From Lactimicrobium massiliense (GTDB lineage Bacteria; Bacillota_I; Bacilli_A; Erysipelotrichales; Erysipelotrichaceae), in contig NZ_OUNG01000001.1 of assembly GCF_900343155.1 (NCBI RefSeq), forward strand, positions 558,001 through 622,000: a stretch of 64,000 nucleotides of DNA, read 5' to 3'. Below the pieces are notes generated by a model, which did no database searches, was not told the DNA's origin, and saw only the letters and a program-made list of their open reading frames with translations. This document shows, in pieces, positions 1-64,000 of the stretch (positions are counted from its first letter, which is position 1; every line of letters starts with the position of its first letter). The position numbers and the translations under genes are program-made.

Positions 1-1470
1 ACCATCGCCGATTTCATCGGTGACAATGTCAATGATATTGCCGGCAACTGCTCGGATCTGTTGGAATCGTATGTTGCCTCCATCGCAGCCGGACTGATGA
101 TCTCAGTCACCAGCTATGAAACAGCCGTCATTCTCAAAGAGACAAACATCACCGAGGCAACTTTCAATGCCACGACCCTGTTCCCAGTGACACTGGCAGG
201 TGTGGGACTGTTCTCCTGCCTGCTGTCCATCATGTTTACATCACTTCGCAATATGAAGGATGATCCCGAACATGAACTGGATCTGTCCAACTGGATCGCC
301 GCCGGTCTGACCGTCGCCCTGTCATTCTGCACCTGCATGTTCCTGTTCAAGGATGTCCCGCTCTATGATGAATTCCGTCTTGGCTGGATCTCACCATGGA
401 TCTCTGCCCTGCTTGGCATTGCGTCCGGTGTTGCCATCGGTTCCATCACGGAATATTACACAAGCACAGATTACAAGCCGGCAAGACAGCTGGCTGAAAT
501 TGCCACCGAAGGAGAAGCCTTCGTCATTACCAAGGGTGATGCCCTCGGCTCAAGAAGCTGCCTGCTGCCGATTCTGATCATCGGTATCTCTCTGTTCTTA
601 TCCGGCGTACTTTGCGGTACATACGGCATTGCCATTTCCGCATTGGGCATGCTGTCATTCGTAGGCGCAACCGTCTCCATCGATGCCTTTGGCCCGATCG
701 CCGACAATGCCGGCGGCTTTGCAGAAAGCTGCCACCTGGATCCGGAAGTACGTGCCATCACGGATAAGCTGGATGCCGTTGGCAATACCACCGCTGCCAT
801 CGGCAAAGGCTTCGCCATTGGCTCTGCTGCCTTTGCGGCTGTATCATTGATCGTTGCCTATGTTGCCAACTACACCGCAGCCGATCAGGTACCGGTCCTC
901 AACATTGCCAGCTATATCGTCATCTCCGGCGGTATCATCGGCGGTGCCCTGATCGAATACTTCTCTGCCATCCTGACCGACAATACGATTGAATCTGCCC
1001 GCCTGATGGCCGATGAAGGAGACCGCCAGCTCTCTGTCAAAGGTGTGCTGGAAGGCACGGTAAGACCGGAATACAACAAGATGATTGAGATGGCTGCCAA
1101 CCAGGCATTAAAGAAAATGATGATGCCGGCTATTCTCGCCATCATCATCCCGATCATCGGCGGCTTCCTTGCCGGTGCTGAATTTGTCGGCGGCCTGCTG
1201 ATCGGTGCCACGATCACTGCCATTCCAAAAGCCCTGTTCATGGGCAACTCCGGCGGTGCCTTCGACAATGCGAAAAAGTTCATTGAAGCCGGCGGCATCA
1301 AAGGATGCGGCAAAGGCTCCCCTGCCCACAAGGCAGCCGTCACCGGTGATACCGTTGGTGATACAAGAAAAGACGTCGTCGGTGTTGCCCTGGATATCTT
1401 CATCAAGATGATGTCCACCGTGGCAAACACACTCGCCGTCGTCTTCAATACCGTACATCTGATCCACTAA
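1..1470 (+). CDS. hppA: Membrane-bound cation-translocating pyrophosphatase, 3' part
   Basis: Integral membrane enzyme that couples PPi hydrolysis to H+ or Na+ export. The reading frame is open from base 1, so the start lies outside the window; about 489 of the usual 670-700 residues are visible. The substrate-binding block GDNVNDIAGNCSDLLE is at the left edge, and GNTTAAIGKG lies near base 780-810. Ala and Gly in that second motif are the K+-dependent signature; K+-independent enzymes have Lys/Thr there. The C-terminal GDTVGDTRKD block differs from the commoner GDPFKD, which suggests a divergent clade. Many hydrophobic helices are visible. The family is certain; the transported ion cannot be decided here. 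An IS1182 element begins 3 bp after the stop codon. Confidence 0.95.
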   Translation, partial: TIADFIGDNVNDIAGNCSDLLESYVASIAAGLMISVTSYETAVILKETNITEATFNATTLFPVTLAGVGLFSCLLSIMFTSLRNMKDDPEHELDLSNWIAAGLTVALSFCTCMFLFKDVPLYDEFRLGWISPWISALLGIASGVAIGSITEYYTSTDYKPARQLAEIATEGEAFVITKGDALGSRSCLLPILIIGISLFLSGVLCGTYGIAISALGMLSFVGATVSIDAFGPIADNAGGFAESCHLDPEVRAITDKLDAVGNTTAAIGKGFAIGSAAFAAVSLIVAYVANYTAADQVPVLNIASYIVISGGIIGGALIEYFSAILTDNTIESARLMADEGDRQLSVKGVLEGTVRPEYNKMIEMAANQALKKMMMPAILAIIIPIIGGFLAGAEFVGGLLIGATITAIPKALFMGNSGGAFDNAKKFIEAGGIKGCGKGSPAHKAAVTGDTVGDTRKDVVGVALDIFIKMMSTVANTLAVVFNTVHLIH

Positions 1471-1479
1471 GCCAAAGGG

Positions 1480-1518
1480 GCTGTAACAGTTGAATAAGCT
1501 GTTGCAGCTCATTTTTTT
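1480..1518 (+). terminator. Terminator-like hairpin in the left end of the IS1182 element
   Basis: A 10-bp stem (GCTGTAACAG pairing with CTGTTGCAGC, one G-U pair) with a 9-nt loop is followed by a run of seven T. It overlaps the left inverted repeat and sits 9 bp behind the hppA stop, so it probably now ends hppA transcription and shields the transposase from read-through. Confidence 0.7.
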
Positions 1519-1611
1519 GCGCTTGCACATATTTTCGCTGTATATCTATCAGTGCAAACCAAAAGCCGATTTATTCATGTGAAAAATATGCAAAATATCC
1601 ATATATTATCA

Positions 1612-1640
1612 TTGATATATTATATGCGTGCATGTATAAT
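1612..1640 (+). promoter_or_regulatory. Promoter of the IS1182 transposase
   Basis: The -35 TTGATA (1612-1617), a 17-bp spacer and the -10 TATAAT (1635-1640) are close to the sigma-A consensus. Transcription would start near 1647, on the ATG proposed for the transposase, which implies a leaderless or nearly leaderless mRNA. Confidence 0.7.
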
Positions 1641-1646
1641 ATGAGT

Positions 1647-3260
1647 ATGAAAAATGCTGATCTCGTTTTTGCAGGACACGATCAGCGCTCTTATTATAAC
1701 GCTGTTCAACTGGCCCTGCCACTTAGCACAATGATTCGTGTACCTCATTCTGATATGCTGTTCTCTTTTCTGGATGCGGTGAAGGAAGTTAATTTCAGTC
1801 GCTTTGTTAAACCGATCCGTTCAAATAACACGCATAGTCACTCCCGAGGAATGCTCGTCAAAGTTCTTCTGTTTGCTTACATGAACCGTATTTTTTCCCT
1901 GACTGATATTGTCCAGCACTGCCGTACGGATATCAGATTTATCTATCTGTCCAATTGGGAAGCACCAAGCAAAATGGCGTTCTCACGTGTTATGAATCAG
2001 CTGACGGTATCTATTGATGATCTTATGAAAGAGTTGAATCTGAAGCTGATTGATCAGACAGGTATTGATCCAAACACGCAGTTTGTGGATGGAACAAAGA
2101 TTGAGGCAAATGCTCATAAAAATTCTTTTGTGTACAAGCGGAGAATTCTGAATGCACGCAACAATCTGTACAGAGACCTTTCCAAGGCGATCAGCTCTTT
2201 GAATCTGTCTTACAAATACCAATATGAGATAAAAGACCGTTATAACGCATTAGAAATCTGGAATATTGTTCAGAAGCTGATGGATGTGATGGTTGCCGAT
2301 AACATTGAACTCCAGTATGGAAAGGGTCATCGCAAATCCGATATTCAAAAGCGGTATGATGTGCTTCTGGACTATGCGATTCGTCTTACCACATATGAGT
2401 ACTGGCTGTCTGTCATGGGCAGCAGGAACAGTTGCTCAAAGACTGACCATGATGCGACATTTATGGCTACCAAGTGGGATTACTACAATCGCTCCGGTAT
2501 AACAAGACCATGCTATAACTGCCAGATTGCTGTATCTGGTGGATTGATCATTAACAGTGATATTTATCAGACACCGGGTGATACCGTCACCTGGATCCCG
2601 TTCATGGAGAGATTCCATACGCTGTATGGATTCTACCCGAAGAAACCAGCCGCTGATGCTGGATCTGGTGGATATGACAACTACCTGTATAACATCAGCC
2701 ACGGCATCGATCTCGTCCAGAAATTTAACATGTATGGAAACGAGCTCGACAAAGTTTTTCAATATAGAAATCCGTACAATCTTGTTAATTGGAAAAAGAA
2801 CGAACATGGGTACCGGATCTGCCCGAATGGGAGAACATTTGACCAATATGAAGGGGACATCTATGCCTCTACCCGGGCAGGCAATCTATCCATAACGCAG
2901 AAATATACAGAGCCAAAACATTGCGAAGGATGTCCGCTGAAAGAAAAATGCCTCATGAAAACAAACAAGAAAGGCTACAAGGAAGTAGGACTTAATGTCG
3001 TTGGAGAAGAGCTGAAAGCAGAAGCCAGAAAACAACTGGATACAGAACATGGTATAAAGCTGAAGGTAATGCGCAGCGAACAGGCAGAAGGAGCTTTTGC
3101 GGCAATCAAAGAAGATATGGGATTTGACCGTTTCCACAGAAGAGGATTGAAAACCGTGAAAATGGAATTTCTTATGGTATGTCTGGGATATAATCTGCGT
3201 AAATACCATAGCTGGAGACTCCGACGAATGGCTGCAGTTCCTCACAATATGATGAGCTGA
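1647..3260 (+). CDS. IS1182-family transposase
   Basis: DDE transposase of about 537 residues that appears intact. The first catalytic Asp lies in VDGTKIEANAHK near residue 145. A second acidic region follows around PAADAGSGGYDN. A Cys cluster (CEGCPLKEKC) precedes the C-terminal block EGAFAAIKEDMGF, which carries the catalytic Glu and ends in YNLRKYH, all usual for IS1182 enzymes. An in-frame ATG exists at 1632, but it lies within the promoter, overlapping the -10 region; the ATG at 1647 coincides with the predicted transcription start. No Shine-Dalgarno sequence precedes any of the early ATGs. Confidence 0.9.
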   Translation: MKNADLVFAGHDQRSYYNAVQLALPLSTMIRVPHSDMLFSFLDAVKEVNFSRFVKPIRSNNTHSHSRGMLVKVLLFAYMNRIFSLTDIVQHCRTDIRFIYLSNWEAPSKMAFSRVMNQLTVSIDDLMKELNLKLIDQTGIDPNTQFVDGTKIEANAHKNSFVYKRRILNARNNLYRDLSKAISSLNLSYKYQYEIKDRYNALEIWNIVQKLMDVMVADNIELQYGKGHRKSDIQKRYDVLLDYAIRLTTYEYWLSVMGSRNSCSKTDHDATFMATKWDYYNRSGITRPCYNCQIAVSGGLIINSDIYQTPGDTVTWIPFMERFHTLYGFYPKKPAADAGSGGYDNYLYNISHGIDLVQKFNMYGNELDKVFQYRNPYNLVNWKKNEHGYRICPNGRTFDQYEGDIYASTRAGNLSITQKYTEPKHCEGCPLKEKCLMKTNKKGYKEVGLNVVGEELKAEARKQLDTEHGIKLKVMRSEQAEGAFAAIKEDMGFDRFHRRGLKTVKMEFLMVCLGYNLRKYHSWRLRRMAAVPHNMMS

Positions 3261-3397
3261 TCAGAAAATAGAGCAAAAAATGATCTGAAATATAAGAAAA
3301 GGCAAAGAACTGTTTTAATAATGCTTTGATATAAACCATTCATGCATAGAAATGACTCTGTTGAATAAGTCTTGGTAAAGATAATACAAAAGAAAAC

Positions 3398-3448
3398 AAA
3401 AAGGCCCATAACAGAGCTAATTCATTAGCAACTGTTACAGGCCCTTTT
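3398..3448. terminator. Bidirectional terminator in the right end of the IS1182 element
   Basis: A 12-bp stem (3403-3414 with 3432-3443, two G-U pairs) is flanked by A residues on the left and TTTT on the right, so it can end transcription from both sides. It lies between the transposase (plus) and the convergent lysozyme-like gene (minus) and overlaps the right inverted repeat. Confidence 0.7.
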
Positions 3449-3476
3449 CATGAAAAAAAGAAGATCATCGATCTTC

Positions 3477-5132
3477 TCAAAGGGCGTTGTAGAAACCTGC
3501 GGCAATGTTTGCCACATTGTTCAAACCAGCAGAACGCTCGAAGTTCACCCGGAAGTATGTACCTGCATCAGCAGCACCCTGGGCATCATCCGAGAAACTG
3601 TTCATGGTGGAGATCATGCCGCTGCCCATCTCTGAAACCATGAAGGCAACCTGGCCATCCACACTGCTGGAAGAATATCCATTGGCAGCACAGAACGCAG
3701 ACAGGTTGGAAACTCTGGATCCTCCCCACTGGCACAGGCCGTAGTAGCTGGATCCTGCATTGGGATTGAAGCTGGACTCAATCTGCATATTGGCCAGAAT
3801 GCCGGCCGCGGCCGCCTTGGTAAAACCATAGGAACCTGTCAGCAGGCTGTAAATGCTGGACGCATTGGCACCGGTATTGACAGATGCGGCTGCCGTTACC
3901 GTACTGCCGGAACCAGCAGATGAAGCAGCGGAAGCTGTTGTGACAACGACCTTCGGCTTGGCTTTTACGGTTACGGCAACAGAGGCATCCGATGCATTGC
4001 CATGATTATCAACCGCATGCACTGTCACCTCATACGTACCGGCTGTATTGGTATCCACATTGGAACTTACAGTATACCAGCCGTTTTCATACAGTCTGCC
4101 CTGGGCATCATTGACCAGCTGGGCAGGCTCTTCCTCAACCTGCGTCAAAGCACCATCGGCTGGATCCGCCACCGCAGCAACAACCGAATTGGCATCAAAG
4201 CTGTCACCTTCTGTCAGCTTTACAGAATCATTGGCAAGGGAAATCTCCGGTGCTCTTGTATCCTGCACCGTATAGGTGCGCTTCACACTCACTCTGGCTG
4301 TCTGACCATAGATATCAGAATCAGAAAGCTCATAATTGACTAGTGTATCGCCAACCTTGGAAAGATCCAGGCTGGAAGCACTTGTTTTCAATGTGCCAGT
4401 ATGGGCAGCGACCAGATCACTGACTGCCTTCTGGGCAGCCGGCTCATATTCAAAGACACTTGTCTCATTGCCGCTCTCATCGGTATCAAAGCTGATATTC
4501 AATGCGTCCATCATCTGCGTGTAGGACAGATCCCGTTTGCGTACCTGTGCCTGATGATAGGCATTGGCAGCTACACCGGCAGCCGCAATCGCACAGGCAC
4601 CGGACAGCAGCACCGGCATACTCAGAGTATGCGTCAGGCTCTGGCTGCGCTCCTGTTCCTGCGGAACAGCTGCATCCGCAGCCTCGGCATAATCCATTGC
4701 CAGCCTTGCCGGCACAGCCTTTGCCTTGACCGCATTGATCAATGGTGACGTCACCTCAGACACCGTCGGCTTATCCAGCTCTGCCTGGGCAGCCATGATC
4801 TCGCTTCTCTTCAATGTCCGGGTATAAGTATTGCGGATATCCTCACGGCGAGTATTCTCACTGAGAACCTGAACCAGATTCAGCTCAAAAAGATCCGGAT
4901 CAATATCCTCATGGTGATAGAACACTTCCGCAAAGGTCTTGCGGACAACAAACTCGGCCTGCTTGGCAGAAGCAATCGTATTGCGTGCCATTGCAAACAG
5001 ATCATCATGCAGAAGACGGTACATCCGCATCATGCAGTCACGGTCGCCAATCCGGATTCTTTCAGCAAGCTCCGGAATCGTCAGGCTTTCAATCTGTAAG
5101 CCCCCGTTCATTGTCAGCACATTCTCACTCAT
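3477..5132 (-). CDS. Membrane-anchored tail-lysozyme-like protein with sigma-70 region-2-like N-terminus
   Basis: A 551-residue protein in four parts. Residues about 20-75 resemble sigma-70 region 2 (acidic, amphipathic, core GDRDCMMRMYRLL), but no region 4 or other DNA-binding part follows. One hydrophobic helix near residue 170 (PVLLSGACAIAAAGVAA) would place the rest outside the cell. An Ig-like/DUF5011-type module follows (about 280-390), then an Ala/Ser-rich linker. The last 130 residues match the phage tail lysozyme family: AGILANMQIESSFNPNA with the likely catalytic Glu, then YGLCQWGG. I chose the ATG at 5132 because it lies about 10 nt after AAAGGAGG; the ATG at 5141 is only 1 nt from it. 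The cell-wall hydrolase call is well supported; the role of the N-terminus is unknown. Confidence 0.8.
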   Translation of the reverse strand: MSENVLTMNGGLQIESLTIPELAERIRIGDRDCMMRMYRLLHDDLFAMARNTIASAKQAEFVVRKTFAEVFYHHEDIDPDLFELNLVQVLSENTRREDIRNTYTRTLKRSEIMAAQAELDKPTVSEVTSPLINAVKAKAVPARLAMDYAEAADAAVPQEQERSQSLTHTLSMPVLLSGACAIAAAGVAANAYHQAQVRKRDLSYTQMMDALNISFDTDESGNETSVFEYEPAAQKAVSDLVAAHTGTLKTSASSLDLSKVGDTLVNYELSDSDIYGQTARVSVKRTYTVQDTRAPEISLANDSVKLTEGDSFDANSVVAAVADPADGALTQVEEEPAQLVNDAQGRLYENGWYTVSSNVDTNTAGTYEVTVHAVDNHGNASDASVAVTVKAKPKVVVTTASAASSAGSGSTVTAAASVNTGANASSIYSLLTGSYGFTKAAAAGILANMQIESSFNPNAGSSYYGLCQWGGSRVSNLSAFCAANGYSSSSVDGQVAFMVSEMGSGMISTMNSFSDDAQGAADAGTYFRVNFERSAGLNNVANIAAGFYNAL

Positions 5133-5221
5133 GCGGATCATCCCTCCTTTGCGTATACTGCTTATCAGTCTAGCACAAAATCACTGCTAGCACAAATCAG
5201 CCCGAAATCAAGCACGGATTA

Positions 5222-5230
5222 TGGTAAAAT
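5222..5230 (+). promoter_or_regulatory. Extended -10 promoter element upstream of the CmpB-like gene
   Basis: TGGTAAAAT fits the extended -10 form (TGn plus TAAAAT). No good -35 is visible. It overlaps a false upstream ATG at 5221, which supports the start at 5263. Confidence 0.45.
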
Positions 5231-5262
5231 CATACTATTCCCATACGTTTGAAGGAGACTGC

Positions 5263-6204
5263 ATGATTGCCAATATTCCTGTATTTGATTTACTGCGCTA
5301 CTTCCTCATCTATTCCTTCCTTGGCTGGTGTCTGGAAGTATTGTGGCATGCCATCGTCCAGCATAAGATCGTCAACCGCGGCTTCCTCAACGGTCCGGTC
5401 TGCCCGATCTACGGCTTTGGCATGTGCGGCCTGCTGCTATTGTCAAATGTCCTCTCCCAGGCAGCCAGCAACAGCAGCGGCAGTCCGTCTATCCTTGCCA
5501 CCTTTCTTTCCGGCATGATCTTATGCACAATCATTGAACTGATTGCCGGATGGCTGCTGGAGAAATGTTTCCACGCCAGATGGTGGGACTATTCCAAAGA
5601 ACCGCTGAACTTTCATGGCTATATCTGCCTGCGGTTCTCATTGGTCTGGGGCGTATTGACCGTTGTCATCATCCGCTTCATTCACCCTTTGATGCCGCAT
5701 TCTGATCCTGTGCTGATCCATCCGCTGTGGCAGTGGATCATCCTGGCAGTCCTGTATGGTGCCTATCTTGCAGATTTCATTGTTACCGTGGCCGCAACCA
5801 GAGGCTTGGCCAAGCGGCTTGCCAGCCTGAATGAGACAAGAGACCGCATGCGGCTGCTGTCTGACCAGCTTGCCATTGTCCTGGGTGATGCGGGCCTCAG
5901 TGCTGCCTGTGAAGCCGAAAAGGTCCAGCAGAAACAGCAGTATGAAAAGATGGAAGCCGCTGATCATTTGGAGATGGAAAAAGAAGAATATGCCGTTAAA
6001 GTGGAGCAGCTGAAAGAAAAGCATGCTGCTGCAGAAAAAGAATACCGTCAGAAGCTGGAAGAACTTGCCAGAGAAATTCATGCAAAGCCCATGCATACGG
6101 CCGGAAGAATCTACCGTGCCTTCCCGTCTCTCCATTCCACTGCCCATGAATCCCTGTGGCAGGAAGTACAGCAGAAGCTGCATGAAATCCAGCGCGAAAA
6201 CTGA
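5263..6204 (+). CDS. CmpB-family (putative ABC transporter type IV) membrane protein
   Basis: A 313-residue protein. The first 190 residues hold about five membrane segments with the family signatures FLGWCLEV, NRGFLNGPVCPIYGFG and WWDYS, matching the Pfam family ABC_trans_CmpB. The last 110 residues form a charged coiled coil, probably cytoplasmic. GAAGGAG lies 5-6 nt before the ATG at 5263, whereas the longer frame from 5221 has no ribosome site. No ABC ATPase is adjacent, so transport is only a family label and the function is unknown. Confidence 0.85.
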   Translation: MIANIPVFDLLRYFLIYSFLGWCLEVLWHAIVQHKIVNRGFLNGPVCPIYGFGMCGLLLLSNVLSQAASNSSGSPSILATFLSGMILCTIIELIAGWLLEKCFHARWWDYSKEPLNFHGYICLRFSLVWGVLTVVIIRFIHPLMPHSDPVLIHPLWQWIILAVLYGAYLADFIVTVAATRGLAKRLASLNETRDRMRLLSDQLAIVLGDAGLSAACEAEKVQQKQQYEKMEAADHLEMEKEEYAVKVEQLKEKHAAAEKEYRQKLEELAREIHAKPMHTAGRIYRAFPSLHSTAHESLWQEVQQKLHEIQREN

Positions 6205-6285
6205 GACAGACATTTCCCACATTTTGTGATGCTTTTCTGCATCAAAAAAGCCTATACTGAAAGTAAGGAAACGGAGGTATATCTC

Positions 6286-6585
6286 ATGGAATTTACAGAT
6301 GGATTCAAGAAACTGATGCTCGCTGGTGTAGGCGCTGCTGCCTTCACCGCTGAAAAAGCAAGCGACGTTGTTGACACACTTGTCAAGAAGGGTGAATTAA
6401 CCGTTGAACAGGGCAAGGCACTCAACACAGAACTCAAGCACAAGGCTGAGGAAGTGAAGAAGGAAAAGGAAGAAAAGCCGGAAGAGAAAAAAGATTTTGC
6501 TTCGATGGTAGACGGCCTTTCCGATGATGAGCTTGCCAGCCTGAAGGCAGCGATCTCTGCCCATGATGAAAAGAAGGATGCCTGA
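6286..6585 (+). CDS. Phasin-like small coiled-coil protein
   Basis: A 99-residue protein: a short hydrophobic helix (LMLAGVGAAAFTAEKA), the motif LVKKGELTVEQGKAL, and a highly charged Lys/Glu helix. This matches the small phasin-like (COG3937) proteins usually found directly before UbiB/ABC1 kinases, as here, where the next start is 5 bp downstream. ACGGAGG lies 9 nt before the ATG, and a -10 TATACT is at 6253-6258. No PHA synthase is in the window, so a granule role is not implied. A membrane or lipid-related partnership with the kinase is inference. Confidence 0.8.
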   Translation: MEFTDGFKKLMLAGVGAAAFTAEKASDVVDTLVKKGELTVEQGKALNTELKHKAEEVKKEKEEKPEEKKDFASMVDGLSDDELASLKAAISAHDEKKDA

Positions 6586-6590
6586 GCCGC

Positions 6591-8207
6591 ATGGCAGACG
6601 GCAGTCCTGAAAAAGCGCTGAATACTCAAAACGATGGCGGGTCTCGCTTAAAGCAGATCCGCCAGGTTTTGGTGCGCAACCATATCACCCGCGGCATTAC
6701 CCCGGAGAAGCTGCGCATCATTCTGGAAGAACTTGGTCCTACCTTCATCAAGCTCGGCCAGATCATGTCACTGCACAGTGACATCCTGCCCAAAGCCTAT
6801 TGCGAAGAGCTGATGAAGCTCAACAGTGATGTCACCCCGATGCCATTTGAAACCGTAGAAGAAATCATCAACGAATCCTGCGGTGCCCAATGGGCTTCCT
6901 TTTTCAAGTCCATTGACACCAAGCCATTAGGATCCGCCTCGATTGCCCAGGTTCACAAAGCCGTGCTGAAAGATGGCAGCGATGTCATCATCAAAGTACA
7001 ACGCAAAGGAATCTATGAAACCATGTCCCGGGATATCTCCCTGCTGCACCGGCTTGTCAAACTCATGCCGCCGGTCGGGGATCTCAAGAACATCGTTGAC
7101 CTTGACATGATTTTGAATGAAATGTGGTCCGTTGCCCAGCAGGAAATGGATTTTCTCAAGGAAGCCAGCAACCTGGAAGAATTTGCGCATAATAACAAGA
7201 ACATCAACTATATCCGCTGTCCAAAGCTGTATCGGGAATATTCCACATCCAAGGTTCTGGTCATGGAATATATCGGTGGATTTGGCATTGATGATGTCAA
7301 GGATCTGAAAGCAAACGGCTATGACCTGCATGAAATCGGCGTCAAATTTGTAAACAACTACATCAAACAGGTCATGGATGATGGGTTCTTCCATGCCGAT
7401 CCCCATCCTGGCAACGTCAAGATTATGGATGGCAAAATTGTCTGGATCGATATGGGCATGATGGGCAGACTGTCTGATCATGACCGCAGAGTTATGGTCA
7501 AGGGTGTGCGCGGCATCGGCTTGCATGATGTCACAATGGTGGAAAATGCCGTTCTGGAAATCGGCGATTTCCGCGGCAAGCCAGACCGCGGCCAGCTCTA
7601 TCAGGATCTCAAAGGGTTCCTGGATGAATATGGCAATGCTTCGCTTGGTGATATCAACCTCGCTGACAGCATGTCTGAGATCATGGAAATCATGAAGAAA
7701 AATGAGATTTCCATGCCCCATGGCATGACGATGCTGTGCCGGGGATTAACTGTCATGCAGGGTGTCCTGTCAGAAATTGCACCGGAAATATCTATGTCAC
7801 AGATTGCCTCCAACAGAGTCATGGAAGAGACTCTGGACAACATGGACTGGAAGAGTGAAATCCGTAAAGATATTCATGCCGCATGGCGCATCAGTAAAAA
7901 AGGTGCAGAAGTTCCTTCTCTGACAGCCGATGCCCTCAAAGAATATCTGGCTGGTCAGGCAGGTATTAACATTTCTCTGCATTCTTCCAAGAACTTCAAC
8001 GACATTGTCCATTCTGCTGTGCGCAACTTCGTCATCGGCCTGTGCCTGGCGGCCCTGCTGATCTCATCTTCCATTATCTGCACCACCGATATGACCCCAA
8101 AGATCATGGGTCTTCCCTTCCTGGGCTTCATCGGCTACTTCGCCGCCATTGCCGTTGGCACAGCACTTTGTATCCGGTATCTCTGGAAAAAGTACAAACG
8201 AAAGTAA
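6591..8207 (+). CDS. ABC1/UbiB (AarF) family atypical kinase
   Basis: A 538-residue UbiB-type protein. The family KxGQ motif appears as KLGQIMSLHSDILP near residue 50. The Ala-rich loop and Lys region follow (PLGSASIAQVH near 110, then VIIKVQRKG), with the catalytic HADPHPGN near 265 and the metal-binding IDMGMMG near 285. Two C-terminal membrane helices (about 465-530) anchor it. UbiB homologues bind ATP and act in isoprenoid-quinone or lipid homeostasis; no quinone genes are nearby, so the substrate is unknown. It is translated with the phasin-like gene. Confidence 0.92.
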   Translation: MADGSPEKALNTQNDGGSRLKQIRQVLVRNHITRGITPEKLRIILEELGPTFIKLGQIMSLHSDILPKAYCEELMKLNSDVTPMPFETVEEIINESCGAQWASFFKSIDTKPLGSASIAQVHKAVLKDGSDVIIKVQRKGIYETMSRDISLLHRLVKLMPPVGDLKNIVDLDMILNEMWSVAQQEMDFLKEASNLEEFAHNNKNINYIRCPKLYREYSTSKVLVMEYIGGFGIDDVKDLKANGYDLHEIGVKFVNNYIKQVMDDGFFHADPHPGNVKIMDGKIVWIDMGMMGRLSDHDRRVMVKGVRGIGLHDVTMVENAVLEIGDFRGKPDRGQLYQDLKGFLDEYGNASLGDINLADSMSEIMEIMKKNEISMPHGMTMLCRGLTVMQGVLSEIAPEISMSQIASNRVMEETLDNMDWKSEIRKDIHAAWRISKKGAEVPSLTADALKEYLAGQAGINISLHSSKNFNDIVHSAVRNFVIGLCLAALLISSSIICTTDMTPKIMGLPFLGFIGYFAAIAVGTALCIRYLWKKYKRK

Positions 8208-8274
8208 TGTTCAGAAAAAGTTCACCACAATTCTTCCTGTTTGCAGTACATTAGTGCAGTAACGGGAGGAAACT

Positions 8275-8643
8275 ATGTTTGCATTCTTGAAGCATAAGAA
8301 GAAAGAGAAAAAAGAAAAGAAACAGGAACCAGAACAGCTTGCCGATCATCCCCAGACAGCCAAAGATGGTTTATACCGCGGCATGTACTGCCCTGCCTGC
8401 GGCTATATGGAAGTCAACCAGAACTCCAGTGCCCTGCCTCTGGAAGGCTTTGCGATGTGTCCCAACTGCGGTGCACCATTAAAAACAGCTGACTTCATCC
8501 AGACAAAGGATGGCTTTGCCCTGGCAGCCCATGCCGTAGCTGTCAAAAAGAAGATTCAGACAGGCGGTCATTACCGGGTCAGAAAAGCAGGTCCCAACCG
8601 GACCAAAGCAAAAGCCGGCCGGCCGATCAGAAACCACAGATGA
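8275..8643 (+). CDS. Small basic zinc-ribbon protein
   Basis: A 122-residue protein of unknown function. A Lys/Glu-rich N-terminus is followed by a zinc ribbon with CPACG and CPNCG knuckles about 24 residues apart, then a basic tail rich in Arg/Lys that could bind nucleic acid. GGGAGG lies 7 nt before the ATG. A hairpin follows the stop closely, so it is probably a single-gene unit. Confidence 0.7.
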   Translation: MFAFLKHKKKEKKEKKQEPEQLADHPQTAKDGLYRGMYCPACGYMEVNQNSSALPLEGFAMCPNCGAPLKTADFIQTKDGFALAAHAVAVKKKIQTGGHYRVRKAGPNRTKAKAGRPIRNHR

Positions 8644-8644
8644 G

Positions 8645-8673
8645 CGTATCCGAGTGATACGTTCTTTTCTTTT
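8645..8673 (+). terminator. Terminator after the zinc-ribbon gene
   Basis: The 6-bp stem CGTATC/GATACG with a 5-nt loop is followed by TTCTTTTCTTTT. The stem is short, so strength is uncertain. A TGCTACACT extended -10 for the next gene follows at 8677-8685. Confidence 0.5.
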
Positions 8674-8709
8674 CCATGCTACACTGAAGGCAGAAAACGG
8701 AGACACGAC

Positions 8710-9483
8710 ATGATTCAGGCAATCTTCTTTGATATTGACGGCACCCTTGTCAGCTTCAAGACACATACCATTCCTTCCTCAGCAATCCATGCATTACAGC
8801 AGCTGCAGAAAAAAGGCATTCTGCTGTTCATTGCGACCGGCCGTGGAAAAGATGGGCTGGGCTGTCTGGGAGACTTCCCATTTGATGGCTATATCACCCT
8901 CAATGGCCAGTACTGCTTTGAAAAGGATGGCAGAGTCGTCTATGAAAACACAATTCATGCAGAAGATCTGCAGACCCTTGTCAACTATGAAGCAAAGCAT
9001 CATTTTCCCTGCGGCTATGTCCTGCCCGAAGGAAAAATCTACAATTACCGGGATGAAAGATGTGATGAAGTCAATGCCATTACCCACAATGACAATCAGC
9101 CAGCTGGTGATGTTTCCAACATTGCCGCAAAAAAAGTCTATCAGGTCATGACATTCCTGAACGAAGATGAAGAAAAAGAATTGATGACATATCTTCCAGA
9201 CTGCACCAGTGCCCGCTGGTATCCCACCTTCTGTGATATTTCACCAAAAGGAGGCACCAAGGTCAAAGGCATGGATGTCTTTGCCAAAGTATTCCACTTT
9301 GACATGGAGCACACCATGGCCTTTGGCGATGGCGGCAATGATATCCCCATGTTAAGACATGCCGGCATCTCCATTGCTATGGCCAACGCCGCCGACAGCA
9401 CAAAAGCTGTCAGCACCTACATCACAGATGATCCGGATCATGACGGCATCCTGCATGCCTGCCAGCATTTCCATCTCATATAA
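8710..9483 (+). CDS. HAD superfamily Cof-type (IIB) phosphatase
   Basis: A 257-residue soluble phosphatase. The nucleophile motif FFDIDGT puts the catalytic Asps at residues 8 and 10. The lid begins with DGYITLNGQYC, and the C-terminal FGDGGNDIPML supplies the Mg2+ ligands near residue 205. This is the Cof/YidA type, which removes phosphate from sugar phosphates, FMN or PLP; the substrate cannot be told from sequence. ACGGAGAC lies shortly before the ATG. Confidence 0.9.
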   Translation: MIQAIFFDIDGTLVSFKTHTIPSSAIHALQQLQKKGILLFIATGRGKDGLGCLGDFPFDGYITLNGQYCFEKDGRVVYENTIHAEDLQTLVNYEAKHHFPCGYVLPEGKIYNYRDERCDEVNAITHNDNQPAGDVSNIAAKKVYQVMTFLNEDEEKELMTYLPDCTSARWYPTFCDISPKGGTKVKGMDVFAKVFHFDMEHTMAFGDGGNDIPMLRHAGISIAMANAADSTKAVSTYITDDPDHDGILHACQHFHLI

Positions 9484-9514
9484 CCAGAATCAATACATTC
9501 CATCTCATAACAAA

Positions 9515-9546
9515 GGATAGCTGCAATCCAACAGCTATCCCTTTTT
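9515..9546. terminator. Terminator between convergent HAD and lipoprotein genes
   Basis: A perfect 9-bp stem, GGATAGCTG/CAGCTATCC, with an 8-nt loop is followed by CTTTTT on the plus strand. On the minus strand it is followed by TTTG, so it may also serve the convergent gene. Confidence 0.8.
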
Positions 9547-9553
9547 CGCTTCA

Positions 9554-10027
9554 TTACTCTTCTAACAGAATATCCGCACTGTACTTTTCAGAATAAGTTT
9601 CATTCCCGGCAGTAACAATATATGTCCAGGTAACAAGGGCTTCCTGATGATTTTGGAAGTATTCAGTATTGGTAATCTCGCCCATTTCAGCAGAGTCCCA
9701 ACCAGATTCAACCATTAATGACTCTGGCTGAATATCATAAATATACCGTTTAGTATAGTTGCTTGGATCATAATTCATCTTAAGCGAAAACACTGCTTTT
9801 ATGCTGTATCCCTCATATATTGCCTGCCATGCTGGAACGATCACAGTATAAGTCTGATTCTTCTTGTCATATGTACCATCACCATGCCATAACGGTGCAT
9901 CCGCACTTGCTGTTGGAGAAGCAGATGGTAAGCTGGATGATGCAGCTGCACTTTCTGATCCACATCCTGCCATCGATACCGCAAGCATGATTGCTATGGA
10001 TCCTTTTAAGATTTTTACATTCAACAT
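9554..10027 (-). CDS. Putative lipoprotein of unknown function
   Basis: A 157-residue secreted lipoprotein: the signal peptide KILKGSIAIMLAVSMAGC has a lipobox SMAGC, followed by a Ser/Ala/Pro-rich linker and a beta-rich domain I do not recognise. I placed the start at 10027 because the signal peptide begins there, but no Shine-Dalgarno sequence precedes it. An in-frame ATG at 10057 and a TTG at 10174 are alternatives, and the frame upstream holds a separate short ORF with a good ribosome site (10231). The 5' end is therefore uncertain. Confidence 0.6.
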   Translation of the reverse strand: MLNVKILKGSIAIMLAVSMAGCGSESAAASSSLPSASPTASADAPLWHGDGTYDKKNQTYTVIVPAWQAIYEGYSIKAVFSLKMNYDPSNYTKRYIYDIQPESLMVESGWDSAEMGEITNTEYFQNHQEALVTWTYIVTAGNETYSEKYSADILLEE

Positions 10028-10186
10028 AGTAGTCTTTGTATTATGTGTTTGAATCATCTGACTGCCATCATCCACCAAGCTTTGACTGGAATCATGGCAC
10101 AGAATGCCTTCTGCATTTTCGCTGCAGAACGCATCGAATGATAAAGCGCGGAATCTCATAAAGCATGATTCCAATCCATAAAAACC

Positions 10187-10231
10187 TTAACAAATGCCGT
10201 TCTTATAACGGGCGGGATCGTAAGTTAACAT
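10187..10231 (-). other. 14-codon ORF with strong ribosome site, in frame with the lipoprotein gene
   Basis: GGGAGG lies about 8 nt before an ATG at 10231 that opens MLTYDPARYKNGIC and ends with TAA at 10187-10189. It is in the same frame as the lipoprotein gene, so it is either a leader peptide or the true start of a longer gene broken by an early stop. Confidence 0.35.
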
Positions 10232-10340
10232 ACAGATTTCCTCCCATCTTTCTTCAAGAACACAATAGACTGATCATCAAGAAAATTCAAGTATGCAAAC
10301 GGTGTTTTTTTCGATCATGATGGATTGTTTTTTTGTTGAT

Positions 10341-11528
10341 CGCTATTTTCAAATAAATAGTTGATGTACCCGAACAAGTACATCAAGTTAATATCTATAA
10401 CTTATCATGACTTCAGTTGAGGTGATGATATGCTCGTTAATCAGAATTTCCTGAATTCTTTATCTCCTGTCGAAATTGAATTCATTCGTGTTGGTTTAGA
10501 AAAGCTATTCAGAGAGAAAGTAAACTGTACGACAACAAATTACGAGAATCTCTCTTTGCATGTTGAGAAATGTCCTCATTGTGGTTCAACTCACTTTGTT
10601 AAGAATGGCTTTAACCCACATAATCGTCAGAAATACAGATGTAAAAAATGCAAATCTGTTTTTATGGCAACAACAGGTACGATGTTTACTCATTCCAGAA
10701 CAAGCTTTGATATCTGGACTACTTTTATCTCTGGCGAGCTTAACGGAATGACTCTGACTCAGCAGAGTGTAGCTACAGGCTTATCAGTTACTACCTGCTT
10801 CAACATGCGTCACAAGTTATATCAGGCTGCAGCAAAGATTCAGAATAATGTGGTCTTAAGTGGAAATGTTGAATTGGATCCTACTTATACCAAAATCAAC
10901 CTGAAAGGGACCAGGAAGGATAAAATGCCAAGATTCAGCAAACAGCGTGGAAAGCATCGCCGTCATTCAACCAAGCGTGCTTTACCTGGCACCAGCCATC
11001 ACAAGATCTGCCTGGTAACAGCTATTGATGAGCATGACAATATTCTCTTTAAAATTGGAGGATTAGGCAGAGAGAGTGCAGAAATTCTGAATCAATACAG
11101 CTCTCACTTCGCAGCGCATTCAACAATTATCAGTGATGACAGCCATAGCATTCAAACTTTCGTGGGCGATAATCACTTCAACAGTGACATTATTCCATCT
11201 AACGGTTATTTAACACCAAAGGGCAATACAGTATCTGAAGTAAACGAGCTTCACTCTGAGCTAAAAAACATGATCAGGCAGAAACATGGTATCAGCACAA
11301 GACATCTCCAGGGTTATTTGAATTGGATCGTCATGAAGAAATATTTAAAGTACAGGCTGGACATGCGCAAATGGAAATCAGAAGCATACATGGAAACAAT
11401 GTTTGAACAGATTCCATTTACCTGTGCGGAGATCCCAAAGCTTAAAATGCCAATTAACCTCTATGAGGCATATAGCTCATGATATTTTGGTGTTTACAGC
11501 CTCATCAACTAAATCTTTGAAAATAGCG
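10341..11528 (+). mobile_element. IS1595-type insertion sequence with 8-bp target duplication
   Basis: A 1188-bp element with 26-bp terminal inverted repeats, 10341-10366 and 11503-11528, that match at 23 of 26 positions. It is flanked by perfect 8-bp direct repeats TTGTTGAT at 10333-10340 and 11529-11536, the duplication length expected for the IS1595 family. The intact ends and transposase suggest a recent, probably active insertion. The 220 bp to its right hold only a terminator for the CHAP gene. Confidence 0.93.
10430..11482 (+). CDS. IS1595-family (ISXO2-like) transposase
   Basis: A 350-residue transposase. An N-terminal zinc ribbon (CPHCG near residue 50 and CKKCKS about 20 residues later) precedes the ISXO2-type DDE domain. 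Catalytic Asp candidates lie in VELDPTYTKI and IISDDSHSIQTF, and the last acidic part is SEVNELHSELKNMI. GAGGTGATGAT precedes the ATG. The gene fills the IS and appears intact. Confidence 0.93.
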   Translation: MLVNQNFLNSLSPVEIEFIRVGLEKLFREKVNCTTTNYENLSLHVEKCPHCGSTHFVKNGFNPHNRQKYRCKKCKSVFMATTGTMFTHSRTSFDIWTTFISGELNGMTLTQQSVATGLSVTTCFNMRHKLYQAAAKIQNNVVLSGNVELDPTYTKINLKGTRKDKMPRFSKQRGKHRRHSTKRALPGTSHHKICLVTAIDEHDNILFKIGGLGRESAEILNQYSSHFAAHSTIISDDSHSIQTFVGDNHFNSDIIPSNGYLTPKGNTVSEVNELHSELKNMIRQKHGISTRHLQGYLNWIVMKKYLKYRLDMRKWKSEAYMETMFEQIPFTCAEIPKLKMPINLYEAYSS

Positions 11529-11708
11529 TTGTTGATCAGAGCGTGCCATTGGACCTGTGTTGATCAGCCGGAGGATGTCCGCCGCTTTCAGTTTTCTGCA
11601 CGTTATGCATGTTTCATTTTCAACAATTACTATTTATCTTTTGTTTATACAGCTCCACAGAAAAGATATTAGAAAGATCGCTTTACATTGCTCAATCAAA
11701 TACATAAC

Positions 11709-11733
11709 AAAAACGTATAGCATCTGCCATACG
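11709..11733 (-). terminator. Terminator of the CHAP gene
   Basis: On the minus strand an 8-bp stem CGTATGGC/GCTATACG (one G-U pair) with a 4-nt loop is followed by TTTTTG, 22 bp after the stop codon. Confidence 0.75.
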
Positions 11734-11754
11734 CTTCGTTTATCTCTATTGTGA

Positions 11755-12981
11755 TTATGCAGCCTGTGATGTTTCCGGCACAGCATAGACAACACCGGAC
11801 GGATACATGCTGGACCACTGTGACCAGGTGTAGTATTTGTTTTCATTGACCTGACCTGTAGATCCCCATGCCTCAGATACCCACAGACCATTGTCATCAA
11901 CCTTTTCAACAAAAGCTGTGTGTCCGCTTGGATCACTGCCGACACCGGAGAAGATTGCGCCGGGTGCAGGTGAATTGGAAATGTAGAAATGTACACTCCA
12001 GGAGGATGATGCAGCTACGATGCCCCATGCCTGATCACGGCCGTTGCCATTGATCTTACCGGTCATAAAGCCATAATGCTGGGCGAAGCGGTAATGCATA
12101 TAGCCAACGCACTGCAGCTTGCCTTCCCATGTAAAGCCAACCCATTGTTTCAGCAGGGATACGTAGGAATCGCCATTGTAATACGTACCGGTTACCGGCG
12201 TATCAGATACAGAACCGGAAGAAGCTCCACCGCTGTGATCATACGCAGACAACTGGCTCTGCAAAGCAGCGGCCTGGGAGACATTCATGCCATTAGAGCT
12301 GGCAAGCTCTTCCGCCTGTGCCTCTGCCTGAGCAGCTTCCTCTTCACTTCTGGTAACCTCAGCCGGCTTGCGGACATTCACAAGATAAGAAATCTTGGTT
12401 GTATCGCCGCTGTCATCCACAAAGGTAAGCCAGCATGTATATGTTCCTTCCGTATTCATATCGACATTATCTGTCTCTTTGATGACCGGCAGCTTGCCTA
12501 CCGTCGAGGAAACATAACCAATGTTGTCGCCATACTTGAATTCTGAGCCAAGATCCACTGTTACTTCGCTCTGTTTCAGAATGACCTGCGGACCCTCTGA
12601 AGCAATCAGCTTAACAGCCGCATTTTCTGAGAAGGAATAGACAACACTGTCTGCGCTGTCATCCTTACGTACAATCTGGATACTGACCGTAATATTCTGA
12701 ATGCCGCTCTTAGTTCGGTTAAATGCCGAAGTATGAATTGTCGATTTGTCAAAATCAACCTCATTCAGGTTGATCGCTGCATCATAATCCGCTCGTTCCC
12801 TGATCGCCTGTTCTTTCAGCGTAGCAAGCGGATTCTGGTTATTCATATCAATCTCAAAGACTCTGACTTTGCTTGTTTCATCTGGTTTATGCTCATCCGC
12901 AAATACCGGTGATATCGGTGCTGCAATCACTGCAGCCAGTAAAAGCGATGTCAGAAATCTTGCTTTTCTTTTTCCGTACAT
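11755..12981 (-). CDS. Secreted CHAP-domain cell-wall hydrolase
   Basis: A 408-residue exported protein. The signal peptide (KARFLTSLLLAAVIAAP) ends near residue 28 at VFA. A beta-rich segment with a DUF5011/Ig-like module spans about 130-210, followed by a Glu/Ala/Gln-rich linker. The C-terminal 120 residues form a CHAP amidase/endopeptidase: the likely nucleophile is in LQCVGYMHYRF near 290 and the His in SGHTAFVEKV near 350. It probably cuts peptidoglycan peptides. The build resembles the lysozyme-like protein at 3477-5132: Ig-like module, low-complexity linker, C-terminal hydrolase. There is no Shine-Dalgarno sequence, and the promoter sits 6 nt from the ATG, so the mRNA may be leaderless. 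Confidence 0.88.
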   Translation of the reverse strand: MYGKRKARFLTSLLLAAVIAAPISPVFADEHKPDETSKVRVFEIDMNNQNPLATLKEQAIRERADYDAAINLNEVDFDKSTIHTSAFNRTKSGIQNITVSIQIVRKDDSADSVVYSFSENAAVKLIASEGPQVILKQSEVTVDLGSEFKYGDNIGYVSSTVGKLPVIKETDNVDMNTEGTYTCWLTFVDDSGDTTKISYLVNVRKPAEVTRSEEEAAQAEAQAEELASSNGMNVSQAAALQSQLSAYDHSGGASSGSVSDTPVTGTYYNGDSYVSLLKQWVGFTWEGKLQCVGYMHYRFAQHYGFMTGKINGNGRDQAWGIVAASSSWSVHFYISNSPAPGAIFSGVGSDPSGHTAFVEKVDDNGLWVSEAWGSTGQVNENKYYTWSQWSSMYPSGVVYAVPETSQAA

Positions 12982-12987
12982 GTTTTT

Positions 12988-13016
12988 AATTTAGCCTGAA
13001 ACAAGTGTTAAATCAA
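12988..13016 (-). promoter_or_regulatory. Promoter of the CHAP gene
   Basis: Read on the minus strand: -35 TTGATT (13016-13011), a 17-bp spacer, -10 TAAATT (12993-12988), then only six bases (AAAAAC) before the ATG at 12981. The start point would coincide with the start codon. Confidence 0.65.
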
Positions 13017-13129
13017 GGCTAGCTGTCCTCACAGCGCCGTTTTCGTGCAGATTTCACACGTTCTTCACAAATTTATAAAAATAATTTGTCTATATCAGAG
13101 CATTATTTGTCACATGCAAAGAGAGTCAG

Positions 13130-13161
13130 AAAAAAGGCTTTCCGGAAGTTTCCAGAAAGCC
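13130..13161 (-). terminator. Terminator of tmRNA
   Basis: On the minus strand a stem of about 12 bp, GGCTTTCTGGAA pairing with TTCCGGAAAGCC (one G-U pair) around a 2-nt loop, is followed by six T. It lies about 10 nt behind the mature 3' end of tmRNA. Confidence 0.85.
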
Positions 13162-13170
13162 AGTGGGCTA

Positions 13171-13521
13171 TGGAGCTGGCGGGAGTCGAACCCGTGTCCA
13201 GGAATCGTCCCACATTCAGACCTCTACAGTTTAGTCCGCTGTTAGTAAGACAGCAGGTATGTCAGCGGTCTTACCGCCTGCTGAATGTGCCTGTAAGATT
13301 GTCGGGATCGGCCTCCAGGCTAAGCCTCACCGTATCTGTTCATTTACGCTCTGTCCGTCAAACAGCAAAGAACGGTCAGAGGATGCTGCATCGCGTAAAG
13401 CGAACTCAGGCAGCAAATGCGTAACTATTGTTGTTAGCGTTTATTTTTGTTTTGGTGATAAGGTCACCGCTCCACTGCAGTCCGAATCAAACTAAAAACC
13501 TGTCGAAACCATGACAGCCCC
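13171..13521 (-). ncRNA. ssrA: tmRNA (transfer-messenger RNA)
   Basis: A 351-nt tmRNA. The 5' end GGGGCTGTCATGGTTTCGAC carries the acceptor strand GGGGCUG, which pairs with CAGCUCC at the 3' end. The T arm GGGTTCGACTCCC is present; the CCA tail is not encoded. The tag reading frame ends NANNNSYAFAA with a TGA stop at 13406-13408; the exact resume codon is not certain. It rescues stalled ribosomes with SmpB, encoded 1.2 kb upstream on the same strand. A 5' leader of about 15 nt would need RNase P processing. Confidence 0.95.
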
Positions 13522-13543
13522 TGGATTGCCTTGCGGCAGAAAG

Positions 13544-13572
13544 AATATAGCACGCCGAAACTTTACATTCAA
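13544..13572 (-). promoter_or_regulatory. Promoter of ssrA
   Basis: On the minus strand: -35 TTGAAT (13572-13567), a 17-bp spacer ending in TGC, and -10 TATATT (13549-13544), giving an extended, strong promoter. The stop codon of the HD-hydrolase gene lies inside the -35 hexamer, so ssrA is transcribed separately although it abuts the operon. Confidence 0.8.
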
Positions 13573-14342
13573 GCCCTGCTGTGTACGTCCAGCCAGCGGT
13601 TGGCATACTGCTCTACAGCAGCCATCTTTTCCTTTGTATCCGGCAGCTTGAAATCAAAGCGGTGAATCATGCGGCTGATATAACCCTTTTCCTTCAGCAT
13701 TGCCAGGCCTCTTGGAAAGTTATAATCAAAGATCAATGCTGTTGCCGCAATCCATGTGTCTGCCGGCGTACGGCCAGGCTTTGCCAGAATGCTGTGCTCC
13801 TGGAAGAATTCTTCATACAGTTCCGGTGTTACCGTTGAATTTTCCATCTGCTCTCTGGTAAAGGTCTGCACATCCAGCAGAGGATCTTCTGTTCTGACCC
13901 GGAAGATATCTGTCTTATCCGCATCACGGATGATCTGACAATGCAGCAATGTTCTTTCATCCAGTCCATCCGGCAGTCTGTATTTATTGTGCAGTTGCAC
14001 CGCTGTAATGATCAGATCATACAGACTCTGATCATCTATGAAGCGTTCCAGCAGTCCTTCTTTGAGCAATTGGGCGCCAAAATCACCATGGTCAATGGTC
14101 AGAAAATCACGGAAGTCACCATATCGCCTGATCTGCTCAAAGCGGCCGATATCATGCAATAAGCCAATGAGTTCAGCCAGCTGGATATCCTCCCTGGATA
14201 CGTGCAGACTTTCGGCAATGTTCCGGGAAATGGCCGCCACATGCTCCGTATGCACAATCTTCAGACGCACCTTGCCATCCTGCGGATTATAGTTTTTCAC
14301 ATAAGACGCAAAGGCCGCATATGCTCTGGGAAGATCAATCAT
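13569..14342 (-). CDS. HD-domain phosphohydrolase
   Basis: A 257-residue soluble protein with a metal-dependent HD domain: KIVHTEHVAAIS, then LIGLLHDIGRFEQ (the HD pair near residue 63) and a later His/Asp (RDADKTDIF). Related proteins hydrolyse nucleotides or phosphate esters; the substrate is unknown. Its start overlaps the tagD stop by 4 bp, so it is the last gene of the secG-rnr-smpB-tagD operon. Confidence 0.85.
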   Translation of the reverse strand: MIDLPRAYAAFASYVKNYNPQDGKVRLKIVHTEHVAAISRNIAESLHVSREDIQLAELIGLLHDIGRFEQIRRYGDFRDFLTIDHGDFGAQLLKEGLLERFIDDQSLYDLIITAVQLHNKYRLPDGLDERTLLHCQIIRDADKTDIFRVRTEDPLLDVQTFTREQMENSTVTPELYEEFFQEHSILAKPGRTPADTWIAATALIFDYNFPRGLAMLKEKGYISRMIHRFDFKLPDTKEKMAAVEQYANRWLDVHSRA

Positions 14343-14743
14343 TTCTCGCTTCCTTTGTTCAGATCATGCTTGATCTGGGTTGTGGAAATCTCCGGTGTGC
14401 GCGGGAAATAGACAACCTCAACGCCCTCTTTTTCCAGATAGTCGAACTTGCCTTTCCAGTCATCACCCATGCAGAACACATCAATGTGATATTCATGCAT
14501 GTCATTGATCTTCTGATCCCAGCTTTCCTCCGGAATCACCAGATCCACGTAGCGGATGGCCTCTACCAGTGCCTTTCTTTTCTCATAGGAAAAATAGCAC
14601 TTCTTGTGTTTCTGGTTCCAGTTGAACTCATCCGTCGATACACCGACAATCAGATAGTCACCAAGTGACTTTGCCCTTTTTAACAGATTGATGTGCCCAT
14701 AATGAAGCAGATCAAATGTTCCATATGTAATGACACGTCTCAT
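14339..14743 (-). CDS. tagD: Glycerol-3-phosphate cytidylyltransferase
   Basis: A 134-residue cytidylyltransferase that makes CDP-glycerol from CTP and glycerol-3-phosphate, normally for teichoic acid. The nucleotide-binding motif GTFDLLHYGHINLL is at residues 8-21. The C-terminal motif reads RTPEISTT where RTxGISTT is usual, a Gly-to-Glu change. No other teichoic-acid gene is in the window. It overlaps the HD gene and starts 4 bp after smpB. Confidence 0.9.
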   Translation of the reverse strand: MRRVITYGTFDLLHYGHINLLKRAKSLGDYLIVGVSTDEFNWNQKHKKCYFSYEKRKALVEAIRYVDLVIPEESWDQKINDMHEYHIDVFCMGDDWKGKFDYLEKEGVEVVYFPRTPEISTTQIKHDLNKGSEK

Positions 14744-14747
14744 ACCA

Positions 14748-15209
14748 TTATCCTTTACGCTTTAATGCTTTTGCCATTTCCCGGCTGGCATCCCGGATCT
14801 TCTCTGTCTGCCTCTTGTCATACAGATCCTTACCCTTGGCAAGTGCGATCTCCAGCTTTGCTCTGCCGTTTTTCAGATACATCCGCACCGGCACAAGCGT
14901 GTAGCCTTTGGTGCGCACCTTACTGTCAAGCTTAGCAATTTCATCCTTATGCAGCAGCAGCTTCCGGTCCCGTTCCTCATCCACATTGGCAAAGGAGCCA
15001 TACTTATAGGCACTGATATGCATGCCTTTGATCCAGGCTTCCCCACGGAAGATCGAAACATAGGCATCCTTGAACTGCACATGGCCTTCCCGGATTGATT
15101 TGATCTCTGTACCGGTCAGTACCAGGCCGCACTCATAGAAATCTTCCAGGAAGTAGTCATGCTTTGCTTTCCGGTTATAGGCAATTTCTTTTGTTTTACC
15201 TTCTGCCAC
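14748..15209 (-). CDS. smpB: SsrA-binding protein SmpB
   Basis: A 153-residue tmRNA partner that carries tmRNA to the ribosome. Typical blocks are EIAYNRKAKHDYF, LTGTEIKSIREG and the basic C-terminal tail RDASREMAKALKRKG. I chose the GTG at 15209 because AGGAG lies 8-9 nt upstream and the length then matches the family; longer frames begin inside rnr without a better site. It overlaps the rnr stop by 14 bp, so it is probably translationally coupled to RNase R, which acts in the same quality-control pathway. Confidence 0.95.
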   Translation of the reverse strand: MAEGKTKEIAYNRKAKHDYFLEDFYECGLVLTGTEIKSIREGHVQFKDAYVSIFRGEAWIKGMHISAYKYGSFANVDEERDRKLLLHKDEIAKLDSKVRTKGYTLVPVRMYLKNGRAKLEIALAKGKDLYDKRQTEKIRDASREMAKALKRKG

Positions 15210-17376
15210 GATTATCTCTCCTGCGCTTCCTGTAGCCATTTCTGCCGCCATTATTGCGGTCATTGCGCTGCGGTGCTGCCTTCATGCCATCAATGCCAAA
15301 GTCAATCTGACGGGTATCATGGGATGCTGCAAGGCAGACAACCTTGACCGTCTGGCCCAGCTGATATACATGCTTGAAATGAGAACCCTTGAGTTCCATG
15401 CGGTCCTCATCATATGTGTAGTAATCATCATTGAGATGAGAGATATGCACAAGACCTTCCACGGTATTGGGCAGCTCTACATAGAAGCCAAACGATGTCA
15501 CACCGGTAATCAGGCCTTCGCCCTTTTCACCAATATGTTTCTCCATGAACTGTGCCTTCTTCATATCATCGCATTCATACTCAGCATCCTGACTTGCACG
15601 TTCACGGATTGATGACTGATCGGCAAACTCCTGCATGGAGCCTGTATCCTTTGCAATCTGATCCGGATCCTTGCACTGATTGAACACATACTTTGTCAGC
15701 ATTCTGTGCACAATCAGGTCCGGATAACGGCGGATCGGTGATGTGAAATGCAGATAGTCCTCTTCCGCAAGACCAAAGTGTCCAACAGGTCTTGCATCAT
15801 AGCGTGCCTTCTGCATGCACCGCAGCAGCATCATGCTCAATACAGGGAACTCTGGTGAATCCTTGACACTCTCCAGATACTGCTGCACTTCCTTCGGCCT
15901 AGCTACACTGTGTTCAGGGCGGAACTTATGACCCAGCAGGAACGATGTATCCACAAAGCTCTTGAGCTTCTTGGCTTCCGGTGCTTCATGAATACGATAG
16001 ACACACGGCACATCTGCCAGCTTCATCTGGTTGGCCACACAGACATTGGCCGCAATCATACAGTCCTCAACCATGCATTCCGCATGGCCTCTCTGGCGGA
16101 GCGTGATACTGATCGGCACGCCGTTTTCATCACACTTGATCTCAGCTTCATCTGTATCAAAGTCAATTGCACCTTTGTCATGGCGATGGGCACGAATCGC
16201 ATCGGCACAGTCACGCAGATCTGTAAACAATGTGCCAAGGTGTGCATAGCGTGCACACAGTTCCTGATCGCCATCCAGGATCAGATTGACATTGTGGTAT
16301 GTCATACGTTCCGTAGAACGCATCACGGCCGGATAAGTCTTGTAGCTGATGATATGGCCGTCATGGGCAATCTTCATCTCACATGTATTGACAAGACGGA
16401 CAACATGCGGATTCAAAGAGCAGATGCCATTTGACAGCTGATGCGGCAGCATCGGCACCACCCGATCTGTCACATACGTAGAACAGCCGCGCTTCAGTGC
16501 TTCTTTGTCCAGCGCAGAATTCTCTTTGACATAGTGCTGTACATCCGCAATGGATACCTTCAAGAGCCAGCCATCTCCATCTTTGACAACACTGACAGCG
16601 TCATCAAAGTCCTTGGAATCATCACCATCGATTGTGACCGTAATATCATTGCGCAGATCCACTCTGCCTGCCATCTCTTCTTCGGATACTTCCTGAGGAA
16701 TCTGATTAACCTCTGCCATGACTTCATCCGGGAAAGCCGGCTCAATGTCGTGATCGAGAAGAACAGAAAGGATATCCACACCCGGATCATCCTTATGACC
16801 GATGGCCCTGTCAATCCGCACCCGCAGATAGCGGTTGCCATATTCCACAATGGTTCCCTGAACCTTCAGGCCTTCAATGATGTTGAACTTGTCGGCACCT
16901 TCTACCTTGAGCACCTTGTTCTGCAGTTTGCGGTCATCCAGCACAAGTTTTGGCTTATAGGCACCCTCATACGTACCAATCACCTTGACATGGGCACGCT
17001 GCAGAACCTTGATGACATGGCCATATGCCTGACCAGGCCCTGCCTGATAGGCAACCACATCGCCATTGAGCGCATCAAGCTGATCACGGGCGTCAAAGCG
17101 CACCGTTGTGCCATCTTCTTTGTCGACAAAGCCAAGTCCCTTGGTATTGACACAAAGTGTGCCGGTATACAGATTGACAACCGATGCCAGATCCCATGTG
17201 CCATTGATGTTATGGACAATCTGACACTGGTCTTCCATCTGGTTCAATGCTGTGCTGACAGAGGCGAAATTGCCCCCTTTGCCAAGGTGAAGCCCAGCCA
17301 CAATCGCCCCGGTATCAAGACTGCTCTTTTTGCTATTTGCTAACAGGTCCAGTATCTTTTGTTGTAAATCTTCCAT
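15196..17376 (-). CDS. rnr: Ribonuclease R
   Basis: A 726-residue 3'-5' exoribonuclease that degrades structured RNA, including mRNA released by trans-translation. An N-terminal helix-turn-helix-like part and cold-shock domains precede the RNB domain, whose metal-binding motif DGDDSKDFDDA lies near residue 250. A C-terminal S1 domain (EKGEGLITGVTSFGFYVEL) ends in an Arg-rich tail. The ATG at 17376 has TTGAGGAAAG just upstream; the longer frame would need a TTG. It lies between secG and smpB, a common Firmicute order. Confidence 0.96.
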   Translation of the reverse strand: MEDLQQKILDLLANSKKSSLDTGAIVAGLHLGKGGNFASVSTALNQMEDQCQIVHNINGTWDLASVVNLYTGTLCVNTKGLGFVDKEDGTTVRFDARDQLDALNGDVVAYQAGPGQAYGHVIKVLQRAHVKVIGTYEGAYKPKLVLDDRKLQNKVLKVEGADKFNIIEGLKVQGTIVEYGNRYLRVRIDRAIGHKDDPGVDILSVLLDHDIEPAFPDEVMAEVNQIPQEVSEEEMAGRVDLRNDITVTIDGDDSKDFDDAVSVVKDGDGWLLKVSIADVQHYVKENSALDKEALKRGCSTYVTDRVVPMLPHQLSNGICSLNPHVVRLVNTCEMKIAHDGHIISYKTYPAVMRSTERMTYHNVNLILDGDQELCARYAHLGTLFTDLRDCADAIRAHRHDKGAIDFDTDEAEIKCDENGVPISITLRQRGHAECMVEDCMIAANVCVANQMKLADVPCVYRIHEAPEAKKLKSFVDTSFLLGHKFRPEHSVARPKEVQQYLESVKDSPEFPVLSMMLLRCMQKARYDARPVGHFGLAEEDYLHFTSPIRRYPDLIVHRMLTKYVFNQCKDPDQIAKDTGSMQEFADQSSIRERASQDAEYECDDMKKAQFMEKHIGEKGEGLITGVTSFGFYVELPNTVEGLVHISHLNDDYYTYDEDRMELKGSHFKHVYQLGQTVKVVCLAASHDTRQIDFGIDGMKAAPQRNDRNNGGRNGYRKRRRDNRGRR

Positions 17377-17409
17377 TTCTTTCCTCAATTTTTCCTCAGA
17401 TATTAAGAA

Positions 17410-17433
17410 AGCGTTGGCAGTTATACCAACGCT
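17410..17433 (-). other. Hairpin between secG and rnr
   Basis: A perfect 8-bp stem AGCGTTGG/CCAACGCT with an 8-nt loop is followed on the minus strand by TTCTTAA. The T-run is weak, so it may attenuate or stabilise the secG transcript rather than end it. Confidence 0.5.
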
Positions 17434-17449
17434 GATTGTTACAAGAATC

Positions 17450-17671
17450 TTACAGAACTCTGATCAGTATCACAAGCACAAAGAACAGAATTCCAAGGAC
17501 AAGAGTCAGATTGGAAATAACTTTCTCAGATCCTCTCTCCTTGACATTGGCAAACAGGTTCAAGCCGCCGTTTCCTGTAAAAGCACCGGAAATGCCATCT
17601 GACTTGCCGCCCTGCAGCAGAGTCAGAATAATCAGCAGTGCTGAATCAATCATTAATAACGCGTTAAGCAT
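17450..17671 (-). CDS. secG: Preprotein translocase subunit SecG
   Basis: A 73-residue membrane subunit of the SecYEG channel. Two helices flank the cytoplasmic loop with LLQGGKSDGISGAF and LFANVKERGSEK, both diagnostic. AAAGGAG precedes the ATG. It is the first gene of the secG-rnr-smpB-tagD-HD operon. Confidence 0.95.
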   Translation of the reverse strand: MLNALLMIDSALLIILTLLQGGKSDGISGAFTGNGGLNLFANVKERGSEKVISNLTLVLGILFFVLVILIRVL

Positions 17672-17697
17672 GGATCGCTCCTTTCGCTGCAGTCAAC

Positions 17698-17727
17698 ATT
17701 ATATCATCAGCTTTTCCACGTATGCAA
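17698..17727 (-). promoter_or_regulatory. Promoter of the secG operon
   Basis: On the minus strand: -35 TTGCAT (17727-17722), an 18-bp spacer, -10 TATAAT (17703-17698), 27 bp before the secG ATG. Confidence 0.65.
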
Positions 17728-17763
17728 TGCATTCCTGCTAAGCCTGACCACAAACAGCCCTTT

Positions 17764-18426
17764 TCAGCAGTCTGGCGATGCCTTAACGGCACATCCTTCC
17801 GCATTGCCCTCATCCTGGAACGTCTTTACCTGCGAAAGCAGAGACGAAAGACGCTCATGCAGAGCACTGATCTTTTCATCTGTCCAGTAATCAGCTGGAG
17901 AAATCTCATCAGAATCCAGATCACATGTCTCATCATCAAAACCGATGATCTCGCCATCATGCAGGAAAACCACCAGTGGCATATAGATGACCTTCTTGCC
18001 ATCATTGTCATAGTGCGTGATCTCACTGTCCTTTTCATCCAGCAGATCCGCAATGCTGTCATACCAGGTGCGGTCAGCAGTCTTATCAACATAGATGTTG
18101 TAGTACTTCACATTGACACCGGCTGTCAAAGCATCCTCATTGAGCATCGGCACATAGTACTGGCACCACGGGCACTCTGGAAAGCCAAAGAACAAAACAC
18201 CTGTGCCATGATTGAGCATATCTTCCACATCCTGATGATCACGCAGCAGTGTATAGGCATTGTCAGCAGGCAGACTGGAATACTCTTCCGTCAGTGATGT
18301 ACTTTCTGCAGAAGCAGCACTGGCGGATGGTGATGCGGCAGGTGATGTGGATACAGTTGCAGCAGTACTGCCGCATCCTGCCAGCATCATCGCAAGCATG
18401 GCAGAGAGCATTGTCTTTTTATTCAT
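17764..18426 (-). CDS. Thioredoxin-like lipoprotein
   Basis: A 220-residue lipoprotein: signal peptide with lipobox MLAGC near residue 18, a low-complexity Ser/Ala linker, and a thioredoxin fold with the redox motif FPECPWCQYY (CPWC near residue 85). It resembles the bacteriocin-accessory/PedC-type thioredoxins, probably acting on disulfides outside the membrane. The start overlaps the stop of the LOG gene by 4 bp, so it is the third gene of sseB-LOG-Trx. Confidence 0.85.
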   Translation of the reverse strand: MNKKTMLSAMLAMMLAGCGSTAATVSTSPAASPSASAASAESTSLTEEYSSLPADNAYTLLRDHQDVEDMLNHGTGVLFFGFPECPWCQYYVPMLNEDALTAGVNVKYYNIYVDKTADRTWYDSIADLLDEKDSEITHYDNDGKKVIYMPLVVFLHDGEIIGFDDETCDLDSDEISPADYWTDEKISALHERLSSLLSQVKTFQDEGNAEGCAVKASPDC

Positions 18427-18980
18427 TTTGTTTCCTCCTGTCTCCCCATCGATTCTCCCTTGATCCAGTCATAGCCTTCCTGCACAGTTCTGGCAAACAG
18501 CAGATTGTCCATTGGCTCCATAAAACCATTGGAAACCATATCATCAAACTGCTTCTTTAAAGGCGCATAATAGCCATTTAAGCTGAGCAGTGCAATTCTG
18601 CCCTGCACAAGATGCAGGCGGCTGTCAGAGATGATTTCTGAGATTTCATCCAGTGTGCCGGGACCTCCCGGCAGTGCAATATAGCCATCTGCCAGTTCCT
18701 TCATCTGATTGCGGCGCTCACTCATCGTCTTACAGACGATCAGTTCATTCAGATCATTTCTCTGCTTGTTTACATCAATCATGAAGCGCGGCATGACACC
18801 GATGACGGCAGCACCATGATCCAAAGCACTCTGTGCCAGCTCATTCATCAGTCCTACCGATGCACCGCCATAGACCAGCGTATCCCCATGTTCCCCGATC
18901 AAACGGCCAAGCTGCTTTGCCCCATCCGCAAAGAGGCTCTGGCTGCCATAAGACGAGCCTAGATATACCGCAATCTTCAT
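18423..18980 (-). CDS. LOG family protein (nucleotide 5'-monophosphate phosphoribohydrolase)
   Basis: A 185-residue Rossmann-like enzyme with both LOG signatures: GGASVGLM at residues 38-45 and PGGPGTLDE at 104-112. Characterised relatives cut the N-glycosidic bond of cytokinin ribotides or AMP. It is coupled on both sides by 4-bp overlaps (sseB upstream, Trx lipoprotein downstream). The biological substrate here is unknown. Confidence 0.9.
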   Translation of the reverse strand: MKIAVYLGSSYGSQSLFADGAKQLGRLIGEHGDTLVYGGASVGLMNELAQSALDHGAAVIGVMPRFMIDVNKQRNDLNELIVCKTMSERRNQMKELADGYIALPGGPGTLDEISEIISDSRLHLVQGRIALLSLNGYYAPLKKQFDDMVSNGFMEPMDNLLFARTVQEGYDWIKGESMGRQEETK

Positions 18981-19447
18981 GCCATTCCCTTCAGTCTGTT
19001 CATCAAAGCATGATATGCCTGAATATACAGGCGGGCAGGCATCAGGAACGGCTGCGATTTCACGTTGATCATGAAGCCGCCGATGGATGGATTTTCTTCC
19101 AGAATCTCTGCCATACGGGTAAAGTCAACCGGCAGGAATGCCTGTGTCTTTGCCTTTTCTGGTGACCATGCGGCTAATTGCTTCACGCTTGTAAAAGCAG
19201 GAAAATACGGCTTGCCAGAGCCATCCTTGATAATCGAAAAGGATACTTTGACACCCATGGCAGGTCCTTCTTCCTTCTGGACACCAGGCACCAGCAGCAC
19301 TGCACTGGTTAAAGCCTGCAGTATCAATGCCACATTCTTCTGTGAGCGGTCATGATAATATGCCGCAATGGCATTCTGTACAGGCAGATTCATTGCCTCT
19401 GCCCGGGCAATCTGGGCCCGATCAATCTTTTCCTGTTTCTGATCCAT
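18977..19447 (-). CDS. SseB-domain protein
   Basis: A 156-residue protein matching the SseB N-terminal domain: a run of hydrophobic strands (VALILQALTSAVLLVPG) and the KPYFPAFTSVKQLAAW block. Function in Firmicutes is not established. GGAGG lies 6 nt before the ATG, and a TATAAT -10 is at 19473-19478. It opens the sseB-LOG-Trx operon; the group II intron ends 27 bp upstream of that -10. Confidence 0.75.
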   Translation of the reverse strand: MDQKQEKIDRAQIARAEAMNLPVQNAIAAYYHDRSQKNVALILQALTSAVLLVPGVQKEEGPAMGVKVSFSIIKDGSGKPYFPAFTSVKQLAAWSPEKAKTQAFLPVDFTRMAEILEENPSIGGFMINVKSQPFLMPARLYIQAYHALMNRLKGMA

Positions 19448-19504
19448 ACTTTACCTCCGACATGACTTCTGCATTATAACCCAATCATTTCTTCTTTGCC
19501 TCAA

Positions 19505-21463
19505 ATAGGGTAGAGTGAGCCGCGTTAGCGGCTCGACCCTCCCGTTGCACCGTACGTACGGTTTTCCGTATACGGCGCTACGTTTGTATTTACTTACGAT
19601 TATTGAGGTAGTATTCCAACGGGTTGACCAGTCCTGGTCGACCTGTTTTCCTACTTGGCAGGGCCAGTACTTTCGGGCTGAGAGCGTAATTTACCACATC
19701 CATTCCACTCCTCCGATACCATCCTAGGCGTGAGTTGGCTACCTTGTATGTATCTTCATCGGTGAAATTACAATGGAACATAGCGTTAAGCCTTTGGAGA
19801 TTTGTGTCTATACGCTTCGGTTTCTTCCATTGCTTGATGATGATGACTCTGACTTTGTGCCGCATCCACTGTCCATATTCATCGAGGAAAGCCTTCATAT
19901 CTCCGATGATGAAATAATTGATCCATCCTCTGACGATCTGATTCAGTTTTGTGAATGTGACGGCCAGAGGTCTGGATATTGCTTCCTTGCGTTGCAGGAC
20001 AGCCTTGGTTTTCGCCATCAGCCGTTTCTTTCTGTCATCACTCGGTTTGCAGTGCCATCCGTCTTTTGCCTTCCAGTACGTAAAGCCTAGGAACTCGCTG
20101 TGTGTTGGCCTGACCACCTTTGTCTTGGTTGGACTGACCTTCAGAAACAGCTTTCGTTCCAGCCATGAGGCTACCGACTTCATCACTCTGTCTGCCGCCA
20201 TTTCGCTCTTCACGAAGATGTCGCAGTCATCTGCGTACCGCACAAAATGCAGTCCTCTGCTCTCCAGTTCTTTGTCAAATTTATCGAGATAAATAAGGCT
20301 AAGTATCGGACTGAGGGGTCCGCCTTGCGGAACGCCTAGTTCAGTTGGTGATACGAGTCCGTTCACCATGACGCCAGCCTTCAGAAAGGACCGGATCAGG
20401 TGTAACGTTCTCTTGTCGTTTACCTTTTCTCTCAAAATGGAGATTAATTTGTCATGATTCACCGTATCGAAATACTTTTCGATGTCGAGATCAATCACCC
20501 AGTCGTATCCGCTGTTCAGATTATTCAGGACATCCTTCATCGCATCATGTGCGCTTCTGTTTGGCCTGAATCCATAACTATGGTCACTGAATGTGCTGTC
20601 GTAGATGCCGCTGAGTACCTGGGCTGCTGCCTGCTGTACCACCCGGTCTGCGACTGACGGAATACCTAATGGCCTTTGCTTGCCATTGGGCTTGGGTATA
20701 TAGACCCTGCGGACTGGTTTCGGTCTGTACTGCATGTTCCGGATCTGCTGTTTGATTATTTCTTTATGTTTAGAGAAATACTCATCCAGCTCACTGGTTT
20801 TCATGCCGTCCACGCCGGCCGCGCCACGGTTTCTCTTAACCCTTCTGATCGCTTCTTCCAAGTTTTCGTCACTCAGAATCACTTCAATTAATTCCATACC
20901 GCTGTGCCATTCCTTTCTATCTGTAGATTATTCAGAATCATCCCGGGGCCCTTTGCCGTCAGAGGTTACGATCCTCTGCTGTAGGCTTATCCTCCCTTTC
21001 GGACTATCCGAACATTGCGTATAGTGGGGCACACTATACAAACATTAGGTCCTTCGCTCCACTTCCGTTACAGAAGCTTCATCACTACTATGACCTCAGC
21101 TGACTTCCTGCGATAGACCTTTATCCGACCAGATGATAACGATAGCTGTTTAAAAGCGTCTCGGTTTCCCTGTGTTTAGGTTCATCTGTCCGCAGGATCT
21201 CTCGGGGTAAGACACACATCTGTAATTTCCATAGCTTCCTGATTTACCGGTCGGCTTTACGTTTGTCTTTTGGACTTCAGCTTGCATAGCAGCCTTATCC
21301 GCCTTATGGCCTCAATCAGGTTTCTGTACGTAAGCTCAGAAATATGCTAGCTACTGCTTTCGCTCTGGGTTATTCACCCTCGGCTGGTAGTTCACTTCGC
21401 TTGGCGACAAATACCCGCGGCCTGCCTCTATTGCAGGCTAGATGTGTGCCATGCCCGACACAC
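19505..21463 (-). mobile_element. Group II intron, probably class IIC
   Basis: A 1959-bp intron on the minus strand. The 5' end GTGTGTCGGGC is at 21463. A domain V hairpin is at about 19540-19575 (AGCGCCGTATACGG, then CCGTACGTACGGTGC, with the AGC triad). Domain VI follows, and the 3' end CTACCCTAT is at 19505. It encodes an RT/maturase without an endonuclease domain. It sits 7 nt behind the rho-independent terminator of eno on the same strand, the usual target of group IIC introns. About 565 bp before the RT gene is intron RNA structure with no other gene. The boundaries are read by motif and could shift slightly. Confidence 0.88.
19590..20897 (-). CDS. ltrA: Group II intron reverse transcriptase/maturase
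   Basis: A 435-residue intron-encoded protein. The RT domain shows GAAGVDGM, KPNGKQRPLGIPSV, SYGFRPNRSAHDA, VPQGGPLSP and the catalytic RYADD near residue 221, followed by the maturase X domain (FLGFTYW, IVRGWINYF). No C-terminal HNH endonuclease follows, as expected for class C. It appears intact, so the intron may splice and move. Confidence 0.95.
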   Translation of the reverse strand: MELIEVILSDENLEEAIRRVKRNRGAAGVDGMKTSELDEYFSKHKEIIKQQIRNMQYRPKPVRRVYIPKPNGKQRPLGIPSVADRVVQQAAAQVLSGIYDSTFSDHSYGFRPNRSAHDAMKDVLNNLNSGYDWVIDLDIEKYFDTVNHDKLISILREKVNDKRTLHLIRSFLKAGVMVNGLVSPTELGVPQGGPLSPILSLIYLDKFDKELESRGLHFVRYADDCDIFVKSEMAADRVMKSVASWLERKLFLKVSPTKTKVVRPTHSEFLGFTYWKAKDGWHCKPSDDRKKRLMAKTKAVLQRKEAISRPLAVTFTKLNQIVRGWINYFIIGDMKAFLDEYGQWMRHKVRVIIIKQWKKPKRIDTNLQRLNAMFHCNFTDEDTYKVANSRLGWYRRSGMDVVNYALSPKVLALPSRKTGRPGLVNPLEYYLNNRK

Positions 21464-21469
21464 TACAGC

Positions 21470-21494
21470 AAAAAGGGAAGCACATGAGCTTCCC
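21470..21494 (-). terminator. Terminator of eno
   Basis: On the minus strand a 7-bp stem GGGAAGC/GCTTCCC (6-nt loop) preceded by AAAA is followed by TTTTT. The intron begins 7 nt after it. Confidence 0.85.
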
Positions 21495-21521
21495 TTTTAT
21501 GAATCAGATGATCAATGATGC

Positions 21522-22868
<1,347 letters not shown>

Positions 22869-22927
22869 CTAGATATTTCCTCCTTAATCAGTACCTATTG
22901 TTTCCAGGAAAGAATCCTGTAGAAACC

Positions 22928-23680
22928 TTACTTAGTCGCATCAACGAGCTGCTTGAAGGAATCAACCTTCAAAGAAGCACCGCCGATCAATGCGCCATCG
23001 ATATCAGCGCAGGCCATATACTCACGGATGTTGTTCGGCTTGACGGATCCACCATACTGGATGCGGACAGCCTCACCAGTAGCCTCATCATACAGGCCCT
23101 TGACCGTATCACGGACAAGCTTGCAGCAGGACTCAGCTGTATTGACATCAGCGCTCTTGCCAGTGCCAATCGCCCAGATCGGCTCATACGCAATGACCAT
23201 TCTGCTGACTTCATCAGCACTCAGACCAGCCAGGCTCTCTGTCAGCTCAGTCTTGAGAACTTCAGCAGTCTTGCCGGCATCATACTCAGCCTCGGTCTCA
23301 CCAACGCACAGGATCGGGGTAATATCAGCCTCGAACAGTCTCTTTGCCTTGGCAGCACAGTGTGCACTTGTCTCAGCATAGTATGTACGTCTCTCAGAAT
23401 GACCGATGATGCAGTATGTAATGCCAACTTCCTTCAGCATCGGCACACTGACCTCACCTGTATAGGCACCGCTGTCCTTCTCATTGCAGTTTTCTGCAGC
23501 AACCTTGATGGCACCTGCATTCTTAACAGCAACGTCCAGATCAACAAACGGAGCACCGATACCATACTCGGCAGCTTCATTGCCTGTTACATAACCTTCC
23601 ATGCCCTTGAAGAACTCAAGTGCTTCAGAAGGTGTCTTATTCATCTTCCAGTTACCAAAGATAATAGGTCTTCTTGCCAT
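22928..23680 (-). CDS. tpiA: Triosephosphate isomerase
   Basis: A 250-residue TIM-barrel enzyme interconverting dihydroxyacetone phosphate and glyceraldehyde-3-phosphate. The catalytic Lys is in FGNWKMNK, the His in IIGHSERR and the Glu in IAYEPIWAIGTGK. It begins a few bases after pgk, so the two are cotranscribed. Confidence 0.98.
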   Translation of the reverse strand: MARRPIIFGNWKMNKTPSEALEFFKGMEGYVTGNEAAEYGIGAPFVDLDVAVKNAGAIKVAAENCNEKDSGAYTGEVSVPMLKEVGITYCIIGHSERRTYYAETSAHCAAKAKRLFEADITPILCVGETEAEYDAGKTAEVLKTELTESLAGLSADEVSRMVIAYEPIWAIGTGKSADVNTAESCCKLVRDTVKGLYDEATGEAVRIQYGGSVKPNNIREYMACADIDGALIGGASLKVDSFKQLVDATK

Positions 23681-23684
23681 ATCC

Positions 23685-24872
23685 TTACTTCTCAGGAATC
23701 ACAGCGACTCCCGGGAGCTCCTTTCCTTCCATGAATTCAAGCGAAGCACCGCCGCCAGTGGAAATGTGGGAGAACTTGTCCGCAAATCCAAGGTTCTTGG
23801 CTGCAGAAGCAGAATCGCCGCCGCCGATGATGGTTGTAGCGCCTTCCAGGCCAGCCAGTGTCTCACAGACAGCTTCTGTGCCCTTTGCAAATGCAGGCTT
23901 CTCAAACACACCCATCGGACCATTCCAGAATACGGTCTTGGCACCAGCCAGTTCCTTCTGGAACAGCTTTACTGTCTCAGGGCCGATATCCAGTCCCATG
24001 TAGCCATCCGGGATCTCACCAGCCTTGACAGTCTTGACATCAGTCGGATTGTCGAAGTCATTGGCAACAACCGTATCTACCGGCAGGAACAGCTTGCCCT
24101 TGCCCTTTTCCATGAATTCCTTTGCAAGATCTTCCTTGTCAGCTTCCAGCAGAGAAGTACCAACCTTGCCGCCCTGGGCAGCAGAGAATGTATAGGACAT
24201 ACCGCCGCCGATGATGACCTTGTCAGCAATCTTCAGCAGGTTCTCAATGACACCGATCTTGTCGGAAACCTTGGCACCGCCCAGAATTGCAACAAACGGA
24301 CGGGCCGGATCATTCAGAGCCTTGCCCAGAACATTGAGCTCCTTCTCAACCAGGAAGCCTACAGCACTGCAGTCCTTCGGCAGATTGCTCGGGATGCCAA
24401 CAGTGGAAGCGTGTGCTCTGTGTACAGAACCAAAAGCATCCTCAACGAACAGATCGCCCAGGGAAGCCCAGTACTTGCCAAGCTCCGGATCATTCTTTGT
24501 CTCACCCTTCTCATAACGGGTATTCTGCATCAGAACGATCGTACCCTCAGCCTGCTCCTTGACAGCATTCTCCAGTTCAGGTCCTCTTGTCGCATTGACA
24601 AACTTCACCGGAGCACTCTGCAGCTTAGCCAGGCAGTCAGCGACGATGGACATGTCATTCTTGGCCTTGTCCTCTTCCGTCTTAATCTTGCCCAGATGGC
24701 TCAGCAGCAGAACCTTTGCACCATTCTCAGTCAGATATTGAATCGTAGGCAGAGCTGCACGGACACGATTGTCATCCGTAATGACGCTGCCCTTGTGCGG
24801 AACGTTGAAGTCAACACGTACAATGACATGCTTGCCTCTTACGTCCAGATCTTTCACAGTAACCTTAGACAT
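23685..24872 (-). CDS. pgk: Phosphoglycerate kinase
   Basis: A 395-residue glycolytic kinase making ATP from 1,3-bisphosphoglycerate. Signatures include [10 protein letters not shown] near residue 20, LLSHLGK and the C-terminal [11 protein letters not shown]. The start at 24872 has AAGGAGGAG about 11 nt upstream; the longer frame to 25001 crosses the promoter and is not real. First gene of the pgk-tpiA-eno operon; gap and gpm are not in the window. Confidence 0.98.
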
Positions 24873-24903
24873 TGTAAAGAAACTCCTCCTTCTTAGCGTT
24901 TTT

Positions 24904-24932
24904 ATTATATCACCTGCCCATGCCGGCGGTAA
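24904..24932 (-). promoter_or_regulatory. Promoter of pgk-tpiA-eno
   Basis: On the minus strand: -35 TTACCG (24932-24927), a 17-bp spacer ending TGA, -10 TATAAT (24909-24904). The -35 is weak and the -10 is perfect. Confidence 0.65.
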
Positions 24933-24968
24933 ATGCCAGCATGTCATCTTGCGAAAACAATCCCATCC

Positions 24969-24991
24969 AAAAAACAGGGGCCCCCCCCTGT
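24969..24991 (-). terminator. Terminator of the glgC-glgD-glgA operon
   Basis: On the minus strand ACAGGGG pairs with CCCCTGT around a GGGG loop and is followed by TTTTTT, 11 bp after the glgA stop. Confidence 0.85.
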
Positions 24992-25001
24992 TCCTGTTCA
25001 A

Positions 25002-26456
25002 TCAATTGTCAGGCCAGTTGCAGATGGTGTAATACAGTTCCTCGTAAATATCTGCGCTCTTGTCCCAGCTGGCATCATAATTCATCGCATGCTCAACCAG
25101 GCCCTTCCAGCCCGCTTCATTGTGATAATACTGATCCACTGCCCAGCGCAGCGTATAGACCATATCATCCGCATTGGCCGCATAGAACGAGAAGCCATTG
25201 CCCTCGCCCGTATACTGGTTGTACGGCTGCACAGTATCCTTCAGACCACCGGTCTCACGCACCAACGGGAGAGTGCCATAATGCAAGGCAATCAGCTGGC
25301 TCAATCCGCACGGTTCATACAAAGACGGCATCAGATACAGATCAGCACTTGCATAAATGCGGTGTGCCAGCTCCTCATTATAGCCGCAGTAGTAAACTGC
25401 CCTGCCTTTGTTGGTATCTTCCATCCAGCGGAAAGCATTCTCAGCATTCTGCTCACCCGTGCCAAGCACGACAAACTGGATATCCAGGCCCATGATCTCC
25501 TGAATCCGGTCTGTGATCAGATAGACACCCTTCTGGTTGGTCAGACGGGAAACAATGCCAACCAGGCATGTGTCCGGCTTGACCTTCAGACCAAGTTCTT
25601 TCTGCAATGCCGCCTTGTTGGCTTTCTTGCCGCTCTTCCATGACTTGATGTCATAGTTCTTTGTCAAAGCTTTATCAGTCTTTGGATTCCAGAGCGTATA
25701 GTCAATGCCATTGACGATACCCCAGAGATCTTCTCTGCGATAGCGCAGGATCGCATCCATGCGCTCACCATATGTCTGGGTCAGAATCTCATTGGCATAA
25801 GTCGGCGAAACGGTTGTGACCTTGTCCGCATAGACGATGCCGGCTTTCATGAAGGAAATGCCGGAATCAAACTTGATCGAGCCATTGTCAAAATAGCTGT
25901 AATCCAGGCCCAGGCAGCTCGGCAACATATCGACGCCGAAGTTGCCCTGGAAAGCCAGGTTATGAATCGTAAAGACATGGCGGATATTCTGATAGCGGTA
26001 ATCATCCGCATAGCATGCATGGCACAGCAGCGGAATCATGCCGCACTGCCAGTCATTGCTGTGAATGATGTTCGGCCACCAGTTGATGAAATAAATCATA
26101 TCCAGAGCAGCACGCTGGAAGAAGGCAAAACGCTCACCATCATCCTGATAGCCATACAGGCCGTCACGCTCAAAGTAGTACTGGTGCTCAATGAAGTAGT
26201 AGATGACACCGTCTACTTCTGCCTTGTAGTAAGTCGCAGGCTGATTGATCCAGCCGGAATGCACCTGAATGGTACCCAGTCTTTCCAGCTCATCATAGTG
26301 CTTCTCAATAATCTTCTTGTACAGAGGCAGGACAACACGCACATCATGACCGCGCTTGGCAAGTGCCTTCGGCAAAGAGCCGATGACATCTGCCAGACCG
26401 CCGGTCTTGACAAACGGTAATCCTTCCGAAGCCGCAAACAATATTGATCTTCCCAT
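25002..26456 (-). CDS. glgA: Glycogen synthase (ADP-glucose type)
   Basis: A 484-residue GT5 glycosyltransferase that extends alpha-1,4-glucan from ADP-glucose. The ADP-glucose site KTGGLADV is at residues 17-24. The C-terminal EPCGLSQLIALHYG and ETGGLKDTV blocks are conserved. Third gene of glgC-glgD-glgA, 16 bp after glgD, with GGGAGG before the ATG. Confidence 0.97.
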   Translation of the reverse strand: MGRSILFAASEGLPFVKTGGLADVIGSLPKALAKRGHDVRVVLPLYKKIIEKHYDELERLGTIQVHSGWINQPATYYKAEVDGVIYYFIEHQYYFERDGLYGYQDDGERFAFFQRAALDMIYFINWWPNIIHSNDWQCGMIPLLCHACYADDYRYQNIRHVFTIHNLAFQGNFGVDMLPSCLGLDYSYFDNGSIKFDSGISFMKAGIVYADKVTTVSPTYANEILTQTYGERMDAILRYRREDLWGIVNGIDYTLWNPKTDKALTKNYDIKSWKSGKKANKAALQKELGLKVKPDTCLVGIVSRLTNQKGVYLITDRIQEIMGLDIQFVVLGTGEQNAENAFRWMEDTNKGRAVYYCGYNEELAHRIYASADLYLMPSLYEPCGLSQLIALHYGTLPLVRETGGLKDTVQPYNQYTGEGNGFSFYAANADDMVYTLRWAVDQYYHNEAGWKGLVEHAMNYDASWDKSADIYEELYYTICNWPDN

Positions 26457-26472
26457 GAATTACGCCTCCCTG

Positions 26473-27585
26473 TCAGATTCTGTCACGCCGCTTGACGTAG
26501 ACCAGATCATCATCTGTTCCTTTGAGTGCCTTGACATGATGAATGATGGCATACTTGTCCACCACAACATGATCAAGCTTGGCGCCTTCGCCAATATATG
26601 CGCCAGGCAGAATAATGGAATCCTTGACAATGGCGCCATGGCAGATGCGGACATTACGGCTGATGATGGAATCCTGTACTGTACCGTCAATGACACAGCC
26701 GTTGGCAACCACACTGCCTTTGACCTCGGCATCATCCGTAAACTTTGTCGGCGCAGAATCTGATGTCTGCGTATAGATCGGCCAGCCCGGCTTGAACAGT
26801 CCGCTGGCAGTGGACGGATCACGCAGCGCCATCATCCATCTGTAGTACTCCGGCAGAGAGTTAATGCATGCCACAAAACCGCGCACGCTGTATCCCTGCA
26901 CACGCAGCTCGCCAAGGGAATCCTTGAGAATATCCTTGAACCAGTACAGAGAAGAAGTCGCTGCTGCTTTCTTGACCAGCTCAATGAACAGCGCCTTGCT
27001 CAGTACATATGCCTCCAGACAGATGGTATTGGCTTTTTTCGCACCGCGGTTTGTATCCACGCCAATGACACGCTTTTCCTTGTCCATGGTCAGCGTGTCA
27101 CAGCCAAGGTAAGCACGCTTGGCATCATTGGTATTGGTATAAAGCACGGTCACATCAGCACCGGAATCCTTGTGGGCCTGCAGTACTTCATTGAAATCCA
27201 GTGAATAGATGAAATAGCTCGGTGCCAGGACCACATATGGATTCGGATCGTCTTCGATATACTCCATGTTGAGCATATAGTTGGCAACATCATGGTTGTA
27301 TACCGGTGAAGAGAATGTCTTTTCACCATAGAGTACACGCAGCTTGCCGCGCTTTGAATTGATATTGTAATGCTGGCCGCTGCCCAGATGCTCAATCAGA
27401 TTGCGGGGCTTCTCCTTGCAGTATACCTGCACATTGTTGATGCCCGAATTGGTCATATCGCTGAGGATGAAATCAATGACACGGTATCTTCCCATAAAGG
27501 CCATTGCCGGCACCGGCCGATAATCACCAAGACCTTCGACATTGACCGAATTGCCTTCAAAGTAAATAATTCCAAGTGCGTTCAT
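26473..27585 (-). CDS. glgD: GlgD, regulatory subunit of ADP-glucose pyrophosphorylase
   Basis: A 370-residue GlgC paralogue with the nucleotidyltransferase fold (GRYRVIDFILSDMTNSGI) but without the catalytic GGxGxRL loop at the N-terminus, as in other Firmicute GlgD proteins. In B. subtilis and relatives GlgD pairs with GlgC and raises its activity. A C-terminal left-handed beta helix is visible as hexapeptide-like repeats. It lies between glgC and glgA with short spacers. Confidence 0.95.
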   Translation of the reverse strand: MNALGIIYFEGNSVNVEGLGDYRPVPAMAFMGRYRVIDFILSDMTNSGINNVQVYCKEKPRNLIEHLGSGQHYNINSKRGKLRVLYGEKTFSSPVYNHDVANYMLNMEYIEDDPNPYVVLAPSYFIYSLDFNEVLQAHKDSGADVTVLYTNTNDAKRAYLGCDTLTMDKEKRVIGVDTNRGAKKANTICLEAYVLSKALFIELVKKAAATSSLYWFKDILKDSLGELRVQGYSVRGFVACINSLPEYYRWMMALRDPSTASGLFKPGWPIYTQTSDSAPTKFTDDAEVKGSVVANGCVIDGTVQDSIISRNVRICHGAIVKDSIILPGAYIGEGAKLDHVVVDKYAIIHHVKALKGTDDDLVYVKRRDRI

Positions 27586-27597
27586 CAGTCTTCCTCC

Positions 27598-28731
27598 TCA
27601 CTCCACATATTTCTTTGCGACAAGGCTGATATGCTCACTGTCCGCACTGCCGACAACGGCACCCGGTGCAATTTCCACATTATCTGCCACAATGCACCGG
27701 GTCACTTTGGCACCTTCACCAATGACAGCACCCGGCTGAATCACAGAATCAACCACTTCTGCACCCTTGCCGATCCGGCAGTTTGTGCTGACCACAGAGT
27801 TGCGCACTGTGCCAAGCACAACTGCACCCTGGGTAATATAGGCATTCTTGATCTCGGCATCTTCACCAATGAACTGCGGCAGAGCATTGACATCCTCTGT
27901 ATAGATCTTCCAGGACGGATCTTCCAGATCCAGCTCACTGTTCTTCTTCAGCAGATCCATGTTGCTTTCCCACAGGGAATCCACGGTGCCGACATCCTTC
28001 CAGTAACCGGAGAAACGATAGGCAGCCAAGCGGCGGCCGTCTTTCAGATATGCCGGAATGATATCCTTGCCAAAGTCATGATTGGAATTGGGATCCTTGT
28101 CATCTGCACTGAGATACTTGCGCAGCAGTTTATAGTTGAAGATGTAGATACCCATGGAAGCCAGGTTGCTCTTGGGATGGGCAGGCTTTTCTTCAAACTC
28201 TTCGACCATGTCGTTTTCATCACAGTTCATGATGCCAAAGCGGGTTGCTTCTTTCAAAGAAACCTGCAGAACGGCAATCGTCGCATCTGCCTGCTTTTCC
28301 TGATGATAGGCAAGCATCTTGGCATAATTCATCTTGTAAATATGATCACCGGAAAGGATCAATACATATTCCGGTGCCACCTGATCCAGAAAATCCAGAT
28401 TGGCAGTGATGGCATCTGCGGTGCCTCTGTAAACTTCAAGGCCCTTGTCATCACGCTCACGCGGGGTCAGCACATAGACACCGCCATCATTGGTATCCAG
28501 GCCCCAGAACTGGTCCTTGGCAACATAGGAGTTGAGTACAACCGACTCATATTGTGTTAATACTCCTACTGTTGAAATTCCCGAATTGGCACAATTGCTC
28601 AGCGGAAAATCAATAATACGGTACTTTCCGCCGAAGTGAACTGCTGGCTTTGCGACTTTTTTGGTGAGATCCAGAAGACGTGAACCTCTTCCCCCGGCCA
28701 GGATCATCGCTGCCATTGTATTAGCTCTCAT
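27598..28731 (-). CDS. glgC: Glucose-1-phosphate adenylyltransferase
   Basis: A 377-residue enzyme making ADP-glucose from ATP and glucose-1-phosphate, the committed step of glycogen synthesis. It keeps the catalytic loop LAGGRGSRL and [21 protein letters not shown] lies 7 nt before the ATG at 28731. First gene of the operon; a cre-like site overlaps its predicted transcription start. Confidence 0.97.
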
Positions 28732-28753
28732 GATTTGCCTCCTGAATTAAACT

Positions 28754-28772
28754 TGATTGCGCTTTCATTATA
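28754..28772 (-). promoter_or_regulatory. glgC promoter -10 with overlapping cre (CcpA) site
   Basis: On the minus strand the -10 TATAAT (28772-28767) runs into ATGAAAGCGCAATCA (28768-28754), which matches the cre consensus WTGNAANCGNWNNCW at every defined position. A repressor bound at the start site would block transcription, so CcpA repression of glgC-glgD-glgA is the likely reading. CcpA itself is not in the window. Confidence 0.7.
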
Positions 28773-28823
28773 TCCTATCCTGATCATTTTTTGGCTGAAA
28801 ACAATGCAATTGAGAGTGGAAAC

Positions 28824-30611
28824 TCACAGCTGCTCTTCAGGTTCCGTTTTCCAACCGGTAAAGCGTGGCCGGCGATGGTAGGAAGTGTGCAGAAGATGCT
28901 CGCTGATCTCACTGCCTGGTTTTCCAAGAAAGGCAGAATACAATTGCTGAATCTGCGGATTATCACAGGACACCCGCACCGGTGCATAGCGGTCTTCTTC
29001 ATACAGTGCCTTCATGCGCAGATCCTTATAGGAATAACCAAGACGTCCATGCTTTGCCCTGGCACTGACAATCGGCTGGCCGCCGCCATTGATACAGCCG
29101 CCCGGACAGCCCATGATCTCGATGAATGCATACTTGCTTGTTCCCGTGCGAACATCTTCAATCAGCGGCTTTGCACAGGACATCGAACTTGCCATGGCAA
29201 CCCAGTACTTTTTGCCCAGAAGTTCCACCTGTGCTTCCTTGACACCAGCCATGCCGCGGCATTCTCCAAAATCAACCCGCTCCAGCTTTTTGCCTTCTGT
29301 TTCCTGCTTCAATGTACGCAGCGCTGCTTCCATCACACCGCCGCCGGCCCCAAAGATCACCCCGGCACCCGAAGCAGTCCCAAGAAAATCCTGGTCATAG
29401 TCCTCTTCCTGCAGCGCATCCAGATCATCCATGCCATACATCTTGATCAGCCTGGCGGCCTCCCTTGTTGTTAACACCGCATCCACGTCCGGATAATCCC
29501 CGGTCTGATTTTCTTCCTTGTGAATCTCAGACTTCTTGGCAATACATGGCATGATGGAAACTACATAGATCCGGGACGGATCAATATTGTGCTGCTTTGC
29601 CCAGTAGGTCTTGCAGATGGCACCAAACATCATATGCGGTGACTTACACGTAGAAAGATGATCCAGCAATTGCGGATATTCATATTCCATGTAACGCACC
29701 CAGCCTGGTGAGCATGATGTAAACATCGGCAGAACGCCATGTCCATTTATTCTCTCTAACAGCTCATGGCCTTCTTCCATAATTGTCAGATCAGCACCAA
29801 AGTCGGTATCATACACCCGGTCAAAACCGCACCGTTTCAGGGCAGCCACCATCTTGTGAGTTACCCGCGTGCCGATCGGCAGGCCAAATTCCTCCCCCAG
29901 CGCAGCCCTTACCGCCGGCGCGGTCTGACAGATGACAACCTTGTCAGGATCGTTGATCGCCAGAATGACATCATGAATATTTTCCTTCTCACTCAAAGCA
30001 CCAACCGGACAGGCAATGACGCACTGACCGCACTGCATGCAGTCCACATCATTGAAGGAACCATTGCCGATTGGTCCGCAAATTGTTGAAAAACCACGTT
30101 TCTGCAAAGACAGAATGCCAAGCCCCTGCACATTGCGGCAGACGCCAATGCATCTTTCACAAAGCACACATTTGCTTGTATCCCGGACGATGCCCCAGCT
30201 TGCCTGCTCCAGGGTGGCTGGCGAATGTTCACCTTCAAAGCGATTTTCCCGGATGCCAAGCTCAGCACACAGCCGCTGCAGCTCACAGTTCTGGTTCCGT
30301 TTGCAGGAAAGACAATTCTTATTGTGATTTGACATCATCAGCTCGACCGTTGTCTTGCGGCCTCTGATCGCCCGCTCCGAGTTGGTCAATACTTCCATGC
30401 CTTCCGAAACCGGCGTTGTGCAGGCAGAAAGCAGTGCTCTTGCTCCTTTGACTTCCACCAGACATACCCGGCAGGCACCAGAGCGAATCACATTTTTCAG
30501 ATAACACAGGGTAGGAATCTGAATGCCGGCCCGGTTGGCTGCCTGCAGAATCGTATCGCCGCTTTCGGCAGTCACAAACTGATGATTGATCTTGATATGC
30601 ACTTCACTCAT
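28824..30611 (-). CDS. hydA: [FeFe] hydrogenase catalytic subunit
   Basis: A 595-residue HndD/HydA-type subunit. An N-terminal plant-type 2Fe-2S domain (CRVC near residue 50), a His-Cys cluster (CLSCKRNQNC) and two 4Fe-4S motifs (CVLCERCIGVC, CMQCGQCVIAC) lead to the H-cluster domain. H-cluster motifs are TSCSPGW (298-304), MPCIAKKSE and EIMGCPGGCINGGGQP. The first has Ser in place of the second Cys of the classic TSCCPGW. With HydB and HydC it would form a cytoplasmic trimer that evolves H2 from NADH and reduced ferredoxin. Downstream partner in hydC-hydB-hydA. Confidence 0.96.
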   Translation of the reverse strand: MSEVHIKINHQFVTAESGDTILQAANRAGIQIPTLCYLKNVIRSGACRVCLVEVKGARALLSACTTPVSEGMEVLTNSERAIRGRKTTVELMMSNHNKNCLSCKRNQNCELQRLCAELGIRENRFEGEHSPATLEQASWGIVRDTSKCVLCERCIGVCRNVQGLGILSLQKRGFSTICGPIGNGSFNDVDCMQCGQCVIACPVGALSEKENIHDVILAINDPDKVVICQTAPAVRAALGEEFGLPIGTRVTHKMVAALKRCGFDRVYDTDFGADLTIMEEGHELLERINGHGVLPMFTSCSPGWVRYMEYEYPQLLDHLSTCKSPHMMFGAICKTYWAKQHNIDPSRIYVVSIMPCIAKKSEIHKEENQTGDYPDVDAVLTTREAARLIKMYGMDDLDALQEEDYDQDFLGTASGAGVIFGAGGGVMEAALRTLKQETEGKKLERVDFGECRGMAGVKEAQVELLGKKYWVAMASSMSCAKPLIEDVRTGTSKYAFIEIMGCPGGCINGGGQPIVSARAKHGRLGYSYKDLRMKALYEEDRYAPVRVSCDNPQIQQLYSAFLGKPGSEISEHLLHTSYHRRPRFTGWKTEPEEQL

Positions 30612-30622
30612 GATTTCTCACC

Positions 30623-32527
30623 TCACAGTCTTTCCACCGCATGGAAGCGGCAGTTATTCAGACAGCTGCCGCACTTGATGCACTTGTCCTGATCGATATG
30701 GTATGGCTTGCGGCCCGGCTCACCAGAGATCGCCTGCACCGGACAATTGCGGGCACACAAAGAACATGCCCGGCACGCCGATTCGTCAATCTCATAGCGC
30801 AATAAACGCTTGCATACATGGGCACGGCACTTGTGATCCACCACATGCTCCACATATTCATCATGGAATTTATGCAGGGAAGAAAGGATTGGATTCGGTG
30901 CTGTCTGGCCAAGGCCGCACAAAGCAGTATCCTTGATCTCATGGCACAGATCTTCCATCTCATCCAGCATGGCAAGGGTTCCGCGCCCCTCCGCAATGGC
31001 ATCCAGCATCTCCAGAAGACGCTTGGTGCCAACCCGGCATGGCGTACATTTGCCGCAGCTTTCATCACAGATAAATGACATATAGAAACGTGCCACATCG
31101 ACCATGCAGCTGTCCTCATCCAGCACAATCATGCCGCCAGAGCCCATCATCGAGCCTGCTGCTGTCAATGTTTCATAGTCAATTGGCGTATCCAGCTCTT
31201 TTTCCGTCAGACAGCCGCCGGAAGGCCCGCCGGTCTGCACTGCCTTGAAGCGCTTGCCATCTGGACAGCCGCCGCCAATGTCATAAATGATTTCACGCAG
31301 CGTGGTGCCCATCGGCACCTCCACAAGGCCTGTGTTGACAATCTTGCCGCCCAGGGCAAAGACCTTGGTCCCCTTGGAACCGGCAGTACCGATCGAACTG
31401 TACCAGTCTGCCCCCTTAGTCAGAATGATCGGGACATTGGCCAGTGTTTCCACATTGTTGATGCTGGTCGGCTTTCCCCAGACACCCGAAACCGCCGGAA
31501 ACGGCGGCTTGGGTGATGGCATGCCGCGCCTGCCTTCAATTGAGGCGATCAATGCCGTCTCTTCGCCGCACACAAAGGCACCGGCACCAAGTCGGATCTC
31601 CAGGTCAAAGTCAAAGCCGGAAGAAAGAATATTGCGGCCAAGCAAACCGTATTCCCGTGCTTCCCGCAGGGCAATCTCCAGACGGTGCACAGCAATGGGA
31701 TACTCCGCCCGGATGTAAATATAGCCATGATGCGCACCTACGGCATATGCCATGCAGGCAAGACCTTCGATAACACTGTGAGGATCGCCTTCCAGGATGG
31801 AGCGGTCCATGAACGCACCGGGATCGCCTTCATCCGCATTGCAGATGACGTACTTCTCATTGCCCGGCTGATCCTTTTCAAACTGCCACTTTTTTCCGGT
31901 CGGAAAACCAGCACCGCCCCTGCCTCTTAAACCAGATGCCTTGATGATATCAATGACATCCTGAGGTGATTTCTCACGCAGACACATGGCCAGCGCCTGA
32001 TAGCCGTCCACTGCAATATACTCATTAATGTCTTCCGGATTGATGCGGCCACAGTGGCGCAGCGCAATCCGCATCTGCTTCTGATAGAAGCGGATCCGGT
32101 CCAGATCATAGACTGTCTGCCCGGTAGATGGATCCACGTCGCACAGCTGCTTCTTTCTGAGCGGACGACGGCCGACAACATGCTCAAAGAAAATCCTGTC
32201 CACATCCTCCGGATGCACATGCGTATAGAAGACCTGATCAGGATAAATTGCCACAATTGGTCCCTTCTGGCACAGGCCGAAGCAGCCGGTGCGGATGACT
32301 TCCACATTGTCCTGCAGATGATTTTCATCAATCAGCTGTTCAAACCTGCGGATGTTTTCTTCTGACTCCCCGGCAGTACAGCCCGTGCCCGCACAGCACA
32401 GAATATTCATATGCACATTATCCGCTTCAAAGACCGGATGACTGTCTTCCATGCGGACAAGCACATTGTCGCGATAGGCATCACGAATCGCATTGAGCTG
32501 ATCAATGGAATGAATGATATTATCCAT
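30623..32527 (-). CDS. hydB: Hydrogenase NuoF-like subunit
   Basis: A 634-residue flavoprotein subunit. An N-terminal thioredoxin-like 2Fe-2S part (CCAGTGC, CFGLCQKGP) is followed by the FMN/NADH-binding NuoF core (GLRGRGGAGFPTGKKW), a 4Fe-4S site (CGKCTPCRVG) and two C-terminal ferredoxin motifs (CRACSLCARNC, CIKCGSCLNNC). This is the layout of bifurcating hydrogenases. I chose the ATG at 32527 behind AGGAGGCGG; it overlaps the hydC stop by 8 bp. Longer frames run through hydC. Confidence 0.95.
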   Translation of the reverse strand: MDNIIHSIDQLNAIRDAYRDNVLVRMEDSHPVFEADNVHMNILCCAGTGCTAGESEENIRRFEQLIDENHLQDNVEVIRTGCFGLCQKGPIVAIYPDQVFYTHVHPEDVDRIFFEHVVGRRPLRKKQLCDVDPSTGQTVYDLDRIRFYQKQMRIALRHCGRINPEDINEYIAVDGYQALAMCLREKSPQDVIDIIKASGLRGRGGAGFPTGKKWQFEKDQPGNEKYVICNADEGDPGAFMDRSILEGDPHSVIEGLACMAYAVGAHHGYIYIRAEYPIAVHRLEIALREAREYGLLGRNILSSGFDFDLEIRLGAGAFVCGEETALIASIEGRRGMPSPKPPFPAVSGVWGKPTSINNVETLANVPIILTKGADWYSSIGTAGSKGTKVFALGGKIVNTGLVEVPMGTTLREIIYDIGGGCPDGKRFKAVQTGGPSGGCLTEKELDTPIDYETLTAAGSMMGSGGMIVLDEDSCMVDVARFYMSFICDESCGKCTPCRVGTKRLLEMLDAIAEGRGTLAMLDEMEDLCHEIKDTALCGLGQTAPNPILSSLHKFHDEYVEHVVDHKCRAHVCKRLLRYEIDESACRACSLCARNCPVQAISGEPGRKPYHIDQDKCIKCGSCLNNCRFHAVERL

Positions 32528-33014
32528 GGTCCGCCTCCTGTGCCCTGATCTCTTCAATGCGCCTGATGGCATTGCCGGACACAAGCGCATTGCCATAGAC
32601 TTTGCCATCAATAATGCATACCGGTGCAAGTCCGCACGCGCCAAGACACCTTGTCGCATCCAGTGAAAACAGCCCGTCCCTGCTTGTCTCATTGATGCCA
32701 GCTCCTGTCTTTTCCGCAAGCAGATCTGCCAGTTTCTGACTGCCATTGACATAGCAGGCCGTACCTAAACATACATTGATGACATGCTTTCCTTTCGGCT
32801 GGGTCGTAAACTGGGCATAGAACGTTACAACCCCATACACCTGGGCAGGACTTGTCCCTGCAGCTTCCGCAATTTTCTCCATTGCCTCAAAAGGTATATA
32901 CCCCAGAGAATTCTGCACCTCATGGAGCATCTCAATAACCGGGCCCGGCTGATTCCGGTGTTTTGCAACAATGGTATCAATTTCTGTAAGTGCGGAAGGA
33001 CTCAGTTTTTCCAT
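32520..33014 (-). CDS. hydC: Hydrogenase NuoE-like 2Fe-2S subunit
   Basis: A 164-residue thioredoxin-fold subunit with the four 2Fe-2S ligands in CLGTACYVNG and CLGACGLAP. The N-terminal helical part (YIPFEAMEKIAEA) is typical of NuoE. It passes electrons within the HydABC complex. First gene of the operon; TTGGAGG precedes the ATG. Confidence 0.95.
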   Translation of the reverse strand: MEKLSPSALTEIDTIVAKHRNQPGPVIEMLHEVQNSLGYIPFEAMEKIAEAAGTSPAQVYGVVTFYAQFTTQPKGKHVINVCLGTACYVNGSQKLADLLAEKTGAGINETSRDGLFSLDATRCLGACGLAPVCIIDGKVYGNALVSGNAIRRIEEIRAQEADHG

Positions 33015-33082
33015 AAACTGACCTCCAAATTCAATCTATATCTGTATTCTATCAGGTCTCAGATTTGAAAAACAGGGAAAAT

Positions 33083-33097
33083 TCTAAGCGCTTACAT
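33083..33097 (-). promoter_or_regulatory. cre-like (CcpA) site upstream of hydC
   Basis: On the minus strand ATGTAAGCGCTTAGA matches WTGNAANCGNWNNCW at all but one defined position and has the palindromic core TAAGCGCTTA. It lies about 70 bp before hydC; a possible -10 TAGAAT follows at about 33043-33048. Upstream placement would fit activation or interference rather than start-site block. Confidence 0.55.
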
Positions 33098-33117
33098 TTA
33101 TTCATCTGATTGATTAG

Positions 33118-33147
33118 AAAAAGACTGTTCCCACCATGAGAACAGTC
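33118..33147 (-). terminator. Terminator after ung
   Basis: On the minus strand an 8-bp stem GACTGTTC/GAACAGTC with a 9-nt loop is followed by TTTTTC. It separates the DUF885-ung pair from hydC. Confidence 0.85.
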
Positions 33148-33165
33148 ATGTCTGATCACAATTGC

Positions 33166-33834
33166 TTAAAGATCCGGAATCTGCCAGTTGATTGGTTCAC
33201 GGCCATGTTCTTTCAAAAACGCATTTGCCCTGCTGAAATGGCGGCAGCCAAAAAAGCCATAGTGCGCACTGAGCGGCGAAGGATGCGGTGCTTCCAGAAC
33301 AAGATGGCGGCTGCGGTCAATCATGGATGCCTTACTGCGGGCATTGCGGCCCCACAGCAGAAACACAACCGGTTCCTGTTTCTCATTGATTCTGGCAATG
33401 GCATGATCCGTGAAGGTTTCCCACCCTTTTCCTTTATGGGAAAGGGGATGGGAATCCTCGACTGTCATGATCGTGTTGAGCAGAAACACACCCTGCTTTG
33501 CCCATGGCATCAGATAGCCATTGTTAGGGATGTAGCAGCCCAGATCATCCTGAAGTTCCTTGAAGATATTCTGCAGAGACGGCGGAATGGGAACGCCAGG
33601 ATTAACCGAAAAGCACATGCCATGCGCCTGTCCTTTCTGATGATAGGGATCCTGTCCCAATATCACAACTTTGATATCCGGATAATCGCAGTTTTCAAAG
33701 GCAGCAAATACCTGCTGACGGGGCGGATAAATGTTTCCATGGGAATATGCTTCATGCAGAAAGGCAGATAATTGCCTGAAATACGGCTGCTGCCATTCTT
33801 CCTGCAGCCATGGCCACCAGGTATTATGCACCAT
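33166..33834 (-). CDS. ung: Uracil-DNA glycosylase
   Basis: A 222-residue family 1 UDG that removes uracil from DNA. The catalytic water-activating motif GQDPYH lies near residue 60, and HPSPLS with the second catalytic His near residue 183. Length and motifs are normal. It begins 2 bp after the stop of the DUF885 gene, so the two are cotranscribed. Confidence 0.97.
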   Translation of the reverse strand: MVHNTWWPWLQEEWQQPYFRQLSAFLHEAYSHGNIYPPRQQVFAAFENCDYPDIKVVILGQDPYHQKGQAHGMCFSVNPGVPIPPSLQNIFKELQDDLGCYIPNNGYLMPWAKQGVFLLNTIMTVEDSHPLSHKGKGWETFTDHAIARINEKQEPVVFLLWGRNARSKASMIDRSRHLVLEAPHPSPLSAHYGFFGCRHFSRANAFLKEHGREPINWQIPDL

Positions 33835-33836
33835 AC

Positions 33837-35711
33837 TTACTTTGCCAGTCCCTTCCTGTTATGCTTTTTCTTCAGTACAGCAAAGACAATGATTACCACT
33901 GCGCCAGCCGCAATTGCCGCACCATAGACCGGGGCAGATGATGAAGATGCAGATTTCTTTGTCTTATTTTCAGACTTCATCGTGCCGCCATTGGCTTCTA
34001 CCCAGGCAGACACATCATCCTCAACAGAATCCAGCGTTCTGGGTCCATTGTCGAGAATCACCCTGTTAAAGTCTTCCAGCTTGAAATCATCGCCAAGTGC
34101 TTCCCGTGCTTCCTTCTCCAGCGTCATCAATCTTGCCAGGCCATAGCCATAGCTGTTATAGTCCGCCGGATAAATCAGGCACTGCTCATAAAGGCTGGAT
34201 GCCGCCTGTGTGTTGAGACCGACAGTGCGCAGGTAATCAGACAGGTCATCCTCGTCCCAGCCCATGCCATTGACACCGATATCAGCCAGTGCACACAGTG
34301 CATAGTTCAATTCGGCCATCACCTGCTGGTAAGCAGCATCAGAATCACTGAGCACATTCCAGCTGTAAGCATGCACCTCTGCATACATTGCCCATCCTTC
34401 CGTATAGCCAAGGAAGCTGCAGGCTTCCCGGATCAGATTTGGCTTTGTCGCAAGGTAATACACATGCTGGTAAAGATGGCCCGGATACCCCTCATGGGCA
34501 AGGGTGCCATACAGTTCATTCAGATCGGAAATATTGGCATCATTGATCTTGATGATATTGCTGGTGTAATCATCGACTGGTGAAGAAACATAATAGGCAA
34601 GCACATTGCCAGACACAACACTTGGATCAAGGCTTGTAGCAGTATATGTCACATCCGGAATTGCCGGGAAACCATAGTTTGTTTCTTCGGAGGAAAGATA
34701 GCTGAGAATCCTGTCGGCATCAGTGAAATTCACGGTGCCGCTGCCGGCATTGGCACCAAGCGATGCCAGCTGACTCACCGCATCCTGAATAAAGCTGTCC
34801 AGCTCATCAAACTGATCATCCAGAGACTTGGACGTACTGGCTGTATTCTGTTCATCCAGCGTGTAGTAATCCAGGCCGCCATCCATATCATAATAGCCGG
34901 TCTGACCGCCCTTTCCCTTGTAGCTGTTCAGCGTATCGGCAATCGTCTGGCAGGAAGGAATGATCTGATTGATGACAATATCACTGACCTGGGTCTTCAG
35001 ATCCACCCTTTCTCCATCCGTCAGAAGCTGTGAGGCATCCGCATCATCATTGAAGTCGGCAATGATCGGATTATCCTGCGTCTTTGCAACAAAAGAAGAA
35101 ATCTGTGATTCTGTTTCTTCCAGCGCTTTATCTGACATAAAATAGCCAGCTTCAGCCTGTTCTTCCGTAAAGCTGAGACATGCCTGCAAATAAGACGGCA
35201 CCGACTGCAGCAGCGTGATGTAATCGTCAAAGTCACTTCTTGTATAGAAGACAAACTCGGTCAGGTTGGTAGACAGATTGGTCACCAGATTATTGCCCGG
35301 TGTAAACAGCCAGCTATAATTCTCATCTGAGCGGTTCAGCTGATCTTCATAAGCATATACAAGGGCATCATAGTCATGCTGCTGAGTTGTACTCAGACTG
35401 TCATAATCAAAGGCCCTGAGTTTGGCAAGCATATCTTCGGCTTCGCTTCTGGCTTCACTGAGCTCTGTGCGGGGATCCCTGCCAACCTGCACAGCAGGTT
35501 TGACAATACCAAGGCTGTCAGGATCTTTCACAGTAAAATGCATAGTGAGATAATCCTGTTCCATCGTATTGATAAAATCCTGCTGCAGCAGGGCATCAAA
35601 ATCAGCATTGCGCTCTTCGCTGTCATCGGCATGTACAGAAACAACTGCTGCCGGTACACACAGCAGGGCTGCACACATGATGCAAATGGCTTTCTTCAAA
35701 CGGTCTGTCAT
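33837..35711 (-). CDS. Exported DUF885-family metallopeptidase, membrane anchored
   Basis: A 624-residue protein. A signal peptide (about 1-28, ending VHA) precedes a mainly helical DUF885 domain. The zinc motif HEGYPGH lies near residue 410, with a downstream Glu in EGWAMYAE. A C-terminal helix near 595-615 followed by Lys/Arg residues anchors it to the outer face of the membrane. Relatives are probable peptidases of unknown substrate. AAAGGAG precedes the ATG; a TATAAT -10 is at 35735-35740. Confidence 0.88.
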   Translation of the reverse strand: MTDRLKKAICIMCAALLCVPAAVVSVHADDSEERNADFDALLQQDFINTMEQDYLTMHFTVKDPDSLGIVKPAVQVGRDPRTELSEARSEAEDMLAKLRAFDYDSLSTTQQHDYDALVYAYEDQLNRSDENYSWLFTPGNNLVTNLSTNLTEFVFYTRSDFDDYITLLQSVPSYLQACLSFTEEQAEAGYFMSDKALEETESQISSFVAKTQDNPIIADFNDDADASQLLTDGERVDLKTQVSDIVINQIIPSCQTIADTLNSYKGKGGQTGYYDMDGGLDYYTLDEQNTASTSKSLDDQFDELDSFIQDAVSQLASLGANAGSGTVNFTDADRILSYLSSEETNYGFPAIPDVTYTATSLDPSVVSGNVLAYYVSSPVDDYTSNIIKINDANISDLNELYGTLAHEGYPGHLYQHVYYLATKPNLIREACSFLGYTEGWAMYAEVHAYSWNVLSDSDAAYQQVMAELNYALCALADIGVNGMGWDEDDLSDYLRTVGLNTQAASSLYEQCLIYPADYNSYGYGLARLMTLEKEAREALGDDFKLEDFNRVILDNGPRTLDSVEDDVSAWVEANGGTMKSENKTKKSASSSSAPVYGAAIAAGAVVIIVFAVLKKKHNRKGLAK

Positions 35712-36125
35712 AGATACTCCTTTTACTTTTGCTCATTATACTATAAATCGCCCCGACTGCCCCCCGCATACACAGGTCAGATGTTGATTTTGTACTTCTG
35801 GAATCCCATATTCGCAGCACTCACAAGTACATTTTTACGCACCGCATATATGCTTTCGCTGTTCAGATCAGCATTGTGTGTATCTGCCAGCTTTTGTCAA
35901 ATACGCACTGGCTTTCAAATGGCTGTTCAAACCTCTGACTGTCTTTTTTCCATATCACATGCCCTGTTTTCACAACTTGTTCTTTCCGGCCGCAATGGCC
36001 TCCATACGATTTTCCATGCGCCAGATCAGGAAGTGACGAAAGGCTTTCACATGCAATCCCTGATACTGTTCCAAAAGAAAATCATATCTGGTGTGGATAT
36101 GACTTCCTTATTATCTGTTGTAACC
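35712..36125. other. 414-bp intergenic region
   Basis: It holds the -10 (35735-35740) and ribosome site of the DUF885 gene and, on the minus strand, a 45-codon open frame (36107-35970) without a usable start codon. No convincing terminator for pulA is visible. Nothing else was recognised. Confidence 0.5.
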
Positions 36126-38261
36126 TTACTGATCCGGATTATTCTTCACTGCCACAATCACAGATAAGCCAGGCACGTAAATCACGGAGCTCTTCTGCGC
36201 CTGCGGATTGCCATCGTGGTCAAAGATCACCTGCCACTCATCCGCACTGCCATATTCCCGATTGTCATAGGATGGATTGTAAAGGATCCTCACATCTGTA
36301 CATGCATGCTCAGGATCAGGACAGTGAATATCGCAGACAACTACATTGCCATCCATCACGGATACATGCACATTGTCGCAGACTTCCTTCTGGGTAGCAT
36401 AATGAAACGCTTTGTATTCCCTGCGCAGGGCAATTGCCCGGCGTGTATATGCGACGATCTCCTGATTCTGAATTGCTCTGTCCCAGTCCATCTGATTGAT
36501 GCCATCACCCGCATTGTAGGAATTCGATACATTGTTCTTGGTACCGCAGAATTCCTGACCTGCATGCAGGAATGGAACACCAATCGAGAAAAGTGTCGAT
36601 GCCAGCAGCATCTTCTGCCGCAGCAGACGGGTGTCATGATTCTCACTCGAGCAGCAGGCACGCATCTTGTCCCAACTGGTCGCATTATCATGGGTCTCGG
36701 TGCCATTGATGGTCTTGCATGGTGAATCAAAGCGATAGAAATACGGATCACCGATCACATTGCCAGTCACTGCCGAACACATGCCAAATGCCATGCCCAG
36801 ATCACCAGTAATATATCCTTGGGCATACTTCTGATCATCTGAAGTCCTGCCCTTTACCGTATCACGGAAATAATCGTTGAAATGGCCGATATCCGGCATC
36901 CGGTTCTGATTGACAATACATGCTTTGTCTTCCGGTGCCAGCATGGTCGGCATATCCCAGCCTTCTCCATATAATAAGGCATCCGGCTTTCTGGCTTTAA
37001 CCGCATCATGAATCGCATTCATCGTATCCACATCCAGGACACCCATCAGATCAAAACGGAAGCCGTCCACATCATACAGATCCATCAGCTTCGTGCAGAC
37101 ATCCACAAAGTACTTCCGCACCATCGGCTGGGTGGAAGACAGGTCATTTCCGCAATAGGAACCGTTTGACAGGTAGCCGGAATCATTGTAGCGGAACCAG
37201 TAATACGGGGTCAGACACTGGAACGGACTGGAATCCACATCGTACATATGATTGAACACCACATCCAGCGTTACCCGCATATCATGCCTGTGGAAGGTAT
37301 CCACCAGCATGCGCAGTTCCTTCATGCGTGCATACGGATCATCCGGATCCGAAGAATAGCTGCCTTCAACCGTCAGATACTGGGCCGGATCATAACCCCA
37401 GTTATAGTTGCGGGATGGATGTTCCTCATCCACGGTCACAAAATCCAGCACCGGCATCAACTGTACATGCGTTACGCCAAGAGAGGCCAGATAGCTCATC
37501 CCGGTCGGATGCCCCTTCCAGGATGTATTTTCTTCACGCAAGGCATCAAAAGTGCCATGCGTGCTTGTACCGCTGTGAGCCGAACTTGTCATATCCCGCA
37601 CCGAGCACTCATAGATGATGGCATCCACAGCAGAATTGATCTTTGTACTGCAGGAAATATGGGTATGCGGCACCAGATTTGGATCAATGACAGCTGAGGC
37701 ATGTCCATTGGCTGTTGAGGACAAAGCATACGGGTCGAGCGTTTCCCTGACCTCTCCATTGCGGTTGACAAGATACGTATAGGTCGCATGGCGCAGATCA
37801 CCATTCACTCTTGCCCGCCACACACCATGATCTGTTCTGGTCATCGGATGAGCAGTGCGCGAGCCGCGGTTATCCAGTTTCAGAATCACACTGACAGCGG
37901 TTGGTGCCCATACGGAAAACAGTGTATACAGCGGATGGTATATTGGTCCCAGATCATTGCCATCATACATGAATTCTTTGGCAAAGAACGGCTTCTGGCA
38001 GATCAGCCGCATTTCCACCGGCACCGAAAGACCATGAGATTCATGCAGGCGGTAGTCAATGCCAAACGGCAGATCCGCCGGCGTTGTCAGCAGATATTTC
38101 ACAGCATCGGGATGATCCTCCACACTTTTGATAATCAGATCCATGTACAGACCCTGCTGGGATGTCAGATAGAAATAATCTGAACGGCCTCCATAAAAGC
38201 TGCTCTTCATCCAGATGGTAATCACGCCAAAATCATCCGCATATGCATGCATAGCCGGCAT
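36126..38261 (-). CDS. pulA: Type I pullulanase (glycogen debranching, GH13)
   Basis: A 711-residue enzyme that cleaves alpha-1,6 branches. N-terminal beta domains precede the GH13 barrel with the type I signature YNWGYDP. The catalytic nucleophile is in DGFRFDLMG, the acid in LLYGEGWD and the third Asp in ETHDN. No signal peptide, so it acts on internal glycogen. Start at 38261 behind GAGAGGAAA, 21 bp after glgP; last gene of glgB-glgP-pulA. Confidence 0.93.
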   Translation of the reverse strand: MPAMHAYADDFGVITIWMKSSFYGGRSDYFYLTSQQGLYMDLIIKSVEDHPDAVKYLLTTPADLPFGIDYRLHESHGLSVPVEMRLICQKPFFAKEFMYDGNDLGPIYHPLYTLFSVWAPTAVSVILKLDNRGSRTAHPMTRTDHGVWRARVNGDLRHATYTYLVNRNGEVRETLDPYALSSTANGHASAVIDPNLVPHTHISCSTKINSAVDAIIYECSVRDMTSSAHSGTSTHGTFDALREENTSWKGHPTGMSYLASLGVTHVQLMPVLDFVTVDEEHPSRNYNWGYDPAQYLTVEGSYSSDPDDPYARMKELRMLVDTFHRHDMRVTLDVVFNHMYDVDSSPFQCLTPYYWFRYNDSGYLSNGSYCGNDLSSTQPMVRKYFVDVCTKLMDLYDVDGFRFDLMGVLDVDTMNAIHDAVKARKPDALLYGEGWDMPTMLAPEDKACIVNQNRMPDIGHFNDYFRDTVKGRTSDDQKYAQGYITGDLGMAFGMCSAVTGNVIGDPYFYRFDSPCKTINGTETHDNATSWDKMRACCSSENHDTRLLRQKMLLASTLFSIGVPFLHAGQEFCGTKNNVSNSYNAGDGINQMDWDRAIQNQEIVAYTRRAIALRREYKAFHYATQKEVCDNVHVSVMDGNVVVCDIHCPDPEHACTDVRILYNPSYDNREYGSADEWQVIFDHDGNPQAQKSSVIYVPGLSVIVAVKNNPDQ

Positions 38262-38282
38262 AACTGTTTCCTCTCTTTCCTG

Positions 38283-40685
38283 TTAGAAGTGAAGTTTTTG
38301 CAGATCCCAGATATCGTGGGCATACTCTTCAATCGTACGGTCGGAAGAGAAGTAGCCACTCCTGGCAATATTGACAAGGCAGCTGCGGGCCCAGGTATTA
38401 CGGCTGGCATATCGTCTGGCAATCTCTTCCTGAGCTTTGACATATGCATCAAAATCGGCCAGGACAAAGTAGGTATCATTGCGGGTAATCAGCTCATCAT
38501 AAATAATTCTGAACTCATCCGCACTGCCATTCCAGAAGCCATTGATCAGCGTATCCAGCACATCATGAATACGGCCGTCCTGCTGATAATAGTCATAGGC
38601 ATTGTAATGGTATTGCAGCGTATTGAGCTCCTCCACTGTATGGCCGAAGATCACATCATTGTCACGGCCGACCAGACTGTCAATCTCCACATTGGCACCA
38701 TCCAGTGTTCCCAATGTAATTGCACCGTTCATCATGAACTTCATATTGCCTGTGCCGGAAGCTTCCTTGCCAGCCGTACTGATCTGCTCAGACACATCAG
38801 AACCCGGCACAAGTGTCTCAGCCATCGTCACACAATAGTTTGGCAGAAAGACAACCTTGAGCACATCCCTCGTGTCTGGATCATTGTTTATTTTAGCGGC
38901 AACGCAGTTGATCAGCTTGATCACACTCTTTGCAAATGTATAGCTGGAAGCTGCCTTGGCTGCAAAGAGATATGTATGCGGCGCAATCCGGAATGAAGGA
39001 TCACGCTTCATGCGCTGATACAGATAGATCACCTGCATGATATTCAGCAGCTGCCGCTTATAGGCATGAAGGCGCTTGGCCTGGGTATCAATCATCGAAG
39101 AAGGATCAATAATCTCACCGGTGAGATCCCTGACACATGCAGCAAGCTTTTCCTTGCGCACCTGCTTGACATCCAGGAAAGCTTCCTGCACAGAAGGATC
39201 ATCCACATGTTTCAAAAGATCTTCAAAATGATGATAGTCCTTCTCCCATGCTGTACCGATCGTATCATCCAGCAATTTCCTCAGCTCTGGGTTGCAGTAC
39301 ATCAGCCACCGGCGTGGGGTAACACCATTGGTCTTGTTCTGGATCAGATGGGGATACAGACGCATCTGATCGCGGAACAGATCATTCTTCAGAATTTCCG
39401 TATGGATGCCAGCCACACCATTGACCGCATGAGAGCCAATCAGTGCCAGTGCAGCCATATGCAGCGTGCCGTCACGCAGAGGACGGGTGCGGCTGACAAG
39501 ATCCGGATCATCAGGGCACTGCTGCCAGGCCCAGGCACAATAGCGCCGGTCTATTTCAGAAATAATCATGGCAATGCGCGGCAGCAGATTCTCAATATAC
39601 TGCATTGGCCATTTTTCCAAAGCTTCGGCCATAACCGTATGATTGGTATAGGAAACCGTTTCCTTCACAATTTGCCATGCCTTGTCCCAGGCGTAACTGT
39701 ATTCATCCATCAATACCCGCATCAGCTCCGGAATCACCAGCACCGGATGTGTATCGTTGAGCTGGATGGCAACCTTCTCGCCAAGATTATCCAGAGAAGG
39801 ATGGTTCTTCAGATGGGTTTCCACAATGGAATGCACACCGGCACAGACAAAGAAATATTCCTGTTTCAGGCGCAGATACTTTCCTTCCTCGGTGGAGTCA
39901 TCCGGATAAACATTCAGACAGATCGCTTCCACATCAGAAAGATACTGGCGGTAATCCCTGTCACGCGGCGCAACATCCGCCGGTTCTGCACTCCACAGAC
40001 GCAGTGTATTCACCGTCTTTGTATGGGCACCGATCATCGGCATGTCATATGGCACAGCAAGTACATGGCTGGCGTGGCGATGCCTGAAATGCATATCACC
40101 ATTTTCATCATAACTGACCTCAATCTGGCCATAGAACTTCACATCCACGGCATGCTTGAGTTTGCGGATCTCCCACGGATTGCCAATCCGCATCCACATA
40201 TCCGGCATTTCTACCTGCTCACCATATTTATTGATAAACTGACGGAATAACCCTGCCCGGTAGCGGATGCAGTTGCCATTTACCACATAGTTCTCACTGG
40301 CAGCAGAGTCCATAAAGCATGCCGCCAGACGGCCAAGACCGCCATTGCCAAGACCCGGATCATTCTCCTGATCTGCAATTTCCTGATAGGAAATACCAAG
40401 CTCCTGCAGTCCCTCTGTCACTATGTCATAAATGCCAAGATTCTTCAGATTGCTTGTCAGCATCCTGCCCAGCAGAAACTCCATCGAAAAGTAATACACC
40501 TGCTTGAGATCCTGAGAAGCTGTTTCATTTTTGGTATCCTTCCAGTAATTTGACGCATAATCGCGCACCATTGTACCCAGGGTCAGGTATTTCTCAGCCG
40601 GACTGGTCTGCTCCATCTCACAGCCATACGCCTCCACCAGTCTGCGATGAAACTCCGCCTTGAACTCTCTCTTATTCCTGAACAT
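38283..40685 (-). CDS. glgP: Glycogen phosphorylase
   Basis: An 800-residue GT35 enzyme that releases glucose-1-phosphate from glycogen ends. The PLP-binding block EASGTGNMKFMMNGA is near residue 650, followed by TLGTLDGANVEI. The N-terminal GNGGLGRLAACF is also typical. It lies between glgB and pulA with short spacers, so branching, phosphorolysis and debranching are made together. Confidence 0.97.
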   Translation of the reverse strand: MFRNKREFKAEFHRRLVEAYGCEMEQTSPAEKYLTLGTMVRDYASNYWKDTKNETASQDLKQVYYFSMEFLLGRMLTSNLKNLGIYDIVTEGLQELGISYQEIADQENDPGLGNGGLGRLAACFMDSAASENYVVNGNCIRYRAGLFRQFINKYGEQVEMPDMWMRIGNPWEIRKLKHAVDVKFYGQIEVSYDENGDMHFRHRHASHVLAVPYDMPMIGAHTKTVNTLRLWSAEPADVAPRDRDYRQYLSDVEAICLNVYPDDSTEEGKYLRLKQEYFFVCAGVHSIVETHLKNHPSLDNLGEKVAIQLNDTHPVLVIPELMRVLMDEYSYAWDKAWQIVKETVSYTNHTVMAEALEKWPMQYIENLLPRIAMIISEIDRRYCAWAWQQCPDDPDLVSRTRPLRDGTLHMAALALIGSHAVNGVAGIHTEILKNDLFRDQMRLYPHLIQNKTNGVTPRRWLMYCNPELRKLLDDTIGTAWEKDYHHFEDLLKHVDDPSVQEAFLDVKQVRKEKLAACVRDLTGEIIDPSSMIDTQAKRLHAYKRQLLNIMQVIYLYQRMKRDPSFRIAPHTYLFAAKAASSYTFAKSVIKLINCVAAKINNDPDTRDVLKVVFLPNYCVTMAETLVPGSDVSEQISTAGKEASGTGNMKFMMNGAITLGTLDGANVEIDSLVGRDNDVIFGHTVEELNTLQYHYNAYDYYQQDGRIHDVLDTLINGFWNGSADEFRIIYDELITRNDTYFVLADFDAYVKAQEEIARRYASRNTWARSCLVNIARSGYFSSDRTIEEYAHDIWDLQKLHF

Positions 40686-40703
40686 GCAATCCTTCTTTCT
40701 AAT

Positions 40704-42473
40704 CTATTTCTGCCGCAGCCACAAACATGCATACGGCATCAGAACAATATTTGTAACCTTATCCTTTATATATACCTGGCAGTTATTCCGGCCCCCGTAT
40801 TCCTTCGCCTCAGAATCAAGCAGCACTTCAGCACCTGTTCCGGGAATCTCTGTTTCCTGCTTTTGATCACTGGTATTCAGCAGGCAGACAAGATTTCCAC
40901 GCACAAAGCCAAAGACACCATGCTCGCCCTTTAAGAACCAGTGGAAAAGCACAGGATCATCCTCATGCACAAACAGGGCACTTTCCTGCTGGTACAGCTC
41001 ATTCAGCCTGGCAAAGTATTTCTGAAAGCTTGCATGAGAGGGATAGTCCAGCAGATTCCAGTCCAGCGCCCGGCTTTCATCAAACTCCCGGAACATGGCA
41101 ATCTCATTACCCATGAAGTTCAGCTTTTTGCCAGGATGGGCAAACATATAGCCATACAGGGCACGCAGCTGAGCGAACCTGTCGTCATAGCGGCCATACA
41201 TCTTTCCCATCACCGTATGCTTGCCATGCACATTTTCATCATGAGACAGAGGCAGCACAAAGTGTTCACGATAAAAATACTGCATGGAAAACAGCAAAGA
41301 CTGCGGATGCGTGATCCGCACTTCAGGGGATGTGCCAAAGTAATCCAGAGTATCATGCATCCAGCCAAGGTCCCATTTGCCATCAAAGCCAAGGCCGCCA
41401 TTCTGTACGGATGTGGTCACTCCCGGGTAAGCCGTGCTGTCCTCCGCGCACATCCATACTTTGGGATAGTACTGATGCATGTAATAGTTCAGACGCTTGA
41501 TAAAGTCAATGCCCCCCTGGTTGATGCCCCTGTCCTTATTGCCGCCCCAATAGATGATGTTGCTGATGGCATCCAGGCGCAGTCCATCAATATGATAAGT
41601 TTCACACCAGAAGGCACAGGCACTCATCAGAAAAGATCGCACTTCTTCCCTGCCAAGATCAAAATTCAAAGTACCCCACTCACTCCATGCATCCTCAGGA
41701 CGTGAATACTCATACAGTGCTTCCCCGTCAAAGCGGGCAAGGCCAAAGGCATCTGCACAGAAATGCACCGGCACCATGTCCAGAATGACACCGATGCCCT
41801 GCCGGTGGCAGGCATTGACAAAAGAGGCAAACTCATACGGATTTCCATACCGTGATGTCAGTGCATAGCAGCCGGAAACCTGATAGCCCCAGGAACCATC
41901 AAACGGATGTTCCTGCAGAGGCATCAGTTCAATATGCGTGAAGCCCATCTTCCGGACATACGGAATCAGGTTTTTTTCCAACATGGCATATGTATATGGA
42001 TTGTTGCCGTTCTTCTTCCAGCCTCCGGCATAAACTTCATAGATACTGACAGGACGGTTATCAAAGGAAGAAGGACGGCTCTGCCAGATCTCATCCGACC
42101 ATGTCAGACGGCGTAAATCCACAACTTTGGAAGCTGTTTCCGGCCTTGTTTCCGCATAAAAGGCAAACGGATCCGCCTTGTCAATCCAGTCACCGCGGTT
42201 TGTTTCAATCCGATATTTATAACTGTCCCATTCATACACATTGGGTACAAACACCTGCCAGACACCGGTAAAGCCGGTGCGGATCATACGGATGGGATGA
42301 TCCTCCCAGTTGGTGAAAGAGCCGATGACAAAGACATTGCGGGCATGCGGGGCATAGACGGCAAAGCCGACGCCTTCACAGTTGTTCATGCGGCAGCGGT
42401 GCGCACCAAAAAGCTTCCAGGCATCAATGCACTGGCCGGCATGGTACTGCGCCATCCGCATCTCATCATCCAT
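40704..42473 (-). CDS. glgB: 1,4-alpha-glucan branching enzyme
   Basis: A 589-residue GH13 enzyme that introduces alpha-1,6 branches. A CBM48-like N-terminal domain (GFAVYAPHARNVFVIGSFTN) precedes the barrel. Catalytic residues appear in GLRLDAISN, MCAEDSTAYPG and LSHDENVHG. I chose the ATG at 42473; the longer frame to 42566 crosses a TATAAT promoter element (42525-42530) and has no ribosome site. First gene of glgB-glgP-pulA. Confidence 0.95.
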   Translation of the reverse strand: MDDEMRMAQYHAGQCIDAWKLFGAHRCRMNNCEGVGFAVYAPHARNVFVIGSFTNWEDHPIRMIRTGFTGVWQVFVPNVYEWDSYKYRIETNRGDWIDKADPFAFYAETRPETASKVVDLRRLTWSDEIWQSRPSSFDNRPVSIYEVYAGGWKKNGNNPYTYAMLEKNLIPYVRKMGFTHIELMPLQEHPFDGSWGYQVSGCYALTSRYGNPYEFASFVNACHRQGIGVILDMVPVHFCADAFGLARFDGEALYEYSRPEDAWSEWGTLNFDLGREEVRSFLMSACAFWCETYHIDGLRLDAISNIIYWGGNKDRGINQGGIDFIKRLNYYMHQYYPKVWMCAEDSTAYPGVTTSVQNGGLGFDGKWDLGWMHDTLDYFGTSPEVRITHPQSLLFSMQYFYREHFVLPLSHDENVHGKHTVMGKMYGRYDDRFAQLRALYGYMFAHPGKKLNFMGNEIAMFREFDESRALDWNLLDYPSHASFQKYFARLNELYQQESALFVHEDDPVLFHWFLKGEHGVFGFVRGNLVCLLNTSDQKQETEIPGTGAEVLLDSEAKEYGGRNNCQVYIKDKVTNIVLMPYACLWLRQK

Positions 42474-42524
42474 GATGTGTTCCCCACTTTCTAATACAGC
42501 TCTCTGACTGCTCAATTTTAATGG

Positions 42525-42530
42525 ATTATA
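42525..42530 (-). promoter_or_regulatory. -10 element of the glgB operon
   Basis: TATAAT on the minus strand, 52 bp before glgB and just behind the pgm terminator. No clear -35 and no cre match. Confidence 0.45.
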
Positions 42531-42552
42531 AGCCCGGTGTGAAGTGATCGCA

Positions 42553-42587
42553 GAAAAAAAAGACACAGATGGAAACCCATCTGTGTC
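42553..42587 (-). terminator. Terminator of pgm
   Basis: On the minus strand an 11-bp stem GACACAGATGG/CCATCTGTGTC with a 4-nt loop is followed by eight or nine T. It separates pgm from glgB. Confidence 0.92.
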
Positions 42588-42595
42588 CCAATGAC

Positions 42596-44281
42596 TCAGG
42601 ATAATAACGGTTTGACAGCCGCAGCAAGATCGTCCTTCTCTTTCTGCGCCTCGGCCAGGGTTGTCCCCCTGGTTGTAAAGTAAGTCTTGATCTTTGGCTC
42701 TGTGCCTGAAGGTCTCACGATTACAACCGCACCATCATCCAGATCATAACGCAGGACATTGGCCTTCGGCAGACCTGTTGCTTCACTGTCTTCATAGTCC
42801 GTAACTTTGACAACTTTATGTCCGGCAAAGGAAACCGGCGCATTTGTGCGCAGACCGGACATGATGCCAGCCATCTTCTCCATGCCGGAAAGGCCGTCAA
42901 ACTCAAAGGCATCCACCTTGTTCAGATAGCGGCCATACTGAGCATAGATCTCTTCCAGACGCTGCTTGATGGAAGAACCCTTGGAACGATAGTAGGCAGC
43001 CATCTCACAGATCAGCATGGAACCTACAATGGCATCCTTGTCACGGACATAGGAGCCAGCCAGATAACCATAAGATTCCTCAAAACCAAAGATGAATCTC
43101 TTTTCTTCCCCTTTTGCCTCAAGCTGGGCAATCTGATCACCGATCCACTTGAAGCCTGTCAGTGTATGACGCAGCTCAACGCCATAGTGCTGCGCTACTG
43201 CTTCAGCAAGCGGTGTGGAAACAATGGATTCCACTGCCACCGGATGTTCAGGCATCGTACCCTTTTCAATACGCCCGGCACAAATGTAATCCAGCAGCAG
43301 AACACCCATCTCATTGCCGCTGACAAGCTCATAGGATCCATCCGGACACTTCATGGCAATACCGACACGGTCCGCATCCGGATCCGTTGCCAGCATCAGA
43401 TCAGCGCCCTCCTTCTTTGCCAGTTCCAGGCCAAGCTTCAGGGCATCAAAGATCTCCGGATTCGGATAGGAACATGTTGTGAAATAGCCGTTTGGATATT
43501 CCTGCTCCGGCACAATCGTGATATCCGTAATGCCCATATCCTGCAGAACATGCGTCACCGGCACAAGACCCGTGCCATTCAGCGGTGAATACACAAGCTT
43601 CAGGCCTGCCTTTGCACAAAGGCCAGGCCTTACCTGACATGCCTCAATAGCTGCATACAGCGCCTTCTTGCACTCATCAGAGACAAACTGAATCAGTCCC
43701 TTCTGTACACCCTGTGCAAAGCTCATATACGCCGCGCCAGTCAGAACATCCGTCTTCTGAATCGACGCATAAACAACCGCGGCCGCATCATCTGTCATCT
43801 GGCAGCCATCCGGTCCATACGCCTTATACCCATTATATTTTGCCGGATTGTGCGAAGCCGTGATCATAATGCCTGCATTGCAATGATAATAGCGGGTTGC
43901 AAAGCTCAGTGCCGGTACCGGCATCAGCTCATCATAGATCACAACATGAATGCCATTGGCAGCCAGTACACCAGCCGCATCACGGGCAAAGTTCCATCCC
44001 TTCAGACGGGAATCATAGGAAATGGCAACGGTCTGTGTACCGCCCTGCGTCTTCACCCAGTCCGCAACACCCTGGGTAGCCTGACGCACCACCCAGATAT
44101 TCATCCTGTTGGTACCAGCACCAAGCACCCCTCTTAAACCTGCTGTACCAAACTTCAAAGCAACGGCAAAACGATCCTTGATCGCCTCATCATCATCCGC
44201 AATCTGATGCAGCTCATGCTTCAGATCAAAATCCACCAGATCCGCCTGCAGCCAACGATTATACTCTTCCCTGTAATCCAT
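42596..44281 (-). CDS. pgm: Phosphoglucomutase
   Basis: A 561-residue alpha-D-phosphohexomutase linking glucose-1-phosphate and glucose-6-phosphate, the junction between glycogen and glycolysis. The active Ser is in TASHNPAKYNGYK, the metal loop is DPDADRVGI, the sugar loop is GFEESYGYL and the phosphate loop is RPSGTEPKIK. Length fits the PgcA type. AAAGGAG precedes the ATG; it has terminators on both sides. Confidence 0.95.
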   Translation of the reverse strand: MDYREEYNRWLQADLVDFDLKHELHQIADDDEAIKDRFAVALKFGTAGLRGVLGAGTNRMNIWVVRQATQGVADWVKTQGGTQTVAISYDSRLKGWNFARDAAGVLAANGIHVVIYDELMPVPALSFATRYYHCNAGIMITASHNPAKYNGYKAYGPDGCQMTDDAAAVVYASIQKTDVLTGAAYMSFAQGVQKGLIQFVSDECKKALYAAIEACQVRPGLCAKAGLKLVYSPLNGTGLVPVTHVLQDMGITDITIVPEQEYPNGYFTTCSYPNPEIFDALKLGLELAKKEGADLMLATDPDADRVGIAMKCPDGSYELVSGNEMGVLLLDYICAGRIEKGTMPEHPVAVESIVSTPLAEAVAQHYGVELRHTLTGFKWIGDQIAQLEAKGEEKRFIFGFEESYGYLAGSYVRDKDAIVGSMLICEMAAYYRSKGSSIKQRLEEIYAQYGRYLNKVDAFEFDGLSGMEKMAGIMSGLRTNAPVSFAGHKVVKVTDYEDSEATGLPKANVLRYDLDDGAVVIVRPSGTEPKIKTYFTTRGTTLAEAQKEKDDLAAAVKPLLS

Positions 44282-44303
44282 TATCTATTACTCCTTTTTC
44301 CTG

Positions 44304-44336
44304 AAAAAAAGGGATTGGCGCATATGGCCAGATCCC
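44304..44336 (-). terminator. Terminator of ptsH
   Basis: On the minus strand GGGATCTGGC pairs with GCCAATCCC, with a small internal bulge, and is followed by seven T. Confidence 0.85.
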
Positions 44337-44352
44337 TTCTTTATACCTCACT

Positions 44353-44619
44353 TCAGGCAATGACTTTCTGCGCGCGCAGCACGTCTTCGATTGTCTTGAC
44401 GGCAACATCCTCATCCTCACCATCGCATGTGACAGTGATTTCAGACTGTGTCGGAATACCAAGAGACATCACACCCATGATGGACTTCATATTCACGGTA
44501 CGTCCCTTGTAGGATACCTTTACTTCACTCTTGAACTTGCTGGCAGCATTTACGGCAACCGTAGCAGGACGTGCATGCAGTCCCACCGGGTCAACGACTG
44601 TAACTGAAATCTGTTTCAT
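44353..44619 (-). CDS. ptsH: Phosphocarrier protein HPr
   Basis: An 88-residue PTS phosphocarrier. His15 lies in GLHARPA, the PEP-dependent site. The regulatory Ser46 lies in KSIMGVMSLGI; once phosphorylated, HPr becomes the corepressor of CcpA in Firmicutes. I chose the ATG at 44619, about 10 nt behind GGAGG; the ATG at 44628 is too close. ptsI is not adjacent. The promoter carries a cre-like site. Confidence 0.97.
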   Translation of the reverse strand: MKQISVTVVDPVGLHARPATVAVNAASKFKSEVKVSYKGRTVNMKSIMGVMSLGIPTQSEITVTCDGEDEDVAVKTIEDVLRAQKVIA

Positions 44620-44655
44620 TTCTATCATTCCTCCTGAATTTCATTGACTGGTATT

Positions 44656-44694
44656 ATTTTAACCCACCATGTGCCAGTTTACAAGCGGTTACAA
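44656..44694 (-). promoter_or_regulatory. ptsH promoter with overlapping cre-like site
   Basis: On the minus strand: -35 TTGTAA (44684-44679), a 17-bp spacer, -10 TAAAAT (44661-44656). The sequence TTGTAACCGCTTGTAA (44694-44679) covers the -35 and matches the cre consensus except at one conserved base in its right half. The rest of the 233-bp spacer to malQ shows no terminator; a 12-codon plus-strand ORF lies at 44821-44859. Confidence 0.6.
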
Positions 44695-44861
44695 ATACTG
44701 TGAAAAAGATTGTCTAAATTGCACAACTCACTGCAGCAGATCCATTGCACTGAATTGATGGGAATCAGGATGATGATTTATGGTCGGATATAGCACGAAA
44801 GAATCATGAGGAACTTTCACGATGTCTAACAAAAAGAACTATACAAGGGTTGATCTTTGAT

Positions 44862-46307
44862 CTAGCTGGCAGTGCGGCAGTACAGCTTCATGTTTTCTTT
44901 CAGCCATGCAGCAAGTGCGGCATCAAAGGCACCCGTTTTGGCACGCCAGCACCAGTTGTGAGTGCCGCCATACGGATTGTTCGTGCGTTCCGTGCCGGCC
45001 AGACGAAGAATGTCCTGGGCCTGGACAATGGCAAGATCACAGGGAGATCCCCAGACACATTTCAGCATGACCTGCCAGAGTTCCTTCTTTGTACAGCCAA
45101 AGTATGCGCATGCCCGCTGCGCCCTTTCCGGCTCATCTTTGATCCACCCCATCAGCGTATTGTTATCATGGGTGCCCGTATACACGCAGGCATTGCGCAG
45201 AGCATACTGAAATGGCATATACCAGGAACCGGGATCCTTTTCATCAAAGGCATACTCAAGGATGCGCATGCCCATGAAGCCAGATGCTTTGACCTGGGCT
45301 TTGAATGTATCATCCAGCTCACCAAGATCCTCCACCAGCATTTCCTTTCTGCCATTGGCCTGTTCCAGTCTGTCAAACAGATCCTGACCCGGTCCCTGAC
45401 ACCACTGGCCTTCTCTGGTATTGGGATCAATGGCATAGTAGCGGAAAAATCCCTGAAAGTGATCAATCCGTAACATGTCACAGAAGCGGTATTGAAACAT
45501 GGCACGCCGGATCCACCAGGCATAGCCATCCTGCTGCATTCTTTCCCAGTTGAACAGCGGATTTCCCCATACCTGACCCGGCATGCCGGCACAGGCAGAA
45601 AGACTGCCGTCAGGATTCAGAGAAAACTGTTCTGGATGCGCCCAGACGTCAATGGAATCTGGTGCCATATAGAATGGCAGATCTCCAATGATCTGCACAT
45701 CTTTTTGTTTTGCATATTCCCGCAGTTCTTCATACTGCCTGAAAAAGAGATACTGCACACGCTGATAAAAAACAGCACTGTCATGATGCTTTGCAATCAC
45801 TTCACCTACAGCTTCGCTCTGCCGGGTGCGCAGATCCTGCGGCCACTGCTGCCATGATCTGCCCTGCTGGCTGTCTTTGACAGCCATGAATTCCGCATAG
45901 TCCTTCAGCCATGACTGCTCTTCCTTTACAAAGGACAGATAGTCATCCGGATTTACTTCCGGCATTCTTGCACATGCCTTTTTCAGCAGGGCAATGCGCT
46001 GTTTATACAGCCTTCCATAGTCAATCCAGTCCTCTTCTTCCATAGCAGGCAGTTCCTCTTTTTTCAGATAGTGGTGCTCCGCAAGCCAGTCAAGATCAAT
46101 CAGATAAGGATTGCCGGCAAAAGATGACAGGGGCTGATAGGGTGAATTGCCATAGCCCGTAGGACCAAGTGGCAATATCTGCCAGTAACGGATACTGGAC
46201 GCTGCCAGAAAGTCAATGAACTGCTTTGCACTTTTGCCGATAGAGCCGATGCCATAGCTGCCGGGCAAGGATGGTACCGGCATCAGAATGCCACTGCTTC
46301 GCTGCAT
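44862..46307 (-). CDS. malQ: 4-alpha-glucanotransferase (amylomaltase)
   Basis: A 481-residue GH77 enzyme that disproportionates malto-oligosaccharides left after phosphorylase and debranching. The nucleophile is in LRIDHFQGFFRYY, the acid in VEDLGELDD and the third Asp in GTHDNNTLMGW; the N-terminal GSYGIGSIG is typical. GAGGG precedes the ATG. It starts 24 bp after rlmH and is likely read from the walJ-htrA-rlmH transcript. Confidence 0.95.
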   Translation of the reverse strand: MQRSSGILMPVPSLPGSYGIGSIGKSAKQFIDFLAASSIRYWQILPLGPTGYGNSPYQPLSSFAGNPYLIDLDWLAEHHYLKKEELPAMEEEDWIDYGRLYKQRIALLKKACARMPEVNPDDYLSFVKEEQSWLKDYAEFMAVKDSQQGRSWQQWPQDLRTRQSEAVGEVIAKHHDSAVFYQRVQYLFFRQYEELREYAKQKDVQIIGDLPFYMAPDSIDVWAHPEQFSLNPDGSLSACAGMPGQVWGNPLFNWERMQQDGYAWWIRRAMFQYRFCDMLRIDHFQGFFRYYAIDPNTREGQWCQGPGQDLFDRLEQANGRKEMLVEDLGELDDTFKAQVKASGFMGMRILEYAFDEKDPGSWYMPFQYALRNACVYTGTHDNNTLMGWIKDEPERAQRACAYFGCTKKELWQVMLKCVWGSPCDLAIVQAQDILRLAGTERTNNPYGGTHNWCWRAKTGAFDAALAAWLKENMKLYCRTAS

Positions 46308-46331
46308 GATAATTCCCTCATTTCTTTTCCA

Positions 46332-46808
46332 TTATTTATGATACGGTTCGTGATGCAGAATCCGAAAACACCGATAGATCTGTTCCAGAGTGAGAATCCG
46401 GCAGATCTGATGGGGAAAGGTATTGGCCGAAAGCTTCCAGCGGTAATCACTGCGGGCAATGACATCCTTGGACAGTCCCAGCGATCCCCCAATCACAAAA
46501 TCAATTTTACTGTGTCCGGAAGTATACAGCTTATCCAGATAGTCTGCCATCTGGGGTGAGGTCCACTCTTTGCCGGCCAGATCCAGCAGAATCACATACT
46601 CATCCGGATGAATCTGTTTGAGCAGGCGTTCCCCTTCTTTCTGCTTCACAAGTTCATTTTCGGCATCACTGTTTGTTTCCGGTGCTCTTTCATCAGCCAC
46701 TTCCACAAGCTCAATCTTTTCATACGGACGGATGCGTTTGACATATTCCTGTGTGCCGTCCCGCATCCAGGCTTCTTTCATCTTTCCACAGGCAATGATG
46801 CGGATCAT
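46332..46808 (-). CDS. rlmH: 23S rRNA pseudouridine1915 N3-methyltransferase
   Basis: A 158-residue SPOUT methyltransferase. The SAM-binding knot is VIGGSLGLSKDV, and the C-terminal signature is LEQIYRCFRILHHEPYHK. The start at 46808 overlaps the htrA-like stop by 4 bp and gives the usual family length; longer frames lie inside the upstream gene. The order walJ-htrA-rlmH is the Firmicute standard. Confidence 0.96.
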   Translation of the reverse strand: MIRIIACGKMKEAWMRDGTQEYVKRIRPYEKIELVEVADERAPETNSDAENELVKQKEGERLLKQIHPDEYVILLDLAGKEWTSPQMADYLDKLYTSGHSKIDFVIGGSLGLSKDVIARSDYRWKLSANTFPHQICRILTLEQIYRCFRILHHEPYHK

Positions 46809-47836
46809 TCGGCAATCACACTCACATCCATCTGACTGCCATCCCGGATGATGGTCAGAGAAAGCTCCTGGCCGCTTGCACAATCGTACAGCACAGATCG
46901 CAGTTCCTTGAGATTGTCTGTACGTGTTCCATTCACCGCAGCAATCACATCATTGGTCTGCAGAATATCCTGTGCACTGCCGCCAGCACTATTCACAAGA
47001 ATCCCCTTGGAAGAGTCCAGATTCAATCCACGTTCACTCTTCTGATACTGGCGCAGATCCGAAAGGTTGATGCCTGTTATCGGCAGGCATCCTCTGCTCA
47101 CACTGCCGTCCTTTAAGATTTCATCATAAGCTTTCTGTACATCTGAAACACCGATTGCATAGCTGCGGCTTGTTTCACCGTTTTCCACACTGTCCAGCAT
47201 CATGCCAAGCAGTGCTCCGCCGCCATCACACAGCGGTCCGCCAATGGCAGAATTGGCCAGACGGATATCCGTTTCAATCAGCTGCGCATGCCACAAGGTT
47301 GAGGATGTGACTCTGCCCATACCGGCATCAGAAGCTGTGCCAAAGGCAACTCCCATCCTGCCGGTATCCGGATTGCGGCCGGAAAGAGAGCTGACATACT
47401 CACCAGCGGACACACTGTCGGAATCACCTTTGGTAAAGACAGTTACCGCGAAAGAAACCGGCACTTTGATCACGGCAATACCCGTGCCATCATCTCTGCC
47501 GATGACCGTACCGTCAATTTCCACTCCCGAATCAAAATAAACGGATGCAGCATCATTGTCATTGACAATGCTCTTGCATGTTACGATGTACGCATTGCCC
47601 TCATCTGAGCCAAAGATCACGCCAGACCCTCTTGTTGAGGAGACAACCTGGACAACCGAAGCGCGCACATTGGCAACCATTGCGGACAGATCAGATGTGT
47701 AGTCAGTCAGTGTATATTCACTCTGTTCCTGGGCTGTATCTTTCTTTTCAGATGTTGTTTTTCTGGTCAGGACATAGGTCAGTCCCGCATTCCATGCCAA
47801 CAGCACGATAAACAGTCCCGTAATCCATTTCTTCAT
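46805..47836 (-). CDS. HtrA/DegP-like protein with damaged catalytic triad
   Basis: A 343-residue protein with an N-terminal signal anchor (residues 4-21), a trypsin-like fold (GSGVIFG at 70) and a C-terminal PDZ domain (about 245-340, GLNLDSSKGILVNS). The position matches HtrC/YyxA. The catalytic His site NxHV reads TCKSI (86-90); the Asp site xDIAVI reads TGIAVI (118-123); GNSGGP reads NSAIGGP (195-201), with either a lost Ser or a two-residue insertion. Proteolysis is therefore unlikely; a binding or sensing role is inferred. Start behind GGGGGG; it overlaps walJ by 89 bp. Confidence 0.88.
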   Translation of the reverse strand: MKKWITGLFIVLLAWNAGLTYVLTRKTTSEKKDTAQEQSEYTLTDYTSDLSAMVANVRASVVQVVSSTRGSGVIFGSDEGNAYIVTCKSIVNDNDAASVYFDSGVEIDGTVIGRDDGTGIAVIKVPVSFAVTVFTKGDSDSVSAGEYVSSLSGRNPDTGRMGVAFGTASDAGMGRVTSSTLWHAQLIETDIRLANSAIGGPLCDGGGALLGMMLDSVENGETSRSYAIGVSDVQKAYDEILKDGSVSRGCLPITGINLSDLRQYQKSERGLNLDSSKGILVNSAGGSAQDILQTNDVIAAVNGTRTDNLKELRSVLYDCASGQELSLTIIRDGSQMDVSVIAE

Positions 47837-48581
47837 CCGTATCCCCCCTGGTCAGTATTTCGAACTGACCGGCAGCTGCTACCACCAGACGGCGGTTCAG
47901 GTCATGATGATGCGCCAGCAGTAAATCACTGCTGACAGCAAGTGCCTTCTCTCTTGTATTGCCCTCCTGTGACAGATGAGCGAGAAAAATCGTTTTTGTA
48001 TTTTCAGTAGTGACCGCATCCAGTACAGCCGCACAGTCCTCATTGCACAGATGTCCTTCATCAGAATAGATGCGGGCTTTGACATACTGCGGCCTTCTTG
48101 TCCTCATCAGCATGCCCACATCATGATTGCTTTCCATTATGACAGTATCCGCCCCCTTCATCAAGGCGAAATACCGTTCGGAAACGTATCCTGTATCGGT
48201 CACATACACAAGCTTTTCACTGCCATTTTCAAAGATATAGCCGGTTGTATGCGGAGCATCATGGCTCAGAGCAATCGGTGTAATCTTCAGTGTTTCAATC
48301 ACGAAAGGCTTCATTGCCTGCACATGCAGCGTCTCAATGTCCGGAATCTCCACAGGTGAATAGATCGTATGATCCGCAAAATGGCGGATCTGTGATACAT
48401 GATCCGCATGATCATGTGTAATCAATACCGCATCAATCTCATCTGGATCTGCACCAACCTTTGCCAGAGCAGAAAACAAATATTTCTTTGTTGAGCCACA
48501 GTCAATCAAGATACAGGTTGTGCCATCCCGCACCAGGCAGGCATTGCCTTTTGAACCACTTGCCAGTAAATCAATTCTCAT
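47748..48581 (-). CDS. walJ: WalJ/YycJ metallo-beta-lactamase fold protein
   Basis: A 277-residue metallo-beta-lactamase fold hydrolase (possible nuclease) with the metal motif THDHADHV near residue 58 and SGSKGNA at the N-terminus. The family sits in the walRK locus and affects cell-wall and replication homeostasis. The start at 48581 overlaps the M23-like gene by 11 bp. About 29 C-terminal codons overlap htrA, an unusually long overlap. walR and walK are not in the window. Confidence 0.92.
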   Translation of the reverse strand: MRIDLLASGSKGNACLVRDGTTCILIDCGSTKKYLFSALAKVGADPDEIDAVLITHDHADHVSQIRHFADHTIYSPVEIPDIETLHVQAMKPFVIETLKITPIALSHDAPHTTGYIFENGSEKLVYVTDTGYVSERYFALMKGADTVIMESNHDVGMLMRTRRPQYVKARIYSDEGHLCNEDCAAVLDAVTTENTKTIFLAHLSQEGNTREKALAVSSDLLLAHHHDLNRRLVVAAAGQFEILTRGDTDEEMDYGTVYRAVGMECGTDLCPDQKNNI

Positions 48582-50094
48582 ATACATACCCCGTACAGTC
48601 CAGATAGCCGTCGCATGGATTCTGCGCATTGTCCGGCTGCTGGACACTGATATAAAAGCTTAATGCCGGTGCAGTGGCATTGCCGCTGGTACCGATCTGA
48701 CCGATCACTTCGCCGCGCTGTACGGTGCTGCCCGCAGGAAGAGAAGATGCCTCGTTGAGATGGCCATAGCAAGAATACAGACCATTGCCATGGTCAATCA
48801 CGAGATAATTGCCACGATTCTGGTCATAGCCATTGGCTTCGACAATGCCGGCATCAGCAGCCCTGACATCGCCATAGCAGTTGTACACATTGATGATATC
48901 CAATGCTTTATGGCCGCTGTAGTCATCCCAGCCGCAGGCAATCGCCGCATTGTCCACCGGCCAGATGAAATTGCCTGTGCCAAGTTTTCCTGCCTCTCCC
49001 GGCGCCACAGCTACGACCTCATCCACAGCCTGCCTGTCATCACGTTCTGAAACATAGCTGCCCTTGATCAGAACACCGTTGGTCCACGTCTCCTGATAGA
49101 GAACGCTGCGCTCACCGCTAACTCCTTCCTGCAGCACTTTCCGGCTTCCGGGTGCTACGGTTTCATCCTCTATATAATGCGTCGCAAAAGGAACCTCTTC
49201 CTTCACCAGCCGCGCCTTTGTTACCGTCACTGTCAACGCAGAAGAAAGATAGGTCACATTCAGCTTCTGCCCCGGTGTCAGATACTGATGAGGATCCGAT
49301 ATCGCATCCTTATTGAGCATCATGACCTGACGGGCAGAAAGCCCTCCATTCTTTGCCCCAACGCCGGCAAGACTGTCTCCCTCTTCTACCGTATAATACG
49401 TTTTCTCCGGGGCCGGTCCATATTCCAGCCAGTTCAATACCTCATCCGTGCTGGTCATGACTTCATCCACCGGTGCAGCAGCCTTGGCATAGGTGATCTT
49501 CTGACCAATGGCAATACCCGTTGTCTGTTCGCCTGGCTCACTGAGCGCGGGCAGAGTCTGCCCCCTTTCCAAGCGGTCCAGATCATCACTGCTGACAAAC
49601 AATTCCAGAAAAGAATGCAGTGCCTGAAGGAACAGCTCTCTGTCAGTGACATAGATCTGGCCACTGATGCTATCATCACCGCTCATGGTAACCTTCACAG
49701 CACCGATCGAAAAAAGATGATTCTCCTTCAGATAGGAAAAGATATCCTCATCCGCATTGCGGTAGGAAAAGTAAGACTGCTCCCGCGTGAGATAGAGATC
49801 CTTTCCCAGAGACAAAGACGTATCCGGAAAAGATTCTGCATAACCATGCTCATATTCCTTTTGCAGAAAATGATCGAGCTTTTCCCGGGAAGAAAGAACA
49901 CCGATCCGGGTAGCACCGTCATAGAGAACATACTGTGTGGATGGATGCAGATGAATGGCTGTGACAGACTGCGAAAAAAGACCGGTGGAAGCCAGATTCA
50001 CATTTGCACCAATGGATGGAGACAGCAAAGAAGAGACCATCACAATGCCAATTGCTGCCAGCAGGCAGGCTGTCACAGACCAGAAGTGCTTCAT
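48571..50094 (-). CDS. LysM/G5/M23-like envelope protein with degenerate peptidase site
   Basis: A 507-residue exported protein: signal anchor (about 5-27), a long N-terminal region, LysM (TYYTVEEGDSLAGV near 230), a G5-like domain (about 295-370) and a C-terminal M23/LytM fold. The first zinc motif is kept (GHKALD), as is YGHLN, but the HxH motif reads ALS (residues 477-479), removing a zinc ligand and a catalytic His. It resembles degenerate LytM regulators such as EnvC/NlpD; activator rather than enzyme is inference. The start overlaps the dnaB stop by 4 bp. Confidence 0.88.
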   Translation of the reverse strand: MKHFWSVTACLLAAIGIVMVSSLLSPSIGANVNLASTGLFSQSVTAIHLHPSTQYVLYDGATRIGVLSSREKLDHFLQKEYEHGYAESFPDTSLSLGKDLYLTREQSYFSYRNADEDIFSYLKENHLFSIGAVKVTMSGDDSISGQIYVTDRELFLQALHSFLELFVSSDDLDRLERGQTLPALSEPGEQTTGIAIGQKITYAKAAAPVDEVMTSTDEVLNWLEYGPAPEKTYYTVEEGDSLAGVGAKNGGLSARQVMMLNKDAISDPHQYLTPGQKLNVTYLSSALTVTVTKARLVKEEVPFATHYIEDETVAPGSRKVLQEGVSGERSVLYQETWTNGVLIKGSYVSERDDRQAVDEVVAVAPGEAGKLGTGNFIWPVDNAAIACGWDDYSGHKALDIINVYNCYGDVRAADAGIVEANGYDQNRGNYLVIDHGNGLYSCYGHLNEASSLPAGSTVQRGEVIGQIGTSGNATAPALSFYISVQQPDNAQNPCDGYLDCTGYVYEN

Positions 50095-51461
50095 TGTTCT
50101 TCCGGCTCCGTCTGCCCGCTGATATTGAACAGGGCATTGGTATTCGCCTGGAAGGCAAGCATGATCTTCCTGGTAGCACCATTTCTGTGCTTGGCAATAT
50201 TAATCTCCAGCTGCTCGCTGTTATTCTTTTCCGCCTCTTCCTTGGCTGCCTCATTGTAATAAGAATCACGGTACAGCATCATGACCACATCGGCATCCTG
50301 TTCAATTGCACCGGATTCACGCAGGTCAGAAAGCATCGGTCGCTTGTTCTCACGCTGTTCAACCGTACGGCTCAGCTGTGACAAAGCAATCACCGGGACC
50401 TGCAGCTCACGGGCAACATTCTTCAGACCGCGCGAAATATCAGAAACTTCCTGCTGCCTGTTTTCACCCGCATTGCGCCTGTCCCCGGTAATCAGCTGAA
50501 TATAGTCAATCATAATCAGGGAAAGCCCGCCCTTGTGCTCTGCCTGCAGACGTCTTGCCTTAGATGCAATGTCCGCCACCTTGGTCATCGGATTGTCATC
50601 AATGTAAATATGTGCGCTGCGCAACTCACCTGCTGCCTCATTGACCCGGTTCCAGTCATCATCACTCAGCTGGCCGGTCTTGAGATTATCAGCCTTGATG
50701 CCGCTTTTGGCACTGAGCATACGCATGCCAAGGGACTCAGCCCCCATTTCCAGCGAAAACAGCGCCACTGCCGCATCCGGCTGGTACATTGCCACATTCA
50801 TCGCCACATTCAGCGCCACCGCCGTTTTTCCCATGGAAGGACGCGCCGCAATAATGATCAGATCTCCGCGCTGAAAGCCATGCAATGTATTATCCAATGC
50901 TTCAAACCCAGTCTTCATGCCGGTCACATTGCTGTGAGCCTCTGCCATCTTGTGAATATTGGCCAGCACATCATTCATGACCACCTGGGAAGACTTGAAC
51001 TCACCTGCCCGGCGATTATGAGATACTTCCAGAATCTGCTTTTCAGCTGCATCCAGATAGTCATCTACACTGGTCTGACCTTCCATGCCATCTTCGGCAA
51101 TCCTGGCCGCCGTTTCAATCATGCGGCGCATCAAAGCCTTGTCTTTGATCAGATTGATGTAGTTCTTCGTGTTATAGCTGGTAACAGAGGCATCTACCAG
51201 CTGGGTCAGATACGCAATGCCGCCGCTTTTCTCCAGCACATTCTGATCTGAAAGACGTGTTGATACCGTTGCCAGATCAATCGGACTGCCTTCCTGATAC
51301 AGCTGACTGGCCGCAATAAAAATATTCCGATTGGCTTCCAGGAAAAAATCATCCCCGGACAGTCCCTCTTCCATTGCCAGTCTGGCCGCATTGGGATAGA
51401 CCATCATGGTGCCAAGCAGACTCGCTTCTGCTTCCGGCGCCGATGGCAGCACTTTTGCCAT
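50091..51461 (-). CDS. dnaB: Replicative DNA helicase
   Basis: A 456-residue hexameric helicase (DnaC in Bacillus naming). An N-terminal helical domain (APEAEASLLGTMM) precedes the RecA-like core with Walker A ARPSMGKTA near residue 215, Walker B SLIMIDYIQL and the SGAIEQDADVVMMLYR block. No intein. The A of its ATG is the last base of the rplI stop. Confidence 0.98.
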   Translation of the reverse strand: MAKVLPSAPEAEASLLGTMMVYPNAARLAMEEGLSGDDFFLEANRNIFIAASQLYQEGSPIDLATVSTRLSDQNVLEKSGGIAYLTQLVDASVTSYNTKNYINLIKDKALMRRMIETAARIAEDGMEGQTSVDDYLDAAEKQILEVSHNRRAGEFKSSQVVMNDVLANIHKMAEAHSNVTGMKTGFEALDNTLHGFQRGDLIIIAARPSMGKTAVALNVAMNVAMYQPDAAVALFSLEMGAESLGMRMLSAKSGIKADNLKTGQLSDDDWNRVNEAAGELRSAHIYIDDNPMTKVADIASKARRLQAEHKGGLSLIMIDYIQLITGDRRNAGENRQQEVSDISRGLKNVARELQVPVIALSQLSRTVEQRENKRPMLSDLRESGAIEQDADVVMMLYRDSYYNEAAKEEAEKNNSEQLEINIAKHRNGATRKIMLAFQANTNALFNISGQTEPEEQ

Positions 51462-51910
51462 TATTGCTCACTCCCGAACAGATGGACATTGATCGTACCG
51501 ATCACACCCCTGTAAAGCTCCACTCTGACCTTGGTTACGCCAAGCGAAGAAATCGGATATGTATCCAGGATCTTATGCTTATCGATACTAATGCCCTGAC
51601 GGCGCAGCTGCTCCACAATCTGTTTGGTAGAAACAGAGCCGAACACTCTGCCTTCCGTGCCAGCCTTTACCTGAAAGCGCAGCTCCATCTTTTCCAGCTT
51701 CTTTGCCGTCTCTTCAGCCTCAGCCTTCTTTGCTGCCTCCAGCTCAGCTTCCTTTTCCTTCTGTTCATGCAGCACTTCCATGCTGTGGGCCGTCTGCGGC
51801 ACTGCAAGACCTCTTGCCATCAGAAAGTTTCTGGCATATCCATCGGCGACATCCACAATCTCGCCTCTTTTTCCGACTTTTTTAACATCTTGCTTAAGAA
51901 TTACCTTCAT
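51461..51910 (-). CDS. rplI: 50S ribosomal protein L9
   Basis: A 149-residue ribosomal protein. The N-terminal RNA-binding domain shows VKKVGKRGEIVDVADGYARN, followed by the long charged linker helix and the C-terminal domain. The start at 51910 lies inside the end of gdpP (17-bp overlap). The order yybS-gdpP-rplI-dnaB matches Bacillus. Confidence 0.97.
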   Translation of the reverse strand: MKVILKQDVKKVGKRGEIVDVADGYARNFLMARGLAVPQTAHSMEVLHEQKEKEAELEAAKKAEAEETAKKLEKMELRFQVKAGTEGRVFGSVSTKQIVEQLRRQGISIDKHKILDTYPISSLGVTKVRVELYRGVIGTINVHLFGSEQ

Positions 51911-53867
51911 CGTCACTTTCCTCCTCTTTCTGATATTCGCCCAGCGCCATTTCCAGCTCTTTTTCAAGCACTGCAACTGAAGTATTCCTGCGCTGGACGG
52001 CAGCCGCGGTCATATGGCCGCCGCCATTCATCTTCTCCATGATCAGCTGTACATTGATCTTACCTGCACTGCGGGCCGAAATGCATGTCTGGCCATGGTC
52101 ATCATCCGCCACCACAAAGGCAGCCTGTACACCCTGAATCTCCAGCAGAGAATCTGCTGCCTGGCTCATCAGAGAACGCGTCATTTTCTGACTGTCATAT
52201 GCGGCAATCAGAATCCCCGGTTCGTACTGCTTTGCACAGGCAATCACACTGCTCTTCAGAGCAAACTCACTGTATGTGTCCTTCAGCCATTCATTGGACA
52301 TCTGCGGATCAGCCCCATATTTGCGCAAAGCACTGGCTGCATCAAACGTTCTCGCCCCGGTGCGCACATGCCAGTGATCCGTATCAATCGTCATACCCGT
52401 TAACATAAACGTTGCATCCAGCTCAGACAGATCCGTCTTGGTAGATACATACGGAATCATCTCTGTCACCAGCTCACTGGCACTGGAAGCACCAGCCTCA
52501 ATATACACAAGCACCGGTTTGACACCCATGTCCGTAGAACGCCGGTGATGATCAATGACCACAACCTTTTTCGCTGCCTCCTCTACCCTGGCACCATTGG
52601 ACTGAGAAACGTTATGATGATCCGTCATGATGACCAGAGTGTCATTGCGCAATTGATTCAGTGCCTCTGATTCAGTCACAAAGCTGACTTCATCCTGCAA
52701 TTCCTGCTTATGGGCAAGCATGGCTGCCCCAAGTTTTTCCTCAATCCCGCCGGTTTTGGCAATGATGCATACCGGTTTGCGCAGTGCCTGCACCATGCGG
52801 CTTAAGGCAAGCGCACTGCCCATGCAGTCAAAGTCCGCATTCTTGTGACAGGCAATGATGACATTGGAAGAATTCATAATCAAACCGCGCAGGGTATTGC
52901 TCATAACGCGCACCCGCACCCGGCTGCGCTTTTCGGCTGCCTCACTGGACCCGCCAAAATAATGCACTTCACCGCCGCTGGACTGCACTGCCACCTGATC
53001 ACCGCCTCTTGTCTGCGCCAGATCCATCAAAGTGGAAGTCATATTGTCAAGTTCCTCAAAGTCCGCAGTTCCTCTGGCAAAAGCCATTGACAGCGTAATG
53101 GATACTTCCTGCTTCTGGGCAGCCTTGCGCACTTTTGCAAGGACGCTGAAATGATCACCCGCCACTTCCTGAAAGATCTTCTCATTCAGAACAAGCAGAT
53201 AGCGGCTGTTGGTCACCCGCTTCATCAGGATGCCATGTGCCTGGCAGTATTCCATCAGTGGTGTTCGTACCGCTACATTGATGTTGGCTGCCTCCGCTTC
53301 ATCCGCAAACTGAATACTTTCATCATAGTTGTCAAACGACGCCATGCCAATGACAACCTGTTCCTGCTCGCAGCGCGTCTTGTACGCTGTAATCTCAGTG
53401 ATATCACGGAAAAGCATGATCGGCGCATCCTCTTTGCGCCTGATCTCATAGACTCTTTGATCCAGAACAACCATACATGTATCCTGATCGCCGGACAGCA
53501 GATTGCCAACTTCCGGCACCCAGGCAGTAAGTCTGTCACCAACGCGGTCAATGCCGCGCTGCTGAAACAGATCGCTCATCCAGGTGATACGATACTGATC
53601 ATCATAAATGACAAGACCAATCCCACCGGTCAGGAACGCTTCCTGGGAACTGGAGCCCAGGATTGAGCGCACCCCGGATGATTGCTCTTCATAGATGTCT
53701 TCAAAGCTGTCAAACAGATAATAGACAAAGGCGCCCTCTGTGATCAGAATGATCAGAGCTCCTACAATATTCTGCTCTAACACAAAGGCAAGCAGTAGTA
53801 AGATACCCAGCTGCACAGCCACTACGATGGCCATCAGCCGTTTCAGCCGCACCAGTTTCTCTCTCAT
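51894..53867 (-). CDS. gdpP: Cyclic-di-AMP phosphodiesterase GdpP
   Basis: A 657-residue membrane enzyme that hydrolyses c-di-AMP to pApA. Two N-terminal helices (about 8-50), a PAS-like domain, a degenerate GGDEF domain and DHH/DHHA1 domains follow in order. DHH motifs: CHKNADFDCMGS near 350, TDHHN, VVIDHHR and the final NGGGHMTAAA. All metal ligands are present. The start at 53867 has GGAGGAATC upstream and overlaps yybS by 4 bp. Confidence 0.95.
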   Translation of the reverse strand: MREKLVRLKRLMAIVVAVQLGILLLLAFVLEQNIVGALIILITEGAFVYYLFDSFEDIYEEQSSGVRSILGSSSQEAFLTGGIGLVIYDDQYRITWMSDLFQQRGIDRVGDRLTAWVPEVGNLLSGDQDTCMVVLDQRVYEIRRKEDAPIMLFRDITEITAYKTRCEQEQVVIGMASFDNYDESIQFADEAEAANINVAVRTPLMEYCQAHGILMKRVTNSRYLLVLNEKIFQEVAGDHFSVLAKVRKAAQKQEVSITLSMAFARGTADFEELDNMTSTLMDLAQTRGGDQVAVQSSGGEVHYFGGSSEAAEKRSRVRVRVMSNTLRGLIMNSSNVIIACHKNADFDCMGSALALSRMVQALRKPVCIIAKTGGIEEKLGAAMLAHKQELQDEVSFVTESEALNQLRNDTLVIMTDHHNVSQSNGARVEEAAKKVVVIDHHRRSTDMGVKPVLVYIEAGASSASELVTEMIPYVSTKTDLSELDATFMLTGMTIDTDHWHVRTGARTFDAASALRKYGADPQMSNEWLKDTYSEFALKSSVIACAKQYEPGILIAAYDSQKMTRSLMSQAADSLLEIQGVQAAFVVADDDHGQTCISARSAGKINVQLIMEKMNGGGHMTAAAVQRRNTSVAVLEKELEMALGEYQKEEESDDEGNS

Positions 53868-54796
53868 GACTGATTCCTCCCCGCCAGCATGCTCTGATGC
53901 ATATCCGTTGAAATATAGACAAAGCCAAACATAGCTCCCAGCATACTCATGATCATCACCAGCATAACAATCGGCAGTGCAATCCATTTAGAGATATGCG
54001 GATTGCGGGCTCTTGCCCAGACTGTCAGACCAATCACGGCAAACAGATCCAGATAGTAATAGCCCGCCAGGCCAAGGCCCATGCACACGGCCTGCACAGT
54101 TTCGCTTATGCCCGTACTGCGCATGGCATAAAAATAGGCAAGCACACCGACAAGCGCCACATAACCGGTCCATTTGGGCGGATAATAATCGCGCAGCGGT
54201 GTAGAAGGCGGCAGCGGATAATGCAGCCGCTTTAACATGATCCGGGAAAGCATGTGGGTCACAAATCCTTCCAGCACACCTGACAGCACAGCCGCCAATA
54301 TAAAGATTTCTCTGGCCAGGCTGTCCAAATTCATGATGTCATTGAAGGAAACCCCCATCTGCGTGCCAACCTGATTGAATACATCTTTGATCTGGGCAAG
54401 CGAACCGGCCATATCATAGCCAAAGAAGGAAGCAAACACAACCATTGAAAGCGTGTCTGCAATTGCCCCCAGGGCCATCGTCCGCATCAGCAGGCAGCTT
54501 GTACCAGTGCCCCGTCTGATGCCATCGCCATAGACCATGCCGATGAAGGACTCCGAAGCCATGTAAAACAATGACTGCGGTGTGCCCAGCACGATGCACA
54601 GAATGCAGATCGCAGCCAATACCGCCCAGCTGTCTCTGATGCCATAGCGGGCAGCATAGAATACCATCGGCAATGGCAGCAGAAACACTGCGGTGCCTTC
54701 AAAGAAACCGCCGGTCCAGCGGTCAATGAGAATAAGTACGCCAAGGATAGCTGCCATCATGGCGCCGTCTGTCAGTTTTCTAACGTTATGATTCAT
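53864..54796 (-). CDS. yybS: YybS-like (DUF2232) membrane protein
   Basis: A 310-residue integral membrane protein with about eight helices, resembling DUF2232/YybS by position directly before gdpP and by its hydrophobic profile with a long loop before YPPKWTGY. Function is unknown. The ribosome site is weak. The promoter has an extended -10 at 54846-54854. Confidence 0.8.
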   Translation of the reverse strand: MNHNVRKLTDGAMMAAILGVLILIDRWTGGFFEGTAVFLLPLPMVFYAARYGIRDSWAVLAAICILCIVLGTPQSLFYMASESFIGMVYGDGIRRGTGTSCLLMRTMALGAIADTLSMVVFASFFGYDMAGSLAQIKDVFNQVGTQMGVSFNDIMNLDSLAREIFILAAVLSGVLEGFVTHMLSRIMLKRLHYPLPPSTPLRDYYPPKWTGYVALVGVLAYFYAMRSTGISETVQAVCMGLGLAGYYYLDLFAVIGLTVWARARNPHISKWIALPIVMLVMIMSMLGAMFGFVYISTDMHQSMLAGRNQS

Positions 54797-54845
54797 ATGA
54801 ATTCAAATCCAGAAGCCAGGAAACACATCCCTCTGGCTGTCAGTT

Positions 54846-54854
54846 ATTATAGCA
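54846..54854 (-). promoter_or_regulatory. Extended -10 promoter of yybS-gdpP-rplI-dnaB
   Basis: TGCTATAAT on the minus strand, 50 bp before yybS. No -35 at the right distance. Confidence 0.5.
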
Positions 54855-54885
54855 CGGCTGCTCACTGCCCTTATATCAATGCGCA

Positions 54886-55593
54886 TTATGGCCACAATGC
54901 CGCCACAAGGATGGCCGGCAGAATATTTGCCACCCGGATTTTGCTGTCAAAGACAAGGTTCACCCCCACACAGAAGATCAGTACGGAACCAACATAGGAT
55001 ATGTTATTCAAGGCAGCGGTGGTGATCAGCGGCGCAATCAGCTTTGCCAGCAGAGTAACGCTGCCCTGCAGGATGACAACCGGAATAAACGAGAACAGAC
55101 ACCCTTTGCCAAGAGAAGCAGACATGACCATGACAATGATCAGATCCAGGACAGCCTTGGCAAACAGAACGGAATGATTGCCATCGATGCCATCCGCAAT
55201 GGCACCGACAATGGCCATGGCACCGATGCACACCGTCAAAGAAGCACTGACAAACCCCTCAATGAAATGACTGTCACTGCCATTGCCCGTCTTTTTCTGC
55301 AGACAGACGCCAAACCGGTGCATCCAGCCATCCAGATCCAGCAGTTCTCCCACAACTGTCCCGATGGCCAGAGAACCGATCATCATCATGCTGCCCTGCG
55401 TATTAACAACACCATCTTTGATCGTAAGCATCTTGCTCATAACACCGCCGATGCCGATAAAAAGCACCGCTGTCCCATTGACTTTCAACAGCGTTTCCTG
55501 CATGCGCTCCGGTATCTTTTTGCCAAACACCATGCCAATGATGCCGCCGGCAATGATCGCCAGAGCATTGATCAAGGTACCAAGTCCTGCCAT
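54886..55593 (-). CDS. DUF554 family membrane protein
   Basis: A 235-residue protein with six or seven helices. Family features: MAGLGTLINALAIIAGGIIG at the N-terminus, GKKIPERMQETL, and glycine-rich SASLGKGCLFSFIPV. Function is unknown; a transport role is often guessed. AAGGAGAG lies 7 nt before the ATG at 55593, which is better than the longer frame. Confidence 0.9.
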   Translation of the reverse strand: MAGLGTLINALAIIAGGIIGMVFGKKIPERMQETLLKVNGTAVLFIGIGGVMSKMLTIKDGVVNTQGSMMMIGSLAIGTVVGELLDLDGWMHRFGVCLQKKTGNGSDSHFIEGFVSASLTVCIGAMAIVGAIADGIDGNHSVLFAKAVLDLIIVMVMSASLGKGCLFSFIPVVILQGSVTLLAKLIAPLITTAALNNISYVGSVLIFCVGVNLVFDSKIRVANILPAILVAALWP

Positions 55594-55617
55594 ATGCACT
55601 CTCCTTCTGCCAGAAAA

Positions 55618-55640
55618 CAAAAAACCTTGATTTCTCAAGG
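55618..55640 (-). terminator. Terminator of rpsF-ssb-rpsR
   Basis: On the minus strand CCTTGA/TCAAGG with a 4-nt GAAA loop is followed by six T, 13 bp after rpsR. Confidence 0.85.
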
Positions 55641-55652
55641 CTTTTCAAATCA

Positions 55653-55883
55653 TTAGTCCTCTACGTAAGGCAGCAGAGCCATCTGACGTGCACGCTTGAT
55701 TGCAACAGCCAGCTGGCGCTGATACTTGGCGCGGGTTCCTGTTACACGGCGCGGTGTAATCTTGCCGTTGGAAGAGATGAATCTCTTCAGGAGCTCAACA
55801 TCCTTGTAATCAATATACTTGATGTTATTCTTTGTGAAATAACATACCTTTCTGCGGCCCATTCTCTGCTTTCTGAATGCCAT
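55653..55883 (-). CDS. rpsR: 30S ribosomal protein S18
   Basis: A 76-residue ribosomal protein: [23 protein letters not shown], and [20 protein letters not shown]. The start at 55883 gives the normal length. It partners S6, encoded two genes upstream, with ssb between as in most Firmicutes. Confidence 0.98.
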
Positions 55884-55896
55884 TATGCTTTCTCCT

Positions 55897-56394
55897 TTAG
55901 AATGGCAGATCATCACTGGAAATCACCAGTGAATCCCCGTTCTTGAAATCGTCACCGGAAGCAGAATCATTCTGCTTTGCCGGCTCATTGAAGGACGGCT
56001 GTGCGTTGTTGTTATAACTTCCATAAGACGGAGTACTGCTCTGCTGATAGGAACCGGCAGCCTCACGGCTCTTCCTGCTCTCCAGCAGCTGTACATTGTC
56101 ACAGACAACCTCGGTCACATAGACCTTTTTGCCATCCTTGTCATCATAGTTTCTGGTCTGAATGCGGCCCTCTACGCCAACCAGATTTCCTTTTCTCGCA
56201 TAAGAGCCAAGGAAATCGGCACTTTGACGCCAGGCAACACACGGCACAAAATCCGCGCTCTGCTGACCATTGCTGTCACGCGACATCCGACGATCAACCG
56301 CTACCGTAAACTGTGCAACAGAAAGACCGGAATTCGTCTTGCGGACCTCAACATCCTTGGTCAGCCTGCCAACCAGAACCACTCTGTTAATCAT
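55897..56394 (-). CDS. ssb: Single-stranded DNA-binding protein
   Basis: A 165-residue SSB: an N-terminal OB fold ([17 protein letters not shown] to about 105), a Gln/Ser/Asn-rich linker and the C-terminal acidic tip DDLPF that recruits repair proteins. Its ATG directly follows rpsF, sharing one base with the stop. Confidence 0.97.
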
Positions 56395-56693
56395 TATCTG
56401 GCCTCCGCGGCAATGTCGCGTGTGATCAGGTAACGAACGACATTCGGGTTAATGCGCATCAGACGGTCAAATTCTTTCACGCAGGCATTGTCAGCTTCAA
56501 AAGCGGAAACGACATAATAACCCTTTGTCATATCATCAATACGGTATGCGAAATCGCGCATGCCCCATTCATCTGTCTTGACGACCTTGCCGCCCTGATT
56601 TGTAATGATCTTATTCAGATCACTGATCAGTGCAGATCTCTTGTCTTCCTCTACAGATGCATTGATGATGTACATGACTTCATACTTTTTCAT
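56394..56693 (-). CDS. rpsF: 30S ribosomal protein S6
   Basis: A 99-residue ribosomal protein with KKYEVMYIINASVEE, DEWGMRDFAYRI and the C-terminal PNVVRYLITRD. AAGGAGGTG precedes the ATG at 56693. First gene of rpsF-ssb-rpsR, with a structured leader and a strong promoter. Confidence 0.98.
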   Translation of the reverse strand: MKKYEVMYIINASVEEDKRSALISDLNKIITNQGGKVVKTDEWGMRDFAYRIDDMTKGYYVVSAFEADNACVKEFDRLMRINPNVVRYLITRDIAAEAR

Positions 56694-56729
56694 TGTGTAC
56701 ACCTCCTTCTGGACTAAACGGCCATTTCT

Positions 56730-56755
56730 GGCAAGGAGCGGAAAACCCACTCGCC
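56730..56755 (-). promoter_or_regulatory. Leader hairpin of rpsF, candidate S6:S18 binding site
   Basis: At the 5' end of the predicted transcript GGCGAGTGG pairs with CCGCTC-CTT-GCC, leaving an asymmetric CUU bulge. rpsF leaders in many bacteria hold a hairpin bound by the S6:S18 dimer for feedback control. The position fits; I cannot confirm the motif. Confidence 0.4.
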
Positions 56756-56760
56756 GGAAT

Positions 56761-56789
56761 ATATTACCATTTGCAGGCAGGCATGTCCA
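56761..56789 (-). promoter_or_regulatory. Promoter of rpsF-ssb-rpsR
   Basis: On the minus strand: -35 TGGACA (56789-56784), a 17-bp spacer ending TGG, -10 TAATAT (56766-56761), an extended -10 form. Transcription would start near 56754. Confidence 0.7.
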
Positions 56790-56797
56790 CTGTTTTT

Positions 56798-57283
56798 TCA
56801 GGAGATCTGAATGCGGTCATCGCCCTCTTCTTCAAACTCCATGGCGATGCCGTCCACCTTGTACTTCTTCAAAAGGAAACATGTCACGGTGGACTGTACA
56901 CCATCAATCGGCGCCAGTCTCTGGCCGACAAACTCTGCCACCTGGCGCATTGTACGGTTGGTCACCATGACCAGGAATTCACTCTTGCCCGAGACAAGAT
57001 AAAGATCCGTAACTTCCGGCAGCCGGGCAATCTTCTCAGCAATACGGTCATATCCGCGTCCCCGTTCCGGCTTTGCCGCAACCTCAATGATCGCTTCCGT
57101 ATGTTCCTCATCGGTTTTATCCCAGTTGATGACCGTATGATAGCCACAGATCACCTTTTCCTTCTCAAGGCGTGCCTTTTCACCGGCAACATCCTCAGGC
57201 TTTTCATTGAGAATATCCGCCAGATCCGTGACGGAAGCAGCCGGATCATTCTCCAGGCAGTGCAGCAGCTGTAATGTATCCAT
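56798..57283 (-). CDS. Lrp/AsnC family transcription regulator
   Basis: A 161-residue regulator with an N-terminal helix-turn-helix (about 1-50, LLHCLENDPAASVTDLADIL) and an AsnC/RAM effector domain (VTDLYLVSGKSEFLVMV). Family members sense amino acids. The gene begins with the last base of the aminotransferase frame, so it probably controls or accompanies amino-acid metabolism. Confidence 0.88.
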   Translation of the reverse strand: MDTLQLLHCLENDPAASVTDLADILNEKPEDVAGEKARLEKEKVICGYHTVINWDKTDEEHTEAIIEVAAKPERGRGYDRIAEKIARLPEVTDLYLVSGKSEFLVMVTNRTMRQVAEFVGQRLAPIDGVQSTVTCFLLKKYKVDGIAMEFEEEGDDRIQIS

Positions 57284-58460
57284 TAGTTTGTCCTCTCTTT
57301 CCTGTGATCATCCAAAAAGCATGCAATACGCTTCATTGCCTCCTGCAGGTGGCGCAGACTGTAGGCATACGAAATACGCGCATATCCCTCACCGCATGAG
57401 CCAAAGGCAGTGCCCGGAATAATGGCCACCTTCTGCTCCTTCAGCAGTCTTTCACAGAATTCTTCTGAGCACATGCCCGAAGAAGAAATATCCGGGAATA
57501 CATAGAATGCGCCTTCCGGCTCAAACGTCTTCAGCCCCATCTCATTCAGCTTGCGCACACAGTACTGACGACGCCGGTCATATTCATTATGCATGGTCTG
57601 CACTTCATCATCGCAGTCAAACAAGGCTGTCAGAGCCGCATTCTGCGATGTTGTCGGCGCACACATGATGCATGACTGATGAATCTTTGTCATCACGCTG
57701 ATCAAAGGCTTCGGCCCACAGGCATAACCAAGCCGCCAACCCGTCATCGACCATGTCTTGGAGAAGCCATTGACATAAATCGTTCTTTCCTGCATTCCCG
57801 GAATATGTGCAATCGATTCATGCTTTGTCCCATAGGTCAGTTCTGAGTAAATCTCATCGGCGAGCACAATCACATCGGTATCCTTCAGCACATCCGCAAT
57901 TGCCACCAGATCCTCATGCCTTAATACGGCACCGGTTGGATTATTTGGATAGGACAGCACCAGTAATCTTGTACGCGGGGTCAGAGCATCCCTGATCTGC
58001 TGCGCACTTACCCGGAAAGAATTCTCTACCGTTGTCTGAATATGCACCGGTACCCCGCCAGTCAGCGTAGTGATCGGCTCATAGGAAACATAGCACGGTT
58101 CCGGAATGATCACCTCATCCCCGGTGCCACCAGAGCCCGGATTGCCAGATCGATAGCCTCTGATCCTCCTACCGTAATCAGGAAATCCTCAGGGGGATAA
58201 TGCAGATCATAATGCCGGGCAAGCCAGCTGCTCAGCCCCTCCCGCAGCTCCTTCAGACCGGCATTGGACGTGTACTTGGTATGACCTGCCTCCAGAGAAT
58301 CAATGGCAGCTGCCCGGATATTCCATGGCGTCTGAAAATCAGGCTCACCGACACCAAGCGACATACAGTCCGGCATATCAGCAGCCAGATCAAAGAATCT
58401 GCGAATCCCACTCGGCCGCATATTCTTTGCCCGGTCGCAGATAATCTTATCGTAATCCAT
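57283..58460 (-). pseudogene. Class I/II PLP aminotransferase, frameshifted
   Basis: Together the two halves make a full-length aminotransferase of about 390 residues. The first half (58460-58110) runs from MDYDKIICDRAKNM through LGVGEPDFQTPW and GGSEAIDLAIRALVAPG. The second half (58113-57283) continues with VIIPEPCYVSYEP and holds the PLP Lys in NGFSKTWSMTGWRLGY. The frame is lost at a run of four G (minus strand, 58122-58119); five G would restore PGDEV. Either a real inactivating deletion or a homopolymer sequencing error. No other decay is visible. Confidence 0.85.
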
Positions 58461-58469
58461 CCTTACTCA

Positions 58470-60452
58470 TCACTCCTCTGCTTTTATCTCAAACAGCATA
58501 TCACGAAGTTCTGCTGCCCGCTCAAAATCAAGTGATCTGGCAGCCTCCTTCATCTCTTTCTCCAGATCCGCAATCATTGTCTTGCGGTCCTTTTTGTTCA
58601 CCTTGGCATGATGTGACAGATACTTCGCTGCCATCTCCTTAGTCTCCACGCCGCGGATTGCCTCACTGACAGGCTTTCTGACCGTATGGGGCACAATGCC
58701 ATGTTCCTGGTTGTAGGCTTCCTGAATCGAGCGGCGCCGGTTTGTCTCACTGATTGCCTCTGACATTGACTCTGTCACCGTATCAGCATACATGATCACT
58801 TCGCCATTCTCATTTCTGGCAGCCCGGCCAATCGTCTGAATCAGCGACCGTTTGGAACGCAGGAATCCTTCCTTGTCCGCATCCAGAATGCATACAAGCG
58901 AAACCTCCGGAATATCCAGTCCTTCACGCAGCAGATTGATACCAACAATCACATCAATCTTGCCAAGCCGCAATTGCCGGATCGTCTCGGTACGCTCCAG
59001 GGTCTTGGTTTCATGATGCAGATAAGATACCTTGTAATTTCTCTCTTTGAGATAAGACGTCAGGTCCTCCGCCATGCGCACCGTCAGTGTTGTAATCAAT
59101 ACACGCTCATTGCGCTGGATGCGCTTATCCAGCTCCAGGCAGATATCATCCACCTGGCCATGGGTCGGCCGTACACTGATCTTAGGATCCAGCAGACCAG
59201 TCGGCCGGATAATCTGTTCAACAACCTGATTATCTGTCTCCGCCAGCTCATAATCACCCGGTGTTGCCGAGCAGTAAATGACCTGGGGACGGATCTTTTC
59301 AAACTCATCAAAGCGCATCGGCCTGTTTTCCAGAGCACTTGGCAGCCGGAATCCATACTCCACAAGCGTTTCCTTGCGCTGACGGTCGCCATTGTACATA
59401 CCACGGATCTGCGGCAGAGACACATGGCTTTCATCCACAAACATCATATAGTCATCCGGGAAGTAATCAAACAGATTCCATGGCCGCTGGCCCGGCTTCC
59501 TGCCATCAATATGCATCGAATAGTTCTCGATACCCGAGCAGTAGCCATTCTCCCGCAGCGCTTCCAGATCAAACCGGGTGCGCTGCTCCAGACGTTCCTT
59601 CTCCAGCATCTTGCCCTTGTCATCAAAATATTTCAGACGATCTTCCAGTTCTGCCTCAATCTCATCACAGGCCCGCAGCATCTGGCTCTTGGAGCGGGCA
59701 TAGCCGCTTGCCGGGAAGATATTATAGAAAGAATAGGCTTTCTGAATATGTCCGGTCAGGGGATCAATCTCCGTGATGCGGTCAATCTCATCGCCGAACA
59801 TTTCAATACGGATGCAGAACTGATCCGTCCATGACGGGGTCAGATCGATCGTATCTCCGCGCACCCGCATGGTACCGCGGGAGGGCTCCACGTCATTGCG
59901 GGTATACTGCAGCTCCACAAGCTTGCGGAGCAGAGCATCACGCGGCCAGGATTCTCCTGTCCGGATCGTCATGAACATATCCTTGTACTGCTTTGGATCA
60001 GAGGCAGCATAAATGCAGGCAACCGAAGCAACCACAATCGTGTCATGCCTCTCCAGCAATGAATTCAGGGCTGATTCACGGAACATGTCCAGCTCATCAT
60101 TGACCGAAGCCGTCTTTTCAATATACATATCCGTCTTTGGCATGTACGCCTCAGGCTGATAGTAATCAAAGTTTGAGACAAAAAATTCCACCCGGTTATG
60201 GGGAAACAGTTCCTTGAACTCACCATACAGCTGACCAGCCAGCGTCTTGTTGTGGGAAAACACAAGCGTAGGACGGTCCATCCGTTCAATGATATTGGCC
60301 ATCGTAAAGGTCTTGCCGGTCCCGGTGGCACCTTCCAGCACCTGTTCCTGTTTTCCTTCCTTCAGGCCTTTGCAAAGGGCATCAATGGCTTCGGGCTGAT
60401 CACCAGTCGGCCTGAATGATGACACAAGCTCAAAATGATGTGAATTATCCAT
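58470..60452 (-). CDS. uvrB: Excinuclease ABC subunit B
   Basis: A 660-residue nucleotide-excision-repair helicase-like protein. Walker A is [11 protein letters not shown] near residue 40, the beta hairpin region YYQPEAYMP, and helicase motifs [10 protein letters not shown] and [10 protein letters not shown]. The C-terminal UVR domain carries the UvrC contact. The start at 60452 behind GGAGGCG overlaps the ctpA stop by 8 bp. No uvrA or uvrC in the window. Confidence 0.98.
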
Positions 60453-62040
60453 GCAGCGCCTCCTTTGCGGCCGCCAGCTGACTGTCATGGGCAGTGCTGG
60501 TTGCCCAGTCATAAGTCACCTCAGCCAGCGCATTCATATAGCCTGTATAATCAATCACATCACTTTGCTGCATACCATGATCATTTTCAAAGGCATGCCA
60601 TGCTTCCAGCGTATCCTGCGAGAAATAGCCATCTGTTCTGCCCGGATCATAGCCAAAGTACTTCAGCACTGTCTGTACAGCCTTCACAACATCCGAAACA
60701 GAATCCACCCCATAGCTGTCACCATCGTTCATGGATGGATACGTCATGGTCAGCGCCTCATCCAGATCCACATCCTGATCCGGTGTAATGCCGATGCCGT
60801 TGATCCAGGTGCCATCGGGAGACAGCCAGCGGCTGTTGGTATACTTCAGGGCAGAGCCATCCTGGAATTCGGTTGTTGTCTGCACCGTGCCCTTGCCATA
60901 GGTTGTCTTGCCAATAACTGTCACATCATCCCGGTTCTGCTTCAGGGCCAGCGTGCATACTTCCGCCGCGGATGCCGTGCCGCTGTCGACCAGAATCACA
61001 ATATGATGAATCTGCTCATACTTACCTTTGTCAGCCGTAATGGAAGTCGAAGTGCCATCGGTGAATTCCTGCTTCATGATGACATCACCCTCATTCAGGA
61101 AGAGTGATGCCAGTGCCTGTACAGAGTTCAGATAGCCGCCGCCATTGCCGCGCAGATCCAGAATCATCGAGACACTGTCTTGATCTCCAATTAAAGAATC
61201 CAGGTCATTCTTAACATCCTGGGCGGTAGAATCCCCAAACTGATACAGCTGCAGGTACAGCATATTGTCATCAAGCATTCTGGCATAAGCGGTTGCCGAA
61301 ACAGCCCCGCGGGTGATCGTAATATCCTGACTCTGTCCATCCCGGACAATGCCAAGCACAACCTGGCTGCCTTCTTCCCCCTGAATCGCTTCCTTGATGG
61401 CGGAACTGTCAGCGCCAGTCATACTTTTGCCATCGGCCGCAGCGATGATATCCCCTGCCTGTAAACCAGCCTGCTCCGCCGGGGAGCCATTGAATACCTT
61501 TGTAACCATAGCCCGGGAAGAATACATGATGAACTGGGCACCAATGCCGACATAATTGCGGTTGATCGACTGCACAAAGTCAGCCTCTTCTTCCTTCGAC
61601 ATATATTCCGTATGGGTATCCTCGTCATTGTCCGTCATGCCCCTGATCGCCTGATCAGTCAGGCGATCATCCAGATCTGAAATATCCTTGCTACAATACC
61701 AGGAATTCTCCATGATATCCCGCACTTCATCCACCTTGTTCTCAGAAGAAAGACCAAAAGCACTCTGAATCATATAACGCAGGCTCACGGTCTTTGGCAG
61801 CGGCAGCAAAGAACCTCCAAACCAGCCGCCCGCAAGAAACACCACACTCAGAACAATACAGAGCTTTTTCAGCTTCTTTGTCTTCTTCTTTTCCTTCTTT
61901 AATGCAGCTTCATCCGGCCACAGATGCCGTTTCAGCGGGATCGTCACAACCAGATCATCCTGGTCAGCCCCGCCGCCTTCTGCCGGCGTATTTTCCGCCT
62001 GCTTTTGCTGTATATCCCTGTTATCCTGATTTTCACTCAT
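60445..62040 (-). CDS. ctpA: Carboxy-terminal processing peptidase (S41)
   Basis: A 531-residue membrane-anchored protease: cytoplasmic charged N-terminus, one helix near 70-90, PDZ (about 155-240, [16 protein letters not shown]), the S41 core and a C-terminal peptidoglycan-binding domain. The nucleophile Ser is in GTASAAE and the general-base Lys in TTYGKGTVQ, so it looks active. GAGGTAA precedes the ATG at 62040. The order ftsE-ftsX-ctpA-uvrB suggests envelope and division functions. Confidence 0.95.
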
Positions 62041-62082
62041 GCAATTACCTCTATATCCGAAAAAACCCGGATGCACCGGGTC

Positions 62083-62979
62083 TTATCGTTTCCATTTCAG
62101 ATAGCGCGTCACGGACAGATAGGAGCCGATCAGACCAACCAGTATGCCAATGACAAGCAGTACCACAGACAGATACAGTGTAAATGGCATCGGCGGAACC
62201 AGATGGAACATATTCGAGATCAGATAGCCGCCGGTCAGCTTCCAGGCATAGCGGTATCCCCAAACTGTCAGGGCAATCGGAATCAGAGCACCAATAGCAC
62301 CAATAATGATACCCTCAACCACAAACGGAGAACGGATGAAGCGGTTGGTCGCACCAACATTACGCTCAATCGTAATCTCATCCTGACGGGCATAGATGGT
62401 CAGCTTGATCGTATTCTGAATCAGGAAGATCGCCAGCACGGTCAGAGCCACAACCAGAATTGTGCCGCCCTTGCGGACTGTATTCATGGCCGCAACCATA
62501 TTCATAGTAGAAGAGCCGCCATAGTTGACACTGGCAACCCCATCCATCGCTTTGATCCTGTCAGCGATGGAAGCAATATCATCACCATCCATCACTTCCA
62601 CATAGAAGGCATCATGCATCGGATTGTCCTGTACAAGCGACTCCACTGCCTTCTTTGTCTCTTCATCATCAAACTGATCAATATAATACTGCAGCTCTTC
62701 ATCCTTGGATGAAAAACGCACACTCTTGATGCCGTCCAGCGACTGAATCTGTGCCTTCAGAGCATCCTCATCTGCCTGGGATTCATGGTCCCAGTCAATC
62801 ATGACTGAGATTTCCATCCCCTGTTCCACATTGGTCGTAAACTGACGCACATTGACCATGAACAGCATAAACAGAGAAATAATAATCAGGGTAATAGTAA
62901 CAGCAATGGAGCTGGACAGCGCCATTGCCCAGTGTCTGCCAACACCGCGGACACCTTCTTTAATCGGTCTACTGATCAT
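62083..62979 (-). CDS. ftsX: Cell division protein FtsX
   Basis: A 298-residue permease-like subunit with one N-terminal helix, a large extracellular domain (about 50-165) and three C-terminal helices. With FtsE it transmits a signal that activates peptidoglycan hydrolases outside the cell. The start is either 62979 (11 nt behind AAGGAGG) or 62988 (2 nt); I took the former. It overlaps ftsE. Confidence 0.94.
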   Translation of the reverse strand: MISRPIKEGVRGVGRHWAMALSSSIAVTITLIIISLFMLFMVNVRQFTTNVEQGMEISVMIDWDHESQADEDALKAQIQSLDGIKSVRFSSKDEELQYYIDQFDDEETKKAVESLVQDNPMHDAFYVEVMDGDDIASIADRIKAMDGVASVNYGGSSTMNMVAAMNTVRKGGTILVVALTVLAIFLIQNTIKLTIYARQDEITIERNVGATNRFIRSPFVVEGIIIGAIGALIPIALTVWGYRYAWKLTGGYLISNMFHLVPPMPFTLYLSVVLLVIGILVGLIGSYLSVTRYLKWKR

Positions 62980-63661
62980 GCTGGACATAGCCTCCTTCCG
63001 CAAGATCGGCCACAATATGGCCATGCTCCAGAACAACCGTACGTCTTCTGTACTTGTTGACGATTGTCAGATCATGCGTCACCATCATCACTGTCGTGCC
63101 ATATTCATCATGAATTTTCTCAAGCAGCTCCATGATCTCCTCACTCTTGGCCGGATCCAGGTTGCCGGTCGGCTCATCCGCAATCAGCACCTTCGGCCGG
63201 TTGGCAATCGCCCGGGCAATGGCCACACGCTGCTGCTGACCGCCGGAAAGCTCGCGCGGAAAAGCATTTGCCTTCTCACTCAGTCCAACAACTTCCAGCA
63301 CCTCTGCCACTCTCTTTTTAATCATCTTCTTTTTCAGATTGATGACCTCAAGGGCATAGGCCACATTCTCTGCCACTGTTTTCTGCGGCAAAAGCTTATA
63401 GTCCTGGAAAACGACACCGATATTGCGGCGGTAAATCGGCACCTGACGGTTCTTCAGATGGCCGACATCAATGCCGACAACCTTGACTGTACCCTTGGTA
63501 GGCACAATCTCGCCATCCAGAATACGGATCAATGTAGATTTTCCTGACCCGGTCGGGCCAATGACATAGATAAACTCTCCCTGGGCAATGGAAAGATTGA
63601 TATCATACAGAGCATTGGTCCCGGTTTTATATCTTTTATATACATGTGAACACTCAATCAT
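62969..63661 (-). CDS. ftsE: Cell division ATP-binding protein FtsE
   Basis: A 230-residue ABC ATPase. Walker A is GPTGSGKST, the Q-loop FQDYKLLPQKTV (the KLLP form is typical of FtsE), the signature ELSGGQQQRVAIARA and Walker B VLIADEPTGNLD. CCGGAGG precedes the ATG; TGGTAGAAT is a possible extended -10. First gene of the ftsE-ftsX-ctpA-uvrB run. Confidence 0.97.
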   Translation of the reverse strand: MIECSHVYKRYKTGTNALYDINLSIAQGEFIYVIGPTGSGKSTLIRILDGEIVPTKGTVKVVGIDVGHLKNRQVPIYRRNIGVVFQDYKLLPQKTVAENVAYALEVINLKKKMIKKRVAEVLEVVGLSEKANAFPRELSGGQQQRVAIARAIANRPKVLIADEPTGNLDPAKSEEIMELLEKIHDEYGTTVMMVTHDLTIVNKYRRRTVVLEHGHIVADLAEGGYVQHDQ

Positions 63662-63700
63662 AGCAACCTCCGGTAATGCTAAGGTATTCTACCATAACAG

Positions 63701-64000
63701 CTACATTCTGGCGGAAGGAGATGGGAATGTAAAGCCTTCTCCGTGCATATCACTCGCATCTGTCGTAATGATAAAGGCACGCTTGTCCACCTCATGCACA
63801 ATCTGCAGCAGACGGCTGTACTGCCGCTGCGACACAACACATAGCAGCACCGGCCTCTGTCTGCCGGAATAACCGCCCTGGGCCTGCAGAATTGTCGCCC
63901 CGCGTTCCAGTTCATTGCGGATGCGCTCATTGACCGTCTCCCACTGATCCGAAATAATCTGTACGCTCTTGGAACTGTTCTGGCCGGCATAGAGAACCCG
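63701..64000 (-). CDS. YitT-like (DUF2179) membrane protein, C-terminal part
   Basis: About 99 C-terminal residues are visible; the start lies beyond the right edge. The frame shows a ferredoxin-like domain with VLYAGQNSSK, GATILQAQGGYSG and the closing SDMHGEGF, matching DUF2179 at the end of YitT-family membrane proteins. The function of the family is unknown. Confidence 0.85.
   Translation of the reverse strand, partial: RVLYAGQNSSKSVQIISDQWETVNERIRNELERGATILQAQGGYSGRQRPVLLCVVSQRQYSRLLQIVHEVDKRAFIITTDASDMHGEGFTFPSPSARM

Follow-up and report, generated by a model that had tools for sequence, protein, structure and literature searches.

A sigma region 2 fold on a predicted membrane-anchored wall lysozyme of Lactimicrobium massiliense, and its tethered sigma-factor relatives in Erysipelotrichaceae

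Why should a protein that begins like a sigma factor end in a phage-tail lysozyme? The question is raised by one gene in the window analysed here, a stretch of 64,000 nucleotides from Lactimicrobium massiliense. The initial annotation offered two answers for the N-terminal head: a sensor that links the state of the wall to transcription, or a domesticated sigma fold used for another contact. The answer depends on what the head is, what it has lost and where it came from.

Gene and domain architecture

The gene had been placed at 3477-5132 with no strand given; these limits hold, and the open reading frame lies on the minus strand (Table 1). ATG 5132 is the right start, since the spacing of the Shine-Dalgarno site fits (AAGGAGG lies 10 nt upstream on sequence inspection) and the ortholog (MSES..) begins at the matching Met. 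The longer frame from ATG 5141 was rejected, as that codon sits almost on the Shine-Dalgarno site. The gene is probably transcribed alone, because a terminator-like hairpin follows the stop codon, a divergent gene starts upstream at 5221 and a transposase gene lies downstream on the other strand. The flanks hold an IS transposase on one side, with permease and phasin/UbiB-like genes on the other, and a UbiB-like neighbour is common to this locus and that of the ortholog. Inspection of these flanks revealed no sigma, anti-sigma, protease or other partner gene adjoining the gene, and the open reading frame list of the window gave no adjoining region-4-only partner. Elsewhere in the window are a secreted Ig-like and CHAP protein whose Ig domains are related but which lacks a sigma head (11755-12981, minus strand) and a tmRNA gene with the tag ANNNSYAFAA (13171-13521, minus strand).

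Table 1. Features of the sigma-headed lysozyme gene, in window coordinates
Feature	Position	Strand	Basis
Whole gene, 551 aa	3477..5132	minus	Open reading frame; ATG 5132 by Shine-Dalgarno spacing and ortholog start
Shine-Dalgarno AAAGGAGG	5143..5150	minus	Sequence; 10 nt before ATG 5132
Sigma region 2-like head, residues 15-99	4836..5090	minus	HMM, shuffle control, AlphaFold/Foldseek/VIA-align
Region 2.2 core-contact positions, F61-V-V-R64-K65, not [DE]xxQ[EDN]	4938..4952	minus	Profile alignment
Linker, residues 100-168	4629..4835	minus	Mostly predicted disordered; occupies the place of region 4 in relatives
Hydrophobic segment/membrane helix, residues about 169-192	4557..4628	minus	Hydropathy; helix in model
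Stalk and first Ig-like domain, residues 193-285	4278..4556	minus	Fold match in model
Second Ig-like domain, residues 286-392	3957..4277	minus	Pfam Bact_surface_Ig-like/Big_3 below cut-off; fold
Phage_lysozyme2 domain, residues 423-551	3480..3866	minus	Pfam E 6.7e-27, over cut-off; phi29 gp13
Glu452	3777..3779	minus	Aligned with Glu45 of phi29 gp13; invariant in homologues
Terminator-like hairpin	3458..3478	minus	Directly after stop codon; consensus match only

Downstream of the head, the proposed succession of membrane helix, Ig-like and phage-tail-lysozyme domains is borne out by one hydrophobic segment, two Ig-like domains and a Phage_lysozyme2 match at E 7e-27. Both β-sandwich domains match bacterial Ig/Rib/cadherin-like folds in structure comparison of the model. 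The counterpart of Glu452 in phi29 gp13, Glu45, is the catalytic residue there. With a mean hydropathy of 1.87 the hydrophobic segment is modest, and an AxA-like motif at its end makes a cleaved signal peptide a possible alternative to a membrane helix.

Fold, signatures and ancestry of the head

Pfam and NCBIfam scans and a PDB sequence search detected no sigma domain in the head, and PF04542 (sigma-70 region 2) did not match the protein at its curated cut-off. A profile built from 21 sigma-type heads of same-genus proteins, with the window protein and its ortholog left out, did match it, at E 2.4e-6 among 4237 frames searched. The head scored 28.9 bits with this profile, against 8.1 for the best of 5000 shuffles, and profile-profile comparison gave P 2.7e-7 over residues 17-93 (numbered from Met 5141). 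The AlphaFold model, built from a three-row alignment, has a helical head (pLDDT 76, pTM 0.63) that matches ECF region 2 structures. Foldseek placed sigma factors at the top PDB ranks, with modest to weak E-values (0.06) for this small domain, and VIA-align superposed the head on AlgU with a Z of 11.6 and 2.0 Å over 88 residues. The sigma-like domain of PhyR was also among the fold matches (3t0y, Z 6.6). Because helical bundles can reach a Z such as that with AlgU, the assignment draws on profile, predicted fold and relatives jointly; on this combined basis the head is confirmed as a sigma region 2 fold, in agreement with the initial annotation. The reported absence of region 4 likewise stands, as the profile alignment stops near residue 93 and residues 115-168 are predicted to be disordered.

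The residues expected of a sigma factor have changed within this fold. At the equivalents of sigma70 D403/Q406/E407, which are core-binding positions, the window protein has F/R/K and its ortholog L/R/K (L-I-V-R-K), and the conserved Trp of region 2.3/2.4, the −10 tryptophan, is Asn in the window protein. Sigma region 2.2 contacts the β′ clamp, and the E407 equivalent (T. aquaticus E189) touches β′ Lys159 (PMC3174212). The [DE]..Q core signature is kept in 42 of 78 tethered heads, these being the rows of the 96 aligned heads with a helix after residue 150, which include the window protein (twice) and its ortholog; the Trp is kept in 80 of all 96. The F/R/K core positions, the Asn in place of Trp and the missing region 4 speak against core binding and against recognition of both −10 and −35 elements. 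Judged from its residues, the window protein is most likely not a working sigma factor, and its head would have lost RNA polymerase binding. The claim that this segment binds core RNA polymerase is therefore not upheld for the window copy, in which the core positions, region 4 and the −10 Trp have all gone.

One full-length ortholog with the same shortened head was found by genome search, in the same genus (L003/L032; 61% identical). The two share 67% of residues over the head but 33% over the linker; the corresponding values are 59-63% for the Ig domains and 75% for the lysozyme. The head, with a dN of 0.24 against 0.80 for the linker, aligns without gaps; dS is saturated for this pair, which leaves the dN/dS of the head not computable. 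From this single ortholog pair with saturated dS, the head fold looks to have been kept by selection, and its conservation argues for a function of the head.

Among the other proteins with this ectodomain, the majority either have the membrane helix at their very start or bear a pseudouridine synthase. When proteins are ranked on the Ig ectodomain and no other part, the ortholog L003, L204 and L033 come closest, all three with sigma heads. Region 4 is matched below curated cut-offs in both L204 (E 1e-4 and 2e-4) and L033 (E 0.006). In the ectodomain tree, the window protein and L003 are sister to L204 and L033 within one clade of moderate support (86/78). The window protein appears to descend from a tethered ECF, because its nearest ectodomain relatives are the sigma-headed ones and L204 and L033 have region 4. 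In the simplest history, the line that led to the window protein would have begun as a tethered sigma factor with both regions and then lost region 4.

Candidate functions of the head and known systems

Architecture, fold, ancestry, loss of the sigma signatures and conservation of the head are results of computation. We consider it probable that the window protein arose from a tethered ECF and became a membrane wall hydrolase, whose non-transcribing "pseudo-sigma" head was kept for another contact. It would be a single-pass membrane protein whose head lies in the cytoplasm and whose lysozyme, carried outside on two Ig-like domains, cleaves wall peptidoglycan. The ancestor would have been a one-component tethered ECF of the type abundant in Erysipelotrichaceae, with sigma regions 2 and 4 inside, one helix and a wall-facing ectodomain outside. 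By analogy with ECF52 and IutY, sensing of the wall would have fallen to this ectodomain, and transcription would have been driven by the sigma head once it was freed or exposed. With region 4, the core-binding residues and the −10 residues lost, the window copy would no longer direct transcription, and the region 2 fold may have been kept by selection as a protein-contact module with a new binding partner. This module would most likely either mimic a sigma factor towards a sigma-binding partner or serve as a cytoplasmic head that docks or anchors the wall lysozyme. Of the two roles first proposed, the domesticated sigma fold is the better one; the sensor of wall state is less favoured, given the F/R/K positions and the lost Trp.

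The first of these two partner types can be stated as a specific mechanism, in which the membrane-held head titrates an anti-sigma or other sigma-binding protein and so frees an ordinary ECF; in this form it is doubtful. PhyR mimics both sigma2 and sigma4, whereas the window head resembles sigma2 only and no anti-sigma candidate adjoins its gene. PhyR is also a cytoplasmic response regulator with a receiver domain and neither membrane helix nor wall domain, and the Pfam scan detected no receiver domain in the window protein. What makes the mechanism attractive is that PhyR, whose ECF-like fold has lost transcription activity and has degenerate contacts to core and promoter, works in this way (PMC8103513), that the window head shows the same pattern of loss and lies close enough to the PhyR domain for a fold match, and that the genome has a plain ECF (L118) that could be freed.

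An inert head, left over on what is simply an anchored wall lysozyme, appears rather unlikely. A sigma head is lacking in most homologues that share the ectodomain, so the lysozyme needs none. However, the head is far better conserved between species than the linker in identity, its dN is three times lower and its alignment has no gaps, and a sigma fold is still predicted for it.

Live signalling is improbable. Here proteolysis would free the head as one half of a split sigma factor, region 4 would come from another protein, and the state of the wall would be passed to transcription. The sigma-2 fold is indeed kept and conserved, and precedents exist: SigO-RsoA of Bacillus subtilis is a two-part sigma factor with sigma2 and sigma4 on separate proteins (PMC8103513), and tethered ECFs elsewhere are activated by proteolysis (PMC8999054). 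RsoA, like the window protein, is a single chain in which region 2 of sigma is present and region 4 is not; unlike the window protein, SigO-RsoA is active in transcription and has no membrane or wall domain. The core triad F/R/K, with charge reversal at the β′-contacting Glu, and the loss of the −10 Trp speak against such signalling, as do the lack of an adjoining region-4-only partner gene and genome G000, in which Pfam and head-profile searches found no complete tethered ECF.

The idea that an unrelated helical bundle resembles sigma region 2 by chance, which the null Pfam and NCBIfam scans and the weak Foldseek E-values might have suggested, was rejected as extremely improbable, because the best shuffle fell far below the score of the head, sigma folds fill the top structural ranks and both sigma regions, 2 and 4, occur in the closest ectodomain relatives.

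The window protein can be set beside several described systems. Tethered ECFs have been described in Actinobacteria as ECF48, ECF52 and ECF53, with SCO4117 of Streptomyces coelicolor as the studied case (PMC8999054, PMC5826349). Like the window protein, they join an N-terminal sigma module, a membrane helix and an extracellular C-terminal domain in one chain; unlike it, they keep regions 2 and 4, have a zinc-finger anti-sigma segment and are reported from Actinobacteria. Pfam and NCBIfam scans detected no zinc-finger anti-sigma segment before the membrane helix of the window protein, where the linker is mostly predicted to be disordered. ECF52 bears a carbohydrate-binding domain, in contrast to the Ig-like domains and lysozyme of the window protein. 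IutY of Pseudomonas putida (ECF243) is a sigma factor fused to a membrane-spanning partner and released by proteolysis (PMC8999054); unlike the window protein, it is a complete sigma factor fused to an anti-sigma factor, serves a siderophore system and has no wall hydrolase. Lysozymes of the phi29 gp13 type (Phage_lysozyme2) share the ectodomain family and the catalytic Glu, whereas phi29 gp13 is a phage tail protein without a cytoplasmic head.

Our literature search, outside which the 2021 ECF reclassification falls, returned nothing relevant on tethered ECFs in Firmicutes or Erysipelotrichaceae, and no description of a layout in Erysipelotrichaceae that lacks the zinc finger and places a wall hydrolase outside. 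The initial statement that no system of this layout has been described goes too far in principle, as tethered ECFs with ectodomains and IutY are known. The new part is the family context.

Tethered ECF proteins in Erysipelotrichaceae

The relatives were found through PF04542 and then through whole-protein searches in the genus and family. Fusions of sigma module, membrane helix and ectodomain proved common in Erysipelotrichaceae, and the ortholog with the same layout as the window protein lies in its genus. In many of these proteins an ECF sigma factor that has both region 2 and region 4 is joined by one membrane helix to an ectodomain, and canonical members pass Pfam cut-offs (PF04542, E to 1e-15; Sigma70_r4_2, E to 3e-14). 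Their ectodomains include SH3, NlpC/P60-like, WG repeats, VWA with lipase, Ig with NlpC/P60-like, and DUF3160. When the whole phylum was searched with a canonical tethered ECF, at a strict cut-off that weaker members could escape, further members came only from the same family.

The class is expanded in some genomes. Region-2 matches, a count that includes ordinary sigma factors, number 24-29 in each of five genomes examined from genus g34 (G476, G425, G375, G367, G460) and 70 in the one genome from genus g160 (G473, contamination 6%). Among the matches listed for g34 and G473, most lie in frames of at least 330 aa (330-490 aa). Each of the 11 loci read in G473 combines a sigma-type head with a hydrophobic segment and a further domain after it, and the membrane helix lies near residue 225-260 in the members read from expanded genomes. 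The window's own genome holds the window protein and one other match to the head profile; by Pfam, it has the one plain ECF besides larger sigma factors.

Tethered ECFs also occur in tandem. L109 (G013:C60) and L110 (G013:C9) have near-identical heads with differing ectodomains (WG and SH3; VWA, TSP3 and lipase), and the tandem arrays comprise four copies in 14 kb and two in 10 kb. In the L109/L110 arrays, the heads look copied while the ectodomains vary. A further, genus-wide group of sigma-like proteins with a membrane helix (L128, L129, L130, L133, L135, L152, L155 and others) keeps region 4 with an altered region 2.2 signature, a loss that is partial (for example in L128-L130 and L133), and has an SH3 ectodomain where tested. 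Pseudo-sigma heads probably arose more than once, because this SH3-ectodomain subgroup also shows partial signature loss in the alignment.

Tentatively, Erysipelotrichaceae might read their wall through a large class of tethered ECFs, up to dozens per genome, whose ectodomains bind or cleave the wall, with the window protein as a derived, non-transcribing arm that regulates other members of the class or the lysozyme through its sigma fold. These membrane-tethered sigma factors of gut and rumen bacteria, whose ectodomains suit the wall, look like an undescribed and strongly expanded class. The window protein illustrates how a tethered sensor can decay into a wall hydrolase that keeps the sigma fold only. 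If canonical members are released by proteolysis, they would be one-protein wall sensors without anti-sigma factors, and pseudo-sigma members would then be natural competitors or decoys.

A second unusual head occurs on the same ectodomain. In loci of the same genus, a pseudouridine synthase of the RluD type (PF00849, E 6e-35), with its GRLD motif intact, is followed by a membrane helix, Ig-like domains and the same phage-tail lysozyme (L051:3900-6605, L052, L058, L043, L045, L047, L049, L057 and others). Well over ten genomes encode this fusion in addition to their ordinary pseudouridine synthases. Its link between a cytoplasmic enzyme that modifies RNA and a wall hydrolase outside the cell is no less odd than the sigma fusion.
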